Assembly (NCBI RefSeq): GCF_014077095.1 | Contig: NZ_JACGVG010000036.1 | Span: forward strand, 186,001-250,000 | Direction of reading: 5' to 3' | Source of the DNA: Colwellia sp. MB02u-6 | Lineage (GTDB): Bacteria > Pseudomonadota > Gammaproteobacteria > Enterobacterales > Alteromonadaceae | Length of the DNA stretch: 64,000 nucleotides | Shown: positions 1 through 64,000 of the stretch, in pieces | Layout: every line of letters starts with the position of its first letter | Position numbering within the stretch: position 1 is the first letter of the stretch | Made by a program: the position numbers and the translations under genes | The notes under the pieces: generated by a model | What the model was told of the DNA's origin: nothing | Databases searched by the model: none | The model's input: only the letters and a program-made list of their open reading frames with translations

Positions 1-764
1 ACCCCTTGTTTGCCACATTGTATAATTGCTTGTAACAGTAATTGCTGAACATGATCTTCTTGCTCTGCAAGTAAACTACTAACGGTCGCTACCCCACAAC
101 TTCGAATTAAGGCCCCCTGCTTATCGAGTAACCCTGATTGTTCAGTTAACGTGATAAGTTTGTCAGCTTTTAACGCTATCGCGGTTTTTGAGGCCACATC
201 TTCTAACGCTAAATTAAACACTTCACCCGTTGATGAATAACCCACCGGCGATAACAAAACTATTGAGCCAAAATTTAATTGGGTATTAATACCTTCAGCG
301 TCAATTCGACGCACCAAGCCAGTATACTTAAAGTCAATTCCGTCACGCACACCAATAGGCTTAGCAATAACAAAATTACCGGTACTGACCCGAATTTGCG
401 CACCATGCATAGGTGAGTTAACTAAGCCCATGGTTAACAAGGCTTCAATATGAATACGCAACGAACCGGTGGCGTCTTTTACCGCTGTCAAGGTCTCGGC
501 GTCAGTAACACGTATATTACCTTCAATTTGTTGCACTAGGTCACGAGCAATGAGTCGTTCTTCGATTTGCACGCGCGCACCATGCACCAAAACCAACTTA
601 ACGCCCAAACTTCTTAACAAAGCTATATCATGAATGATATTGGCAAAGTTTGGGTGTTGTATCGCCTCACCACCAAACATCAAGACAAAGGTTTTACCAC
701 GGTGGGCATTTATATAGGGCGCTGCATTTCTAAACCACTTTACATTATCTTCATTACTATTCAT
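1..764 (-). CDS. argA: N-acetylglutamate synthase ArgA (3' part beyond window)
   Basis: The ATG is at 764-762, and 254 codons run off the left edge of the window. The visible part is the amino-acid-kinase-like domain of classical long ArgA. It opens with MNSNEDNVKWFRNAAPYIN and carries the FGGEAI segment followed by LVLVHGARVQIEERL. The C-terminal GNAT acetyltransferase domain would lie outside the window. ArgA makes N-acetylglutamate from glutamate and acetyl-CoA, the first and normally arginine-feedback-inhibited step of arginine synthesis, in the cytoplasm. It lies 130 bp downstream of argH(A) on the same strand. It is therefore the last gene of the arginine cluster, or has its own promoter in the gap. 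The lyase next door also carries an acetyltransferase domain, so the step may be duplicated. Confidence 0.92.
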   Translation of the reverse strand, partial: MNSNEDNVKWFRNAAPYINAHRGKTFVLMFGGEAIQHPNFANIIHDIALLRSLGVKLVLVHGARVQIEERLIARDLVQQIEGNIRVTDAETLTAVKDATGSLRIHIEALLTMGLVNSPMHGAQIRVSTGNFVIAKPIGVRDGIDFKYTGLVRRIDAEGINTQLNFGSIVLLSPVGYSSTGEVFNLALEDVASKTAIALKADKLITLTEQSGLLDKQGALIRSCGVATVSSLLAEQEDHVQQLLLQAIIQCGKQG

Positions 765-829
765 GGCATCTGATCACTAATATCTATCACTTATCTTAAT
801 ACGTATATATAACTTATGAATAATTTATA

Positions 830-881
830 TATACCCGCTCAACTTGAAGGTATAAATTTGTGCAAGTCGAGAACGGGTATA
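830..881. repeat. Imperfect inverted repeat (REP-like hairpin) between argH(A) and argA
   Basis: The outer arms TATACCCG (830-837) and CGGGTATA (874-881) pair perfectly. The inner arms CTCAACTTG (838-846) and CAAGTCGAG (863-871) pair with one mismatch, and a 2-nt bulge separates inner from outer. The loop is 16 nt. There is no T-tract, so it is not a simple terminator. It looks like a dispersed extragenic palindrome, but I cannot test how often it occurs in the genome. Confidence 0.5.
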
Positions 882-894
882 AACATTAAAGTAG

Positions 895-2856
895 CTAAAC
901 TTTTTCAGCACAACGATTAACAATATATTCCATGGCAACTTCATCTTCAGGGTTTTTATGTGGGCTTTGCTCACTGTCTTCTATGATGTTGTCTGCTAAA
1001 GAATGTTTATCAATTAAATTAAACCCTAACTGTTCGAAATAGCTTGGAATATAAGTCAGCACAATAATTTTTTGTAGTTGTATTTGATGAGCAAATTCTA
1101 ATAAATATTGTACCAGTGCTTGCCCTTGACCTTGACCTTGGGCAGTTTTATCAATCACTAAGCTACGAATCTCAGCAAGACCTGTTTGGTAGATATACAG
1201 TGATGCACAGCCGACTACCGCGCCGTCAACTTCAACAACAACAAAATTTTGTACCGCATGAATAATATTGTCGCGACTGCGAGGCAGTATTTCACCACGC
1301 TCGGCCCAGTAATTAACCAAGGCTGAGATACTGTCAATATCCGACATTCTTGCTCTGCGCACCGCCATAGCTGCTGCACGCTGGGCATTTAAACGTTGTT
1401 TTACTTGTTTTAAGGTTAAGTTGATTTGCGTTTTACTTGGCGCACCTAAGACTTGGGTATTTAAGGTATCTTGGTTATCCGCTAAAATATTGCCTGACTG
1501 AACTTCTGCTAAGGCTTTGTCGACTTGCTGACGAGAAGTGCCGCCGATAGCGTCGCGCTTATCTAAACAAGATTCAATCGATAAATGTTGGTAGACATCT
1601 TGTTCGATCCTGTCGCTAAATTTTTGCAGTTGTGCAATTGAAAAATCTTCTAACGCGTGTCCAGCATCAATAGCGGCCAATACAACTTCACCAACAATGT
1701 GATGCGCTTCTCGAAAGGGAATATCTTTGCTAACAAGGTAGTCAGCAAGCTCGGTTGAATTGGCATAACCTTGCTGAGCCGCCGCTAAAGTACGCGCACG
1801 ATTGACTGTTAAACCTTCAGCAATTAATACGGCCATCTGCATGCATTCTTGCCAAGTATCAAGCGCATCAAATAAGCCCTCTTTATCTTCTTGCATGTCT
1901 TTATTGTAAGCCAGTGGTAAAGCTTTCATGGTCATCATCATACCCGTGAGTGAACCCATCACTCGCCCAGCTTTGCCGCGCAGTAATTCACAAGCGTCTG
2001 GGTTTTTCTTTTGTGGCATTAATGACGAACCTGAGCTAACTAAATCGCTCATTTCAACAAAGCCGGCTTCACCTGAATTGTAAAAAACCAAGTCTTCTGC
2101 AAAACGAGATAAATGCATCATACTAATACTGGCGGTTGATAATAATTCAATCACATGATCACGGTCTGAAACTGCATCTAAGCTATTCAGTGTGGCACTA
2201 CGAAAGCCAAGATTATGGGCCAGTTTTTCACGATCAATCGGATAAGCGGTACCAGCTAAGGCCCCAGAGCCTAGAGGTGAAGTGTCAGCGCGATACAAGG
2301 CGTCTTTTAGGCGACCAATATCACGGTTAAACATTTCAACATAAGCCAAACACCAATGGCCAAAGGTGATCGGTTGTGCGCGTTGCAAATGGGTGTAGCC
2401 TGGCAATACTGTATTACGCTCACGTTCAGCCAGGTCTAATACTGCCTGCTGTAAATTCACTAAGGCATAAAGTAGATCATTGCCAGTTTCTTTACACCAC
2501 AGTTTTAAATCAGTGGCTACTTGGTCATTTCGACTTCGACCCGTATGTAACTTTTTGCCTAAATCACCAGTTTTTTCTATGAGGTTAATTTCCACCCAAC
2601 TGTGAATATCTTCCGCGTCAGACGCTAAAATTTGTTTTGGATTTTCTTCAACTGAAGCTTTTAATGCTAATAATGCCGCTTTTAATTCTTCAAACTCAGC
2701 TTGGCTTAAGACATTAACCGTAGTTAATGCTTCAGCCCAGGCAATAGAACCAACAATGTCTTGCACTGCCAAACGATAATCAACAGGTAAAGAGTCATTA
2801 AACTTTTTAAACTGCACACTGGCTTGCTCTTTAAACCGTCCACCCCATAATGCCAT
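895..2856 (-). CDS. argH: Bifunctional argininosuccinate lyase / N-acetylglutamate synthase ArgH(A)
   Basis: 653 residues, about 190 more than a normal ArgH (near 460). Residues 1 to about 460 are argininosuccinate lyase of the fumarase/aspartase superfamily, with the signature [12 protein letters not shown]. The lyase releases arginine and fumarate in the last step of arginine synthesis. After a linker, the last 150 or so residues form a GNAT domain: [16 protein letters not shown], the acetyl-CoA loop region [18 protein letters not shown], then YFEQLGF. Such ArgH-acetyltransferase fusions, called argH(A), are established in Moritella, Vibrio and relatives, where the second domain has N-acetylglutamate synthase activity. 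The gene follows argG by 18 bp and is surely co-transcribed with it. The odd point is that a separate full-type argA lies directly downstream. Confidence 0.95.
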
Positions 2857-2874
2857 TTCTAAATTCCTCTACCT

Positions 2875-4119
2875 TTATTTTTTTGCAGTAATTACTGAGT
2901 CTGCTTGTTTAAGTGCGGTAATTCTACTGGATAAGCTAAACAAACGAATAAAACCTTCCGCATGTTTTTGGTCATAAACATCATCAGCGCCAAAAGTGGC
3001 AAACGCTTCTGAATATAAGCTGTTTGGTGAACGACGCTGAGTCACTTGTGCCATACCTTTATAAAGCTTGACGACGACATCACCAGTAACTTTTTCAGCA
3101 AAAGAAGCGGCAGAGGCAAGTTGTGCTTTTGCAAGTGGTGTAAACCAACGACCGTCATAAATGACGTGTGAGAACTCATGACCAACAGATTCACGATACT
3201 TTAACGACTCTTTGTCTAGTATTAATGATTCCAGCCCTTTATAAGCTGCCATTAAAACGGTACCGCCGGGTGTTTCATAACAACCACGAGACTTCATACC
3301 AACTAAACGGTTTTCGACAATGTCGATACGGCCAACACCATGTGCAGCGGCTTTTTCGTTTAAATACATTAATGACTGATAAGCCGACATTGGCTCGCCA
3401 TCGACGGCAACTAACTCACCTTTATCAAAGCTGAGCATTACCTTGCCGGCTTCGTTCGGTGCGTCCATAGGGTCAACTGTCATGGTCCACACTTCTTTTG
3501 AAGGCTCACACCAAGGGTCTTCTAACTCGCCACCTTCATGCGATATATGCCAAGCATTAGCGTCACGACTATAAATTTTAGTTAATGAAGCCGAACAAGG
3601 GATATTACGCTCAGCTAAATAATCTAATAAGTCTTCACGTGAAACCATATCCCACTCACGCCAAGGGGCAATGACGGTTAGCTGTGGTGCTAAAGCAGCA
3701 AAACAAGCTTCGAAGCGCACTTGGTCGTTACCTTTACCCGTGCAACCATGACAAACCGCATCAGCACCCACTTTTAAGGCAATTTCAATATGTGCTTTGG
3801 CGATTACTGGACGCGCCATTGAGGTACCTAATAAATACTGGCCTTCATAAACCGCACCAGTTTTAATAATGGGGTAAATATAGTCTTTAACATATTCTTC
3901 TTTTAAGTCAACCACATAGCATTCTGAAGCACCTGATGCGATAGCCTTTTCTTTAATGCCGACAAGCTCTTCTTCACCCTGGCCTACATCAGCACAAAAT
4001 GCCACCACTTCACAACCTTGATAATTCTCTTTTAACCACGGGATAATAGCTGAGGTATCTAAACCACCTGAATAGGCCAACACTACTTTTTTAATATCTT
4101 TTTTTGCTGCTAAAGCCAT
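2875..4119 (-). CDS. argG: Argininosuccinate synthase
   Basis: 414 residues, normal for the short ArgG class. The ATP-pyrophosphatase P-loop AYSGGLDTS sits at residues 15-23, and [15 protein letters not shown] lies near residue 120. ArgG condenses citrulline and aspartate with ATP to argininosuccinate in the cytoplasm. It lies between argF (109 bp upstream, with an intercistronic hairpin) and argH(A) (18 bp downstream) on the minus strand. A TAAGGAATAA stretch just before the ATG supplies a reasonable ribosome binding site. Nothing in the protein looks unusual. Confidence 0.97.
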
Positions 4120-4147
4120 GATTTATTCCTTAATAATATTTTATCAT

Positions 4148-4181
4148 CAAGCTAGCCAACAACGAGTCATTGGCTAGCTTG
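4148..4181 (-). other. Perfect 12-bp intercistronic hairpin between argF and argG
   Basis: CAAGCTAGCCAA (4148-4159) and TTGGCTAGCTTG (4170-4181) are exact reverse complements around a 10-nt loop. On the argF-to-argG transcript no U-tract follows, so an intrinsic terminator is unlikely. mRNA processing or stabilisation, or partial attenuation, are possible roles. Confidence 0.6.
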
Positions 4182-4228
4182 AAATGTTTTTAAATTTAAT
4201 TTACTTCATCTGCTTAGTAGAACAGAGA

Positions 4229-5143
4229 TCAATCTGCTAATAAAGTCACTAACACCGCGTTTTGTGCCCACATGCGATTTTCAGCCGACTGGAAAGCCAC
4301 TGACATTTCGCTATCAAACAGCTCAGTGGTAATTTCTTCTTCAAGATGCGCGGGTTGGCAATGCATAACAATACTTGCCCCTGCCTTTGCCATCACTTGA
4401 TGGTTCACTTGATACGGTTTAAAGGTCGCTAAAACATCAGCAACATTGGTATTATCACCCATAGATATCCAGGTGTCAGTGTAAATAGCATCTTGTTGAC
4501 CTAATTCAGCTATATCATGGGTTAAAGATAATTTAGTCCCTGATGCTGCACTAAAGCTCATGGCTTTATTATACATTTGTCCATCAGGGCCATGCCCTAC
4601 TGGGCAAACTAACGTAAAATCAACCCCTACGATTGCTGCCATTAGCATTAATGAATTAGACACATTGTTTGCATCACCAATGTAAGCCAGTTTGATTTTA
4701 CTCAGATCAGAAAAATTTTCTGCTAAAGTAACAAAGTCAGCTAATGCTTGGCATGGATGATACAGGTCACACAGTGCATTAATCACAGGTACACTGCCAT
4801 GCTGGGCCAGTTGCTCTATTGAGTTGTTGCTAAAAACTCGTGCAACAATAGCATCGGCATAGCAAGAAAGGTTCTTAGCATAGTCGCTAACTCGCTCACG
4901 TTCACCTAATTTACCGTTTTGTTGGCCTAAATACAGGGCATGACCCCCTAATTTATTAATGCCAATATCAAAACTAACATGGGTTCTTAGCGAGGGTTTT
5001 TCAAAAATCATGGCAACTGACTTACCGTCCAAGGCCTGAGAGTAATTTTCAGGTTGCTGTTTTATATCACGTGCCAAGGTAATTAAGTCGAGTATTTGTG
5101 CTTTATTTAACTGATCATCAGCTAAGAAGTGCTGTAAATTCAT
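4229..5143 (-). CDS. argF: Ornithine carbamoyltransferase
   Basis: 304 residues from the ATG at 5143-5141 (MNLQHFLADD), preceded by AGGA about 10 nt upstream. A TTG one codon earlier is less likely. The enzyme joins carbamoyl phosphate and ornithine to give citrulline. The carbamoyl-phosphate loop reads SLRTH at residues 51-55, where many family members have STRTR. The catalytic region reads HCQPAH instead of the commoner HCLP. The ornithine loop DTWISMGDN is intact. The core arginine (R53) is kept, so I expect activity; these variants look lineage-specific. It sits between argB (68 bp upstream) and argG. Confidence 0.93.
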   Translation of the reverse strand: MNLQHFLADDQLNKAQILDLITLARDIKQQPENYSQALDGKSVAMIFEKPSLRTHVSFDIGINKLGGHALYLGQQNGKLGERERVSDYAKNLSCYADAIVARVFSNNSIEQLAQHGSVPVINALCDLYHPCQALADFVTLAENFSDLSKIKLAYIGDANNVSNSLMLMAAIVGVDFTLVCPVGHGPDGQMYNKAMSFSAASGTKLSLTHDIAELGQQDAIYTDTWISMGDNTNVADVLATFKPYQVNHQVMAKAGASIVMHCQPAHLEEEITTELFDSEMSVAFQSAENRMWAQNAVLVTLLAD

Positions 5144-5211
5144 CAATCTTTAATCCTGTGCGAAACCGGTTAACAACTTGTCTTATGACAATTAAAATGG
5201 CTTATATGAAA

Positions 5212-6003
5212 CTAACAACCATTAGGCTGTATACGGGTGCCAATACTGACGCCGTTGAGCAAATCGACAATTTGCTCAGGTGATTGCCAACTAGCAACCG
5301 CGATACTTCGTCGTAACTGATTCGCGGCTCGCAATGCTGCGTTTACTTTAGCAGTCATGCCTCCGGCAATAACGCCACTGGTAATAAGTTGTTCTGCTTG
5401 CTGAGCATTGAGTGAACTTAAATACTCGCCCGTTGCCCCTTTAACACCGTTAACATCGGTCAACAGCAATAATTCAGCATTAAGCAACTGACATATCACT
5501 ACCGCGGCATCATCAGCATTAACATTGACTAACTCACCATTCTCTAAAGCACCAATGGATGAAACAATAGGTAAAAATTTTGCTTTTAATAGCGTATCTA
5601 ATAACGCGCTACTATAAGGTTTAGGTACACCCACTTGGCCTAATGCTAGAGGGCTTAATTGGCACCGCACCATCTGACCGTCGGTAAGTGACAAACCAAC
5701 AGCGGGTAGTTTTAAACTCGCCGCACTGGCCACAATAGCTTTATTAACATTGCCAGCTAGCGCACCACTAATAATCGGCATTTGCTCTTTGGGTGTCACT
5801 CGTAAACCATGTTTTTTTTCAGTAACAAAACCTGCTTGAGCAAGCATTTCATCCACCACACAGCCACCACCGTGAACAATAACTACAGGTTGATCTTTTA
5901 AACTGGCAATCACAGTTAACAATGAAGCTAAGGCTGAGATATTGCCTTGATTATAACCATCTAAAATAGCGCCGCCAATTTTGATCACAACAGGCTTCTT
6001 CAT
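5212..6003 (-). CDS. argB: Acetylglutamate kinase
   Basis: 263 residues, an amino-acid-kinase fold protein close in length to the 258-residue E. coli enzyme. It begins KPVVIKIGGAILD and contains VVIVHGGGCVVDEML and the NVNADDAAVVI segment of the family. It phosphorylates N-acetylglutamate with ATP, the second step of arginine synthesis. Its ATG shares one base with the argC stop codon (TGATG), which points to translational coupling. The family is a feedback target for arginine in some bacteria, but I see no long N-terminal helix extension of the arginine-sensitive type. Confidence 0.96.
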   Translation of the reverse strand: MKKPVVIKIGGAILDGYNQGNISALASLLTVIASLKDQPVVIVHGGGCVVDEMLAQAGFVTEKKHGLRVTPKEQMPIISGALAGNVNKAIVASAASLKLPAVGLSLTDGQMVRCQLSPLALGQVGVPKPYSSALLDTLLKAKFLPIVSSIGALENGELVNVNADDAAVVICQLLNAELLLLTDVNGVKGATGEYLSSLNAQQAEQLITSGVIAGGMTAKVNAALRAANQLRRSIAVASWQSPEQIVDLLNGVSIGTRIQPNGC

Positions 6004-7040
6004 CAGTAATTCCCTGCAGTTAATAGGCTATATTCACTCGCTAAGCCCAAGCTAATATTGGCACATTGTATGGCTTGTGACGCCGCCCCTTTTAACAAAT
6101 TGTCAATAGCGCAGCTCACCACCACCACCTGTTTTTCTTCATCAACTAACCAATGAACATCAGCAAATGGGCTATAGGCCACATGGTCTATTTTAGGCCA
6201 GGTGTTTACTATTCTCACCAATGGCGTGTCTTGGTAGGCTTTTGTAAAGGCACTGTCAACTTGTTGACTAGTAACCCCAGCTTTTAACTGTAAGGTCACT
6301 GTCACTAATAATCCACGTTTGTAAGGGGCTAAATGTGGATTAAAAATCACCTCAACGTTAGCTTCTTGACTAATTTCTGGCTGATGCCTGTGCTGCAAAA
6401 TATTGTACGGGGTTAAGCTCACTTCACAAAAACTGGTCGCTAATGACGCTTTGCGACCGGCCCCCGTGACGCCACTAATACCATTAACCACAATTAATGA
6501 ATTCTCTTGATGAAGATCATTGCTGGTGATGGGCTTTAACGCTAATAAACTAGCGGTTGGGTAACACCCTGGCACAGCAATTAAATTGCTGGTAGCAATC
6601 TCGGCGGCTTGCCATTCGGCTAAACCATATTGAGCCTGTTGTAGTGCGTTTAACGCTTGATGTTCAAAACCATAATGCACGGGATATTGCTTAGCGTCTT
6701 TTAAACGAAAACCACCCGATAAATCGAACACTTTAACATCTTGATCAATAAAGGCTTGGGCCCATTGCGCACTAAACTCATGGGGTGTGGCAAAAAATAC
6801 CGCATCAACCTTGTGTTTAGAAGCACTAATATGTTGCTCAAACCATTGTGGAGAAAAAGGCTCTAGCGGCAAATCACATATACCTTGCCAACGAGCATGT
6901 AATTGTGAAAAATTTTGACCACTAGAGGTACCATTTTCAGACACCAATAAATGTTGAATTGATATTTTATTATGCTGTGTTAACAAGCCAATTAATTCAG
7001 CCCCTACATATCCACTTGCACCAATAACTACGACGTTCAT
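6003..7040 (-). CDS. argC: N-acetyl-gamma-glutamyl-phosphate reductase
   Basis: 345 residues. The N-terminus MNVVVIGASGYVGAELIGLL is the NADP-binding Rossmann motif. The catalytic cysteine lies in VPGCYPTAS. The enzyme reduces acetylglutamyl phosphate to the semialdehyde, the third step of arginine synthesis. It is the first gene of the minus-strand arginine operon (argC-B-F-G-H(A)), and the 314-bp region upstream is shared with divergent argE. GGTAAG about 4 nt before the ATG can serve as ribosome binding site. Confidence 0.96.
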   Translation of the reverse strand: MNVVVIGASGYVGAELIGLLTQHNKISIQHLLVSENGTSSGQNFSQLHARWQGICDLPLEPFSPQWFEQHISASKHKVDAVFFATPHEFSAQWAQAFIDQDVKVFDLSGGFRLKDAKQYPVHYGFEHQALNALQQAQYGLAEWQAAEIATSNLIAVPGCYPTASLLALKPITSNDLHQENSLIVVNGISGVTGAGRKASLATSFCEVSLTPYNILQHRHQPEISQEANVEVIFNPHLAPYKRGLLVTVTLQLKAGVTSQQVDSAFTKAYQDTPLVRIVNTWPKIDHVAYSPFADVHWLVDEEKQVVVVSCAIDNLLKGAASQAIQCANISLGLASEYSLLTAGNY

Positions 7041-7101
7041 TTACTTACCATTTTTTTACCATTAGAAACTAAAACTCACGGTACTATTTACGTGTAAATT
7101 T

Positions 7102-7115
7102 TGCAATTCTATTCA
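7102..7115. promoter_or_regulatory. Candidate ArgR box (argC side of argC-argE region)
   Basis: TGCAATTCTATTCA matches the ARG-box core TGAAT-N4-ATTCA at 8 of 10 half-site positions, with one half perfect. It lies 62 bp upstream of the argC start. On the minus strand it reads TGAATAGAATTGCA and overlaps a TTGAAT that could be a -35 element. ArgR repression of arg genes through paired boxes is established in enterobacteria. Use here is inferred, and no argR gene is in the window. Confidence 0.4.
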
Positions 7116-7218
7116 ACTTTAAGCAATTATTCTCTCGCTTTATGACCAAAAACATATCATTATCTAGAGAATCAAGACTGACCAAAATTAATATTTGACA
7201 CTAGTGCCGTGGCTTAGT

Positions 7219-7232
7219 TGAATACATTATAA
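7219..7232. promoter_or_regulatory. Weak candidate ArgR box (argE side)
   Basis: A perfect TGAAT half-site at 7219-7223 is followed, after four bases, by a poor second half (TATAA). It lies about 120 bp upstream of argE in the divergent argC-argE region. It is included because arg operators usually occur as several degenerate boxes. On its own it would not be convincing. Confidence 0.25.
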
Positions 7233-7354
7233 ACATTTTCATAGTGTGGTTAAATTAGGCTCTTTACATTAAGTTGCTAAAATACCACCATATAAATAGT
7301 TATGCAACAAATTGGCATAATTACCCAGCAAATAATTTTAGGTGCTTAAATATC

Positions 7355-8515
7355 ATGAAAAAGCTCAATAAAAAACTCCCCAACTTTACCCAGGCCATTA
7401 GCCAATTAATAGCACAACCTAGTATTAGTTCTTCGCAGGCGAGCTGGGATCAAAGTAATGAAGGGGTAATAAATTTACTGTCAGCTTGGTTTGAAACCTT
7501 AGGCTTTACTGTCACTATTCAAGCAGTTCCTAACGCTAAGGGTAAGTTTAATATGCTGGCTAAATTAGGCACAGGTACAGGGGGTTTATTACTTGCAGGC
7601 CACAGCGATACTGTACCTTTTGATGAAAATAGCTGGTTATCCGATCCGTTAAAAATCACCGATAACGATAATAAACTTTTTGGCCTTGGTAGCTGCGACA
7701 TGAAAGGTTTTTTTGCCTTTATTTTGCAAGTTTGCCAACATATTGACCTTAAAACATTAAACAAGCCATTATACGTTTTAGCCACTGCCGACGAAGAAAC
7801 CACTATGGCTGGCGCGCGATTTTTTGCTAACAGTGGAATAATAAAGCCTGACGTTGCCATTATAGGTGAGCCAACAAATTTAGTGCCTGTGGTAATGCAC
7901 AAAGGCCATATGTCTCATAAGATTAGCATTAAAGGTCAGGCTGGACATTCAAGTAAGCCTGCAAGCGGCGTTAATGCCATTGAAATAATGCATCAAGTGA
8001 TGAGTGAATTATTCAAACTCAGAGAAAAGCTCAGCCTAAGCTATCAAAATGAAGCTTTTGATGTTCAAACACCTACGATGAATTTAGGGGCTATTAGAGG
8101 TGGAGACAATGCGAATCGGATTTGTGGGCATTGTGAGCTTGATATTGATATGCGCTCTTTACCCGGTATGAAAGATGAAGAGCTAGTGGCTTGGTTAGCA
8201 AAGGCCTTACAACCCATTGCGGAAAAGTATCCTGGCCGACTCAGCATAGATGAGCTTGATCCTAGTTCACCGAGTTTTCAGCAAACCCCTGAAAGTGAAT
8301 TAGTACTTACAGCTGAAAAACTTTCTGGTCATCGTTGTTGTGCGGTAAATTACGCAACAGAAGCGCCATTTATTCAACAATTGGGTTGCCAAACTATTGT
8401 TATGGGCCCCGGCTCGATTGATCAGGCACATCAACCTAATGAGTATTTAGCCCATAGTGAAATTACAAAAACTGAGCTAGTACTAACTAAACTCATTCAT
8501 CATTATTGTTTTTAA
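7355..8515 (+). CDS. argE: Acetylornithine deacetylase
   Basis: 386 residues from the ATG at 7355 (MKKLNKKLPNFTQA). The frame stays open for 27 codons further upstream, but this start matches the family length (383 in E. coli). It is an M20-family zinc hydrolase: GHSDTVPFD carries the first metal ligand, GSCDMKGF the bridging aspartate, and ADEETTMAG the catalytic glutamate and next ligand. IIGEPTN and a dimerisation domain near GHSSKPASG follow. It removes the acetyl group from N-acetylornithine to give ornithine, so the pathway here is linear and not the ArgJ cycle. It is divergent from argC, sharing its control region. Confidence 0.95.
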   Translation: MKKLNKKLPNFTQAISQLIAQPSISSSQASWDQSNEGVINLLSAWFETLGFTVTIQAVPNAKGKFNMLAKLGTGTGGLLLAGHSDTVPFDENSWLSDPLKITDNDNKLFGLGSCDMKGFFAFILQVCQHIDLKTLNKPLYVLATADEETTMAGARFFANSGIIKPDVAIIGEPTNLVPVVMHKGHMSHKISIKGQAGHSSKPASGVNAIEIMHQVMSELFKLREKLSLSYQNEAFDVQTPTMNLGAIRGGDNANRICGHCELDIDMRSLPGMKDEELVAWLAKALQPIAEKYPGRLSIDELDPSSPSFQQTPESELVLTAEKLSGHRCCAVNYATEAPFIQQLGCQTIVMGPGSIDQAHQPNEYLAHSEITKTELVLTKLIHHYCF

Positions 8516-8598
8516 GTTTTAATGTTTTTAGTACGCCAAAAAGAAATCAGTTGGCCAAATAAAATTAAGCTTACCCACTAATGTAGACCCTATTATGC

Positions 8599-10056
8599 TT
8601 AACGGGCCCGACTCCAGAGCTTTTGGTTACCTATGTTGAAAAAGTATTCTCCTGGTTGCCAACAACGCGGTAATAAATCGAGTTCCTTACGTTCAAGGTA
8701 GTTTGATGACAACAAAGGTAGAATTTCATCCAATCTTGCTTTGCTTATATTCGAGCACTTTTGTGCTGTTTCTACAAAGTATAAATTATTGCTTTTTTTT
8801 ACTACCAAGTCATGACCGTGGCCAATGAAGGTCAATTGTCTTGATGCTATACGGCATTTAGGTTCATTCGATTTTTCAGGGTAGAGCTGAGTGACTATCG
8901 CATATTCATAGCGCACGTCCTGGTCAACATCATTCGGGATGTAAATCACCCCAAACCCTTGTGGAAAATCACCAGTAATTTGATATAAGGCATCAACAAC
9001 CTGGCGACTGCAACGACCTCGAACAGCGTTCTTATATAAGGCTTGGTACACTCTCGGTAATAATTTGTAGTTGTAGTTGTTTTTGGTTGATAAGACAATA
9101 CCGGTATATATTTGGGGTATTTTTAATATGTTGCCCACACCTAACTTCGGCTGGAAACTACTCATTATCAGCTGCTTAACAAAGCGCAAGATATTAGTTT
9201 GTGTACTATCAAAGGCCTCTCTTTCAGCTACAGAGTCTCCTAAATAATTTACCATACCAATACCATGGAGAAGATATTTTATCGTTTCACGATAATTAAT
9301 CTCCAATAAGGCTTTCCGCTCTTCAAGCTCTAAGATACGAAAACAGTCTAGCTTGCCATCAATACCTTGTATAATCTTCTGTGCATTAGGATGATAATGG
9401 CCAATATCTTGTAATATAGCGGCCATTAACACAGGTATTTTCACAAGATCTGTAAATTGACGCAAGGCCTCTGCACTGCCACTGAGTAACTCATTAAAAT
9501 CAAAAGCTACTAGTGCCACTAATTCTTGCGCTAAAGGGTCTTTGGATGAAAGTTTTTTTAAACAAATTTGATCTAGTAATCTTAAAGCCAATACAGCTTT
9601 ATACAAAGGTTTACTACGCTCATTTTCAACTGCCACTTTACTGCCTTCGGTTGGCAATAATAATTGTATAGTGCCTAATAGCTCTGCTGATTTTCGCTTA
9701 GTTACAGCCAAACTTTCACCTTCACAAAGTTCGAGGATATCTCGACAAATACCCTGCAAATGTTGGGCACGTACATTACGCTCTGCGCTTAACACTTTTA
9801 AGCTTTCTTGGTGCTCACGTTCCAGCTTTAAAAGTCTCTTGTTACTCTTATCACTATCAATTTGTAATAACTTAGCCATTTCATTGTTAAGGCTCTTAAT
9901 TTTGCCTTGTGATAGAAACTCTAGATCGTAAAATGCTATGGCCCTTTCCAAGACAGAATCTTTTAAAGGACTAGTGCCATAAATTTTAGTTAATAAAATT
10001 TTGACCTTAGTAGTAAACTTAGTATCGCCTGAGAAATTTTTCAACATGAGTTCCAT
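8599..10056 (-). CDS. HD-GYP-like protein lacking the metal-binding motifs
   Basis: 485 residues, not a named family that I can assign with certainty. The middle (about residues 205-270) reads like an HD-GYP domain: AAILQDIGHYHPNAQ stands where active enzymes have HDIGKxxxP, followed by a KLD and glutamate-rich stretch. Further on, about residues 340-400, VVDALYQITGDFPQGFGVIYIP resembles the HD-GYP tail (al...G.yPvGtlV.L). The HD histidine is Q and no GYP motif is present, so phosphodiesterase activity against cyclic-di-GMP is unlikely. The N-terminal 110 residues are charged and helical. There is no signal peptide or membrane segment, so it is probably cytoplasmic, perhaps a sensor or scaffold. 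It is monocistronic and convergent with argE. An ATG at 10047 is an alternative start. Confidence 0.6.
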   Translation of the reverse strand: MELMLKNFSGDTKFTTKVKILLTKIYGTSPLKDSVLERAIAFYDLEFLSQGKIKSLNNEMAKLLQIDSDKSNKRLLKLEREHQESLKVLSAERNVRAQHLQGICRDILELCEGESLAVTKRKSAELLGTIQLLLPTEGSKVAVENERSKPLYKAVLALRLLDQICLKKLSSKDPLAQELVALVAFDFNELLSGSAEALRQFTDLVKIPVLMAAILQDIGHYHPNAQKIIQGIDGKLDCFRILELEERKALLEINYRETIKYLLHGIGMVNYLGDSVAEREAFDSTQTNILRFVKQLIMSSFQPKLGVGNILKIPQIYTGIVLSTKNNYNYKLLPRVYQALYKNAVRGRCSRQVVDALYQITGDFPQGFGVIYIPNDVDQDVRYEYAIVTQLYPEKSNEPKCRIASRQLTFIGHGHDLVVKKSNNLYFVETAQKCSNISKARLDEILPLLSSNYLERKELDLLPRCWQPGEYFFNIGNQKLWSRAR

Positions 10057-10483
10057 TCATATAAGTAGTAGCCATTAAAATGATAGTACCGGAGTCCTAG
10101 CGCTTAATTAGCTAGCTTAGAGTAAAAAAGTGTATAAGTAACAAGCTATATTTTATGACTTTTATACTGAGGTTATATCGCTATTGTGCTCACTACATAG
10201 TCAATATATGCATGCGATTAATGACAGGCTAAAAAAATAAAACTGTTCAACCCAGACTTGTTTCAACCCATGCTTGATCGCTGAATCAGGTTAGTCAACA
10301 ATCGATAATTATGCTTAACATTGAACAAATTAATTAAAATGTCAATACTAAAGTACGAGCTGAGATGGAGCCTGATAAAATACGCTTATATTAGCAGCAC
10401 TTGATCGACACTGTGCATTAGAACATACTAACTAAACTTTACACTAATATACAAATTTGCCGCATTGGCAATTAAGGTTAATG
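10057..10483. other. 427-bp gene-free region with a 16-bp-period tandem repeat
   Basis: It separates the divergent HD-GYP-like gene and the DUF2970 gene. TTCAACCCAGACTTG (10246-10260) is repeated as TTCAACCCATGCTTG (10262-10276) at a 16-bp period with two mismatches. No coding potential or terminator is seen. Promoters for both flanking genes must lie here, but none is distinct enough to place. Confidence 0.45.
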
Positions 10484-10675
10484 ATGGCCTCAAGTAACTT
10501 CAAAGAAACCCTCAAAAGTGTTGGCGCAGCATTTTTTGGTGTGCAAAGTGATAAAAATAGAGAACGCGATTTTACTCAGGGAAAGTTTAGTCATTTCATT
10601 ATTGCGGGTTTAATTGCTGTGGTGCTATTTATAGCGGCCTTAGTTACCATTGTAAGTTTCGTTTTACCTAGCTAA
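10484..10675 (+). CDS. Small DUF2970 membrane protein
   Basis: 63 residues from the ATG at 10484 (MASSNFKETLKSVGAAFFGV), six nt after AAGG; an ATG immediately before it (10481) is possible. The pattern of SVGAAFFGVQSDKNRERDF and then one C-terminal membrane helix (FIIAGLIAVVLFIAALVTIVSFVL) is that of the DUF2970 family of small gammaproteobacterial inner-membrane proteins. Function is unknown. It stands alone between two minus-strand genes, with about 400 bp of upstream space. Confidence 0.8.
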   Translation: MASSNFKETLKSVGAAFFGVQSDKNRERDFTQGKFSHFIIAGLIAVVLFIAALVTIVSFVLPS

Positions 10676-10855
10676 TATTTTTAGTACAACACCATTAGAT
10701 TCAACTTAAGCCTTAAGTAACGCCATAAGTCCCACAAAACTCAATGGTGCTAATTCAATATTACAACAAAATGGTATTATCTCATCACTTGCTGACTATG
10801 GGTTATCCACTTTTATCAAAATGGTATAAGTTATTGATAGTTGTGTTGACATTAT

Positions 10856-11671
10856 TTAATAAAGCGCAAGTAACTCAAACACTTTATTACGTGTATTACC
10901 TTTTTGACTAATCGTTCGTGACACTTCTATTGAGTGATGTTTTTTCGCATGCTGATATATTTTTCGTGTCCAGATAGTATCGTGATTACTGATCAATACT
11001 GATATTTTACGATTTTTGGTGACTTCTTCTACCGCATTGGCTAAATCAGCTTGTTCATCTAGCCCAAAACCGTTGCCTGAATAACTGGTAAAGCTCGCTG
11101 TTTTACTTAACGGCACGTAAGGAGGATCGCAATAAATAACATCACCTGATTTCGCATGAGCGAAGGTTTGTCGATAACCGTCACAAATAAAGACCGCTTT
11201 TGCCGCTTTTTCAGCAAAATAGTGCAACTCAGCTTCGGGAAAGTAAGGGCGTTTATATTGCCCAAAAGGTACATTATAACCACCAGATTTATTGTATCGA
11301 CATAAGCCATTATAGCCATGTCGATTCATGTAGAGAAACACTAGCGATCTAAAATAAGGATCTGAGCTGGCGTTAAAGTCTTTTCGCAGTTGATAGTAAC
11401 TTTCTGCCTGATTATTTTCAGGTGAAAAAAATCGACGAGCATCGGCGATAAATTTATCAGGTGTTCGCTGCACAATACGATATAGGTTGATGAGATCTTG
11501 ATTAATATCATTGAGTAAATATTCATCATAATCACTATTTAGAAACACTGAGCCGGCGCCAACAAAAGGTTCAATCAGACGATTTCCTTTTGGTAACATA
11601 GAATTTATGACATCGGTAAGCGCGTATTTACCACCCGCCCATTTTAAAAAAGCTCGATGTTTTTTCTTCAT
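10856..11671 (-). CDS. dam: DNA adenine methylase Dam
   Basis: 271 residues, the size of E. coli Dam (278). FLKWAGGKYALTDVI is the SAM-binding motif I, IEPFVGAGSVF follows, and CDPPYVPLS is the catalytic motif IV (DPPY) of N6-adenine methylases in the alpha arrangement. It methylates adenine in GATC, serving mismatch-repair strand choice and replication timing. It is the last gene of the aroK-aroB-damX-dam run, the same order as in E. coli, 79 bp after damX. Confidence 0.95.
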   Translation of the reverse strand: MKKKHRAFLKWAGGKYALTDVINSMLPKGNRLIEPFVGAGSVFLNSDYDEYLLNDINQDLINLYRIVQRTPDKFIADARRFFSPENNQAESYYQLRKDFNASSDPYFRSLVFLYMNRHGYNGLCRYNKSGGYNVPFGQYKRPYFPEAELHYFAEKAAKAVFICDGYRQTFAHAKSGDVIYCDPPYVPLSKTASFTSYSGNGFGLDEQADLANAVEEVTKNRKISVLISNHDTIWTRKIYQHAKKHHSIEVSRTISQKGNTRNKVFELLALY

Positions 11672-11750
11672 AGCACCTACAAATCCAAAAATTTAGCAAC
11701 AGATACTTAGCATCTGAAAAGTAAGCGTGGATTGTATCCTGAATTCACCT

Positions 11751-13106
11751 TTATTGGGAGAGTAGAAATGCATTGATTTCGTTATTAATAACCGTAACTG
11801 GCTTTATCCAGGGTTGCCGTGCTAATAACGATTTTGGTAGACTTGCTAAGGCAGATTGTGCTGTTGATTTTTCTGTATAGGCAGCGCTGGTGATAACCAC
11901 TGACGGTTTATTATTTAATAAACGCTGATAAACTTGATAGTCAATCCTTGTTAAATCCTCAAGTAATGATTTTGGTAATTTTAAACCGCTATAGGCAGCT
12001 AATTGAATAACATAGCCAACGTGATTACTGTAATAGGCATTGTTAACGCTGACTTGATTAACTAGCTTGTTCTGCGCAATTACCACTGGTAATTTGCGCC
12101 GACTCGCTACCGGTTTAAGTACTACAGCATGGGTTGTTGCACTATTCATACTTTCTGCTGTAATCGCTGACATAACCTCAACAGGTGATGCCGCTAACCT
12201 TAGCTCTTTTTTTGGCAATACTGACGATGGATTCATTAACGACGAGTAAATTTCTTTAGGTCTAGCAGCAAGTTTAGTGCTTTCGATTTTAGTTTGAGTT
12301 GCTGGCCCAGCAACCTCAGCATTATCCTCACGATTAATCGCTAACACCATGGTTTGTGGTTTCGCTAATACTTCGCTTAGTGATATTTCTGCTTGTTTAT
12401 TAGCAATAATTAATTTTGCAAAATTAAAGCTATCTAATTGCAATAAATTAATAACCAAGACGGCAAGGCCTAATAAAAAAAATAATGTACTAATTAACCC
12501 TTTATTTTGCTTAATGAAATGCCATTTTGGCTGAGTATTTTTAAATATTGCTGATGTGGTTAACAGAAGTTGGCCCGATTGTGCCGATAATAATGTCAGT
12601 TTATTGTCAAATAAACTTTTATTATTCGCCACAGTTTTACCCGCTTGTACCGAGCCAAACATTACAATGTTAACCACCAAATTGGCTTTTTTAGCGATAG
12701 CGGCCAGTTGTGATAGCTCATGAAATATCTGTAATGATAAATGCTGAGCACTGTCGAGCACAATACTAATGCCCTGCTGTGATTTTTTGGCTAAATTAAT
12801 CACACTAACTGCTAATGATATTTCTGGATCAAATAACTCACCTGTATATAACTGCTCGATTATACGACAACGAATTTGAATATTATTAAACTGTGCAGCA
12901 AGTGAGATATAGGCAGCATTATGCTGCTCGGGTAAACTGGCTAAAAACTGGCTAGCACTAGGCGCGCTTTGTTCGACGCTTTCGTCGATAACTAAAATAG
13001 CTTGTTTTGAAAAACGTAGAATATAGTCTATGCGGGCATAGGCACTAATTTTAGTGACACCGGTGTTATCATTAGATAGGCCAATATTTTTCATTAACGC
13101 TGACAT
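11751..13106 (-). CDS. damX: DamX-like SPOR-domain inner-membrane protein
   Basis: 451 residues. The first 190 resemble a degenerate AAA/ExeA-like domain (ILVIDESVEQ, ISIVLDSAQHLS) without a clear Walker A. One membrane helix follows (ISTLFFLLGLAVLVINLL, about 205-223), then a low-complexity periplasmic linker and a C-terminal SPOR domain (YVIQLAAYSGLKLPKSLLE to the end). SPOR domains bind denuded septal peptidoglycan, so the protein should act at the division site. Its position between aroB and dam is the E. coli order and supports the name more than residue identity does. Confidence 0.85.
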   Translation of the reverse strand: MSALMKNIGLSNDNTGVTKISAYARIDYILRFSKQAILVIDESVEQSAPSASQFLASLPEQHNAAYISLAAQFNNIQIRCRIIEQLYTGELFDPEISLAVSVINLAKKSQQGISIVLDSAQHLSLQIFHELSQLAAIAKKANLVVNIVMFGSVQAGKTVANNKSLFDNKLTLLSAQSGQLLLTTSAIFKNTQPKWHFIKQNKGLISTLFFLLGLAVLVINLLQLDSFNFAKLIIANKQAEISLSEVLAKPQTMVLAINREDNAEVAGPATQTKIESTKLAARPKEIYSSLMNPSSVLPKKELRLAASPVEVMSAITAESMNSATTHAVVLKPVASRRKLPVVIAQNKLVNQVSVNNAYYSNHVGYVIQLAAYSGLKLPKSLLEDLTRIDYQVYQRLLNNKPSVVITSAAYTEKSTAQSALASLPKSLLARQPWIKPVTVINNEINAFLLSQ

Positions 13107-13128
13107 GCTTCACCTATTCTGAATAAAA

Positions 13129-14193
13129 TTACAGAATTTGTTGAAGGTGTTCCTCACTAACATCGTCATTAATTTCAGATTGGCCAATAGCCGTTGGAAG
13201 AATAAAACGTAGCTTTCCAGCTAAGTTCTTTTTATCACGACGCATATGACAAATAAATTCATCAAAACCCATATTTTCTGGCGCAATTAACGGTAAATCA
13301 AAAGCAGACAGCAAAGTTTCAATACGACGAAGATCTGACACTTCAAGCAAATTCATTGTTACTGATAACTTAGCAGCAAGTACCATGCCAGTAGCAACAG
13401 CTTCACCATGCAACCAATTACCATAACCTTGGTCAGCTTCAATGGCGTGTCCAAAGGTATGTCCTAAGTTTAATAAAGCACGCACACCGGTTTCTGTTTC
13501 ATCTTCAGCAACAATATTCGCTTTGCATTGACAGCAACGCTCGATCATCTGCATTAAAATCCTATTTTCACCGGCCTTTATTGCATCAGTATGCTGTTCA
13601 AGCCAAGTAAAAAAATCACTATCACCTAATATACCGTACTTAATAACTTCAGCCATACCGGCATTAAATTCTCTAATCGGTAAAGTTGTTAGGCTTGCCA
13701 GATCAATAAATACCGCTTTAGGTTGATAGAACGCACCTATCATATTTTTACCTAGAGGGTGATTAACGGCAGTTTTTCCACCAACTGAAGAGTCAACTTG
13801 AGACAACACCGTGGTAGGGATTTGAATAAAATCAATACCCCGCTGATAACATGCGGCGGCAAAACCTGTGATATCACCGATAACTCCACCACCTAGCGCG
13901 ATTAAGGTCGTGTCTCTGCCGTGATTACCCGCTAGCAGATGTGACATTATCCGTTCAAAATTCGCTAAGCTTTTCTGAGCTTCACCATCAGGTAATATCA
14001 CTTCATCAAGGTCAAAATCCCTGAGGCTATGTTTCATTTGCTCAATATAGAGGGGTGCAACGATATTATTACTGACAATGCAAACACGCTTACTGCGGAT
14101 GTGACTAGACAGCAGTTCACTATTTGCTAATAGTCCGCTGTCTATATAGATTGGATAACTGCGCTTACCGAGTTTAACCTGAAGTGTGGTCAT
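13129..14193 (-). CDS. aroB: 3-dehydroquinate synthase
   Basis: 354 residues. [11 protein letters not shown] and the NAD-binding [13 protein letters not shown] are intact, followed by [24 protein letters not shown], a hallmark split here as [10 protein letters not shown] and [11 protein letters not shown]. Metal ligands are in [11 protein letters not shown] and the later [11 protein letters not shown] histidine. It converts DAHP to 3-dehydroquinate in the shikimate pathway. It follows aroK by 11 bp and precedes damX by 22 bp, so one transcript is expected. Confidence 0.97.
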
Positions 14194-14204
14194 AATTATG
14201 TCGT

Positions 14205-14723
14205 TTAAAAGTCCAAGCGTTCGACTATTTTACTTGCAACAACTTTGGCACTTTGGTCATCCGTCTGCACGATAACATCGGCAATTTCTTCATATAACGG
14301 ATTACGTTCTATCGCTAAGTTTTCAAGTACTGTTCTAGGTTCTTCATCAGTTTGTAGTAGCGGACGACGTCGGTCTCTTTGAGTGCGAGCGACTTGCTTG
14401 TCTATCGTTGTTTCAAGATAAACTACAATGCCGCGTGCTGATAAGTGATTACGTACTTGAGCGCTGATCACAGATCCACCACCCGTAGCCAAAACAATTC
14501 CTTGTTTTTCACTTAAGTCTTCAATAACTGACTCTTCTCTTAGTCGAAAACCTTCTTCGCCTTCAAGATCAAAAACCCACGCGATATCTGCACCAGTACG
14601 ACGTTCGATCTCTTGATCTGAATCAAAAAACTCTAGATGTAGCTTATCCGCTAATTCTCTACCAATGGTGCTTTTGCCTGCGCCCATTGGGCCTACAAGG
14701 AAAATATTACGTTTTTCTGCCAT
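14205..14723 (-). CDS. aroK: Shikimate kinase AroK
   Basis: 172 residues from the ATG at 14723 ([19 protein letters not shown]), matching E. coli AroK (173). A 46-residue upstream extension of the open frame has no family support. Walker A is GPMGAGKST, shikimate binding is seen in [11 protein letters not shown], and GGGSV and RDRRRPLLQ (lid) follow. It phosphorylates shikimate with ATP. It lies 144 bp downstream of pilQ and starts the aro-dam run; a hairpin in the gap may separate or process the two units. Confidence 0.95.
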
Positions 14724-14828
14724 TAGATTAATTAATACTCGTTTATTTATTACGTGAACAGGTAAGAGAGAACCTCTCTCGAAAATTTCAAGGGCGCAAT
14801 TATCGCAATTGTTGGGTACAAATTGCAA

Positions 14829-14859
14829 GCATGTAAGATGAAAACACCAACTTACATGC
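14829..14859 (-). terminator. Hairpin after pilQ
   Basis: GCATGTAAG (14829-14837) and CTTACATGC (14851-14859) pair over 9 bp with a 13-nt loop, just past the pilQ stop on the minus strand. The bases after it (TTGCAATTTGT) are only moderately T-rich, so termination would be partial. Confidence 0.4.
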
Positions 14860-14867
14860 AAATTAAC

Positions 14868-16916
14868 TTAAAATCTTTCGGTAACTATCCGTGGTGTAAC
14901 GAATATTAACAGTTCTTTTTTCTCATTAAAGTTACTGCTATTCCTAAACATCCAACCAAAATAGGGAATATCACCCAAAACAGGTACTTTTGACACTGAA
15001 CTAATAATTTGTTGTTGATAAATTCCACCCAATACGATGGTTTCACCATTATTAACTAAAACTTGCGTACCTATTCTTTGTGTGTCGATAGCAGGTGCCG
15101 TGCCATTTGAAAGATCAGATACCGTATCTTGGGTCACCACCAAGTCCAGAATAATTCTATCATCAGGGGTAATGTGCGGTGTTACAGTTAAACTTAATAC
15201 CGCTTTTTTAAATTGTGTTGATGTAGCGCCACTCGACGCGGCTTCTTGGTATGGAATTTCCACACCTTGCTCGATATACGCTTCTTTTTGGTTTGCCGTA
15301 GTAATGCGCGGACTCGCAATTATTTCGCCTTTATTTTCTTTTTCCATCGCACTTAATTCAAGATCAAGGATGGTACCATCGGCCAAGCGCGCAACCTGAA
15401 AGGCGATACTGCCCGCTGGGTTTGCGACAGGCAAGTTGACATTCAATCTGTCATTTAAATTTGGTACAGTGCTACTGCCCGCACCAGCTAAAGAGCCTGA
15501 GACTGAAGACTCACCATCAGAGTCTGTTACGCCCCAGCGAATACCCAACTCTTCATTAATATTATCTTTTACCGTCACCATACGAGATTCAATGATAACT
15601 TGGCGAACAGGGATATCTAATGCCAAGACCATACGTTTAATATCTTCAATACTTTTAGCCGTATCACGGAGCAATAAAGTATTGGTTCTTTCATCAACAC
15701 TAACACTGCCGCGCGTAGATAAAATGCTGTTATCTTGATTTTTAATTAATGCCGCAAATTCAGCGGCTTTGGCGTAGTTAACTTGCACGTATTCAGAATA
15801 TAATGGTGCGAGTTCTTGCACTTGTTGCTGGGCCTGCAAGTCACGTGCTTCTCGAGCAGCTAGTTCATCACTAGGCGCCACCATCAGAATATTGCCTTGC
15901 ATACGCTTGTCTAAGCCTTTGACCTTTAAAATAATATCAAGCGCTTGATCCCAAGGTACACCGTCTAGTCTTAAGGTAATGTTGCCAACAACAGTGTCAC
16001 TGGTCACTAAATTAAAGCCATTATAATCAGCAATAATTTGCAAGACAGTGCGTACCGAAATATCTTGGAAATTTAACGAGATTGCCCTACCACTAAAATT
16101 TTCTTCTTTACCTAGGTAACCGTCTTCTTTCACTGTAGCCTTTATTGTTAATGAAAAAACATCATTAAACTGTTGATGCTTATATTCAAACGGTCCTTCA
16201 ATATCGACCACTAAACGGGCATTACGTCCCTCTTTAAAGGTTTCAATCCCGTTTACCAAAGTGCCAAAGTCAGTAACATCTAATTTATAAATATAGTCTT
16301 CAAGAATTTCAGTATTATGAAATTCGATATAAAGTTTGCCTAATTTATCGCTGACATCAACAGCGACCTTACTGTCGATAAGCTTAACCAACAGTTGTGC
16401 TTCATTTTGCTGACCACGTTTAAAGTCAATATTGTCGATCTGATTTATAAAGCCATGTCCTAGCGGAATTAACTGTGTTACCACTTTATTTACCTGACCG
16501 GTATTTAAGGTTAGGGCAAAAGTATTATCTTTTTGGCTAACCTCGAAAATAGATAATTGCTGCAAATTAACATCAGCAACAACTTTACCAGCCAGTTTTC
16601 GCACCGTAATATTTTTTACCCCAGCATGTCCAATAAGCGTAGTCGCTATCGCAGGGGTAAATTGCTCTGCATCAAAAGTTATTCTCACCTGTGCTGGTGT
16701 CATTGTCGTCGTTACTGTTGGCGGCGCAACAATTTTATCTGATAGTTCAAATATCAATTCAATTTCATTACTTTGAATAGTGTTATAAGTGATCCCTGTT
16801 AGTTCGTTTGCCCACGAAGAAGTTGATAACACGCATAAATAGGCGGCCAAAATTAATTTTATTTTTTTACAATGAGTCATAAGATTATCATTTTTTATTT
16901 TATTAAATAGCAACAT
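14868..16916 (-). CDS. pilQ: Type IV pilus secretin PilQ
   Basis: 682 residues. The chosen ATG at 16916 overlaps the pilP stop by one base (TAATG) and has GGAAG close upstream. The ATG at 16880 (MTHCKKIKLILAAYLC) would give a more classical signal peptide, ending near SSWA. Two AMIN peptidoglycan-binding domains occupy about residues 38-265, then an STN/secretin N domain (ISLNFQDISVRTVLQIIADYN), an N1-like domain and the secretin domain (about 430-680, VPVLGDIPYFGWMFR near the end). It forms the outer-membrane pore for pilus extrusion. It is the last gene of pilMNOPQ. Confidence 0.95.
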   Translation of the reverse strand: MLLFNKIKNDNLMTHCKKIKLILAAYLCVLSTSSWANELTGITYNTIQSNEIELIFELSDKIVAPPTVTTTMTPAQVRITFDAEQFTPAIATTLIGHAGVKNITVRKLAGKVVADVNLQQLSIFEVSQKDNTFALTLNTGQVNKVVTQLIPLGHGFINQIDNIDFKRGQQNEAQLLVKLIDSKVAVDVSDKLGKLYIEFHNTEILEDYIYKLDVTDFGTLVNGIETFKEGRNARLVVDIEGPFEYKHQQFNDVFSLTIKATVKEDGYLGKEENFSGRAISLNFQDISVRTVLQIIADYNGFNLVTSDTVVGNITLRLDGVPWDQALDIILKVKGLDKRMQGNILMVAPSDELAAREARDLQAQQQVQELAPLYSEYVQVNYAKAAEFAALIKNQDNSILSTRGSVSVDERTNTLLLRDTAKSIEDIKRMVLALDIPVRQVIIESRMVTVKDNINEELGIRWGVTDSDGESSVSGSLAGAGSSTVPNLNDRLNVNLPVANPAGSIAFQVARLADGTILDLELSAMEKENKGEIIASPRITTANQKEAYIEQGVEIPYQEAASSGATSTQFKKAVLSLTVTPHITPDDRIILDLVVTQDTVSDLSNGTAPAIDTQRIGTQVLVNNGETIVLGGIYQQQIISSVSKVPVLGDIPYFGWMFRNSSNFNEKKELLIFVTPRIVTERF

Positions 16917-17449
16917 TACTTCCTTTGCCCCTCTGCACTTGCCTGTGTCATGGTAACGACAGTCTCACGCTCCACCCAGCAACCTGCGCCATCTGGGATT
17001 AACTCTAATACTTTTACATGATCTTGGCTTACTGTGGTAATTCGCCCATAATATAAGCCAACATAACTACCCACAGCAACCCGGTGTAAGGTGTCGTCAG
17101 ACGCCTCGAGTAGTGCCCAAGTAACACCTAATTCACCTAAGGTGCCACGCATCACTAAATCACTTAATGAAAACTTCTCCAAAGGCTGTTTTCTTCGACG
17201 TGGATCTGGACTTAAACAACCTGAAATTTGTTGGATTTTTTCTTGGATAGCTTCAGGTTTTGGCACGTCAAACGGACTGCGGAGTACATTTGCAGCGTAG
17301 TCAAAGTGACCAAAAACTTTCATTTTAGGCATCGGCTCTATTGTACTAGTAGTGCTCGCTTGCACATCGGCAATGTGTTGTTGCAAATCGTCCGTATTGC
17401 TATAACAGCCGGTCAATAAAACAGCACTCAATATCATGACTTTTTTCAT
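16916..17449 (-). CDS. pilP: Type IV pilus lipoprotein PilP
   Basis: 177 residues. MKKVMILSAVLLTGC ends in a lipobox (LLTGC), so a lipidated periplasmic protein is expected. The later FDYAANVLRSPFDVPKP and the C-terminal beta domain (VGSYVGLYYGRITTVSQDHV) fit PilP. It links the PilMNO inner-membrane complex to PilQ. It overlaps pilO and pilQ by one base on each side, which indicates coupled translation. Confidence 0.93.
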   Translation of the reverse strand: MKKVMILSAVLLTGCYSNTDDLQQHIADVQASTTSTIEPMPKMKVFGHFDYAANVLRSPFDVPKPEAIQEKIQQISGCLSPDPRRRKQPLEKFSLSDLVMRGTLGELGVTWALLEASDDTLHRVAVGSYVGLYYGRITTVSQDHVKVLELIPDGAGCWVERETVVTMTQASAEGQRK

Positions 17450-18054
17450 TATTCGTCTGCCTCCCGATAACGGTAGGTTTTAGCTTGTAACTTTAAGGTT
17501 AGATATCCTGAAGCTTGGTTTTGCAAATTAATGTCAAAATTATGCAGGGTAACTATGCGCGGTAAGCCAGCAATTCGACTGACAAATTGACCAAACTCAT
17601 GATAAGAGCCCAACACTTCAATATCGATGGGTAGTTCGACATAGATTTCTTGTTCTATTTCCGGCTGCCAATTTAATTTAACAAAATCCAGTCCGGTCGT
17701 AGTACCGACGAAGGTAATGTCATCTAGCAGGCCTGGGGTTTCATGGCTTTCTGGTAAACTTTTTAGTTGTTTGGCAAACATCGCTTCAGCTTCAATCATT
17801 TGTTCTTCAAATATTTCTAAATTAGCTGCTACATGATATTTAGCTTGGTATTTTTGCTTAAGGGTAAGCTCTTGTGCTGTCACACGTTCAAGTTGTTTAA
17901 TTTGATCGCTGATCATTAACACATAACCCAAACTTAAGACTAAAACCACTAAAAACATTGATAAAACTATTTTGGCGGCTTTTGGCCATTGTCCAATATT
18001 ATCAAGCTCTAAGCCTTCAAATTGCTCAATAAATTCCGATGAATCAAAATTCAT
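17449..18054 (-). CDS. pilO: Type IV pilus assembly protein PilO
   Basis: 201 residues with a short cytoplasmic N-terminus, one membrane helix (AAKIVLSMFLVVLVLSLGYVLMI, about 25-47), a coiled coil and a periplasmic ferredoxin-like domain that includes LPIDIEVLGSYHEFGQFVSRIA. It pairs with PilN in the alignment subcomplex of the pilus machine. It overlaps pilN and pilP by one base each. Confidence 0.93.
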   Translation of the reverse strand: MNFDSSEFIEQFEGLELDNIGQWPKAAKIVLSMFLVVLVLSLGYVLMISDQIKQLERVTAQELTLKQKYQAKYHVAANLEIFEEQMIEAEAMFAKQLKSLPESHETPGLLDDITFVGTTTGLDFVKLNWQPEIEQEIYVELPIDIEVLGSYHEFGQFVSRIAGLPRIVTLHNFDINLQNQASGYLTLKLQAKTYRYREADE

Positions 18055-18632
18055 TATGGTGCTCCTTGCTGGCTCGATTCGTTCGAATTAATCAAACCTT
18101 TAATTCGAACGCGCATTTTAAAATCACTTAATAATTTACTTTTTGCATCGTTGGAAGTGATAGATTCAAGTATCGCGTCTTCAAATAAATCAGAACGCTC
18201 AATTTCCCTGATCATGTTGGCTAGATGATTATTAGACTCACTTTTACCGATAATATTTAAGCTATTATCCTGTTTTTCTAAACCTGTAAGATAAATGCCA
18301 TTGGGGACTACTTTTGCTATTTCGTCTAACACTTGGGTCACAACATTGCGACTACGTTGCAGTTGTTCAACAACACTGGTGCGTTTTTTAAGCTCTTTTT
18401 TCTTTTCATTAAGCGACTTTATTTTTGCAATGCGTAAATCCAGTAGTTGAATTTCATTTTGTAAAAATTGATTACGAGCATTTTGCCCATCAATATGCAT
18501 TTGATAAAACTGATTCACTGAAAATACGATGAGCAATGCCACTGCGGAAACTAGGGTTAACATCGTAAAATATTCTCGTTGCCGAGCTTTTTCAGTTTCT
18601 TCACGCCATGGTAGTAGGTTTATATATGCCAC
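18054..18632 (-). CDS. pilN: Type IV pilus assembly protein PilN
   Basis: 192 residues. The N-terminal INLLPWREE is the conserved PilM-binding motif of PilN. One membrane helix (about 22-40), a coiled coil and a periplasmic domain follow. It recruits PilM at the inner membrane and forms heterodimers with PilO. Its start overlaps the end of pilM by 13 bp. Confidence 0.94.
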   Translation of the reverse strand: MAYINLLPWREETEKARQREYFTMLTLVSAVALLIVFSVNQFYQMHIDGQNARNQFLQNEIQLLDLRIAKIKSLNEKKKELKKRTSVVEQLQRSRNVVTQVLDEIAKVVPNGIYLTGLEKQDNSLNIIGKSESNNHLANMIREIERSDLFEDAILESITSNDAKSKLLSDFKMRVRIKGLINSNESSQQGAP

Positions 18633-19699
18633 GGGGAAAAACTCCTTAATGCTAATCCAGCTGCCACCATATAGCGCGGTCCTGTTTTAACTAACACTTC
18701 TCGATTAATAGTGCTCGAAATTTCCATACCGGCAAATGGGTCAGCTATGACGGTATGAATACCCAATTCTTCTGACAATAGTTGCTTAACGCCTTCCATT
18801 AAAGCACTACCACCTGAGATAACCAGGTAATCAATTTTTTCTTTACCACTGGTGGTAAGAAACATTTGAATTGCACGGCGAATTTGCTGCACTAATATGG
18901 TGTGAAAAGGCGCTAAAACTTCAAAGGTGTAGTTGGGTGGCAGATCATCACTTAATTTCGCTAACTCTGCTTCTTCAAAGGACTTATTATAATAGGAAAC
19001 AATCGAACGAGTATATTGTTCACCGCCAAACAGTTGATCACGACTGTAAATATGAGTACCTGATTCAGTGACCGAAAACAGGGTCATTGTCGCGCCCAAA
19101 TCTACGGTAGCAATAATTTTATCAGCTGCATCGTCAGGTAATTGCCTTAAAATTAAATCATAGGCGCGACTGATAGCGTAAGACTCAACATCAATAACTT
19201 TAGTTTCAAAGCCACCGGCTTCTAATGCGGCAACTCTTGCTTCAACAGACTCTGTTCGCGCTGCGCTAAGTAAAACATTCATTTTACTTGGATCTGATTC
19301 ATTAATATCGAGCGATTCAAAGTCTAGGCTGACTTCATCAAGGGGGTAAGGAATTAAACTATCAGCTTCAATTTCTATTTGGCTAGCCAATTCTTGCTCA
19401 GTTAAGGCTACATCCATGTAAATTATTTTTGTGATAACCGTTTGTCCAGATACTGCAGATGCGGCTTGTCGTACAGACGACGAAATTTTTTTTCGTATTT
19501 TTGCTATCACTTTTCCAACAGCATCAATGTCTTGAATTTCTCTATCAACAATTGCCCCTCTTGGCATCGGCTCAATAGCGACCGTTTCTAAAACATATCC
19601 GTTATCATTTTGGTTCAGTAAAACAGCTTTGACAGAGTGAGAACCAATGTCAATTCCAACCATTAAAGCGGGCTTTTTTTTCCATAAACGACTTAGCAT
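18620..19699 (-). CDS. pilM: Type IV pilus assembly ATPase-fold protein PilM
   Basis: 359 residues, an actin/FtsA-like fold. LMVGIDIGSHSVKAVLL holds the phosphate 1 motif, ATVDLGATMTLFSV phosphate 2, and YLVISGGSALMEGV the adenosine motif. It is cytoplasmic and binds the PilN N-terminus. It is the first gene of the pilMNOPQ operon, and its 131-bp upstream region is shared with divergent mrcA, an arrangement common in gammaproteobacteria. Confidence 0.95.
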   Translation of the reverse strand: MLSRLWKKKPALMVGIDIGSHSVKAVLLNQNDNGYVLETVAIEPMPRGAIVDREIQDIDAVGKVIAKIRKKISSSVRQAASAVSGQTVITKIIYMDVALTEQELASQIEIEADSLIPYPLDEVSLDFESLDINESDPSKMNVLLSAARTESVEARVAALEAGGFETKVIDVESYAISRAYDLILRQLPDDAADKIIATVDLGATMTLFSVTESGTHIYSRDQLFGGEQYTRSIVSYYNKSFEEAELAKLSDDLPPNYTFEVLAPFHTILVQQIRRAIQMFLTTSGKEKIDYLVISGGSALMEGVKQLLSEELGIHTVIADPFAGMEISSTINREVLVKTGPRYMVAAGLALRSFSPWHI

Positions 19700-19830
19700 A
19701 GAATCCTTCTAGAACATTTAATTTTTATAATATTAGATAAAAAATTAGCATAAACTCATTTATCACATGTCTTTACAGGATATACTAGTACTATATTTCT
19801 CATTTTATAAATTTTATCGAGCTTTTTTTT

Positions 19831-22422
19831 GTGTTTTCTATAAGAAATCTGTTAAAAACCGGTGCTATATTGGTCTTTATTGGCATGCTGGCACTAGCCG
19901 GAATTTACTTGTCGATGCGTTCAAATTTACCCAGTGTTGCGTCACTGAAAGATTTGCAATGGCAAACGCCAATGCAAATTTTTAGCGCTGACGGCAAACT
20001 TATTTCCCAGTTTGGTGAAAAGAAACGTATTCCCCTTACCTTAGAAGAAATGCCACAACAGTTAATCAATGCAATTTTAGCTACCGAAGACGACCGCTTT
20101 TATCTTCATTTTGGCGTTGATCCTATCGGTATGGCTCGAGCTATCCTAGGTCAACTCACCGGACAAAATAAAGGTGGTGCAAGTACCATCACTATGCAGG
20201 TTGCACGAAACTTTTTTCTCAGCCGTGAACAAACCTATGTCCGAAAAATTCGCGAAATATTTATTTCTTTCCATATTGAAAGCCTGTTAACAAAAGATGA
20301 AATTCTTACACTCTACATGAATAAGATTTCCTTAGGCCATCGCTCTTTCGGCTTTGGTGCCGCCGCACAGGTCTATTATGGTAAAGAAACTAAAGAACTG
20401 ACTTTAGCGCAGATTGCAGTATTAGCCGGTTTACCAAAAGCGCCCTCAACCATGAACCCTATTAGCCGACCTGATCGAGCAATGCAGCGCCGAACCGTAG
20501 TATTACAACGCATGTATAGTACTGGCTATATTAGTGCTGAAGAAATGTCAGACGCCAATAAGGCACCCATTACCGCCATTAAACATGGTGCAGAAATTGA
20601 ATTAAGCGCGCCTTATATTGCCGAGATGGCCCATCAAGAAATGATCGACCGTTTTGGTAAAGAAACCGCTTACACCGGTGGTTATAAAGTATTTACTACC
20701 GTCACCTCAACTTTGCAACATGCCGCCCAACAAGCGGTGGTTAACAATATTTTAGCTTATGACCAACGCCATGGTTATCGCGGCCCTATTAGCACCTTAC
20801 GCCCCCTTGATAGCAAAGCTCAAGCTATTAGCACAGATGACTCAAAAAAAATTACAAGTGCGCCAATAAGTGATGCAGAAGTTATACAAGCACTTGCCTC
20901 GATGTCGAGCTATCACTCACTGGTACCCGCGGTTGTTACGACAACATTTGATCGTGCTGCACAAGTGAAATTACGAGATGGCTCTGAGGTAGACATTGAT
21001 TGGCATGGTCTATCGTGGGCGCGAGCTTATATCAATGATGATAAGCAAGCACCGCCACCAACCACAGCCAGTGATATATTGACACTAGGTGATATTATTA
21101 TGGTTTCGGCAACAGAATCTGGCTACCGCTTAAGCCAATTACCCGATGTCAGTTCAGCACTTATCTCGCTAGCAACGGATAATGGTGCGATAAAAGCGGC
21201 CGTGGGTGGTTTTAGTTTTGAGCATAGCCAATTCAACCGTGTTACCCAGGCAAAAAGACAAGTGGGCTCTAACATTAAGCCTTTTATATACTCAGCAGCA
21301 TTAGACAGCGGCTATACTTTGGCATCGATAGTTAATGACGCACCCATTAACCAGTGGGATAGGAGCTCAGGCGTAGTCTGGCGCCCTAAAAACTCACCAC
21401 CGGTTTATAACGGCGAAATTCGACTTCGTTTAGCATTAGCACAATCTAAAAACGTTATCGCTGTGCGCTTGCTTCGAGATGTTGGCTTAAATAAAATTAT
21501 TCCCTATTTAGCCTCTTTTGGTTTTGATCCTGACGATTTACCGCGTAACGAGTCTTTAGCACTTGGGTCAGCGTCTTTGACACCCTTGGAAGTGGCTACC
21601 GGCTTTGCCACATTTGCCAATGGCGGATTTTTAATTCAACCCTACTTAATTGAACGCATTGAAGACTCCTTTGGTAAGGTATTATTTCAAGCCAACCCAG
21701 CTATTGCCTGTGATCGTTGCGAAGAGACTATAGCCGCAGAAATTGAGATTTTTGACAACGACGCTGACATCACTAACATCATTGAAGATGAGCCATTGAC
21801 TGTTGCTGAAGGTCATAAAATAGCCGCGAAAAATATCAATAAAGCCAAGCGTGTCATTAGTGCTCAAAATGCCTTTTTAATGACCGAAGCACTTCACTCG
21901 GCAATTTGGGGTGCTGACTGGAATGTAAAACCTTTTTGGCAAGGCACCGGCTTTCGTGCACGGGTACTGAAACGTAGAGATATTGTGGGCAAAACAGGTA
22001 CTACCAATCAAGCAAAAGATGCTTGGTTCTCTGGCTACAGTCGCAGATTAGTCACAACATCCTGGATAGGTTTTGACAACCCCAGTAGTAAGCTTGGCCA
22101 AACAACCTACAATAGCAACTTAGGTAAAGAGCAAACGACAGGTAAAGAGTTCGGTGCTAAGTCAGCTCAACCCGTTTGGATCGACTTTATGAAAGTGGCA
22201 CTTGCAGAACTTCCTATTGAGCATTTTGAACAACCCGAAGCGCTAATGTCAGTGCGAATAGACAAAGTGTCAGGAAAGTTAACCACCAAAACAGACAAAT
22301 CAAGTCGCTTTGAGTATTTTGAATTAGGCACAGCACCGACTGAATATATTAGCAAAGACATTAGCAGTCAGATCCTCGATGGTGGTTCGGATAAAGTCAG
22401 TGAAGAAGGAATATTTGATTAA
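19831..22422 (+). CDS. mrcA: Penicillin-binding protein 1A
   Basis: 863 residues starting at a GTG (19831), with a GAG about 9 nt upstream and a membrane helix at about residues 10-30. The GT51 glycosyltransferase domain shows ATEDDRFYLHFGVD with the catalytic glutamate, and GGASTITMQVARNFFL. After an OB-like insert, the transpeptidase domain has the SNIKPF serine motif, SKN and GKTGTTNQAKDAW. It polymerises and crosslinks peptidoglycan in the periplasm. It is divergent from the pil operon as in many relatives. Confidence 0.95.
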   Translation: MFSIRNLLKTGAILVFIGMLALAGIYLSMRSNLPSVASLKDLQWQTPMQIFSADGKLISQFGEKKRIPLTLEEMPQQLINAILATEDDRFYLHFGVDPIGMARAILGQLTGQNKGGASTITMQVARNFFLSREQTYVRKIREIFISFHIESLLTKDEILTLYMNKISLGHRSFGFGAAAQVYYGKETKELTLAQIAVLAGLPKAPSTMNPISRPDRAMQRRTVVLQRMYSTGYISAEEMSDANKAPITAIKHGAEIELSAPYIAEMAHQEMIDRFGKETAYTGGYKVFTTVTSTLQHAAQQAVVNNILAYDQRHGYRGPISTLRPLDSKAQAISTDDSKKITSAPISDAEVIQALASMSSYHSLVPAVVTTTFDRAAQVKLRDGSEVDIDWHGLSWARAYINDDKQAPPPTTASDILTLGDIIMVSATESGYRLSQLPDVSSALISLATDNGAIKAAVGGFSFEHSQFNRVTQAKRQVGSNIKPFIYSAALDSGYTLASIVNDAPINQWDRSSGVVWRPKNSPPVYNGEIRLRLALAQSKNVIAVRLLRDVGLNKIIPYLASFGFDPDDLPRNESLALGSASLTPLEVATGFATFANGGFLIQPYLIERIEDSFGKVLFQANPAIACDRCEETIAAEIEIFDNDADITNIIEDEPLTVAEGHKIAAKNINKAKRVISAQNAFLMTEALHSAIWGADWNVKPFWQGTGFRARVLKRRDIVGKTGTTNQAKDAWFSGYSRRLVTTSWIGFDNPSSKLGQTTYNSNLGKEQTTGKEFGAKSAQPVWIDFMKVALAELPIEHFEQPEALMSVRIDKVSGKLTTKTDKSSRFEYFELGTAPTEYISKDISSQILDGGSDKVSEEGIFD

Positions 22423-22891
22423 ACGTAACTTATGTTGAGCTTTTGAACTGTCTATTACAGCACTATGTTTTCTTACAAAAATATCAATAATCCCCATTAA
22501 AAGTTTCGTTAGGAAAGTATGTGGATAAAAATTTTGTTTTTTCAGCCCTTTTTTAGAACAAATTTAAAACATTTTTAAATTTTATATTACTTTTACACCC
22601 CCCCTTAAGTGATATATTCCTGACCAATCAGTCAACAAAACTATATTCATAACTAATTGTTTTTATTGAGTACAAATGAAAATTATACGGTATTCATCCA
22701 TCACTTTTTAATTGATTTTTTTTCATCATAAACATCTTTGCTTAAAAAACAATGAAAGTTACTATGAAAACTTTCACAACGAAAGAAAAAAAACTTTCGT
22801 TTTGTTCATTGATCGCCTAAAATTGGTCTCCAAACTCGGAACACCGAAACTAATTATTTAAAATCGTCATACCTTTAGGAGCGAATTCGCA
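22423..22891 (+). other. pckA upstream region with alternative hairpins
   Basis: A 469-bp region between mrcA and pckA. TGAAAGTT (22753-22760) pairs with AACTTTCA (22769-22776), and AACGAAAG (22778-22785) pairs with CTTTCGTT (22794-22801) across an A8 loop. The middle two arms can also pair with each other (CTTTC-ACAAC-GAAAG). The set is a chain of four alternating arms ending about 90 nt before the pckA ATG. It could be an RNA switch or a set of protein-binding dyads. The transcription start is unknown. The rest of the region is AT-rich with no coding signal. Confidence 0.5.
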
Positions 22892-24502
22892 ATGGCAGCT
22901 TTAGAAAACTCAATCGATTTATCTTCATACGGCATCAGTAATGTTGCTGAGATAGTTTACAATCCATCTTATGAGTTACTCTTTGCTGAGGAAACAAGGT
23001 CCGATCTCAGTGGTTTTGATAAAGGTGTGGTTACCGAACTCGGCGCTGTTTCAGTTGATACCGGTATTTTTACGGGTCGCTCACCTAAAGATAAATATAT
23101 TGTTCGTGATGATACAACCCGTGATACCGTTTGGTGGTCAGATCAAGGTAAAAATGACAACAAACCAATGTCTCAAGAGACTTGGACTAGCCTCAAAAGT
23201 CTAGTCACCGAACAGTTATCCGGCAAACGTTTATTTGTTGTTGATACCTTTTGTGGTGCAGATGATGACACCCGTTTAAAAGTTCGTTTTATTACTGAGG
23301 TGGCTTGGCAAGCACATTTTGTTAAAAACATGTTCATTCGTCCCACTGATGCAGAGTTAGAATATTACGAACCTGACTTCATTGTTATGAATGGCGCAAA
23401 AACCACCAATCCAAATTGGCAAGCACAAGGCTTAAATTCAGAAAATTTTGTTGCCTTTAACTTAACTGAAAAAGTTCAACTTATTGGTGGTACTTGGTAC
23501 GGCGGTGAAATGAAAAAAGGTATGTTCTCAATGATGAACTACTTTTTACCGCTAAAAGGCATAGCTTCAATGCATTGTAGTGCTAACGTTGGTGAAGATG
23601 GTGACACGGCTATTTTCTTCGGCCTTTCTGGTACCGGTAAAACCACATTATCAACTGATCCTAAACGCCAACTGATTGGTGATGACGAACATGGCTGGGA
23701 TGAAAATGGTGTCTTTAATTTTGAAGGTGGTTGCTATGCAAAAACCATCAACTTAAGCAAAGACAATGAACCTGACATTTATAATGCTATTCGTCGTGAC
23801 GCTTTGCTAGAAAACGTTACGGTTGACGGAAAAGGTACGATTGATTTTGACGATAATTCAAAAACTGAAAACACCCGTGTTTCTTACCCAATTCATCATA
23901 TTGATAATATCGTCAAACCTGTCTCTCGGGCGGGTCACGCGAAAAAAGTTATTTTCTTAACTGCTGATGCTTTTGGTGTTTTACCTCCAGTGGCTAAATT
24001 AACCCCTGCGCAAACAGAATATTACTTCTTGTCGGGTTTCACAGCAAAACTTGCTGGTACTGAACGTGGTATAACAGAGCCAACACCAACGTTTTCAAGT
24101 TGTTTTGGCGCCGCATTTTTAAGTCTACACCCAACACAATACGCTGAAGTACTACGTAATCGTATGCAAGCGGTTGGTGCTGAAGCCTATTTGGTCAACA
24201 CAGGTTGGAATGGCACGGGCAAACGTATTTCAATTAAAGATACTCGCGCTATTATAGATGCAATTCTTGATGGCTCAATTGATAATGCAGAAACACACGT
24301 TTTACCCTTATTTAATTTAGATATTCCAACCAGCATTGACGGGGTTGATGATAGTATTTTAGACCCACGTAATACTTATGCTGAGCCAGCACAATGGCAA
24401 GATAAAGCGATAAGTTTAGCGACTCGCTTTGTGAACAATTTTGATAAGTTTACTGATACTGACAACGGTAAATCGTTAGTAGCAGCCGGTCCTAAAGTAT
24501 AA
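22892..24502 (+). CDS. pckA: Phosphoenolpyruvate carboxykinase (ATP)
   Basis: 536 residues, the ATP-dependent class (E. coli 540). [14 protein letters not shown] binds substrate, [16 protein letters not shown] is the kinase P-loop, and the metal-binding GDDEHGWD and FEGGCYAK follow. It converts oxaloacetate and ATP to PEP and CO2 for gluconeogenesis. The ATG follows TTAGGAGCG at a good distance. It is monocistronic, ending in a strong terminator. Confidence 0.97.
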
Positions 24503-24536
24503 TTAAATCAATACTGCGCTAAGCTAAAAATAAATT

Positions 24537-24566
24537 AAAAAGCCGTCGTAACTACGACGGCTTTTT
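24537..24566 (+). terminator. Intrinsic terminator of pckA
   Basis: AAAAAGCCGTCGTA (24537-24550) is fully complementary to TACGACGGCTTTTT (24553-24566). The GC-rich stem ends in T5. The A-tract on the other side lets it also serve minus-strand envZ. Confidence 0.9.
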
Positions 24567-24620
24567 AATTCCTGCTGTTGTGCTAATGCAATCAATACCA
24601 TTAAGCATTACAACATGTGA

Positions 24621-25916
24621 TCAGCCGTGGCTAATAGGTAAGCAAACTTTCGCGGTTAAACCCCCTGTTACTCGATTAGACAATTCCACTCGGCCACCAT
24701 GGGTATCGACAATACGTTTAATAATAGCTAAACCTAGGCCACTGCCGCCTGTTCCTCTTGCTTCATCACCTTGCGTAAAGGGCTGAAATAAGCGCTCGAC
24801 ATCCACTTCAGCAATACCTGGCCCTTCATCAGAAACACAAAAACAAACCTCCTGTGTAGCTTTATCGAATGAGCTAGTTACTATAGTCTTGCCCTCAGAG
24901 TAGCGTAGAGCATTTTGAATTAAGTTTGCCAATACCCGCTTCATAGCAACATAACGCAGTGGAACTTTAGGTAGCGCCTCAGCATTAATAATAATTTCTC
25001 GCTCTAGAATACTTTCAGACTCCACCACTTCGTTAATCAAGAGATTAATATCACTCAACTCAACTTTGTCTTTACTATCATGGCGAATATAATCAATGAA
25101 CTGATCTATGATGGTGTTCATATCTTGAATATCACCTTCAATACCAGCTTTTAGAAATTCATCTTCAGCAATCATTTCAGTGGCTAAACGAATGCGAGTT
25201 AAAGGTGTGCGTAAATCATGAGATATACCTGCCATCAATAAGTTTCGGTCATCTTCTAGTTGCTTAATACCCTTAGACATATGATTAAAAGCTCGAGTTA
25301 CCGCAACAATTTCAGTGGTACCTATTTCAGTTAATGGCTTAGGAAAGTCGCCGCGACCGACATCATGAGCCGCATGTTCTAATGCAGCTAACGGACGATT
25401 AAGTTGCCGCACAAATAACCACCCACCCATCACACTCAAAATACCTAACATCATTAACACAAAAGTAAGTGGTGAAAAGTTTTCTTCTCTTAAACCATTA
25501 ATTGGAATTTTAACCCAGTATTCAGGGGCTTGGGGTGGACGAATCCAAAATAGATATTCATCACCTTGAGAAATTCTTACTTCGGCTCGACCGCCTAATA
25601 GGCTAGACATTTCATTAGAACGAAAGGCGTAATATACTGCCTCTTGTAGACCTAATTTCATCGCAGCAGCTTCACGATAAACACCAATACCAGTTTCTCG
25701 CTGAAACGCCTCCCCCATAGCGGGACTTATTGCTTCATCAGCAATATCGATAAATACAACACGCACCTGCTTTGCCAGCAGCTGATTAACCAGTTGTGTA
25801 TTGGGTTGAATAATATATATCGACATCGATATAAATGACACGACTTGATTTATGAACAGCAACACACCAATTAAGAGTACCGTTTGACCAAAGGCACTGC
25901 GCAGCAATATTTTCAT
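24621..25916 (-). CDS. envZ: Sensor histidine kinase EnvZ
   Basis: 431 residues. Two membrane helices (about 11-33 and 150-169) flank a periplasmic domain of about 115 residues, then HAMP, HisKA with the phosphoacceptor H233 in [12 protein letters not shown], and HATPase ([27 protein letters not shown]). It is the partner of OmpR, 45 bp upstream, and with it senses envelope or osmotic state in known relatives. What it controls here is not visible. Confidence 0.93.
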
Positions 25917-25961
25917 AGACTTCTACTAGGTTAGTGTTGTTTTCAGTATATTATAACGAAT

Positions 25962-26687
25962 TTATACCACAGATCTTCCTTCGGGAACAAATACATATCC
26001 TATACCCCAGACGGTTTGAATATAACGCGGTTTTGCTGGGTCTTCTTCTAACATACGACGCAAGCGGGATACTTGCACATCAATGCTTCGCTCTAAAGCA
26101 GAATAGTCTCTACCACGGGCTAAGTTCATTAACTTATCACGTGACAATGGCTCTCTAGGATGGGTGATCAACGCCTTTAATACTGCAAATTCTCCACTGG
26201 TTAATGGCATATCAATATCACCTTTAAGCATTTCGCGAGTAGCGAGGTTAAGTTTATAGTCACCAAAGGCAATAACATTTTCTTCTTGTGAAGGTGCACC
26301 GGGAACTTCTTGAACTCGGCGGCGTAACACCGCTTTAATGCGGGCTGATAATTCACGTGGATTAAAAGGTTTTGGCATATAATCATCAGCGCCGATCTCC
26401 AAGCCAATAATACGGTCTATTTCATCACCTTTGGCTGTTAGCATAACAATAGGGATATCATTACAGTTTTGGCGTAAGCGGCGACAAATAGATAAGCCAT
26501 CTTCGCCTGGCAGCATTAAGTCGAGTACTAACAGATGAAAATTTTCACGCTCGAGCAATCTATTCATTTGCTCTGAGTTTGCCACACTGCGAACGACAAA
26601 CCCCTGTTCAACTAAATACCGTTCTAGTAAGGCACGTAAACGCATATCATCATCAACTACCAAAATTTTCGGTGTTTCATATCCCAT
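25962..26687 (-). CDS. ompR: Response regulator OmpR
   Basis: 241 residues. The receiver domain carries DDD at residues 12-14 region (VVDDDMRL) and the phosphorylation site in LLVLDLMLPGEDG; a winged-helix DNA-binding domain follows (SGEFAVLKALITHPREPLSRDKL, DVQVSRLRRMLE). Close to E. coli OmpR in length (239). First gene of ompR-envZ. A 20-bp-spaced direct repeat lies 72-102 bp upstream and may be an autoregulatory site. Confidence 0.94.
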   Translation of the reverse strand: MGYETPKILVVDDDMRLRALLERYLVEQGFVVRSVANSEQMNRLLERENFHLLVLDLMLPGEDGLSICRRLRQNCNDIPIVMLTAKGDEIDRIIGLEIGADDYMPKPFNPRELSARIKAVLRRRVQEVPGAPSQEENVIAFGDYKLNLATREMLKGDIDMPLTSGEFAVLKALITHPREPLSRDKLMNLARGRDYSALERSIDVQVSRLRRMLEEDPAKPRYIQTVWGIGYVFVPEGRSVV

Positions 26688-26758
26688 TATACTGATTCCA
26701 TTTTTTGTTTTAATAAAGGTTAGCTATAAATCATCTTAGTTGAAATATAAAAACCTGT

Positions 26759-26789
26759 TCTGTCACAACTTTGTAGCCTCTGTCACAAC
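26759..26789 (-). promoter_or_regulatory. Direct repeat upstream of ompR, possible OmpR site
   Basis: TCTGTCACAAC occurs at 26759-26769 and again at 26779-26789, a 20-bp period (two helical turns on one face). On the ompR strand it reads GTTGTGACAGA twice. OmpR-family regulators bind direct repeats with this kind of phasing. The site's position 72-102 bp before ompR suggests autoregulation; this is inference. Confidence 0.4.
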
Positions 26790-26996
26790 ACATGTTGCAA
26801 TATAGTTTATTTTAAGTGTTAATAATGTAAATTTACTATTTAAATAAACAATTGACCATAATACTTCCTATTGAGGCAAAGCGAGTAGTGACTTAATGAG
26901 TGAGTGAATTGCCCTGTTACTGAGTGACATACTTAAGGCCCAGATATCATTAATTGAATTACTTACTTTAGCTAGTTATTGTGGGAGAATACGCAA

Positions 26997-27359
26997 ATGA
27001 AAATTTGGCTCCATTTTCACAAAGTACCGCTTCGTGTTTTACGCATTAGTAAAAGGCGTAATATCGTCCAGCTTAAGCGCAATATGGTTAAAATCAAAAT
27101 AGCTTTAGCTCAAGAGAAAGTAGAAACAAGAGCAATGCTAAGCACTTATAAGCGCTACAGCAAGCGTGATGCAAGTGCTGAAGAAATGCGCATTGCCAAC
27201 CAACAATTTATTGATATTTTAAAAGGCCTTGGCGTTGGTGTTGTCGCTATTCTACCCTTTGCCCCTATTACTATACCTCTGATGATAAAAATTGGCCGCT
27301 GGGTCGGAGTCGAAATACTACCCAGCTCATTTGTTGATGGTAAAAAACCACCGCGATAA
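26997..27359 (+). CDS. Small LETM1-like protein
   Basis: 120 residues from the ATG at 26997 (MKIWLHFHKVPL); GGGAG lies 9 nt upstream. The N-terminal 60 residues are basic and helical. The C-terminal part, GLGVGVVAILPFAPITIPL then IGRWVGVEILPSSF, resembles the membrane and LLPSSF segment of LETM1-domain proteins. One membrane helix is likely. Role unknown; the eukaryotic family concerns ion exchange in mitochondria, which need not apply. The 309-bp space before it contains the ompR control region and otherwise nothing I can name. It is convergent with the next gene (17 bp between stops). Confidence 0.6.
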   Translation: MKIWLHFHKVPLRVLRISKRRNIVQLKRNMVKIKIALAQEKVETRAMLSTYKRYSKRDASAEEMRIANQQFIDILKGLGVGVVAILPFAPITIPLMIKIGRWVGVEILPSSFVDGKKPPR

Positions 27360-27376
27360 GCCTATTCGCCCCCTCA

Positions 27377-27862
27377 CTAGCGCAAATAGTGAATCGCTTG
27401 ATCAGTCACACATTGAGTAAAGCTTTTTTGTCGCTCTCTCCTTGAAAGCGTAGCGATAGTTTCAGTGACTACCGCCATTTTCTGCTGCTTTTCTGCTAAA
27501 GGTAAGTGACTAAATTGCTCATAAAAACAGGCCTTCAAACCATAATTTAATGCTGTATCTGACTTAGGTGACTCGCCCGCTAAACAAATGATAAGTTGTT
27601 CAGCTAAAGTATTTTTATCTAATTGGGTAATTAAGGCTTTAATCGTTAAACTTTCAGCTTTTTTCTTTTGCTGCTGGCAGCTATAAAGCATATCTGCCAC
27701 CGCAACAATAGGAATAAGTGCCTGATGTTGCGCGCCAAAACGTGCCTTTAACCATTGATTCATCTCAAGTGTTTGGCTCTGCGCTGCTTGCAGCGGTGTA
27801 CTCACCAGCAAGCTAATAAATAAGAAAGCTTTAATTTTATGATTTAACAGTTTGATTTTCAT
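27377..27862 (-). CDS. Secreted protein of unknown function
   Basis: 161 residues from the ATG at 27862 (MKIKLLNHKIKAFLF); a start four codons earlier is possible. It has a signal peptide ending near TPLQA-AQ and about 140 mature residues that are helical, with four cysteines (YSCQQ, ICLAG, KACFYEQ, TQCVTDQ) that could form disulfides in the periplasm. I recognise no family. It is divergent from a periplasmic TlpA-like thioredoxin 150 bp away, which could act on such cysteines, but that link is speculation. Confidence 0.65.
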   Translation of the reverse strand: MKIKLLNHKIKAFLFISLLVSTPLQAAQSQTLEMNQWLKARFGAQHQALIPIVAVADMLYSCQQQKKKAESLTIKALITQLDKNTLAEQLIICLAGESPKSDTALNYGLKACFYEQFSHLPLAEKQQKMAVVTETIATLSRRERQKSFTQCVTDQAIHYLR

Positions 27863-28012
27863 AAGGTATTCCATAACTTATCGACTTCACTCGACTATTG
27901 AAAACGTATCAATGTCGCCATTTCGCAGCCCATTAAATAATAGCGAAACTTTTCTAATCTGGCTTAACGTGGTTAACTAGCTAAAATAAATGCTAATTAG
28001 GTGAACTATACC

Positions 28013-28534
28013 GTGAGACCAAATTTTAAAACATGCTTTTTTTTCATTACATTACTAACGTTTTCTAGCCCACTATGGGCATTTGGTGATGTTAATATCA
28101 GTGCTAATTCAAATACTAACCTAAGTACTGACCTAAGTACTACTGAGTTATTAGATCAGCAGCTTAATAACGCGAAAGGCAAGGTTGTTTACGTTGATTT
28201 TTGGGCCTCATGGTGCATTCCTTGTCGAAAATCATTCCCGTGGATGAATAACTTAGCCGCACAGTATCAAACACAAGGCTTAATCATTCTCAGCATTAAT
28301 CTAGATCACAGCCAAGTATTAGCTGATAAGTTTTTAGCGCAAATACCGGCTAATTTCCCAGTTATTTATGACCCTAAAGGCAGTATTGCAAAAAAGTATC
28401 AATTAAAGGGTATGCCCAGCAGTTTCATTATTAACCGACAAGGTCAAATAGTCAGCGCACACGTAGGCTTTAGTGAAGAAAAAAAATCAGCATATGAACA
28501 AGAAATTAAAGCGCTATTAACTAGCCTAGATTAG
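28013..28534 (+). CDS. Periplasmic TlpA/ResA-like thioredoxin
   Basis: 173 residues from a GTG at 28013 with AGGTGA seven nt upstream; the frame is open to another GTG at 28001. A signal peptide (TCFFFITLLTFSSPLWA) is followed by a thioredoxin fold with the active site WASWCIPCRKSFPW and the cis-proline region KGMPSSFIINRQG. Such proteins reduce periplasmic disulfides, for example in cytochrome c maturation. The specific client is unknown. It ends before a bidirectional terminator. Confidence 0.85.
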   Translation: MRPNFKTCFFFITLLTFSSPLWAFGDVNISANSNTNLSTDLSTTELLDQQLNNAKGKVVYVDFWASWCIPCRKSFPWMNNLAAQYQTQGLIILSINLDHSQVLADKFLAQIPANFPVIYDPKGSIAKKYQLKGMPSSFIINRQGQIVSAHVGFSEEKKSAYEQEIKALLTSLD

Positions 28535-28721
28535 TTGAATTTATTATTAACCACTTAACGAAGAGGAATCCGTTTGCTATAGCTCAACAGATCATAAGCC
28601 ACTATTTGTTTTATTTTCTTAATAGCCTAGCCTAATGCAAACTAAATCTTAGCAATATAACCACAGAAAAAATTAATCTATTCAATAGCTTTTAAGCAAT
28701 ATTAACTGCTTTAACAAAGCA

Positions 28722-28747
28722 AAAAGCGAGCTCAGTAGCTCGCTTTT
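28722..28747. terminator. Bidirectional intrinsic terminator
   Basis: AAAAGCGAGCT (28722-28732) and AGCTCGCTTTT (28737-28747) form a perfect 11-bp stem with a CAGT loop. It lies between the convergent thioredoxin and TonB-receptor genes and has A and T tracts on both sides, so it can serve both strands. Confidence 0.85.
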
Positions 28748-28767
28748 AAAACTAGGGTCGCAGTAAC

Positions 28768-30942
28768 TTAAAAGCTGTACTTATAACCTAAGGTTAAACT
28801 GCGTGGTTTACCTGCCATAATCGAGCCATGTGTACGTGTCGCGATATATTGTTTATCAAGTAAATTATCAATATTTAAGGTGATCTCTTGGTTATCAGCA
28901 AGATTATAATGAGCCACCATATCAACAACAGTGTGGCTGTCAATGGACTGATCGGCAGCAATTGCCCCCTGACCTGCAGTAGTGCGCATTTCATCAACAT
29001 AACGTACTAAAATATCACTACGCCATTGTTCACCAACCAAGCCAACAGTAAATTGCAGCTGATTTTCAGGTACGTAAGGTAATTCGTCACCCGTTAGGAC
29101 ATTGCCCCAAGTATCTAAACCTGATTGAAAAGCGTTTCGAAACTCTGTTGTCGTAAAGGTATAAGTTAAATCAATCGGAATGCTCAATGTACCTGCAGCA
29201 AATTGATAACCAGTTTTAACTTCTAAACCTGAAACTTTTACTGCACCAGCATTATATTGATTGCCAATATTTTCTTCATCACAACCTTGGCTCGCGGTAC
29301 AGTTACCATGCATATTTTCGTAATCAGAATAAAAGAACAAGGCTTCGCCACTGAATGCTTGCTGGTTGTAACGAAAGCCTAATTCATAGTTAATGCTTTT
29401 TTCATTTTCTGTTTTATCATTGCCAGGGGCTGGTGGCGCAAAGCCTTTTTGTATACCACCAATAATAATTAAATCATTATTAACACGGTAAGTTACGGCT
29501 AACGAAGGCAACAACACCTGAGTATCGTTGCTAACATCTTTAGTTAAAGGTACATTTCTATCGATAACCCCTTTCGCCCAGTCTTTACGTGAGATGGTCA
29601 TATCTTCATAACGTAAGCCAGCATTAATAATGAAGTCACCCACGCTATATTCATCATGGACAAATAAGGCTATTGCCTCTGCGGAATCAATACGATTAGA
29701 ATCTGTACCCTGGATACCGGCATTAATTAAGCTCATTTCATAACTAGTGTCCAGTGTGTAGTTATCAACCCATTGAAAGCGATCCATTTCATCTTCGTGG
29801 TAGCGAGCACCAAATTTGACTTGGTGCGCGCCAAAGTCAGCATTTAACACGGTTTGAATGCCTTTTGATTGATAGGCACGGCTGTTGGCTTTGACATCAA
29901 CACTAATTTTATCACTGCCAAAGGTACCATTATCAAAGGCAGCAGCATCGTCAATAGCACCGTCACTTAAGCTTTTACCGTTGACTTTGCTGGTTTTATA
30001 CCAGTTACGGCTAAACTCATTATAATAAGCTGAGGTACCTAAGGTTAAGCGATCAGACAACTTAATATGGTGGTTAATTTGCCACTGTTTATGCTCAGTA
30101 GCCATATTATCAAGTTGCGATGCAGAATAACGAGAATAAGGATTAGTTTTAAAATCAGCGTCCGTTAAACCCATATAGGTTTCATCTGAATTTTCATCTG
30201 AATATTTTAATTTAAATTCTAATTCTTGATAGTACTTCACATCAGTATCACTGTTGATCATCATTTTTGCCATGATGTCATTTTTTAAAAAGCCGGTATC
30301 ATCGCCCGTATGATTGACTTCTTTGAAGCCATCCGCTTGATAACGAAATATTTCAACCACTGACGAAACATTTTTACCTGCGCCACCTATATAGGCATGG
30401 GCTTTAGCAAAACCGTCTTCACCGGCACTTAAATTAACCTGTCCTGCTAGCGCTTCTTTAGGGATAGTGCGAGATAGCATATTAATTACACCACCTGTAG
30501 TACGCGGACCATACATAGCGCTTGACGTACCTTTTAGCACTTCAATTTGTTGCATACGACCTGCCGTTGGAAAATAGTACGCTGCAGGTGCTGAATACGG
30601 CGCAGGAGCGGCTAAAACACCATCTTCCATGATAGTGACTTTTTCACTACGGTTTTGGCCAGTACCACGCATACCAATATTTGGACGTAAACCATAACCA
30701 TCTTCTTCTAGAACATAAACACCCGGCACCGTAGTTAAGGTACGCATAATATCGGTAAAGTCGAATTTCTCTAATTCTGCCTGAGAAATCATATGAGCAC
30801 TGCCAGGTACATCATTCACCGTTTGGCTACTTCCAAAAATAGTTAAATGTTCCATATCATCATCGGCAACGGCTGTATTTGAAATAGCACTAACAACAGA
30901 TAAAGCGATCAACGCCGGTTGAAAAAGAGAAGAAATTCGCAT
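28768..30942 (-). CDS. TonB-dependent outer-membrane receptor, iron-related
   Basis: 724 residues from the ATG at 30942 (MRISSLFQPALIAL); the frame is open 14 codons further. A signal peptide ends near NTAVA-DD and a TonB-box-like MEHLTIFG follows. The plug domain shows TVPGVYVLEEDGYGLRPNIG, MRGTG and EVLKGTSSAMYGPRTTGGVIN; the rest is a 22-strand barrel ending in TLGYKYSF with terminal F. The plug resembles receptors annotated as ferric-citrate type. Two Fur-like boxes upstream support iron or siderophore uptake. No transporter partner is adjacent. Confidence 0.88.
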   Translation of the reverse strand: MRISSLFQPALIALSVVSAISNTAVADDDMEHLTIFGSSQTVNDVPGSAHMISQAELEKFDFTDIMRTLTTVPGVYVLEEDGYGLRPNIGMRGTGQNRSEKVTIMEDGVLAAPAPYSAPAAYYFPTAGRMQQIEVLKGTSSAMYGPRTTGGVINMLSRTIPKEALAGQVNLSAGEDGFAKAHAYIGGAGKNVSSVVEIFRYQADGFKEVNHTGDDTGFLKNDIMAKMMINSDTDVKYYQELEFKLKYSDENSDETYMGLTDADFKTNPYSRYSASQLDNMATEHKQWQINHHIKLSDRLTLGTSAYYNEFSRNWYKTSKVNGKSLSDGAIDDAAAFDNGTFGSDKISVDVKANSRAYQSKGIQTVLNADFGAHQVKFGARYHEDEMDRFQWVDNYTLDTSYEMSLINAGIQGTDSNRIDSAEAIALFVHDEYSVGDFIINAGLRYEDMTISRKDWAKGVIDRNVPLTKDVSNDTQVLLPSLAVTYRVNNDLIIIGGIQKGFAPPAPGNDKTENEKSINYELGFRYNQQAFSGEALFFYSDYENMHGNCTASQGCDEENIGNQYNAGAVKVSGLEVKTGYQFAAGTLSIPIDLTYTFTTTEFRNAFQSGLDTWGNVLTGDELPYVPENQLQFTVGLVGEQWRSDILVRYVDEMRTTAGQGAIAADQSIDSHTVVDMVAHYNLADNQEITLNIDNLLDKQYIATRTHGSIMAGKPRSLTLGYKYSF

Positions 30943-31001
30943 AGCTAAGCCTATAAAAGAAACAATAATTTTAATTGCCCGCATTTAACCATATAGTTGA
31001 A

Positions 31002-31032
31002 TGGGAATCAATATCATTTGTATTATTTATCA
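31002..31032 (-). promoter_or_regulatory. Tandem Fur-like boxes upstream of the TonB receptor
   Basis: On the minus strand TGATATTGATTCCCA (31016-31002) matches the 7-1-7 Fur consensus TGATAAT-N-ATTATCA at 12 of 14 positions, and TGATAAATAATACAA (31032-31018) at 10 of 14. They are 16 bp apart, in the range of overlapping Fur dimers, and about 60-90 bp before the receptor start. Confidence 0.6.
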
Positions 31033-31183
31033 TTGCTAATTGATATAGAGTACTTACGCTTTAGCTAGAACTTTCTGAGACACCGCACTATAGTAAGCCC
31101 CAGATTTTAGTATGATATGGGTAACCGTTTCAGGTAAGCTTATTATAAGCGCTAAAAAAACTAGTATAGTGCGTCGTAGGTCA

Positions 31184-32308
31184 TTATGGCTTGATTAACA
31201 TTAACCAGGCTTTAGCGTAATCAGGTAAATGCTTGTTGGCTTGATGATAATCTTGCCAACCATAATAACTATCGGTTAATAGGTCGAGTTGAAAAAGGTT
31301 ATTATCAAAGGCGCCGCCTTGATCAGCCAGTAAACCTAAGCGTGATATTTCTTTATCCGCCTGCGGATAACTGACCATAAATAACTTACCTAAGCCAAGT
31401 TCTGCGACATTGCCCGCAAAAGAAACCTGTGCTTTAAGCGCTATTTTACTCTCAAGCGTTTTGCCATAGCCCATAATGCTAGGTACTTCTGCAAAATACC
31501 AATAGCGTGCTTGTTCGCGCTTACCTATGGCATAGTCATAAGCAATACCATTATTACGATGAACATTAAAATAACGCCGCATGCCATTAACATCAACCAC
31601 ACCCGTACCTTGTAATAACACGTCATGTAAGGCTTCTTCAGTGAGCCAAATTAACGCTTTAGCTAATTTTTTTCCTGCCAGAGTGCCCGCAATTATGTCT
31701 TGACGGGTATATTGATGACGAGTGAGCGTTAGGTCGTTATTAGCCTCGGTGAGTGTCAAACCTAATTCATCATAAGGCAGCGCATAAAGGGCTTGTGTAT
31801 AGACTGGAGTTCTAACCGCACTCGCCGTTAATAGTTTAGTATAATATTTAGTGAGAAATATTTTGTCACGCGAAATAGCATTTAACATACTGGTTTTTCT
31901 AGCATGAGTGCTTTTTAAGGCAATTTTTCTGGCCGTGGCTACATCTGGCGTCCAGCGATAAAAGTCAAAATTTGTGGTTAAAAAACCTTCCTCATGCAAT
32001 CGACTATCACGCTTTGCCCGTACATCTTCACGATAAGTTTGGCAGATAAATGCTAGCGTTTTTTCGACTCTAACCAGGGTGACACTGTTATCAAATACTT
32101 TACCTGCGTGCACGGCAAATTTGTCTGCTGAAAATGTTGTTAAATAGCGCTGAGTTGCCTCAGCCACATCACACAAAGCGCTGGCTTTAAAGTCGGTCAT
32201 TTTGCCTAATTCAGGCGTGTTGTCGAGATTAAAAAATCTCAATGGTGTTTGAGCCGCACAATGAAAAGTGACCAGTATGAAAAGTAAACAAGATAAACCA
32301 AGGCGCAT
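31184..32308 (-). CDS. Divergent MltA/3D-domain-like secreted protein
   Basis: 374 residues. A signal peptide (MRLGLSCLLFILVTFHCAAQ) is followed by about 200 residues without recognisable motifs. Then VLLQGTGVVDVNGMRRYFNV and NNGIAYDYAIGK match the MltA pattern (qGSG...NG.pY..iG). The C-terminus LLADQGGAFDNNLFQLDLL followed by TDSYYGWQDY resembles the 3D domain (AqDtGGAI...D.f.G), with the aspartate that is catalytic in MltA kept. I infer a periplasmic lytic transglycosylase or a binding relative. True MltA usually has a lipobox, absent here. Monocistronic. Confidence 0.55.
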   Translation of the reverse strand: MRLGLSCLLFILVTFHCAAQTPLRFFNLDNTPELGKMTDFKASALCDVAEATQRYLTTFSADKFAVHAGKVFDNSVTLVRVEKTLAFICQTYREDVRAKRDSRLHEEGFLTTNFDFYRWTPDVATARKIALKSTHARKTSMLNAISRDKIFLTKYYTKLLTASAVRTPVYTQALYALPYDELGLTLTEANNDLTLTRHQYTRQDIIAGTLAGKKLAKALIWLTEEALHDVLLQGTGVVDVNGMRRYFNVHRNNGIAYDYAIGKREQARYWYFAEVPSIMGYGKTLESKIALKAQVSFAGNVAELGLGKLFMVSYPQADKEISRLGLLADQGGAFDNNLFQLDLLTDSYYGWQDYHQANKHLPDYAKAWLMLIKP

Positions 32309-32578
32309 AAATAGCCAGTATTAAAAAATAATAGACCAACATGGTATGACAATCCTAAAAGTGACGCCAGCATGTGAGTTTAATAATGTTCAATAAACTT
32401 TTCTGTTGAAATTTTAGCTATTAAAAGCTAGTTTTCTATCTCGGATTTTATTTAATTTTATTAGATAGTTATGATGCATATCGCATTGAATATCGAATTG
32501 AATACCTAGTTCGGCAATTCATTAGCCAATTGGATATCTCTTACCAGGAAGATGCAAAGTAGCAGGGATACAAGGAAG

Positions 32579-33186
32579 ATGAACTTTAAGGGGGAAGTTA
32601 ACAAAATGGCATGCTGATAAAGCTTTTGGCTTTATTGCCCCCAACGATGTTATCAGCCAGGTTTTTATTCATTAAGCTGCCTTTGCTAATAAAACTAAAA
32701 GACCACAAATTAGTGACATCATTACTTTTTCAATCACCAAAGATAAAGCCGCTCAATACTGCACTTGTGATGCCACCTTCTCAGCTGAAAGACTCAAGAA
32801 AAAGCAACCAAAAAAAATCAATCAATGTTCTATTTACCTCTCGCTCATCTTTTTAGCCGCCATCATGATCACTTTTGCTTTAGGCTATTTACCATAAAAA
32901 TTAATATCTATGTATATTAGGGTTAAGTTTTTTAACTTTTCTCAGTTATGCCGTCGATAAATCAAAAGCACAACGTGGTGCATCGCGCACTCAAGAAAGC
33001 ACTTTGCATATGCTTGCTTTAATAGGGGGGTGGCCGGGTGCAGCGCTCGCGCAACAAATTCTTCGGCATAAATTATCAAAAAAAACCTTTAAACGTATTT
33101 TTTGGAGCACGGTCATGATTAATTTAGCGCTGTTACTCTGGCTATATTCGTCATCAGGTGTGCAATATCTTCAGTTATTTACTTAG
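32579..33186 (+). pseudogene. Decayed cold-shock-domain / DUF1294 membrane protein gene
   Basis: The ATG at 32579 follows AAGGA and starts MNFKGEVNK, then the frame breaks in an A-run near 32604-32606. One frame over, WHADKAFGFIAPNDVI and SQVFIH continue a cold-shock-like domain. A TAA at 32673 stands where the family has the start of HISAF, and AAFANKTKRPQISDIITFSI and a membrane helix follow to a TAA at 32895. In the third frame, YLCILGLSFLTFLSYAVDKS and the DUF1294 core (STLHMLALIGGWPGAALAQ, then ILRHKLSKKTFKRIFW) run to the TAG at 33184. At least two frameshifts and two stops separate the parts, but residue patterns stay recognisable, so decay seems recent. Confidence 0.85.
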
Positions 33187-33222
33187 CCAATATTTGCATC
33201 AAGAGGGTGACTGTGTTTTCGC

Positions 33223-33261
33223 AGCAGGTAATAGCCATTAAATTAATGGCTATTACCTGCT
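33223..33261. terminator. Perfect 19-bp palindrome between convergent genes
   Basis: The arm at 33223-33241 (AGCAGGTAATAGCCATTAA) is exactly complementary to 33243-33261 around a single A. It ends just before the helicase stop codon and is followed by another 14-bp palindrome (CTAAGCTAGCTTAG, 33260-33273) that includes this stop. There is no T-tract, but the position between converging genes suits a bidirectional terminator. Confidence 0.6.
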
Positions 33262-33264
33262 AAG

Positions 33265-36200
33265 CTAGCTTAGCGGTGCAAGCAGTGAGGTTAAAATATC
33301 ATCAGTTAAACTCAATTTGCTGTCACTGACTTCTTCAGATAATAAGGCTTTTGCAAGCTCGGCTTTGTTTTGCTGTATTTTTTGAATTTTTTCTTCTATT
33401 GAATTTTCAATAATCAATTTGTAGACAAAAACGGGTTTGTCTTGGCCAATGCGGTACGCTCTGTCCGTGGCTTGGTTTTCCACCGCGGGGTTCCACCAGG
33501 GATCAAAATGAATAACGGTATCAGCTGCGGTTAAGTTTAAGCCCACACCACCCGCGCGCAAGCTAATTAAAAACACAGGCACTTCACCGCGTTGAAACTT
33601 ATCAACTACCTCTTGTCTTTTAGTGGTTGAACCGGTTAATTTAACGTAGCCAATACCCGCTTCAATAAGCTCTGCCTCTATCAAAGCCAGCATGCTGGTA
33701 AACTGTGAAAAAATTAATATTCTACGGCCTTCATCAATTTGCTCTGGCAGCGTTTCCATTAAATAATCAAGCTTAGCCGATTGATTGACCTTTTTAGCAC
33801 CTTCGAGTGATAATAGCTTAGGGTGGTTACATACCTGTCTTAGTTTTAATAACGCGTCTAAAACTTCTATCTGACTACGTTTTAAACCTTTATCGGCAAT
33901 AATATCTTTTAAGCGACTGTCCATGGCTAAGCGAACTGATTCATAGAGTTCCGCTTGCTTACCTTCAATACGTAACTTTTGAATTATCTCAGTTTTTGGT
34001 GGTAACTCTGTGGCTATTTTATCTTTGGTTCGGCGTAAAATAAACGGTTTAATACGCTGGTTTAACAGCTGCTTACGCTCATGATCACCATGCTTTTCTA
34101 TCGGGGTTCTAAAGAGCTTAGTAAATTGTCTTTGTCCTCCTAAAAAACCTGGTAGTAAAAAATTAAATTGCGCCCAAAACTCGCCTAAATGATTTTCCAT
34201 AGGCGTCCCTGTTAAGCATAATTTATGCTGTGCTTTTAGCGTCATAAATGCTTGATACAACTTAGTTTTAGTGTTTTTTATATAATGCGCTTCATCAAGA
34301 ATAAGGTAATAAAATTGTTGTTCACAGTAATGCTCTAAATCTTTAATAATTAACGCATAGCTGGTAATGATGATATCAACTTGATTTTCACCGCCTTCAC
34401 TCTGGTCAAAACAATCAAAGTGTTGCTGACGTTTACTACCGTGTAATACTTGATATGAAAGTTGTGGAGTAAATTTTTCTATCTCATTAGCCCAGTTAAA
34501 AATAACACTGGTGGGCGCTACAATAAGTACTGGCTTATTAAGTCGACCTTGCTGTTTTTCAACTAGTAAGTGCGCTAAGGCTTGAATGGTTTTACCTAAG
34601 CCCATATCATCCGCCAGAATCCCGTTTAATTGATACTCGCGTAAAAACTGTAACCAGTTTAGTCCTTGATGCTGATAAGTTCTTAACGTAGCATTTAAAC
34701 CAAGGGGCACAGGTACGGTGGTAACTTGTTGAAAGTTTTTCAGTTTATCCGCCAATGATCTTAACTTACTGGTGCCTGTTGCTATCATGCCTTGATCATC
34801 TAACATCGATAATGTTTGATGTCCTTGAAAGCGTGATAACTCCATCCTGCCATCTTTGTTTAAGGCGTTCGGCATAAACAGTTCAATAAATTGTTTTAAG
34901 ATGGGCTGTACGCTTTGATAACGCAAAGCAACAAAGTCACCATTGTCTAGATCAACATAAATCGGTGAGTCGGGTGCAATAAGCTGTGTTTTTTCGCCCG
35001 CCACTTTGTCGCCATTGACTTTATCACGATCAAATAATACCGATTTAGGTAGTTGTTCAATTGCCCCCAACAAAATAGGAAACGCTGGCATTTTCTTACC
35101 ATCAATGGTTAAGTTTAACCCCAAAGAGAAAAAATCATGATCATCAGTTTCAATCACTTCTGCGTCAAATATGCTGTCGGTGGAAAGTGCTTTGTAATAA
35201 AAATTATCTGCAAAGCTGATATGCCAGCCCAGATCTTTAAGTACTTGTAATTCTTGATGCAAAAAGTGATGCCAAGCATAGCGCCCTTGCATCAGCATTG
35301 AAAACTTAGGCACTTTGTCTTTATTCAAATAGTCTTCATTGGTAAAAGTGTAACGCTTAGGCTTAGGCTGAGCGTTAAATTTTAACGTCGACAGCTTATC
35401 AATTACTGTTTGTTCAAAGGATAAATCTCGGTAAAGCTTTACCCTGCTAGCGCCGTCACCGTCAGTCAAGTTAGCAGGTGAAACCGTGACACTGTCATTA
35501 TGCGGATTAACTAAATTACCTTGATAAGAAAAATTAACCCGTACAAAACCTGACTGTGGATTAGCTTCTGCAGGGGTAGAAAAGTGCAAATACACTTCAG
35601 GCTTAGTTAACTCTTGGGAAAATTCTGTTTGTGGTTTTGGCAAGCGTTGTACTGCATCACCTAACGACATTGACAATTTGCTCATGACCCAAGGTAATTT
35701 ATCTTCTTCGAAAATAGGTGAATTGAGTAAGTCGGCCTCAAAATCACAGCGAGTATTGGTCTTAATTTCCCCAAAACAATTTTGCTCTTCATCGTAATAA
35801 CACAGCGGTTGTGCTTTGATAATAAGGATACTGCTTGATGGCTGCATAAAAACCAGCTGCAAGGTATGTAAATGGTTACCCAATGCCAACCACTGCCATT
35901 GTGCTTCTAAGGGTTCACCTAAAGTAATCGCATCGTTCAGGTCGTAATTTGTCTGCCAAAAACAGCGGTTAGTTTTTATAATACGCGCAAATAAATCAAA
36001 ATATTTAATGTTATCGCCATATTGATTTGTGCGAATAAGCTCGGTTAGTACCCCAACATCTTCGTTCGTAGCATAGGCACTATTAATTAACGAACTGGCA
36101 GAATATTCACTGCCAAGGGTATGACTCCAACTACCACTATTTTTTGGTCGAGCTGATTTAATCCCTAAGGTAAAATAATCATCTTCGTTATAGCTATTAG

Positions 36201-36609
36201 GCTTTAAAAAGTATAGTAATGACTTTTGTTGGCTATTCGGTTGGTATCTACTGGGTTGAGCTTGAAAGCGGGTCAGCCATTTATCCACTATTTTTTCAGA
36301 TGAAGCGATACTATTGTGATCGAAATGTTCATCAACAAAATACTGTGCTAGAGCCGCGCCATGTTTACAATCACGACCAATATAACAGTCACAATAACTG
36401 GTAATATCGCCCTGTTTTTCTTCAAAAACTAACCGTGTTAAATACCCTACTTGGCGAGAGCGCTCACTAAAAACTACGCCACGAATTGTTTCACCGTCAA
36501 GAGCACAGGTTTTAATACCTTTAGCCTGAAAAATTCTCGTGCCTTTTTTCCATTCATTTTTGGTAAAGTGTTGTTCTAGTAACTCAGGTGTAAACGTATT
36601 TTTAGCCAT
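33265..36609 (-). CDS. SWIM zinc-finger SNF2-family helicase
   Basis: 1114 residues. An N-terminal SWIM finger has C73, C75, C81 and H83 (CDCYIGRDCKHG), followed by about 550 residues typical of bacterial SNF2 accessory regions. The ATPase core starts near 640: LADDMGLGKTIQALAHLL (Walker A), LILDEAHYIKN (DEAH), LTGTPMENHLGEFW. The second lobe shows LIFSQFTSMLALIE, LRAGGVGLNLTAAD and RAYRIGQDKPV. It is an ATP-driven DNA translocase, likely acting on protein-DNA or transcription complexes. Unlike RapA it has the SWIM domain. Monocistronic. Confidence 0.92.
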   Translation of the reverse strand: MAKNTFTPELLEQHFTKNEWKKGTRIFQAKGIKTCALDGETIRGVVFSERSRQVGYLTRLVFEEKQGDITSYCDCYIGRDCKHGAALAQYFVDEHFDHNSIASSEKIVDKWLTRFQAQPSRYQPNSQQKSLLYFLKPNSYNEDDYFTLGIKSARPKNSGSWSHTLGSEYSASSLINSAYATNEDVGVLTELIRTNQYGDNIKYFDLFARIIKTNRCFWQTNYDLNDAITLGEPLEAQWQWLALGNHLHTLQLVFMQPSSSILIIKAQPLCYYDEEQNCFGEIKTNTRCDFEADLLNSPIFEEDKLPWVMSKLSMSLGDAVQRLPKPQTEFSQELTKPEVYLHFSTPAEANPQSGFVRVNFSYQGNLVNPHNDSVTVSPANLTDGDGASRVKLYRDLSFEQTVIDKLSTLKFNAQPKPKRYTFTNEDYLNKDKVPKFSMLMQGRYAWHHFLHQELQVLKDLGWHISFADNFYYKALSTDSIFDAEVIETDDHDFFSLGLNLTIDGKKMPAFPILLGAIEQLPKSVLFDRDKVNGDKVAGEKTQLIAPDSPIYVDLDNGDFVALRYQSVQPILKQFIELFMPNALNKDGRMELSRFQGHQTLSMLDDQGMIATGTSKLRSLADKLKNFQQVTTVPVPLGLNATLRTYQHQGLNWLQFLREYQLNGILADDMGLGKTIQALAHLLVEKQQGRLNKPVLIVAPTSVIFNWANEIEKFTPQLSYQVLHGSKRQQHFDCFDQSEGGENQVDIIITSYALIIKDLEHYCEQQFYYLILDEAHYIKNTKTKLYQAFMTLKAQHKLCLTGTPMENHLGEFWAQFNFLLPGFLGGQRQFTKLFRTPIEKHGDHERKQLLNQRIKPFILRRTKDKIATELPPKTEIIQKLRIEGKQAELYESVRLAMDSRLKDIIADKGLKRSQIEVLDALLKLRQVCNHPKLLSLEGAKKVNQSAKLDYLMETLPEQIDEGRRILIFSQFTSMLALIEAELIEAGIGYVKLTGSTTKRQEVVDKFQRGEVPVFLISLRAGGVGLNLTAADTVIHFDPWWNPAVENQATDRAYRIGQDKPVFVYKLIIENSIEEKIQKIQQNKAELAKALLSEEVSDSKLSLTDDILTSLLAPLS

Positions 36610-36938
36610 AAGGTTTTAATTATTAAGAACTCAAATAGATGGGTAAGTTGAAAAGTTAAATCATTATATCTTCTCAACAGGATAAAAGTATTAAGTATAG
36701 TAATAGAACTTTCAGGGTTAGCTGCTGATTGCGGATTACTCATGTTTCATACGAATAATACCACTGAGACTTAAAACCTTCAATGCTCCTGATGATACCA
36801 ATGTGTAGTACGCCTTATGCTTACTTTGCGTAAGCCTGCATAAGATTACGCCAAGATTTGATCGATTTCACTAACTTAGCTGGGCATAAATACGCTAAAA
36901 TAGGGAGCAATTATCCTAACTTTGAGCCCTTTATATTA
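36610..36938. other. 329-bp intergenic region, helicase-helicase divergent
   Basis: It must hold promoters for the SNF2 and DEAD-box genes, but I can place none. The only structure seen is a nested repeat: CTTATGC (36814-36820) with GCATAAG (36838-36844), enclosing GCTTAC/GTAAGC arms that share the GC bases. Confidence 0.4.
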
Positions 36939-38261
36939 ATGACCTCTGTCACAACGCCAGCCAATTTTACAGAACTTGGCCTTATTCCACCTTTGTTAGA
37001 TCGACTAACTGAACTGGAATATCAACAGCCTACGCCCATTCAAGCGCAAGCTATTCCAAGTATCTTAGCCGGACGTGACTTAATTGCCGGGGCAAATACT
37101 GGCTCAGGTAAAACAGCTACCTTTGCACTACCGCTATTACAAAAAATACAGGCGCAGCAACTTACTTTGCCACCACAGGTTGAAAAATCATTAGTTGCTA
37201 GCGGTAGAGGTAATTATGTTACTGGGCTCATTTTGGTGCCTACGCGTGAACTCGCCAAGCAAGTAGCGAATAGCATTAAATCTTATGCCGTGCATTTTAA
37301 TGGCAAAATAAAAACCGTGGCGGTTTTCGGTGGTGTCTCCGTTAACACTCAAATGCTGGCATTACGTGGCGGCAGTGACATTTTGGTGGCAACACCCGGC
37401 CGCTTACTCGATTTAATTTCAAGTAATGCGATTAAGCTTGATAAGGTCAACACCTTAGTGCTTGATGAAGCCGATAGAATGTTAAGTCTCGGCTTTACTG
37501 AAGAACTTTCTGCGCTGCTAGCCTTATTGCCGAAGAAAAAACAAACCTTATTGTTTTCAGCAACCTTCCCTGAGCAAGTCAAGGCATTAACCCAAGAACT
37601 GCTTAACAACCCAATTGAAATACAATTACAAAGTAGCGACGCTAGCACCTTGGTACAGCGGGTTTTTACTGTTAACAAGGGTGAAAAAACAGCGGTATTA
37701 GCGCATTTAATTCAGCAACAGCAATGGCGACAAGCGCTAATTTTCGTCAATGCCAAACACCACTGTGAACATTTAGCTGAAAAATTGGCTAAACATGGTA
37801 TTACTGCTGCGGTGTTTCATGGCGATAAAGGCCAAGGCGAACGTAGTCGAGTGCTTGATGGCTTTAAAGCCGGCGAGATTGCCGTGTTAATTGCCACTGA
37901 TATTGCTGCCCGTGGCCTAGACATTGAAAAACTGCCTGTGGTGATCAATTTCAACTTACCTAGAAGTCCATCAGACTACATGCATCGTATCGGTAGAAGT
38001 GGCCGTGCTGGCGAAATAGGCTTAGCGATATCGCTTATCGATTATGAAGATTATCATCACTTTAAAGTGATCGAGAAAAAGAATAAAATTTGGCTTGAAC
38101 GTGAGCAAGTCGAAGGTTTTGAGGCCGATGAAATTAGCGATGATTCAATTTTAGTCGCAGAAAAGCCGATGGCCGCACCTGAAGGCAGCGGCAAGAAAAA
38201 ACGCAAGAAGAAGGCGACCGTCAATGCCGATATTTGGGCCGGATATGCTGAAAATGAATAG
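36939..38261 (+). CDS. DEAD-box RNA helicase, RhlE-like
   Basis: 440 residues from the ATG at 36939 (MTSVTTPANFTELGLIPPLL); the frame is open 27 codons further, but this start places the Q motif (PTPIQAQAIP) as in the family. Motifs: ANTGSGKTATFALP (I), PTRELAKQV (Ia), [13 protein letters not shown] (II), LLFSATFP (III), ATDIAARGLDIEKLP (V), HRIGRSGRAG (VI). The C-terminal tail is basic (GKKKRKKKAT), as in RhlE-type helicases that assist ribosome assembly and RNA turnover in the cold. The exact subgroup is uncertain. Confidence 0.9.
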   Translation: MTSVTTPANFTELGLIPPLLDRLTELEYQQPTPIQAQAIPSILAGRDLIAGANTGSGKTATFALPLLQKIQAQQLTLPPQVEKSLVASGRGNYVTGLILVPTRELAKQVANSIKSYAVHFNGKIKTVAVFGGVSVNTQMLALRGGSDILVATPGRLLDLISSNAIKLDKVNTLVLDEADRMLSLGFTEELSALLALLPKKKQTLLFSATFPEQVKALTQELLNNPIEIQLQSSDASTLVQRVFTVNKGEKTAVLAHLIQQQQWRQALIFVNAKHHCEHLAEKLAKHGITAAVFHGDKGQGERSRVLDGFKAGEIAVLIATDIAARGLDIEKLPVVINFNLPRSPSDYMHRIGRSGRAGEIGLAISLIDYEDYHHFKVIEKKNKIWLEREQVEGFEADEISDDSILVAEKPMAAPEGSGKKKRKKKATVNADIWAGYAENE

Positions 38262-38365
38262 CTTAACGAGCATAAAGTGTAGCATCTCCTTCAAACTATT
38301 TTTCTAGTGTGCAGGTTTAATAAGGCTAAGTGGTGATAAACCTCCACGTGATTTAGCTGAATTTA

Positions 38366-38396
38366 AAGGCCGATATTTAACGTATCGGCCTTTTTT
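38366..38396 (+). terminator. Intrinsic terminator after the DEAD-box gene
   Basis: AAGGCCGATA (38366-38375) and TATCGGCCTT (38383-38392) form a 10-bp stem with a 7-nt loop, running into T6. It lies about 105 bp past the helicase stop. The rest of the 344-bp gap holds the aminotransferase promoter region, with no other feature seen. Confidence 0.85.
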
Positions 38397-38605
38397 ATTA
38401 GCTATTTATTTAAATTAGTAAAATTTTGAATAATGTTACTGGCTGCTTTTTGTCTTGAAATTAACCGATGCCAGTATCAAAAATAAGGCCTTAGATATTT
38501 TTTGCCTTATAATCTGGCTAAAAATCATCGCACATAATAGCGTATACTCTTGCTTTGAATATATTCGATTACCTTACTTATTGATTAGTTAATTAAAGAG
38601 AACTC

Positions 38606-39799
38606 ATGTTTGCCAATATCCCCTTACCTGCTACTGACGAAATTATAGATTTAATGGCACGTTCATCTAAAGATGAAAGGCCTTTTAAAGTTGATTTAAC
38701 CGTAGGCATTTATAAAGATAGCCATGACAAGGTCGTGCTAATGCAAGCAGTAAAGCAAGCCGACCAAATACTCGCCAATGCCGGACGAAATAAAAGCTAT
38801 GTAGGTTCAAAAGGTGATCTTGAATATGTGCAATTACTACAAGCAATGGTTTTTGCAAACCAAACCGTAAATGGCTACGTTAATGGTATTCAAACAGCCG
38901 GTGGCAGTGGCGGCTTACGAGCCATATTAGATTTAATTAAGCTCGCCAACCCTGAGGCCAAAATTTGGGTAAGCGACCCAACCTATGCCAACCATATTCC
39001 CACCATTATAGCCGCGGGTTTGGCTTATGCGGAATACGCTTTTATTAACAAAAAAAACATGATGTTTGATGAGATTGGCATGTTCAATACGCTTGAAAAA
39101 TTAGGCGAAAATGATGTTGTGCTATTGCACGGCTCTTGCCATAACCCTTCAGGATTACGCTTAACATTGCCACATTGGCAGCAAATTGCCCAGCTATCAA
39201 AATCTACCGGATTTTTACCCTTAATCGACACAGCATATCAAGGTTTTGCTGACGGATTAAATGAAGATGCTGCCGGTTTACTGACTATCGCCAATACGGT
39301 TGAACGCCTAGCACTGTGCGTGAGTTGTTCAAAAAACTTCGGTTTATACAGTGATCGAGTTGGTGCGGCTTATATTTTAAGTCCCACACAAGAAGAAGCA
39401 GACAAAGCGCAAGCTCAACTTGCTATTATGAGTAAAACCACTTATTGGGTACCACCGTCTAATGGCGCTGAAATTGTAAAAACCATTGTTAAAACCCCTG
39501 AGCTGAGAAAACTGTGGTCGGATGAACTCGCACAGATAAATATTAAAATTAAAGCCATAAGAGCAAAGCTTTGCGCTGCCTTTCGTCAACACTCAGGCGA
39601 TAATTATTTTGATTATATTTTATCTCAAGAAGGCATGTTTTCTATGTTGCCAGCAACCGCAGAGCAAATGGAAATACTCAGAGAACAATATGCCATATAC
39701 GGCTTGAATAACGGACGCATTAATCTGGCATCAATTCCAGAGCAACATATTGATTACCTAGTCACCAGCATTTTAGCGGTCACACGAGTTGAGCAATAA
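38606..39799 (+). CDS. Aromatic/aspartate aminotransferase, fold type I
   Basis: 397 residues, the length of E. coli AspC and TyrB (396-397). KVDLTVGIYKD near the N-terminus, TAGGSGGLRAIL (PLP phosphate region), LLHGSCHNPSG, FLPLIDTAYQGFADG and the Schiff-base lysine in SCSKNFGLYSDRVGA are all present. It transfers amino groups between 2-oxoglutarate and aspartate or aromatic amino acids. Residue clues do not separate AspC from TyrB, so no symbol is given. AAAGAGAA before the ATG is the ribosome binding site. Monocistronic. Confidence 0.88.
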   Translation: MFANIPLPATDEIIDLMARSSKDERPFKVDLTVGIYKDSHDKVVLMQAVKQADQILANAGRNKSYVGSKGDLEYVQLLQAMVFANQTVNGYVNGIQTAGGSGGLRAILDLIKLANPEAKIWVSDPTYANHIPTIIAAGLAYAEYAFINKKNMMFDEIGMFNTLEKLGENDVVLLHGSCHNPSGLRLTLPHWQQIAQLSKSTGFLPLIDTAYQGFADGLNEDAAGLLTIANTVERLALCVSCSKNFGLYSDRVGAAYILSPTQEEADKAQAQLAIMSKTTYWVPPSNGAEIVKTIVKTPELRKLWSDELAQINIKIKAIRAKLCAAFRQHSGDNYFDYILSQEGMFSMLPATAEQMEILREQYAIYGLNNGRINLASIPEQHIDYLVTSILAVTRVEQ

Positions 39800-39847
39800 C
39801 CAATAAATTGCCATATTTTACAGCACGCTTGATAGCTTAGAGAGAGT

Positions 39848-39870
39848 AAGTCTTTTAGCTAAAAGACTTT
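39848..39870 (+). terminator. Terminator-like hairpin after the aminotransferase
   Basis: AAGTCTTTT (39848-39856) and AAAAGACTT (39861-39869) form a 9-bp stem with an AGCT loop, followed by TT. It is AT-rich, so of moderate strength. Confidence 0.6.
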
Positions 39871-40015
39871 TACAGATCACAATATAGTTTTGGGCTATTG
39901 TCTTGTAGCCTTACTTCATTCCGTCAGCGTTAAACGGAAAATTAACCTGATGGCCACAGTTAATGCTGTCTAAGCCAGCAAAAATTAACGATAACAGGGC
40001 CAAATAAATAAGGTC

Positions 40016-40043
40016 CAAAACATTAACTGTACTTAATGTTTTG
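40016..40043. repeat. Perfect 11-bp inverted repeat before the M50 protease
   Basis: CAAAACATTAA (40016-40026) and TTAATGTTTTG (40033-40043) flank CTGTAC, itself inside a GTAC palindrome. It lies 70 bp before the protease start. It may be an operator or a terminator; there is no outer T-tract. The 313-bp gap between genes holds nothing else that I can see. Confidence 0.5.
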
Positions 40044-40112
40044 TCAATAAACCTTGATGCTGCTGCAAATATAGCGATAATCAGGCAAGGTTTTATATGC
40101 TGAGTTAATTAA

Positions 40113-41192
40113 TTGCAATTATTAGAAGTAGAATGTCTAGGAAAAACACTAAGATTAGAAGGGTCAATGGCCGGATGGCAGCAAGTATTTTGGGATCAGC
40201 AATGTGTCTCACAGATTAATGCTCATGCCGACAGTGAGTCATTTACACATAAATTTACCCTACAAAATGAGCATGGTGAATTGCCTGTAGAACTCAATGG
40301 TTCACTGCAATGGCAGCCTTTTGCATTGCAATTTCAACTGTTAGTCAATAACGAGCTGTTACTCGACAATACCCTCAATGAAAAAGATATAGAGCAACGT
40401 CAAATAGTCCAAGGGGAAAAGCAAGCGATTAAATTTAGTTTAGTCGGTATGGCTGGCCTTGGCTTGAAGCTATTGAAAAGTGCCAAGGTGGTTAAAGTGC
40501 TATTTGCTGCCGGCAGTTTGGCGGCTTATAGCTGGTTATTCTCTATTGAATTTGCCATCGCACTTATTCTTTGCCTCGTTTTTCATGAATATGGTCATAT
40601 TAGAGCAATGAAATACTTTGGTTTGAAAACTAAAGGCATATACCTCATCCCCTTTGTCGGCGGTTTAGCGCTGAGCGATGATAAAATTAATACCCGCTGG
40701 CAAGATATTGTTATTTCAATTATGGGGCCCTTTTTCGGTTTAATACTTTCTCTCGCCTGCTTAGTGGGTTATTGGCTAACCGATATAGAAATACTAGCCG
40801 GCTTGGCTGTATTTAATGCCCTGCTAAATTTATTTAACTTATTACCCATATTGCCGTTAGACGGTGGCCATGTTCTGAAAAGCATCGCTTTTTCAATCAA
40901 CTCTAAAGTAGGTTTAGTTGCTTGTGCATTAGGCGCAGCGCTGGGTATTTATATCAGTTATTACTTTGGTTTAGCGCTGTTAGGCTTTTTACTGGCTATT
41001 GGTAGCATAGAAATATTTTTTGAATATAAACGCCGGCATTTAAGCGAGTTACTGCCCCTTAATCGCTATGCACAAATTGTCTCCGCATTATGGTATGTCG
41101 TTACCGTTGGGGGTTTATCTGCCATTATTTGGCTAGTGGGCCAAACAGGCAATGACGCATTGTCACTACCACTTAAAATATTAGGCAGTTAA
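40113..41192 (+). CDS. M50 (site-2) family membrane metalloprotease
   Basis: 359 residues from a TTG at 40113, directly after an in-frame TAA; the first in-frame ATG (40167) would lose 18 residues. The first 110 residues form a soluble domain. Then come several membrane helices with the zinc motif HEYGH (LCLVFHEYGHIRAMKY) and the third ligand in NLLPILPLDGGHVL. Family members cut membrane-embedded substrates or, in some cases, act in other membrane processing. No PDZ domain is seen, so it is not RseP. The substrate is unknown; monocistronic. Confidence 0.85.
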   Translation: MQLLEVECLGKTLRLEGSMAGWQQVFWDQQCVSQINAHADSESFTHKFTLQNEHGELPVELNGSLQWQPFALQFQLLVNNELLLDNTLNEKDIEQRQIVQGEKQAIKFSLVGMAGLGLKLLKSAKVVKVLFAAGSLAAYSWLFSIEFAIALILCLVFHEYGHIRAMKYFGLKTKGIYLIPFVGGLALSDDKINTRWQDIVISIMGPFFGLILSLACLVGYWLTDIEILAGLAVFNALLNLFNLLPILPLDGGHVLKSIAFSINSKVGLVACALGAALGIYISYYFGLALLGFLLAIGSIEIFFEYKRRHLSELLPLNRYAQIVSALWYVVTVGGLSAIIWLVGQTGNDALSLPLKILGS

Positions 41193-41230
41193 CATAGTCA
41201 GTTCACATAGTCTGTTCACATAGTCTGTAG
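41192..41230. repeat. Three tandem 13-bp repeats
   Basis: ACATAGTCAGTTC (41192-41204), ACATAGTCTGTTC (41205-41217) and ACATAGTCTGTAG (41218-41230) lie head to tail starting at the stop codon of the M50 gene. They may be a slippage product or a phased binding site. Confidence 0.8.
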
Positions 41231-41320
41231 TTAAGCTGAACGTGGGCTAACTTGGCTGGCAATTGATGTTAGCTTAAATCTAAGCTGACGACGCACATAC
41301 AGCTTGAAAAGGAATAGTTT

Positions 41321-41725
41321 ATGATTTCAAAAAAAGTAAGAGAGTTATTTGTCTCTTTAATGGAAGCAGGCGATGACTCACCCGTGGCTTATGATGAGGA
41401 AACTGAACAGTACTGTGGCATATTCAATAACCTAGTTGTTGATAAGTATATTGCTCTCGGCGCGATTGAACTCGTTGAAGATGTAAATGGCCACAGCACC
41501 ATTTTGCTCAATAACAGAGATGACTTTTTAAGCTCATTCGCTGCTGGCATCAGAGAAGCGAAGAACGGCAGTGATCAAGCTTACGCCGACTACAACGCCA
41601 ACCCATTTGCCTTTTCAGTCGGCTTTGAACATTTCCATCAAATCGCAAAGAAAAAACGTCCGCAAAGCGATTATATCTGCCATGGTTTTGAACGTGATGA
41701 TAGCGGATTAGTCCATCTGCAATAA
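41321..41725 (+). CDS. Conserved-looking protein of unknown function
   Basis: 134 residues, a soluble acidic protein with no signal peptide or membrane helix. It begins MISKKVRELFVSLMEAGDD after AAAAGGAATAG, a good ribosome binding site. A central DKYIALGAIELVEDVNGHS stretch looks like beta strands. I do not recognise the family. It lies 128 bp after the M50 gene on the same strand, past a tandem repeat, so co-transcription is possible. Confidence 0.6.
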   Translation: MISKKVRELFVSLMEAGDDSPVAYDEETEQYCGIFNNLVVDKYIALGAIELVEDVNGHSTILLNNRDDFLSSFAAGIREAKNGSDQAYADYNANPFAFSVGFEHFHQIAKKKRPQSDYICHGFERDDSGLVHLQ

Positions 41726-41798
41726 TAGTCAAAAGAGTAATCACAAGAATTTAATCAAGTATAAGTGTTACCTAAATTGGCTCCACACAGCGAGTAAA

Positions 41799-42476
41799 TT
41801 AATCGTCATTGTCTTTAAGTAGCTCTGTTAAACAAACCGTTTGTCCTGTTAGAGCCGCCACTTGTTGCTCTAACACGTTTACTCACTGAGCTAATTTATC
41901 ATCACTTGCCAAGGTAATGTTTTCTGTTTTAATGATGCTCAGTTCAGCTAAGTTACCTATAACTAAGTCCCTTTGAGCTAAGTCCCCTGCATCAGATCAG
42001 AGAGTAAATCTACATAGCAGAATTATCGCTTTCCTGGCTCTGGTTCGAGTTTTTTGACTAGCCTTTGGTTGTTAAGGTTTTGTAATTGATTTAAGGCCGC
42101 TTCAACTTCACAGACACCATGAGATTCAACTAGATAGTTGGTAAGTGTTCTTGATTCTCCTGGTGTCTGTGGCCTTCTTAGGAATAACACGCAAATAACG
42201 GCTCTTTGCTGAGCTGAAACTTGTAAATTGCCAAATTCAGTATTACAAAAGCGATAAAAGTATTTATTTACTCAGTTTGAAATTTTTGACTTATCATTAA
42301 CTGATTCATTTGTACCCGTTCATCAACAGCCTTTTTGCACCTTATTTTCTACCAGTGATACACAGGTTCACGGTTACTTTTTTGATTGTAACCCAGGTAA
42401 TACGGCTGATAGAAAGAGGACATTGCTCTGCAAATAATGACATCATATTCAAAGCCTCTTTATTAAAACATTTATT
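41799..42476 (-). pseudogene. yceH: Decayed yceH (DUF480) gene
   Basis: Pieces of YceH appear in order on the minus strand. Near 42430, LFAEQCPLSIS matches EQYPLSLN. One frame over, YNQKSNREPV (about 42375) is a family hallmark. Near 42245, KYFYRFCNTEFGNLQVSAQQ and then VLFLRRPQTPGESRT continue, with LEPEPGKR followed by a TAA at the place of the next family residues. LEQQVAALTGQ and a final TAA at 41799 match the coiled C-terminal tail. Several frameshifts and at least three internal stops are present. Length (about 680 bp) fits the 215-residue E. coli gene. The 5' end is not sharply defined. Confidence 0.85.
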
Positions 42477-42741
42477 TATATCAATTAATTATGCACTTTC
42501 ACTACATAATGGTGCATAATTACTCATAAAAAAAGCATAGTTAAACTATGTCTTTATCATTTATGCAAGCCGTGTCACTGTCTTATTGATTTGAAAGCGT
42601 GATTATTTTGACATTTCTAGTCAAAACTGAGCTTATGTGATTATAATTAAAGAATATATGACGCTAAGGTCTCGCTAACACTATTTATTTTGTTAGACTA
42701 GCCGTACAAAAATAATACCAATGATAAAACGGAATTTGTAG

Positions 42742-45384
42742 ATGGATTTGATGGCGAAAAAAAATACTCATGCGATACGCCAACTTCCTAAATTAAAATC
42801 GCTACTTAAAAAGTATCGACAGCTTAAAAGTATGCAGTCAGGTTTGTTACAGCTGTCTGAATTATCTAATTCGACAACCGATCTAGATGGGTTTTATCAC
42901 GGTCTTGAGGCTGTGATTAAGACCTTACTGGCTACTGACAGTTTCAATATAGCCTTGTTAAACCCCGCTAACGAATTACAATTAACTTACTGCCATAATC
43001 CTGTAGAAAAGCTTTTATATCAAGATCTAAATTTAGCTAAAGAACGAAAAAATCTAACCGGCTTAGTTTTACAGCGCCAAGCACCCGTGCATTGTTCTGC
43101 CAAAGAAAGAATCGCACTTGCCAAAGCGGATAAAATTTTCTTGTCTGGCTCTGTTTGGATAGATTGGCTTGGTGTGCCATTAAAACGTAACGGACAAGTT
43201 ATCGGTGTTATTTCTCTACAAAGTTACGATAAAAAACGCTATTTTTCTGAGCAAAACTGCCAAATTTTAGAGTTTATTGCTGAACATTTAGTCACAGCTA
43301 TAGATCGCGTTCAAAGTAGAGAGTTATTAGAGTCTAGTATTCAACAGCGTACCGTTAAATTAACGCAAACCAATCAACAGTTACAGCGTGAAATTGTTGA
43401 AAGGCAATTGGCAGTTAAAACACATCAGGTACTACTTAATATTTCTGAGCTAACAACAAAATCACAAGCTATATCAGAATTTTATCAAGTGTTGCATCAA
43501 GAAATCAATAAGCTGTTACCCGCAAAAAATTTTTATATCGCATTATTATCTGAAAATAAAAGCCAATTAGAATTTCCTTACTATTGTAATGAGAAATTTG
43601 CACAGCCCGCAACAAAAAAGCTCAACGACGGCTTGTCTGAAATGGTTATAAGAAAGGGTAAACCTATTCTGTTAAGCGATAACATAATTTACACCTTAGC
43701 GGCAGAGGGTGAAGTAACACAAGATGACTTTAGCTCGCTATGTCCTGATTTCGCCTTAACACAGGCTTGGCTGGCCGCTCCTTTATCTAATCAGGGTGAG
43801 ATTTTTGGGGTTATTGCTATCCAGCATTATCAAGACAAAAATGCTTATCATAGTAAAGATCTCGAACTGATGCGTTTTGTTAGTCACCATATTGCAATTG
43901 AAATTTCACGACAAAAAACCCAACAACAAGCAATAAAAAACCATGAAGTACTTGAAGAAATAGTCAATAAACGCACCCAAGAACTCCAAGTAAGCAATCT
44001 CAATTTACGTATGCAAATTGAAGAACGTCGAAAAGCAGAAGCACGTTTATATTATGATGCCCATCATGATGCATTAACACAACTACCGAATAGAACAATG
44101 TTTTCAGAACGTTTAACCTATGCTATTCGGCATTTAAAGCGCCATCCTAACCATAAGTTTGCCGTTTTATTTATTGATTTAGATCGCTTTAAAATAATCA
44201 ATGACACTCTAGGACATCACGCTGGCGATCAATTCTTAATCGAAATTGCGCGCCGCTTAGACCACTGTGTGCGCGACAATGACATTTTAGCCCGGTTAGG
44301 TGGTGATGAGTTTGTGGTGTTATTAGACTCATTACGAGCAACTGAATATATTAAAGAAATTGCATCTCGTATCATTACATCAATTGCACAACCCTTTGAA
44401 TTTGATGGCCATACCTTGTATTCAAATGCCAGTATCGGTATTGCTCAAAGTCGGGCTAACTATAAAGATGCCAGCGAAATATTACGCGATGCTGATGCAG
44501 CAATGTATGAAGCAAAAAATTTAGGGCGCGGTCGATACGTTTTCTTTGAGGACAGTATGCGGGAAAAAATCATTGCTAGTATGACGCTTGAACAAGAATT
44601 AAGGCGAGCTATTCAAAGTAAACAGTTTGAGTTACATTATCAGAAAATTTCAGATTTAACCTCAACTAAAACTATAGGTTTTGAGGTGTTTTTACGTTGG
44701 CAGCATCCAACCAAGGGTTTATTAACCCCAAGTGAGTTTCTTTTTATGGCAGAAGAAACTGGTATGATTTTGGATATAGAAACCTGGGTGATTGAACAAG
44801 TTTGTTTGCAATTAAAACGATGGCAACAGTCAAAAGAATATGAGCACACTTATATTGGTGTCAACCTATCAGGCCGTCACTTAATTCAAGCGGACCAATT
44901 AGCAAAATTAATAGCTTTAATTAGTGCTAATACGGCTGAGCCCGAACGACTGATTCTCGAGTTTAATGAATCTGCTTTTGCTCGACATACCGAACTAGCA
45001 CTTAAAGGCTTACACAGATTGAAAGAACTTGGCGTTAAGTTAGCTTTAGATGATTATGGTGTTGGTTTATCGTCGTTTAATTTTTTACATAACTACCCGT
45101 TTGAATTTATTAAACTCGATCGCAGTTTTATCCGTACGTTAAATCACAATGATAAAAACTTATCTTTAATTAAAGCCTTGCATGAACTGGGGACAAAATT
45201 TGGCTACCAACTAGTGGCTGAAGGCATTGAATCTGAAGCCATGTTCAAGAAACTACAAACCGTAGGTTGTCAATTTGGCCAAGGCTATTATATTAGCCGG
45301 CCAGAAAAAATAGTGGACAATAATGCTAATACTAAAAGTTATCTTGATACTAACAGTAATGCGGTAGCAATCATTCAGGCCTAG
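42742..45384 (+). CDS. GAF-GAF-GGDEF-EAL cyclic-di-GMP protein
   Basis: 880 residues, soluble. Two GAF sensor domains (about 45-195 and 225-390) are joined by a coiled coil, then a GGDEF domain with intact GGDEF at 520-524 and an inhibitory I-site RDND five residues before it. The EAL domain follows (620-870). Its signature reads EVF at 648-650 in place of EAL but the glutamate stays. The other sites are present: NLSGRHL, NES, LALDDYGVGLSS, IKLDRSF and VAEGIES. Both synthesis and hydrolysis of cyclic-di-GMP are possible. No membrane segment. Monocistronic, after the yceH remnant. Confidence 0.93.
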   Translation: MDLMAKKNTHAIRQLPKLKSLLKKYRQLKSMQSGLLQLSELSNSTTDLDGFYHGLEAVIKTLLATDSFNIALLNPANELQLTYCHNPVEKLLYQDLNLAKERKNLTGLVLQRQAPVHCSAKERIALAKADKIFLSGSVWIDWLGVPLKRNGQVIGVISLQSYDKKRYFSEQNCQILEFIAEHLVTAIDRVQSRELLESSIQQRTVKLTQTNQQLQREIVERQLAVKTHQVLLNISELTTKSQAISEFYQVLHQEINKLLPAKNFYIALLSENKSQLEFPYYCNEKFAQPATKKLNDGLSEMVIRKGKPILLSDNIIYTLAAEGEVTQDDFSSLCPDFALTQAWLAAPLSNQGEIFGVIAIQHYQDKNAYHSKDLELMRFVSHHIAIEISRQKTQQQAIKNHEVLEEIVNKRTQELQVSNLNLRMQIEERRKAEARLYYDAHHDALTQLPNRTMFSERLTYAIRHLKRHPNHKFAVLFIDLDRFKIINDTLGHHAGDQFLIEIARRLDHCVRDNDILARLGGDEFVVLLDSLRATEYIKEIASRIITSIAQPFEFDGHTLYSNASIGIAQSRANYKDASEILRDADAAMYEAKNLGRGRYVFFEDSMREKIIASMTLEQELRRAIQSKQFELHYQKISDLTSTKTIGFEVFLRWQHPTKGLLTPSEFLFMAEETGMILDIETWVIEQVCLQLKRWQQSKEYEHTYIGVNLSGRHLIQADQLAKLIALISANTAEPERLILEFNESAFARHTELALKGLHRLKELGVKLALDDYGVGLSSFNFLHNYPFEFIKLDRSFIRTLNHNDKNLSLIKALHELGTKFGYQLVAEGIESEAMFKKLQTVGCQFGQGYYISRPEKIVDNNANTKSYLDTNSNAVAIIQA

Positions 45385-45407
45385 TTTATCGCTCGAACAA
45401 GTTAACA

Positions 45408-46379
45408 CTAACCCTTGTGAAAAAAGCCTTCAATACGTAAGGCAATACCAGGGGTTGTGGTGTAATTTTCTTGCTCGGGAAACTCAACAAAAGGCTCTAT
45501 TTCAAAAAATAACCAATCGCGCAAGGCATTAAAGCGGTATCGATAACTTAAGGTGTACTTATCAATAAAAAAACCTCGTGCGCCGTTGCGTTCACCTTCA
45601 GCTTGGAAACTCAGCACTGATGCCGTGGTGTGATTTATTTGCTCTAGTTTATAAAAACCATGCTTCCAGCGAATACCACTAAAGGCGGCTGAGCCTCGAA
45701 TACTATAATTTAGCCGAAAAAGTGATTTGCTACTTAATTGATAATCGTACTCCAGCAATAATTTAGCGCCAAAGCCATCATTAAGGTAATAATACATTGA
45801 CGGTTCAACTAAAAAACCTTGCTTGGGATTGATAGTTAAACGACGTTTATGTTTTGCTCTAGCAAATAGATCTCCACCTGAAATACCCAAACGATAATTC
45901 ATGAGCCGGTCATTTTTTTTATCATCTGTATAGTTTAGTGCTAAAGAAAATTTTTCTTCTTCAGTGCTCGAATTGGTGTTGACTGACTCTAGCGGTAGAT
46001 TGTTTAGTTCATCATCTATTTCGTCAGATAACACCACACTAACTCTGTCTTGAAAGTGCGGCAATTTTACACGCAATCGAAAGCGAGGCTTGATTTCACT
46101 CCAGTCGCGACTTTTTGGCAACCAAGCAAAACTAATTTTTGCGGTTGTTTTTGGACTTTGTTGTTCACTATCATTTGCAATAAAAAAACTATCAAACCAT
46201 TGTGCTGATTGAAAAACGGAGTCAGAAACCGTTTCATGCAATCCTTGCATCCAGTGTCCATCTTCTTGTTCAGTGGGCACTGTTACTTCTGCTGAAGCAT
46301 AAGCTTGTGCTGAATTTGCAAATACAAAGTAGAATAACACTAGGCAAAAATGCCAATAATACTGATTTTTACAATACAT
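45408..46379 (-). CDS. Probable outer-membrane protein of unknown function
   Basis: 323 residues from the ATG at 46379 (MYCKNQYYWHFCLVLFYFVF), which opens a signal peptide ending near ANSAQA-YA. The frame is open to 46697, but that part is antisense to tatA and unlikely to be coding; an ATG at 46415 is possible. The mature part is rich in alternating aromatic strands (SLFRLNYSIRGSAAF, WLFFEIEPFVEFPE), which suggests a beta-barrel. I recognise no family. It is divergent from tatA, about 100 bp apart. Confidence 0.65.
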   Translation of the reverse strand: MYCKNQYYWHFCLVLFYFVFANSAQAYASAEVTVPTEQEDGHWMQGLHETVSDSVFQSAQWFDSFFIANDSEQQSPKTTAKISFAWLPKSRDWSEIKPRFRLRVKLPHFQDRVSVVLSDEIDDELNNLPLESVNTNSSTEEEKFSLALNYTDDKKNDRLMNYRLGISGGDLFARAKHKRRLTINPKQGFLVEPSMYYYLNDGFGAKLLLEYDYQLSSKSLFRLNYSIRGSAAFSGIRWKHGFYKLEQINHTTASVLSFQAEGERNGARGFFIDKYTLSYRYRFNALRDWLFFEIEPFVEFPEQENYTTTPGIALRIEGFFHKG

Positions 46380-46479
46380 TCTTATCAAAATTTGTTTTAC
46401 CTCATTATTTATCATATCAGTTGGTGATTTTTTTTCTATAAACTTTATAATGAAATCAAATAAATTATAGGAGTTTTTT

Positions 46480-46728
46480 ATGGGCGGTATAAGTATTTGG
46501 CAATTATTAATTATTGCGGTCATTGTCGTGTTATTGTTTGGCACAAAAAAAATACGTAATTTGGGCACTGATTTAGGATCAGCAGTGAAAGGCTTTAAAA
46601 GTGCAGTAACTGACGATACAGCAAAAAAAGAAGACGCTAGCCAAGAAGATCTAGCTAATAACGAAAGTTTAGGTGATAAAACAGCTAAAAAAAGCACTGT
46701 GGCTGAAAAAGAGAAAGACCAAGTCTAA
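46480..46728 (+). CDS. tatA: Sec-independent translocase subunit TatA
   Basis: 82 residues. A short N-terminus, one membrane helix ([18 protein letters not shown]), then the [10 protein letters not shown] hinge and amphipathic helix [12 protein letters not shown] are typical of TatA, followed by a charged tail. TatA oligomers form the pore for folded proteins with twin-arginine signals. TAGGAG lies upstream of the ATG. It shares one base with tatB (TAATG). Confidence 0.95.
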
Positions 46729-47096
46729 TGTTTGATATAGGTTTTTGGGAACTGCTATTAATTGCTATTATTGGTCTGGTCGTACTAGGGCCCGAGCGCT
46801 TACCCGTAGCAATTCGTTCTGTGCGTAGCTGGATAACTAGCATGCGTAATTTTAGTGAGGGCGTTAAAAATGAACTCACCGAAGAGCTGCGTATTCATGA
46901 ACTGCATGCTAATTTAAAGAAAGCTGAACAAGCTGGCATGAAAGACTTATCACCAGAAGTTGCAGCGTCAGTGAAGTCACTAGAAGAAGCGGCCGCAATG
47001 GTCAATAATCCTTATCAAACAGCTGAAAAAACAACAGAGTCGTCTGAAAAAGTTGAACAGCTCAATGATAATAAAAATGAAAAGCAGAGTAAATGA
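46728..47096 (+). CDS. tatB: Tat translocase subunit TatB
   Basis: 122 residues. [19 protein letters not shown] then LGPERLPVAIR is the TatB signature (helix followed by GPERLP), with a long amphipathic helix and polar tail. With TatC it forms the receptor for twin-arginine signal peptides. It overlaps tatA by 1 bp and tatC by 4 bp. Confidence 0.96.
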   Translation: MFDIGFWELLLIAIIGLVVLGPERLPVAIRSVRSWITSMRNFSEGVKNELTEELRIHELHANLKKAEQAGMKDLSPEVAASVKSLEEAAAMVNNPYQTAEKTTESSEKVEQLNDNKNEKQSK

Positions 47097-47848
47097 GTTC
47101 AGCCGCTAAACAAAATCACACATTATTTGATCACTTATTAGAACTGAGAACACGATTATTACATGCCGTGTTAGGTGTGTTAGTTGTTTTCTGTTCGTTG
47201 ATTTACTTTGCCCAAGATATTTACCAATATGTCGCAAAGCCACTTTTGGCTGTTATGCCAGAGGGGACGCAAATGATCGCGACTGATGTAGCATCTCCCT
47301 TCTTTACGCCATTTAAACTTACTATTGTCTTATCGATATTTATTGCCATGCCATACATTTTATATCAATTGTGGTCGTTTATAGCGCCGGGTTTGTATAA
47401 GCATGAAAAACGTTTAATGGCCCCCTTAATGCTGGGTAGTACCTTATTGTTTTATGGCGGTATTGCCTTTGCATACTATGTGGTGTTTCCAGTTGCTTTC
47501 GCATTCTTTTCTTCGGTAGCACCCGATGGCGTAACCATTGCGACAGACATTAGCAGCTACTTGGATTTTGTTTTAAAACTATTTTTTGCTTTTGGGGCAG
47601 CATTTGAAATCCCCATTGCCATTATATTACTGTGTTGGACTGGGGTAACAACTCCTGCTAGCTTGCGCACTAAACGCCCCTATATTGTCGTTGGTGCATT
47701 TGTCGTTGGTATGTTGTTAACACCACCAGATATTATTTCTCAAACCATGCTGGCATTACCCATGCTACTGCTATTTGAGTTAGGCATTATTATCGCCTCT
47801 GTTTATTATCGAACAGAGGAAGAAACAGAATCAAAGGAAGAACAATAA
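47093..47848 (+). CDS. tatC: Tat translocase subunit TatC
   Basis: 251 residues with six membrane helices. FDHLLELRTRLLHAVLG opens the protein as in TatC, SFIAPGLYKHEKR and the later FGAAFEIPIAIILLCW are hallmark segments. It recognises the twin-arginine signal in the inner membrane. Starts four bases inside tatB and shares its stop region with the next gene (TAATG). Confidence 0.97.
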   Translation: MSSAAKQNHTLFDHLLELRTRLLHAVLGVLVVFCSLIYFAQDIYQYVAKPLLAVMPEGTQMIATDVASPFFTPFKLTIVLSIFIAMPYILYQLWSFIAPGLYKHEKRLMAPLMLGSTLLFYGGIAFAYYVVFPVAFAFFSSVAPDGVTIATDISSYLDFVLKLFFAFGAAFEIPIAIILLCWTGVTTPASLRTKRPYIVVGAFVVGMLLTPPDIISQTMLALPMLLLFELGIIIASVYYRTEEETESKEEQ

Positions 47849-48363
47849 TGAAAAATAATTCTATTATAACGCTTACCATTTTGACCTTGTTATCATTAGT
47901 AACAAAAGCAGAAACACTTAATGGCAGTTTAGCCCAATGTCTAAAAATTCAAGAAAATTTAGCGCGTTTAGTTTGTTTTGATGACTTAGCTGAGCAAGCT
48001 GTACCGACCGACAATGTGACCACTAAAATAGAAAAAAATGCGCCCAAAGCTAAAGCCGAAAAGGCCATGGTTCTTACATCAACAAAAGTAGCAGACTTTG
48101 GTGCTGAACATTTAACCACATACAAAGTAGCTGAAGAAGACCAACAGGTTGTGTTAACTGTTGAGCAGTTAAGTAAAGATCACTATAATAAATGGCGCTT
48201 CACCTTTACAAACGGTCAACAATGGCAGCAAACTGATAATGACTTTCTTAGGGTTGAAGTCGGCGATAGTGTCTTACTTAAAAAAGGCTTTATGAGTGCG
48301 GTTTACTTGAAGAAAAACCAACCAGATTCCAACAGAAAAATTCGTGTTAAACGCTTGAAATAA
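47848..48363 (+). CDS. Periplasmic protein of unknown role between tatC and tatD
   Basis: 171 residues. A signal peptide (MKNNSIITLTILTLLSLVTKA) is followed by LAQCLKIQENLARLVCFDDLA, a C...RL.C.D pattern also found in VasI/TagO-like periplasmic proteins. The C-terminal part, KWRFTFTNGQQWQQTDND then a KIRVKRLK end, looks like a small beta domain. No type VI secretion genes are near. It overlaps tatC by one base, so it is translated with the Tat genes. Export through Sec is expected; no twin arginine is present. Confidence 0.7.
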   Translation: MKNNSIITLTILTLLSLVTKAETLNGSLAQCLKIQENLARLVCFDDLAEQAVPTDNVTTKIEKNAPKAKAEKAMVLTSTKVADFGAEHLTTYKVAEEDQQVVLTVEQLSKDHYNKWRFTFTNGQQWQQTDNDFLRVEVGDSVLLKKGFMSAVYLKKNQPDSNRKIRVKRLK

Positions 48364-48378
48364 CGAGTTTATAATACC

Positions 48379-49173
48379 TTGATTGATATTGGTGTTAACT
48401 TAACCAACACACGGTTTGACAAAGACCTTTCAGCTGTTATTGCCCGCGCTAAAGCAAAAAAAATTAATGCCTTACTGGTTACTGGCACTAATATTTTTGC
48501 AAGTAAGCAAGCGATTGAGCTTTGCCAGGATTATCCAGACTATTTATATAGTACTGCTGGTATTCATCCGCATGACGCAGACCATGCCGAAATAAATTTC
48601 CAACAACAGCTGGCTGATTTAGCGCAAAATAACTGCGTTAGAGCTATTGGTGAGTGTGGGCTAGACTTTAATCGTAATTTCTCAAGTGCCGTCAATCAAA
48701 AAAACGTTTTCACTCAGCAAGTGGCGTTAGCAGAGCAACTACAATTACCCTTATTCTTACATCAACGTGATGCCTTCGAGCCTTGGTTTGAAATTTTAAA
48801 ACCTTATATTGCTCGTATTCCGGCGATGGTTTCCCACTGCTTTACCGGCAATCAAAAACAGTTACAGCAGTGCATAGATGCTGACATGTATATTGGCATT
48901 ACAGGTTGGCTTTGCGATGAGCGTCGTGGTCAAGAGTTACGCGAAATTGTACCTTTTATTCCACTCGATCGACTGATGATCGAAACAGATGCGCCTTATT
49001 TAACGCCAAGAAACATTCGTCCAAAACCCAAGAGTAGCCGTAATGAACCTAGCTACTTACCTTATATTGTCACTGTTTTAGCTGAATTAATGGGTTATAG
49101 TGAACAGGAAGTTATCAAACAAACGAGCCTTAATAGTGAAAGCGTTTTCAATTTAAGTACTCGCAATGCCTAA
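48379..49173 (+). CDS. tatD: TatD-family metal-dependent DNase
   Basis: 264 residues from a TTG at 48379; MIDIGVNLTNTRFD aligns with the start of E. coli TatD (MFDIGVNL), so the TTG is right although no clear ribosome binding site precedes it. AGIHPHDAD, GECGLDF, LPLFLHQRDAFE, VSHCFTG and IETDAPYLTP carry the metal ligands of this TIM-barrel hydrolase. It is a 3'-5' nuclease and not needed for Tat transport. Last gene of tatABC-x-tatD, 15 bp after the periplasmic protein. Confidence 0.94.
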   Translation: MIDIGVNLTNTRFDKDLSAVIARAKAKKINALLVTGTNIFASKQAIELCQDYPDYLYSTAGIHPHDADHAEINFQQQLADLAQNNCVRAIGECGLDFNRNFSSAVNQKNVFTQQVALAEQLQLPLFLHQRDAFEPWFEILKPYIARIPAMVSHCFTGNQKQLQQCIDADMYIGITGWLCDERRGQELREIVPFIPLDRLMIETDAPYLTPRNIRPKPKSSRNEPSYLPYIVTVLAELMGYSEQEVIKQTSLNSESVFNLSTRNA

Positions 49174-49174
49174 T

Positions 49175-49450
49175 TCAGTACTGATGTTGCTTGTCGCTAT
49201 GGTGGTGAAGAATTTTACTTGATCCTGCTTGAAACAGATAAAAAGTGGGCTTTAGCTTTGGCAGAAGAAATTTGTCAACGTGTGCGCCAGTAAGATATTT
49301 TCAATCATGAAAACGTTATTCATTTAACCGTCAGTTATGGTGTGACAACGTATCAGCAAGAGCGAGGTGTGACACCTAAAATTAGCTTGATAAAGCAGAT
49401 AAAGCCCTTTATAAAGCTAAGCAAGCTGGTTGAGATCAAGTACAAATAAT
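49175..49450 (+). pseudogene. Remnant of a diguanylate cyclase (GGEEF) gene
   Basis: Directly after the tatD stop, STDVACRYGGEEFYLILLE and then TDKKWALALAEEICQRVRQ read as the active-site half of a GGDEF domain with the GGEEF motif. A TAA follows (49291), then DIFNHENVIHLTVSYGVTTY in the same frame, a frameshift near 49382, and DKADKALYKAKQAG, a stop, and DQVQI. The N-terminal half of the domain and any sensor part are absent. It is a fragment, not a gene. The rest of the 497-bp gap up to hemB holds no visible feature. Confidence 0.85.
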
Positions 49451-49661
49451 ACCCATTGAAATAATGAATCTGTTAGCTTAGTGCTTCAACAGTCATTTGA
49501 TAAAAAGCAAAATATGTTAAGTATTGTTATTTATCATATATTTTTGAGCCTTTATTTAATCACTACTGAGCTTCCTATGGGCTAGCTGAAAAATCTTATA
49601 GCTAAGTTGTAAATACATTAACTCAATGGGCATAGGTATAAGTAAAATTAAATTATTATAG

Positions 49662-50687
<1,026 letters not shown>

Positions 50688-50735
50688 ACAGCTGTTGAAA
50701 TACTCAAAACTGTGCTGAATTTACGTTCATTTAAT

Positions 50736-50762
50736 AGTCGTGCTTCATAGCACGGCTTTTTT
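50736..50762 (+). terminator. Intrinsic terminator of hemB
   Basis: AGTCGTGCT (50736-50744) pairs with AGCACGGCT (50749-50757) with one T-G wobble and a TCAT loop, followed by T5. Confidence 0.85.
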
Positions 50763-50840
50763 ATGCTCAGAAGCCAAGCACCATTTTTTCTCCCAGACGC
50801 TAATAGTTATAATAACTAACAGTACGAGTTTAATGATTTT

Positions 50841-52379
50841 TCAGTCTGGCGTGGCCAAGACGCTTAATTCATTTTCAAAGTCAATGTACAAGCGATAACC
50901 TAGGCGGGCAATATGGTTATTTTCTTGCTTTAATTCATCATGAATTAGCGCGTGTTGCATTAGCCAAGCTTTCGGTAAGGACAAGAGCAAAGCTTTCTCA
51001 TTGAGCCTTATGTGGTAGTTTGGTAATTTATCGTCTTTGCGGCGACGGCACAACTTTACTGCTAAGCGCAGAATAATTAATAATTTTGTCGCACTTTCAG
51101 CGTCTATCGCTGATTGTTGCTCAATAAGTGCTGGGTTGATATCACCTTTATAAAAAGTGACCAAACTAACGAGTAATTGCCGATCTGATTGACTAAAGCC
51201 CGCGAGATCTGCATGAGTAAGAATATAGGCACTGTGCTGTTGATGATATTTGTACTCAAGCAATAAGCCTATTTCATGCAAGTCCCCACTGGCCAATAAT
51301 AACTCTAATGCATTACCCTCAGGTAGATTCCATGTGCTTTTCAATTGGGTAAACAGCGTGCGAACTTGCCGCTTAACACTATCGGCATGTTGTTGATCAA
51401 TATGAAAACGTTCGCTTAACGCCTGAATAGTGCGCTGGCGAATATTGGTTGTGTGACTATTGGGTAACATTTCGTATAATAAGCCTTCACGTAAGGCACC
51501 ACTAGAGAGTGTTAACTGTTGAATAGAAAATTGTTGAAATAAGGCAATGAGAATAGCTAAGCCACTGGCAATCACAGGACTTCTCTCTGTTGATAAACCG
51601 GGTAAATTGATATCCTTGATATGCTCAAAGGTTTGTAATTGTTTTTGAACCTGATAAAGAAAGTCTAATGAAAGCACACTGGGCTTATGTTGATAAATCA
51701 ACATTTCGGCTAATGCTTGCATAGTACCTGAACCCCCTAGTACGCATTGCCAACCGATATCACAAAAACCAGCTTTTACCGTGGCAATAGTCTGTTCAGC
51801 GGCGGATATTGCATGAGCGAAGTTTTCAGCCGTAAGCGTACCATCAGGAAAATATTGTTGATTATAAGTGACACAACCCAAGTTGAGGCTATGGGCTTGT
51901 TTAACCCTAAAGCCTCGGCCAACAATAATCTCTGTACTAGCACCGCCAATATCTAAAACTAAGCGTTTATCTGCGCTATAACTGGTATGAGCTACACCAA
52001 GGTAGATGTGCTTAGCTTCAGCAATGCCACTTAACAAGGTGACTTTATGACCCAAAATCTTCTCAGCTTTGGCAATAAAATCAGCACGATTATGCGCTAA
52101 CCTTAAGGTGGCGGTAGCAACAATTCGAATATTTTCTTTGGGGATATCTTGCAGGCGCTCGGCAAAAAAACTTAAACATTCTAAGCCTTTTGCCATGGCT
52201 TGCTCAGACAATATGTTTTCTGCACTCAGGCCAGCAGCAAGGCGCACTTTACGCTTTACTTTATCAACAACCTGCACACTATCGGCAAGTTGTCTAGTGA
52301 GCAACATATGGAAGCTATTAGAGCCTAAATCGACCACGGCATACAGAGGTGATAAAGTCCCCATTGAAGTGGTCGTCAT
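50841..52379 (-). CDS. gppA: Ppx/GppA phosphatase (pppGpp 5'-phosphohydrolase)
   Basis: 512 residues. The ASKHA ATPase fold shows YAVVDLGSNSFHMLLTR (phosphate 1), RIVATATLRLAHNRADF and LVLDIGGASTEIIVG (phosphate 2), then an HD-like C-terminal half. It converts pppGpp to ppGpp and may cleave polyphosphate. The name gppA rests on residue similarity to E. coli GppA and on the same neighbourhood (gppA-rhlB / trxA-rho). It begins 3 bp after the rhlB stop, so one transcript is expected. Confidence 0.9.
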   Translation of the reverse strand: MTTTSMGTLSPLYAVVDLGSNSFHMLLTRQLADSVQVVDKVKRKVRLAAGLSAENILSEQAMAKGLECLSFFAERLQDIPKENIRIVATATLRLAHNRADFIAKAEKILGHKVTLLSGIAEAKHIYLGVAHTSYSADKRLVLDIGGASTEIIVGRGFRVKQAHSLNLGCVTYNQQYFPDGTLTAENFAHAISAAEQTIATVKAGFCDIGWQCVLGGSGTMQALAEMLIYQHKPSVLSLDFLYQVQKQLQTFEHIKDINLPGLSTERSPVIASGLAILIALFQQFSIQQLTLSSGALREGLLYEMLPNSHTTNIRQRTIQALSERFHIDQQHADSVKRQVRTLFTQLKSTWNLPEGNALELLLASGDLHEIGLLLEYKYHQQHSAYILTHADLAGFSQSDRQLLVSLVTFYKGDINPALIEQQSAIDAESATKLLIILRLAVKLCRRRKDDKLPNYHIRLNEKALLLSLPKAWLMQHALIHDELKQENNHIARLGYRLYIDFENELSVLATPD

Positions 52380-52382
52380 TAA

Positions 52383-53648
52383 TTAGCTGTTCCTTTGAGG
52401 CCTAGTACCTGGATTGCGGCTTCGATTTTGGCCACCATTGTGAGGCTTATGACGACGCGGGCGTGGTTTAGGTCTTGGTAAGTCGGTCAATAGCGCATCA
52501 TGATGATATTTACTGACAGGTAATGAATGCTCAATGTAGCTTTCAATTGCCGGTAAATTAAAAACATATTGCTCACATGCTAAGCTAATGGCATGGCCAG
52601 TAGCACCAGCTCGACCTGTACGACCAATACGATGTACATAATCTTCACAGTCATCAGGTAAGTCGAAATTGAATACATGAGTCACGGCTTCAATATGTAA
52701 ACCACGTGCCGCTACATCGGTAGCGACTAAAACATCGAGTTGCCCCGCAGTAAATTGCTCTAAAATTTTCAGACGTTTCTTTTGAATAACGTCACCGGTA
52801 AGCATACCAACACGAATATTATCCGCTTCAAGGTGGGCATATATTTTTTCACAAACATGTTTAGTGTTGGCAAAAATAATCGCTTTATCTGGCCAATCTT
52901 CTTCAATCAATGTTTGTAGTAAAGACATTTTATCTTCGTTAGAAGGATAAAATAGCTCTTCAGAAATACGAACATTGGTTTTCTGGTCGGGTTCTACTTC
53001 AACACTGTCAGGATCGTTCATGTGTTCAAAAGCTAATTCTTTAACCCGAAAAGATAAGGTAGCAGAAAATAGCATACTTAAACGCTCATTCGCTGCCGGC
53101 ATTTTTCCAAACATATAACGAATATCTTTAATAAAGCCTAAATCGAACATACGATCAGCTTCATCAAGTACCACAACTTCGATATTACCAAGGTTATAAA
53201 TACCTTGTTTTAAGTAATCAAGTAAGCGACCACAAGTGCCGATCAAAATATCTACACCTTGTTCAAGTTCTTGGCGTTGACTTTCGTAACCTTCACCACC
53301 ATATACAATACCAAGACGTAACCCGGTACTTTTTGCCATTTCAATGGCATCGCGATGAATTTGAATAGCAAGCTCACGTGTTGGCGCCATAATTAAGGCA
53401 CGCGGTTGATTGTGGCTAACATCTTTTTTCTGTAATAAATGATGAAATGTTGCAGCTAAAAAGGCAATAGTTTTACCTTCACCAGTTTGCGCTTGACCGG
53501 CAATATCTTTGCCCGTCATGAGTATAGGAAGAGACTTTGCTTGAATTGCAGTACAATATTCAAAGCCCATTGATTCGAGGCCGTTTACCACGGTAGGCTC
53601 GAGCTTAAGTTCGGAGAACTTTATTTCTGTTAAGTGTGTTTTTTTCAT
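52383..53648 (-). CDS. rhlB: ATP-dependent RNA helicase RhlB
   Basis: 421 residues, the same length as E. coli RhlB. Motifs: Q motif [27 protein letters not shown] (I), [11 protein letters not shown] (Ia), [14 protein letters not shown] (II), LFSATLS (III), [15 protein letters not shown] (V), [10 protein letters not shown] (VI). The C-terminal tail is arginine and proline rich. RhlB unwinds RNA in the RNase E degradosome. Divergent from trxA with 187 bp between, and followed by gppA. Confidence 0.96.
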
Positions 53649-53835
53649 ACCGCTAGCTTAACAGGTTACGCTATTAATAAAAATTAGATTCACATAAAAG
53701 CCTTAATAAATTGATAGCATTAGTTGATTTTGAAATAAAACGTCGATAACTGTTATATATCAATGTTGGTAATTGATGGTGATGAAGGTATAATCTTAAA
53801 CAATTGGCGATAGGCCACCTTTAATGGAGATATAA

Positions 53836-54162
53836 ATGAGCGATAAAATTGTTCAGTTAACAGATGATAGTTTTGACACTGATGTAATCAATGCATCTGG
53901 TTTAGTCCTAGTTGATTTTTGGGCTGAATGGTGTGGACCATGTAAAATGATCGCGCCGTTGTTAAATGACGTTGCTGAAGAATATGCTGGTAAATTAACT
54001 ATCGGTAAATTAAACATTGATCAAAATTCTAACACTCCACCTAAATACGGCATTCGTGGTATTCCTACGCTGTTGCTATTTAAAGATGGCGTTGTCGCTG
54101 ACACTAAAGTTGGTGCGTTATCAAAAACTCAATTAAAAGAGTTTATTGATAAGAATTTATAA
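53836..54162 (+). CDS. trxA: Thioredoxin 1
   Basis: 108 residues, a single thioredoxin fold with [10 protein letters not shown] (active-site CGPC) and the cis-proline [11 protein letters not shown]. It is a cytoplasmic disulfide reductase. TGGAGATATAA precedes the ATG. Followed by its own terminator and rho, as in E. coli. Confidence 0.97.
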
Positions 54163-54190
54163 AAAAAGGCCCGAATAATCGGGCCTTTTT
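54163..54190 (+). terminator. Intrinsic terminator of trxA
   Basis: AAAAAGGCCCGA (54163-54174) and TCGGGCCTTTTT (54179-54190) form a perfect 12-bp stem with an ATAA loop, directly after the stop codon. Confidence 0.93.
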
Positions 54191-54260
54191 GTTTTTTAGC
54201 TAAAGATCAACTAAGTGATCCTTTACGGCTTTGCTTTTTAATGCTAAATTTAGATTTCGA

Positions 54261-54349
54261 ACAAAAGAACATCTCAAAACCATACTCAAACATCCTAAAT
54301 CGCCAAACGGCGCAGCATAACAACCTAAATAGTCTAAGAACCCACCACT
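54261..54349 (+). promoter_or_regulatory. C-rich, G-poor rho leader (possible rut site)
   Basis: By hand count these 89 bases hold about 28 C and 8 G, with little structure except CGCC-AAA-CGGCG (54301-54312). No purine-rich Shine-Dalgarno sequence precedes the rho ATG (the last bases are CCCACCACT). E. coli rho is autoregulated through Rho-dependent termination in its leader. This composition fits the same mechanism, by inference. Confidence 0.5.
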
Positions 54350-55609
54350 ATGAATCTTAATGAACTTAAAGAAAAGTCGATCAGCGAACTAATTCAGCTC
54401 GCAGAATCAATGAAATTGGAGCATTTGGCTCGTAATCGCAAGCAAGACATTATTTTTGCCATTTTAAAAGCCCATGCTAAAAGTGGTGAAGATATTTTTG
54501 GTAGTGGTGTTTTAGAAATTCTACAAGATGGCTTTGGATTTTTGCGATCAGCAGATTCTTCTTATTTAGCCGGTCCTGATGATATATATGTATCACCAAG
54601 CCAAATACGCCGATTTAGCATGCGTACCGGTGATACTATTAACGGTAAAATTCGCCCACCAAAAGATGGCGAACGTTATTTTGCGCTATTAAAAGTTAAT
54701 GAAGTTAACTTTGATCGACCTGAAAATTCTCGTAATAAAATTCTTTTTGAAAACCTAACACCTATTCATCCAACCAATCGTATGACGATGGAACGTGGTA
54801 ACGGTTCGACTGAAGATATTACCGCACGTGTGTTAGATTTAGCTTCACCAATTGGTAAAGGACAACGTGGTTTGATCGTTGCACCACCGAAAGCGGGTAA
54901 AACTTTATTACTACAAAATATTGCCCAAAGCATTGCCCATAATCACCCCGATGCTGAATTAATGGTATTACTTATTGATGAACGGCCGGAAGAAGTAACA
55001 GAAATGCAACGCTTAGTTAAAGGTGAAGTTATTGCTTCTACCTTTGATGAGCCAGCGAGTCGTCATGTTCAAGTAGCAGAAATGGTTATTGAAAAGGCAA
55101 AACGTTTAGTTGAACATAAAAAAGATGTGGTTATTTTACTCGATTCAATTACTCGATTAGCACGTGCGTACAATACGGTTATTCCATCATCAGGTAAAAT
55201 ATTAACTGGTGGTGTTGATGCCAATGCCTTACATCGTCCAAAACGCTTTTTTGGTGCAGCGCGTAATATTGAAGAAGGTGGTAGCTTAACTATCATAGCA
55301 ACAGCCCTTGTTGATACTGGCTCTAAAATGGATGAAGTTATCTACGAAGAGTTTAAAGGCACAGGTAATATGGAATTACACTTATCACGCAAAATTGCAG
55401 AAAAACGTGTTTTCCCAGCCATTCATTTTAACCGCAGTGGCACACGTCGTGAAGAGTTATTAACTAAGCCTGATGAATTACAAAAAATGTGGATATTACG
55501 TAAAATCGTCCATGAAATGGGTGAAATTGACGCGATGGAATTCATGATTGATAAACTGGCGATGACAAAAACTAATAATGAGTTTTTTGATTCGATGAAG
55601 CGCCAGTAA
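54350..55609 (+). CDS. rho: Transcription termination factor Rho
   Basis: 419 residues, as in E. coli, and very similar throughout. The primary RNA-binding site is in [20 protein letters not shown], Walker A is APPKAGKT, Walker [15 protein letters not shown], the Q-loop and R-loop are near [17 protein letters not shown]. It is a hexameric RNA translocase that ends transcription. The leader lacks a Shine-Dalgarno sequence and is C-rich. A terminator follows. Confidence 0.98.
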
Positions 55610-55629
55610 TACCAAGATAAAAATTGTTT

Positions 55630-55658
55630 AATAATGCCAGCAAATGCTGGCATTATTA
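55630..55658 (+). terminator. Hairpin terminator of rho
   Basis: ATAATGCCAGC (55631-55641) pairs with GCTGGCATTAT (55646-55656) around AAAT. The following bases are AT-rich but not a clean T-tract. Confidence 0.7.
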
Positions 55659-56147
55659 TATCAGCAATAAAATTACCTTCTTATAGTAATTGAACAATAA
55701 TGGCTGCTGCTAAGTGGGTCTAAACATGTGATATCCATTTTACTTTCAATCACCCTCGCACGCTAATCCTCAATAATGTGCTCCTGCTTTCTTTTTTTAT
55801 TTTACCTCGACATATAAGAATGTATACCTGTAGGAAAGTGATGTGCTTAGATGGATATAAAGCAGCTTTAATATTGCAATGACAATCGAAGTTGAAAAAA
55901 TCATTAACATCATATTACTATCAATTAGGGGTTTTATCTTTCAACAGTTATAATACTGACAAATTTTTGGTTAAATTCTAATATCGTCTTTTGAAAGATT
56001 TCATCAATCAATTGGAGAAAGTAGCCTAACTAAAACCTCTTAGTCAGACAATTTCAAAACAGTATTTAGTTAGTCTAATTGCTGTAACTCATACACTAAT
56101 AATACTGTAGCAAAACAACAAGCAGGCAGTAACAAGGTACAAGATAA
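55659..56147. other. Gene-free region between rho and fre
   Basis: About 490 bp of AT-rich DNA with no reading frame or protein-like fragment that I can recognise on either strand. In Vibrio and Shewanella ubiD commonly occupies this place; no ubiD piece is visible. The region must carry the fre promoter. Confidence 0.5.
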
Positions 56148-56843
56148 ATGAAAGTGATTACATGTCAGGTAGCGTCGTTAACACCATTAACAGAGCATGT
56201 TTATAAGGCGCTTTTAAAACCAAGTCAGCCTGTTGATTTTTCTGCCGGACAATATTTAAATTTTGTAATGAGTGACAATGATAAACGCCCTTTTTCAATT
56301 GCTAGTGCCCCGGGTGCACAATTAATTGAATTACAAATTGGTGCTTTTGGCTCAGACAGTTATCCAATGCAAGTTATTGAGCACATTAAAGCCAACACTG
56401 AAGTTACCATCGAAATGCCGCTGGGTAATGCGCAATTACGCGAAGAAAGTACACGCCCATTATTACTTATTGCCGGTGGTACAGGATTTTCATACATAAA
56501 ATCTATGTTTGAATATTTAGCATTACAGCATTCTGAACGTGAAGTTATCGTTTACTGGGGCTTACGTGACCCAAGTGCGTGTTATGAGCTAGAGCAAACA
56601 GCAGCCATAATTAATAAGTTACCCAATGGTAAATTTACCCCCGTAATTGAAGCGCCAAATGATGATTGGCAAGGTCGCACAGGCATGGTACATAAAGTGG
56701 TGATGGCAGAAGTTAACAACTTAGTCGATTATGACATTTACTTAGCTGGCCGTTTTGAAATGGTCGCTGCCGTGCGTGAAGACTTTGTTAAGCAAGGCGC
56801 ATTAATTGAACATATGTATGCTGATGCCTTTGCATTTATTTAA
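56148..56843 (+). CDS. fre: NAD(P)H-flavin reductase
   Basis: 231 residues (E. coli Fre 233). The flavin-binding DKRPFSIASAP and the NAD-binding LLLIAGGTGFSYIKSM are intact, and the C-terminal YADAFAFI is near that of Fre. It reduces free flavins such as FMN and riboflavin, and so supports ferric reduction and ribonucleotide reductase activation. It is monocistronic. Confidence 0.94.
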   Translation: MKVITCQVASLTPLTEHVYKALLKPSQPVDFSAGQYLNFVMSDNDKRPFSIASAPGAQLIELQIGAFGSDSYPMQVIEHIKANTEVTIEMPLGNAQLREESTRPLLLIAGGTGFSYIKSMFEYLALQHSEREVIVYWGLRDPSACYELEQTAAIINKLPNGKFTPVIEAPNDDWQGRTGMVHKVVMAEVNNLVDYDIYLAGRFEMVAAVREDFVKQGALIEHMYADAFAFI

Positions 56844-56881
56844 TAACAATTTTATTAAATAATTGGCCACCTTTAGTGGTT

Positions 56882-56902
56882 AAAATAGCCTAGGGCTATT
56901 TT
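56882..56902 (+). terminator. Terminator-like hairpin after fre
   Basis: AAAATAGCC (56882-56890) and GGCTATTTT (56894-56902) pair over 9 bp with a TAG loop. The rest of the 321-bp gap to the next gene shows nothing else. Confidence 0.65.
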
Positions 56903-57164
56903 GTTGAACACATGGACGTGAATACTTAGGTTTAATCTAACACAATAAATATTACCCTTAAATTATTGCTATCAATACCCGATAGGTACAGAAATTGAAA
57001 TCCAATCACTATCCATGGATTCATAGTTAAGCTCCAAAGGGGAGGCTGAACGATTAATGAATAATTGGTTTTATTTATAGTGAGAAAAATAACTAAGAAA
57101 GATCTACAGCCAATTTTTTCGAATAATTCAATTTCAGTTGTTACAAATTAAACAAAGCTAAAAA

Positions 57165-57845
57165 TTAATAATAAGCTTCTTTCGCATTGGCTAAGTAAGT
57201 ATTTGCCAAAACTACAAAGTCTTCCATTGGGCCATTTAAATTGCTTGCGGCAATAAATAAGTGCGCGCCAAGTGCATGATGTAATACTTCACTATGATGC
57301 AAAAAAGCGGCTAATGGCCCTTTAATGATGCTACCATCTTTTAAAACGTAAGGTTCAAAATTTAAAATGCCCTGCTCAAAGGTTAGCAATTGATGCTTAA
57401 TACAATAGTGAATCAAGGGCTTTTGTTCGTGGATCATGCGGTTGGCTAAACGCAGAGAGATATTGTCTGCTATGCTATCTATCGAACTTAATTTTATGCC
57501 AACGTAATTTAATTCTTCGCGGTTGATGCCGACTGTATTGCTCACGCAATGTAGGTTGCGGATCTGTTGCCAATTAAGTTGCCAACGACCATGACGATGA
57601 TGAAAAGTTAAGGTTTCAGCTGTCAGGATCAAACTGTATGTGGGTTCAGCTAACTTTAGTAAACCGATAAATATCGTCACTAAGCAAGCGAGGACCATAA
57701 ACATTAGAGGAAAGCGAGCTTGCTGCCAATAATAGCTGCATAGCCAAGCCATAATAAATAAAGCTATAAACCCGGTTAAGGTGATAAATAAACCATGATG
57801 ACGGGCGACAGCTTTAATTTTCATTACATTATTATTTTTTTTCAT
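57165..57845 (-). CDS. Inner-membrane protein, DUF2982-like
   Basis: 226 residues. Two membrane helices near the N-terminus (LFITLTGFIALFIMAWLCSY and FPLMFMVLACLVTIFIGLL) are followed by a PH-like beta domain (YSLILTAETLTFHHRHGRWQ, QIRNLHCV) and a helical C-terminus. The layout fits the DUF2982 family of Alteromonadales, of unknown function; I am only moderately sure of that name. An ATG at 57824 (MKIKAVARHH) is an alternative start. Divergent from arfA. Confidence 0.65.
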   Translation of the reverse strand: MKKNNNVMKIKAVARHHGLFITLTGFIALFIMAWLCSYYWQQARFPLMFMVLACLVTIFIGLLKLAEPTYSLILTAETLTFHHRHGRWQLNWQQIRNLHCVSNTVGINREELNYVGIKLSSIDSIADNISLRLANRMIHEQKPLIHYCIKHQLLTFEQGILNFEPYVLKDGSIIKGPLAAFLHHSEVLHHALGAHLFIAASNLNGPMEDFVVLANTYLANAKEAYY

Positions 57846-57982
57846 AGGTTTTATAATGGTAATTAATCTTATTTAAAATTTGTGTATAATTTTTTGATTC
57901 GTATATACTCTACGCGTTTTGGCTGTGAAGCAATAATTTTGTAGTAATTTAACTTAATAAACGAAGTAAAAGGTAAACTAAT

Positions 57983-58186
57983 ATGACAAAGACTAAAGTA
58001 AAAAAACACCAAGGAAATCATGGTGGTTGTGAGTTAGGCCGTGGGGTTATTAAAGATAATTTTTTAGCGGCTATTGTTACGTCAAGATTGTATAAACAGC
58101 AAATAGTTAGCGCTAAAAAAGGTAAGGGTGCTTATCAAAGAACACAAAAACATAAAGGACAAGAGTCCTATTTAATAGCGGTTTAG
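57983..58186 (+). CDS. arfA: Alternative ribosome-rescue factor ArfA
   Basis: 67 residues. GRGVIKDNFLAAIVTSRLY then KKGKGAYQRTQKHKG is the ArfA pattern (IKDN.xeAll...lFr.R...kKGKGsY.R). ArfA recruits RF2 to ribosomes stalled on mRNAs without a stop codon, as back-up to tmRNA. AGTAAAAGG lies before the ATG. The last six sense codons form one arm of a long hairpin and the stop codon lies in its loop (58165-58218), as if the message were built to lose its stop codon. This is how ArfA is placed under tmRNA control in E. coli. Confidence 0.9.
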   Translation: MTKTKVKKHQGNHGGCELGRGVIKDNFLAAIVTSRLYKQQIVSAKKGKGAYQRTQKHKGQESYLIAV

Positions 58187-58218
58187 GCCCTTAGGTTGTA
58201 ACCATTATTAAATAGGGC
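58165..58218 (+). promoter_or_regulatory. arfA 3' hairpin enclosing the stop codon
   Basis: The arm at 58165-58183 (GTCCTATTTAATAGCGGTT) and the arm at 58200-58218 pair over 19 positions with two G-T wobbles and one mismatch. The TAG stop is at 58184-58186, the first bases of the 16-nt loop. TTTT follows, so it may also terminate transcription. RNase III cleavage in the stem would give non-stop arfA mRNA. Confidence 0.75.
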
Positions 58219-58273
58219 TTTTAAGCTTTATACATTTACCTACTGCTGATCGGTGCGTGTTAGCCGAGAGTAA

Positions 58274-59464
58274 TTATGTGTGAACTTTTCTCAGGACTTG
58301 ATTCGCCTTTTCAAGTTGACCTTGGTGCTCAAGAACTTGTGAAAAAGCCAGTAAATCGACTTTATCATAGTGCTTGTCTTCCAAGTTAACTAAGCTGTTA
58401 AATGCCTTTTCTGCTAACAACCATTGCTGTGACACCTTGGCAAGGTGGGCAACCAATGACAACCAAAGAGCATTTTTTGGCGCACTGTATAAGTGTTTTT
58501 GTGCTACTGCCAATAGCTCATCAGCTTGAGTAATAGGTAATGTTCTGACCGCTTTTAGCAGATTGATTGCCGCCCCTTTCTTTATTATTGGCAATAATAA
58601 TTTTGCTAAAGGTGTATTCACTTGGTTTTCTGCTAAGACCTGACAATAAGCAATCACGACTGTTTCTGATTGCTTCACTTTCTTCGGCAGTTGCTGATAA
58701 TAAGCCATCAAAGCATTATGATCATGTTGTTTAATTTGGCTATTAAAAGCGCCGTAAAATGCTTGCTGTTGCCATTGCATTATAGTTTTCAGACTAATCG
58801 ACTTTTGTTTTTCCGCGGTAGTTAACTGCTTAATAACATAGTCAAAACGCTGTTCAATTAAGCTTAACTCTATTTCTAACGATAACAGCCGTGCGTCATG
58901 CCCAATATGCTTATGGTATTGATCAATCACAGTACGTGCTTGTGGGTAATTATGCTGACCGATCAGTAATTTTATTTTAATTAATACCGCTTCTAACCCT
59001 GCGTCTTTTAAGCTGCTAGTGGTTTGTTCTAGCAAAGATAAATAGTGGTCGGTGTTTGGTTTTAACGCTTGTTTTTGCGCAGCATCTGCGGCAACAAGGT
59101 AAGCGATTTGTTCAAAAGATGATGCCTTAGCTGATGATTTAGCTAATAAGTGCTCTGCTTGTTTATAGTCACCTAACACATAGGCTGCAATGCCTTTATT
59201 AAAATCTATCAGCGCACGTCGACGACTAGCAAAAGCAATTTTATTCCAAGCGGCAAAGCTAAAATTTAGCCCACCACGGAAAAATTTAAGGCTAAGCAGT
59301 AAGGTCATAAAAATCAGCGTTAGCATGATAACGCCAGCAACCACAGTTGATTCTATCACCGTTCCACCAAAAGATATTTGCATATAACCAGGGTCACTAA
59401 TGAGTGTTGGAGCAACCGCGACTAATGAGATGATGAAAACGATAAGTATAATTATTTTTATCAT
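58274..59464 (-). CDS. hemY: HemY-like TPR membrane protein
   Basis: 396 residues. Two membrane helices (about 1-20 and 38-60) precede a HemY_N region (SFAAWNKIAFASRRRALIDFN) and tetratricopeptide-like helices (KGIAAYVLGDYKQAEHLLAK). It is a member of the hemCDXY operon in gammaproteobacteria; its exact role in haem synthesis is unclear. It is unrelated to the Bacillus oxidase also called HemY. It overlaps hemX by 4 bp (ATGA). Confidence 0.92.
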   Translation of the reverse strand: MIKIIILIVFIISLVAVAPTLISDPGYMQISFGGTVIESTVVAGVIMLTLIFMTLLLSLKFFRGGLNFSFAAWNKIAFASRRRALIDFNKGIAAYVLGDYKQAEHLLAKSSAKASSFEQIAYLVAADAAQKQALKPNTDHYLSLLEQTTSSLKDAGLEAVLIKIKLLIGQHNYPQARTVIDQYHKHIGHDARLLSLEIELSLIEQRFDYVIKQLTTAEKQKSISLKTIMQWQQQAFYGAFNSQIKQHDHNALMAYYQQLPKKVKQSETVVIAYCQVLAENQVNTPLAKLLLPIIKKGAAINLLKAVRTLPITQADELLAVAQKHLYSAPKNALWLSLVAHLAKVSQQWLLAEKAFNSLVNLEDKHYDKVDLLAFSQVLEHQGQLEKANQVLRKVHT

Positions 59465-60957
59465 GACGCGCCCTCTTGCTGATCAACAGCAACTGGCTCA
59501 GTGACGGTTTCTTTTGATGCTTTAGCCGCACTAGGCTTTACTTTCGAAGGTATCACAAGCTGCTTTTTCTTAGCTAATAACTGTCTAACTGCTGCTAGAG
59601 AATCTAATCTATTCGGGTATTCAGCGCTAATAACTTCGTTTTGTAACTTTAGAATAATATTTGAGAAGCTCTGGTTACCAATATCGGTCATGTCAAAATA
59701 ATCTTTCAGCCAATTATTAATTTCATGTAGCGCTTGTTGATAAACTTCTTGATTCATTTTACTGGCCGCCCATATGGCAGTTTGTAACTTCAAGTTTAAA
59801 TTTTCACGTAAGTTTTGTGTAAATTCGGGAGACATTAATGGCTTCAAATCTGCTGATTTTTTACTAATAGTAAGAAATTTAGCCGTGATACTGTGCCATG
59901 TTTTAGCAAGATTTTCCCGCCAATCACTAGCATTGTCGCTTAATTCAACATCGATTTCTTGGTCATTATTTGCTGAAACATGAGTCTTTGCTAATGGTAA
60001 TTGCTGAGTTTGTTGAGCCAGTGTCATCAGTTTTAAAATAGTGTTATCTGTTGTTAGTGTCGGTAGCAATGCTAGTTTGGCAATATCCTGCTGAATAATT
60101 TGACGCAAGGCGAAAAACTGGGGGTCATTTAATTGTTTAATGCGTAAGTCGGCGTCATTAAGTAAACTAATAGCGGCACTGGTTTCTTTTTCTAACCACA
60201 AGCTTCTTGACGCTACTCGAATCAGGTATTCCGCTTCTTGTAACAACCAATCACTAGGTTGGTTGTTACCTAAACTTGCCACTTGCTGCTGTAATTGTGC
60301 AAGCGTTTCACTGTAACTTTTTGTAAAATCATCAACTTGTTCAAGGTTTTTACGCAGCGTGTTTAGCTCGGTAGTATTGGCTTGTTTACTTTGTGAAAAT
60401 TGCTGAGCAATACGCTGTTTATTGTCTAACAGTTGTTGGGAAATTTGCTGCTGATTTTCGACTAATTGGCGTTTTACAAGCTTATTAAGTTGCAAGCTAT
60501 ATTGAGCTTTTTGTTGTTCACTCCAATAATAGTGACCCGCACTGGCAGCAATAGCTAATAATGCAATAATTAACGCTACCACTGCTGTTTTTGAAATTTT
60601 CTGTGTACTTTGCTGAGTATGGCTGGATGTGCTTTTTTCTGCCAGCGTTGCCGTACCGGCAGTGGTCGACTTGCTTGATGTGCTAGATGTGCTAGATGCG
60701 GTTTTTTTCACAGGTGCTGTGCTCTTATCATGGTTTTTATTTAATGATGGCTGAGTCTCGCTGGTGCCTTGTGCAGCAGTGGCCTTTGTTTTAGCTTTAA
60801 TTATCTTTGGAGCTTTATCTGGAGATTTTTCTGGATTATCGGCCCTTGCCGGTTTATTCAAAGACGCAGATAAGTCGGCTTGATGCTCATCGTGGTTGTC
60901 AACCGCTGCAGTATTATTATCGGCTTTGCTTTGCTCGGGTGGTTTTTTATCGCTCAT
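59461..60957 (-). CDS. hemX: HemX-like membrane protein
   Basis: 498 residues. A polar low-complexity N-terminus of about 120 residues rich in K, S, T and A is followed by one membrane helix (124-143), a glutamine-rich coiled coil (QQQISQQLLDNKQRIAQQF type) and the HemX domain (LLQEAEYLIRVASRSLWLEK). Often annotated as uroporphyrinogen-III methyltransferase, but no SAM-binding motif is seen and that role is doubtful. Between hemD (66 bp upstream) and hemY. Confidence 0.9.
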   Translation of the reverse strand: MSDKKPPEQSKADNNTAAVDNHDEHQADLSASLNKPARADNPEKSPDKAPKIIKAKTKATAAQGTSETQPSLNKNHDKSTAPVKKTASSTSSTSSKSTTAGTATLAEKSTSSHTQQSTQKISKTAVVALIIALLAIAASAGHYYWSEQQKAQYSLQLNKLVKRQLVENQQQISQQLLDNKQRIAQQFSQSKQANTTELNTLRKNLEQVDDFTKSYSETLAQLQQQVASLGNNQPSDWLLQEAEYLIRVASRSLWLEKETSAAISLLNDADLRIKQLNDPQFFALRQIIQQDIAKLALLPTLTTDNTILKLMTLAQQTQQLPLAKTHVSANNDQEIDVELSDNASDWRENLAKTWHSITAKFLTISKKSADLKPLMSPEFTQNLRENLNLKLQTAIWAASKMNQEVYQQALHEINNWLKDYFDMTDIGNQSFSNIILKLQNEVISAEYPNRLDSLAAVRQLLAKKKQLVIPSKVKPSAAKASKETVTEPVAVDQQEGAS

Positions 60958-61023
60958 GAACTGATCCCATCTTACATGTTGGCGCTACGCACATTAAATA
61001 TATTAGGCTAATATGCTGTTATA

Positions 61024-61782
61024 TTACTTGGTATGACTTAATTTCAGCTCATAGGCTAGTGCATTAATAATAGCAGTGGTATTGGCACCATTGGCATTTA
61101 TTATTCGGCTAATACCCTTTGTTTTGGCTTTGAGCGCAATTCTATTACTTGCCACAATCCATAGACATTGCTCTTGCCAATAATTGTCTGAGTTATCAAT
61201 TAAGTTTACTATGAATTCTAGCAAAGCGTTACTCGTGATTAAGATACAATTTATCTGCTGCTGATGCCATGTTTTGATGACTTCTGGCGAGCAATTTCGC
61301 CAAACACGCCGATAACTTTCAAAATAATGTACCAAGGCGCCACGCTGTCGCAAATCTTCTGCAATAAGTTCTCGACCACCATCGCCACGGACAATGAGCA
61401 CGTCTTTTGCTTGCACGTTTTGTAATGACTGCAAAACCAACAGACCCTCGCTATCATGCTTTGCAGGGACTAAAGCGCTTATGCCTAAGATTTTTAATGC
61501 TTGCTCAGTGGCAGCACCAACCGCAATAACCTCTTTTGTCGACCATAAGGATATTGGCATCAGTTTATTAGCAAACTCTACTGCTGCGACGCTAATAAAT
61601 ATGACCAGTGGCCGAGTTAGTTGACTTTGTAATGCTTGTAATTGCTCAAGGCTGGCACCATCTTGATAATCAAAGCACGGCTGACAATAACTTTGATAAC
61701 CCTGTTTTTGCAGGCAATCTTGTAGATCGCGCCCAGCTTTTTCAGGGCGCGTGATTAATATTTTAAGCTTATGCTTGGTCAT
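61024..61782 (-). CDS. hemD: Uroporphyrinogen-III synthase
   Basis: 252 residues from the ATG at 61782 ([17 protein letters not shown]), which overlaps the hemC end by 14 bp; nine more codons are open upstream. [53 protein letters not shown] and [11 protein letters not shown] are the family's scattered conserved parts. It closes and inverts ring D of hydroxymethylbilane to give uroporphyrinogen III. Confidence 0.93.
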
Positions 61783-62701
61783 ACACCTGACGAAGAATTT
61801 TGCCAGCACCTTTAGCCAATAATTGCTCAGCTAGCTGGTTCCCTAATTGCGCGGCTTGGTTAATGTGGCCACGAATTTCACTGGTTAATATTTCACTGCC
61901 ATCAACCGAGCCGACTAACCCGCGTAAATATATCTCTTGATTTTTAAGCACAGCATAACTGCCAATGGGTACCTGACAACCGCCTTCAAGCGCGCGATTC
62001 ATCGCACGTTCTGCCACTACGCGCAGGCGCGTTTCTTCACAGCCTAGTGGTGCTAACAGTGCTTTAATGGTGAGATCGTCAATGCGACATTCGATACCCA
62101 CTGCACCTTGGCCATTCGCCGGTAACATTACTTCTGGCGCAATATATTCTCGAATACGTTCCGGCATTTTCAAACGAATAAGCCCTGCTGCAGCTAAAAT
62201 AATGGCGTCATACTCACCATTGTCAAGCTTTTTAAGCCGAGTATTGACGTTACCACGTAGGTCACGAATAGTTAAGTCGGGTCGCAGGGCTTTAATTTGA
62301 CATTGACGACGTAAACTTGATGTACCGACAATCGCACCTTGGGGTAAGTCGCCCAAGCTATCGATAGTGTTAGAAACAAAAGCGTCGCGCGGGTCTTCGC
62401 GCGGACAAATAATCTCTAGCCCCAAGCCTTCTGGAAAATCAACCGGTACATCTTTCATTGAATGCACGGCAATATCAGCACGGTCTTCTAATATAGCCAC
62501 TTCAAGTTCTTTAACAAATAAGCCTTTTCCGCCAACCTTGGCGAGTGGCGTATCAAGAATAATGTCACCTTTGGTGGTCATGGGCACTAATTCAACCTGG
62601 ATATCCGGATGAAAATACTCAAGTTTTGCCTTAACATATTCTGCTTGCCATAACGCCAGCGCGCTTTTACGGGTTGCAATACGTACGGTTTGTTGGGTCA
62701 T
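61769..62701 (-). CDS. hemC: Porphobilinogen deaminase (hydroxymethylbilane synthase)
   Basis: 310 residues from the ATG at 62701 ([19 protein letters not shown]), with AAGG eight nt upstream; a TTG six codons earlier is open but not needed. [26 protein letters not shown] and [14 protein letters not shown] are intact, and the dipyrromethane cofactor binds the cysteine in [12 protein letters not shown]. It joins four porphobilinogens. First gene of hemCDXY. Confidence 0.96.
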
Positions 62702-62722
62702 TTCAGTTACCTTATTCAATAT

Positions 62723-63043
62723 TTATTGCTCAGTAATGACAATAGTTTCTTCTGCTTGTTTGCTGACCGCGTTAGACATAAACTGCCATAGCTCTCCGCC
62801 GCCACGCTTATCAAACCACTGATCATTTTCAAAGTGAAAATGATGGCCATTAAATTTCGTTGCTACCCAAATTTCATGTAAGGGTGCTTGCTTGTTGATA
62901 ATGATTTTACTGGCATTTTTAAAGGTGAGGGTTAACATCCCGCCAACACCTTCATAATCGATATCACAACCACAATTTTCGATGGCTTCTTCTATCGCTA
63001 ATAAGATGTTTTCTGCGGCTAAGTTATACTGACTATCATTCAT
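62723..63043 (-). CDS. cyaY: Frataxin-like protein CyaY
   Basis: 106 residues from the ATG at 63043 (MNDSQYNLAAENILLAIEEA), with AAGGAAC eight nt upstream; this equals the E. coli length. Acidic first helix (LLAIEEAIENCGCDIDYEG) and the beta-sheet core NKQAPLHEIWVATKFNG fit frataxin. It binds iron and modulates Fe-S cluster assembly on IscS. It lies 21 bp upstream of hemC on the same strand, so may share its transcript. Confidence 0.94.
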   Translation of the reverse strand: MNDSQYNLAAENILLAIEEAIENCGCDIDYEGVGGMLTLTFKNASKIIINKQAPLHEIWVATKFNGHHFHFENDQWFDKRGGGELWQFMSNAVSKQAEETIVITEQ

Positions 63044-63153
63044 TGACTGTTCCTTTTTACCTGGGCTTTCAGATTGTTTAATCTTTGCTTGGTATTTGTT
63101 GGTCATGGCATTATAAAACGTCTATCATGGGAAAAAAATCGAATAAATCAATT

Positions 63154-63324
63154 ATGCGTAAAGAAATTGCAATTACTTTCTTCTGTTTGCTTAGTTTAGT
63201 CACTATAACAGGCTGCGGCATTAAAGGCCCTTTATACCAAACTCCTGAGCAACAGCAAGAGAACTTACCAAAAACAAGCCCAGAAATTGATAAAAGCAGT
63301 AATAAAAGCAATTTAGAACCATAG
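63154..63324 (+). CDS. lptM: Small lipoprotein LptM (YifL)
   Basis: 56 residues from the ATG at 63154 (MRKEIAITFFCLLSLVTITGC); an ATG at 63127 in frame adds nine residues. The lipobox ITGC is followed by GIKGPLYQTP, the GLKGPLYxP hallmark of LptM. In E. coli it assists maturation of the LptD outer-membrane LPS translocon. Its position between divergent cyaY and lysA is usual in this order. Confidence 0.9.
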   Translation: MRKEIAITFFCLLSLVTITGCGIKGPLYQTPEQQQENLPKTSPEIDKSSNKSNLEP

Positions 63325-63335
63325 GAATAACGGCA

Positions 63336-64000
63336 TTGGACTTTTTTAATCGTAAAGAACATTCATTATACGCTGAACACTGTTCGGTTGCTGAGTTAGC
63401 AAAGCAATACGGAACACCACTTTATATCTACTCTCGAGCAACTATTGAGCGTCATTGGCATGCTTTTGACCAAGCGGCTGGAGAGCGCCCACATCTGGTT
63501 TGTTATGCTGTTAAAGCCAATAGTAATATTGCGGTTTTAAATGTCATGGCGCGGTTAGGGTCCGGCTTTGATATCGTTTCAAAAGGCGAGTTGATGCGAG
63601 TGATTAAAGCCGGTGGCGATCCAAAAAAGGTCGTATTTTCAGGTGTTGGTAAAACCTCAGAAGAAATAGCTTACGCGCTAAATTTGGGTATTTACTGTTT
63701 TAATGTCGAATCTGCCGCAGAGTTAGACCGTATCCAAGCTGTTGCGCTAGAGTTAAACAAAATGGCGCCCATTTCATTACGGGTTAATCCTGATGTTGAT
63801 GCTGGCACACACCCTTATATTTCAACTGGTTTAAAAGAGAATAAGTTCGGTATTAGTATTGAGCAAGCACCTAAGTTTTATCAATACGCCACCACCTTGT
63901 CTCATATTAATATTCAAGGGGTTGATTGCCATATTGGTTCACAACTGACAGAAATTGCCCCGTTTTTAGACGCACTCGATCGGGTATTAAAGTTAGTTGA
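63336..64000 (+). CDS. lysA: Diaminopimelate decarboxylase (N-terminal part)
   Basis: Starts at a TTG (63336) with AGGA 10 nt upstream; about 221 codons are visible before the window ends. LVCYAVKANSNIAVLN holds the PLP-binding lysine, GSGFDIVSKGEL, and GIDC-like VDCHIGSQL follow, as in the alanine-racemase-fold decarboxylases. It turns meso-diaminopimelate into lysine. It follows lptM by 11 bp and is likely co-transcribed. Confidence 0.95.
   Translation, partial: MDFFNRKEHSLYAEHCSVAELAKQYGTPLYIYSRATIERHWHAFDQAAGERPHLVCYAVKANSNIAVLNVMARLGSGFDIVSKGELMRVIKAGGDPKKVVFSGVGKTSEEIAYALNLGIYCFNVESAAELDRIQAVALELNKMAPISLRVNPDVDAGTHPYISTGLKENKFGISIEQAPKFYQYATTLSHINIQGVDCHIGSQLTEIAPFLDALDRVLKLV

What the first reader, a model, noticed from the sequence alone, without database searches (positions are those of the whole stretch)
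58165..58218. arfA message built to lose its stop codon
The last six sense codons of arfA form the left arm of a 19-position hairpin. The stop codon is the first three bases of the loop, and the right arm lies in the 3' UTR, followed by TTTT. In E. coli a hairpin at the arfA 3' end is cut by RNase III, so that the message lacks a stop codon and ArfA is made in quantity only when tmRNA fails (established). The sequence here is quite different from E. coli, yet the geometry is preserved with the stop codon exactly in the loop, which suggests selection on structure.
Basis: partly seen in the sequence, partly recalled or inferred. Interest (0 to 1): 0.65.

Follow-up and report, generated by a model that had tools for sequence, protein, structure and literature searches.

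The report
arfA stop codon trapped in hairpin
A marine bacterium's backup ribosome-rescue gene ends in a long, evolutionarily maintained RNA hairpin that encloses its own stop codon, most likely so that the message is cut and the rescue protein builds up only when the main rescue system fails.

Summary
The same design occurs in 124 of 215 arfA loci analysed, in 19 genera. Compensatory change holds it: 195 double-changed pair cells against 43.7 (maximum 64) when 3' arms are swapped between species. So structure is selected. Cutting by RNase III, giving a stop-less message policed by tmRNA, is inferred; rnc, smpB and ssrA are present. It may also be a terminator. New lead: the same arm encodes a C-terminal tail (ESYLIAV here, often ESYL[IM]AA in relatives) resembling the end of this genome's tmRNA tag (ETFALAA). 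The alanines look held at protein level, so uncut message may also yield a degradable protein. Known kind of control, new variant; the 2012 comparative paper could not be read.

The parts
57983..58186 (+). arfA, 67 codons, stop TAG; alternative ribosome-rescue factor A
   Evidence: Pfam ArfA 5.6e-20; matches ArfA chains of solved structures, residues 19-60, E 3.1e-06
58161..58183 (+). left arm of the hairpin: last 23 bases of the reading frame before the stop (codons 60-67)
   Evidence: folds; genus alignment columns 8-30
58184..58186 (+). stop codon TAG, directly after the left arm, in the loop region
   Evidence: in 96 of 124 class loci the innermost coding-UTR pair directly abuts the stop
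58184..58199 (+). loop region with a small 4-pair cap in the predicted fold
   Evidence: the loop varies from 3 to 39 nt among the 124 class loci
58200..58222 (+). right arm of the hairpin, in the 3' UTR; last four bases TTTT
   Evidence: compensatory changes
58219..58222 (+). U tract at the base of the right arm, possible intrinsic-terminator element
   Evidence: at least 5 U in 8 nt in 65 of 93 sequences against 10% of background windows; the consensus terminator scan lists no + strand site, but it allows loops of 3-8 only
58152..58157 (+). left side of a 6-pair outer helix below the main stem (pairs with 58226-58231)
   Evidence: predicted only; conservation not tested
58226..58231 (+). right side of the 6-pair outer helix
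58163..58183 (+). codons 61-67, C-terminal ESYLIAV, resembling the end of this genome's tmRNA tag (ETFALAA)
   Evidence: C-terminal composition in relatives

Best explanation
The end of arfA is a built-in off switch. The last 23 coding bases pair with the 3' UTR to form a 23-position stem whose loop holds the stop codon. RNase III most likely cuts the stem, removing the stop, so ribosomes run to a broken end. tmRNA-SmpB then tags the ArfA product for destruction. When tmRNA is missing or overloaded, the untagged shortened ArfA survives. It keeps the residues that match the ArfA domain and solved ArfA chains, so it should recruit RF2 to stalled ribosomes. Shown here: the hairpin, the enclosed stop, compensatory evolution, the domain lying upstream of the stem, and presence of rnc, smpB and ssrA. 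Inferred: the RNase III cut, its position, the tagging and the regulation.
For: Stem and energies. Recurs in 124 of 215 arfA loci, 19 genera; in 118 of 124 it is the best hairpin in up to 220 nt after KGKG, and all 124 form at least 10 spanning pairs when the last 30 nt and up to 75 nt downstream are folded. Covariation: 93 aligned sequences of 18 genera, 91.9% of cells paired, 15 of 23 pairs with double changes, 195 double-change cells against 43.7 (sd 6.7, max 64 of 200) with whole 3' arms swapped; 32 within-genus compensations against 2-5 with partners slid by 1-4 columns. Own 3' UTR pairs better (mean -26.4) than UTRs of other genera (-18.5) or upstream coding controls (-10.5). Stem length: 79 of 93 rows form 20-22 of the 23 pairs, which suits RNase III, said to prefer about two helical turns (recalled). 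E. coli precedent (PMC3989581 and PMC10070815 passages). Relatives with other arrangements also look built to lose the stop. ArfA-matching residues 19-60 end where the stem starts. tmRNA, RNase III and SmpB found.
Against: No transcript, cleavage or protein data were available. The U tract means the hairpin may be a terminator, which alone would leave the stop in place. In the own genus alone the lower stem hardly varies, so most covariation comes from wider comparison. The pairing swap test is not clean: only 31 of 123 own UTRs beat all 40 foreign UTRs, 8 of 123 were worse than the foreign mean, and in 2 of 8 genera own was no better than within-genus swaps. The counted alignment was fitted to the own-genus structure, and 7 of the 100 loci searched are not in it.
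Confidence: 0.75

Rival explanations
1. The hairpin is only the gene's transcription terminator and 3' stabiliser, moved into the reading frame for compactness. The stop codon is normally used and ArfA is made full length.
For: U-rich base of the right arm: 65 of 93 sequences have at least 5 U in 8 nt, against 10% of background windows. At one stem position U is kept opposite G in 82 of 93 rows, where C would pair better (recalled). Compact convergent neighbours hemY/hemX.
Against: A terminator does not need some 22 pairs or a stop in its loop. The left arm keeps its place relative to the stop across genera while the loop varies 3-39 nt. Genera with short terminator-like hairpins put them before the stop, as needed for a non-stop message. 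E. coli's stem-loop is said to do both jobs (PMC10107115 passage), so terminator activity would not exclude cutting.
Confidence: 0.17
2. Bidirectional terminator between convergent arfA and hemY, selected for symmetry and unrelated to ArfA control.
For: Here the next gene is convergent. By a rough open-frame test 59 of 124 class loci have a convergent neighbour. The hairpin is nearly palindromic, and the model also hits the antisense strand.
Against: 13 of 124 appear to have a same-strand neighbour, including 5 of 5 in genus g21, and keep the hairpin; 50 of 124 were unclear and 2 too short to judge. Does not explain the fixed position relative to the stop.
Confidence: 0.05
3. Conserved protein sequence (ESYLIAA) alone makes the left arm look conserved, and the pairing is incidental.
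For: The tail is strongly conserved, and UTRs of other genera also pair fairly well with it.
Against: The right arm is untranslated, yet tracks changes in the left arm.
Confidence: 0.02

Closest known systems
E. coli arfA non-stop mRNA control (RNase III site inside the reading frame)
   Same: ArfA family protein; 3' stem-loop; shortened product would keep the conserved region; backup to tmRNA
   Different: In E. coli the whole stem-loop (nt 146-206) is in the coding sequence and the stop is downstream (PMC10070815 passage). Here the stem is half coding, half 3' UTR and encloses the stop. E. coli's full-length tail is described as hydrophobic and unstable (PMC8012679 passage); here it is short and ends in two small residues, like a tmRNA tag.
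Bacillus subtilis brfA (terminator inside the reading frame)
   Same: Rescue factor made from a non-stop message and policed by trans-translation (PMC6881298 passages)
   Different: Protein not recognisably related; stop lost by early transcription termination, not by cutting
arfA with a short GC-rich hairpin plus T run before the stop (genera g17, g45, g14, g42, f6.g57, f9.g60 here)
   Same: Same protein family; message predicted to lack a stop
   Different: Shorter terminator-like hairpin wholly inside the frame
SsrA (tmRNA) degradation tag
   Same: C-terminal E-x-[YF]-x-[ILM]-A-A pattern shared with many ArfA tails
   Different: Encoded in the gene itself; lacks the AND start of the tag; degradation untested; here the last residue is V, not A

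Membership tests
ArfA protein family | ArfA domain (PF03889) | tested here: met
   E 5.6e-20, 71 bits, cut-off 25.5
ArfA protein family | Similarity to ArfA chains of solved structures, including the KGKG region | tested here: met
   6 distinct chains, best E 3.1e-06, residues 19-60
ArfA protein family | RF2-dependent peptide release on non-stop ribosomes | not testable with these tools
   needs biochemistry
Non-stop arfA mRNA control by RNase III | Long stem-loop near the 3' end of arfA, structure under selection | tested here: met
Non-stop arfA mRNA control by RNase III | Position such that a cut removes the stop but leaves the functional domain | tested here: met
   domain 16-58 and solved match 19-60 lie upstream; stop lies inside the stem-loop
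Non-stop arfA mRNA control by RNase III | Hairpin wholly inside the reading frame, as in E. coli | tested here: not met
   right arm 58200-58222 is 3' UTR; so filed as a variant
Non-stop arfA mRNA control by RNase III | RNase III, tmRNA and SmpB encoded in the genome | tested here: met
   TIGR02191 E 5.1e-71; RF00023 E 7.5e-86; TIGR00086 E 4.7e-48
Non-stop arfA mRNA control by RNase III | Actual cleavage in the stem and tmRNA tagging of the product | not testable with these tools
   needs RNA 3'-end mapping and tagging assay
Intrinsic terminator | GC-rich stem followed by a U tract | tested here: inconclusive
   U enrichment met, but the stem is long and AU-rich; the consensus scan lists no + strand site, its loop limit being 3-8
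SsrA-like C-terminal degron | Tag-like C-terminus kept by selection on protein | tested here: inconclusive
   112 of 112 loci with the stop 18 codons after KGKG end in two small residues (A, V, S, T or I), 92 of them AA; codons vary; degradation not testable

The most novel reading that the evidence does not exclude
One stretch of about eight codons works as two locks. As RNA it is half of an RNase III hairpin that removes the stop codon. As protein it is a look-alike of the tmRNA degradation tag (E-x-Y-x-[ILM]-A-A), so that message escaping the cut still yields an ArfA destroyed by the tag-reading protease. ArfA then survives only when it is cut and not tagged, or when the protease is saturated with tagged proteins.
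Probability: 0.35. Interest if true: 0.65.

Novelty: new variant of a known kind. Interest (0 to 1): 0.5.

Why it matters
It suggests that arfA lineages reach the same end, a message without a stop, by at least three structural routes, one of which traps the stop codon in the hairpin and is preserved by compensatory change across many, largely marine, genera. That argues that making ArfA from stop-less message is itself under selection outside the enteric bacteria. The tag-like tail gives a testable idea of how full-length ArfA is removed where the E. coli hydrophobic tail is absent.

Tried and rejected
I used 48 ORFs of the window and a model search of the whole genome (150 of 4,864 first-look candidates scored) instead.

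First folding pass read '-' strand loci in the wrong orientation, so rows such as L003 and L004 there are meaningless; redone with strand detection.

The model search matched both strands because the hairpin is nearly palindromic: 190 matches, of which the best 150 were aligned; only the 93 sense rows at the arfA end were counted. 7 of the 100 loci given to that search are absent from the 93: L193, L202 and L214 have no listed match; L021, L022, L208 and L213 have one at the arfA end that ranked below the best 150. The count therefore leans to the better matches. The 100 were chosen from 121 distinct hairpins of 124 class loci: 106 after thinning genera g18 and g38, then L133 (cut by contig end) and five more (L111, L114, L122, L125, L126) dropped.

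The class of 124 was defined by stop distance and by C-terminal residues, so its C-terminal counts are circular; the count of 112 loci defined only by stop distance is used for the tail. f1.g14 was excluded from the class because its one match (L037) is of the terminator type.

Classing by the single most stable hairpin is noisy: L029, L061 and L182, of genera with hairpins before the stop, fold as stop-spanning with at least 10 pairs.

Does the ArfA tail follow changes in the local tmRNA tag? No sign, on two genomes: where the tag has F (own genome; G061 of g46) the ArfA tail keeps Y. The E of the tail may be older than any tag likeness, since other ArfA types have W-E-A or W-E-P at a similar place (by eye).

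Literature: Schaub et al. 2012 (PMC3436202) and Garza-Sanchez et al. 2011 (PMC3103599) are not held, so I cannot say whether hairpins enclosing the stop are already in print there. Searches listed no paper whose title or abstract start, as shown, describes it; only passages of nine papers were read.

Full report
What is there. arfA lies at window 57983-58186 on the + strand, 67 codons, ending in TAG. It is an ArfA protein by Pfam (5.6e-20, residues 16-58) and by match to ArfA chains of solved structures (residues 19-60, E 3.1e-06). DUF2982 (57165-57845, minus) lies upstream and divergent; hemY-like (58274-59464, minus) and hemX-like (59461-60957, minus) genes lie downstream and convergent. The closest named relative of the protein among the 53 loci found is Colwellia sp. 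MB3u-45 (94% identity; that search may leave out the window's own record).

The hairpin. 58161-58183 pairs with 58200-58222: 22 of 23 positions, one C/A mismatch at 58179/58204. The stop codon 58184-58186 begins the loop. Energy -31.0 kcal/mol for 58158-58226 (z -6.0) and -35.6 for 58150-58235 (z -7.5); 0 of 200 shuffles were as good in each. 0 of 48 non-overlapping window ORFs of at least 100 aa reach its stop-spanning pairs or duplex energy; 15 of 11,610 background windows reach its duplex energy. A covariance model of the hairpin from the own genus finds this site in the whole genome at E 5.5e-16, its antisense at 2.2e-7, and nothing else below 0.3, with 150 of 4,864 first-look candidates scored. 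The model was built with this sequence in it, so the low E for the site itself is expected; the point is the absence of others.

Relatives. ArfA was found in 16 of 17 genomes of the genus, 157 of 395 of the family and 72 of 197 of the order. I analysed 215 loci, not all that were found: 16 from the genus search, 130 from the family search and 69 further ones from the order search. An ArfA frame was found in 215 of 215 by a profile grown from the own protein. Three arrangements follow genus lines. (S) The hairpin encloses the stop: 124 loci in 19 genera with the same kind of tail, including the own genus (16 of 16 loci), Colwellia, Pseudoalteromonas, Thalassomonas, Paraglaciecola and Psychrobium (names by matching contig lengths by eye), plus a differently built version in f25.g85 and f10.g61. 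(E) The hairpin lies inside the frame before the stop, as in E. coli. Five records of Neptuniibacter, Marinobacterium, Motiliproteus and Bermanella also fold as type S. Classing by the single most stable hairpin is not perfect: 6 of 124 class loci have another hairpin as the most stable one in the stretch, and L029, L061 and L182 of genera with hairpins before the stop come out as spanning.

Selection on structure. Within the own genus (16 sequences) 94.0% of cells pair, against 92.3% after shuffling and 37-57% when slid; 4 pairs have double changes, against 1.1. The lower stem hardly varies there, so this alone is weak. Across 93 sequences of 18 genera, aligned by the own-genus model, 91.9% of cells pair, 15 of 23 pairs show double changes, and there are 195 double-change cells against a mean of 43.7 (sd 6.7, max 64 of 200) when whole 3' arms are swapped; without the own genus 168 against 41.3. 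The swap does not keep relatedness, and such an alignment leans towards the structure. Sliding the partners by 1-4 columns gives 29-53% paired and 23-44 double-change cells. Counting only within genera, which limits shared ancestry, there are 32 genus-by-pair compensations against 2-5 slid; without the requirement that 70% of the genus be paired there are 36, in 10 genera and 14 pairs. An alignment-free test agrees: own UTR -26.4 kcal/mol on average, UTRs of other genera -18.5, upstream coding control -10.5; own better than the foreign mean in 115 of 123, better than all 40 foreign UTRs in 31 of 123; against within-genus swaps, own better in 6 of 8 genera and no better (by 0.1) in two.

Position of the stop. 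In 96 of 124 loci the innermost coding-UTR pair directly abuts the stop; in 69 of 124 no stop base is paired, and in 15 of 124 all three are; the loop ranges from 3 to 39 nt. So 'the stop sits at the top of the stem' is the conserved feature, not a particular loop.

How it most likely works. RNase III cuts the stem and takes away the stop; the ribosome stalls at the broken end; tmRNA-SmpB tags the product; only when that system fails does shortened ArfA persist. The ArfA-matching residues end at residue 58-60, where the stem starts. The genome has RNase III, SmpB and tmRNA. This is the E. coli scheme (passages of PMC3989581, PMC10070815, PMC8012679), but with another geometry: in E. coli the stem-loop is nucleotides 146-206 inside the frame (PMC10070815 passage). 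The cut itself is inferred. One paper says that tmRNA control of ArfA is well conserved among species with arfA, citing Schaub et al. 2012 (PMC11721466 passage), and a review says that the Pseudomonas aeruginosa hairpin is shorter than known RNase III substrates (PMC13159725 passage).

Terminator function. The base of the right arm is U-rich: at least 5 U in 8 nt in 65 of 93 sequences against 10% of background windows, and U is kept opposite G at one position in 82 of 93. The hairpin may therefore also end transcription, as stated for E. coli (PMC10107115 passage). If that were all, the stop would stay in the message; this is the main rival.

The tail. Defined only by stop distance (18 codons after KGKG), 112 loci in 15 genera all end in two small residues (A, V, S, T or I), 92 of them AA, and 107 of the 112 have the stop-spanning hairpin as the main one; 1 of 48 other window ORFs ends in two residues from A and V. 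These loci are related, so they are not 112 independent cases. The pattern E-x-[YF]-x-[ILM]-[AV]-[AV] ends 103 of 215 loci, 17 genera. The own tmRNA tag is ANDETFALAA; the 30 tmRNAs read, of 59 family genomes with a match, have AND[DE][NT][YF]A[LI]AA. Among distinct codons within genera, the last codon shows 17 synonymous against 8 amino-acid differences and the next 25 against 26; all four Ala codons and all four Val codons occur at the second-last position. At that codon's middle base C is kept in 86 of 93 sequences although in 44 of those it is not paired (43 mismatched, 1 gap). So alanine seems to be held for the protein, not for the stem. A degradation signal is the natural guess, because E. 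coli full-length ArfA is described as unstable through its hydrophobic C-terminus (PMC8012679 passage). It remains a guess: this window ends in AV, the tail does not follow local tag changes in the two genomes compared, and the glutamate may be an older ArfA feature.

Verdict. New variant of a known control, strongly supported as a selected structure, mechanism inferred.

Noticed in passing
window 27377-27874 (-): A 165-codon ORF with no Pfam family has the strongest stop-spanning pairing of the 48 window ORFs examined besides arfA (-21.5 kcal/mol; 26 spanning pairs, tied with one other ORF).
   Followed up: no
genera g17, g45, g14, g42, f6.g57, f9.g60 (e.g. L023, L031, L171): arfA carries a short GC-rich hairpin, often with a T run, inside the frame, like an internal terminator, while other genera of the same family (e.g. 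g5, Paraglaciecola) have the stop-enclosing type.
   Followed up: partly
f25.g85 (L155-L157, L160, L162, L164, L166, L170, L195) and f10.g61 (L172): Hairpins that enclose the stop but with a different tail (ending in C, as VCC, or in KLH); in the two f25 loci and one f10 locus looked at the stems are GC-rich and the stop is in an internal loop or the cap.
   Followed up: no
family-wide: ArfA is patchy: 157 of 395 family genomes have a match, and one of 17 genus members (G003) has none.
   Followed up: no
L067:725-802 (-): A second match to the hairpin model (E 1.7e-4) away from the arfA end in this Colwellia-group locus.
   Followed up: no
L228 and L232 (MAG DT_4): One MAG carries two arfA-like loci.
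   Followed up: no
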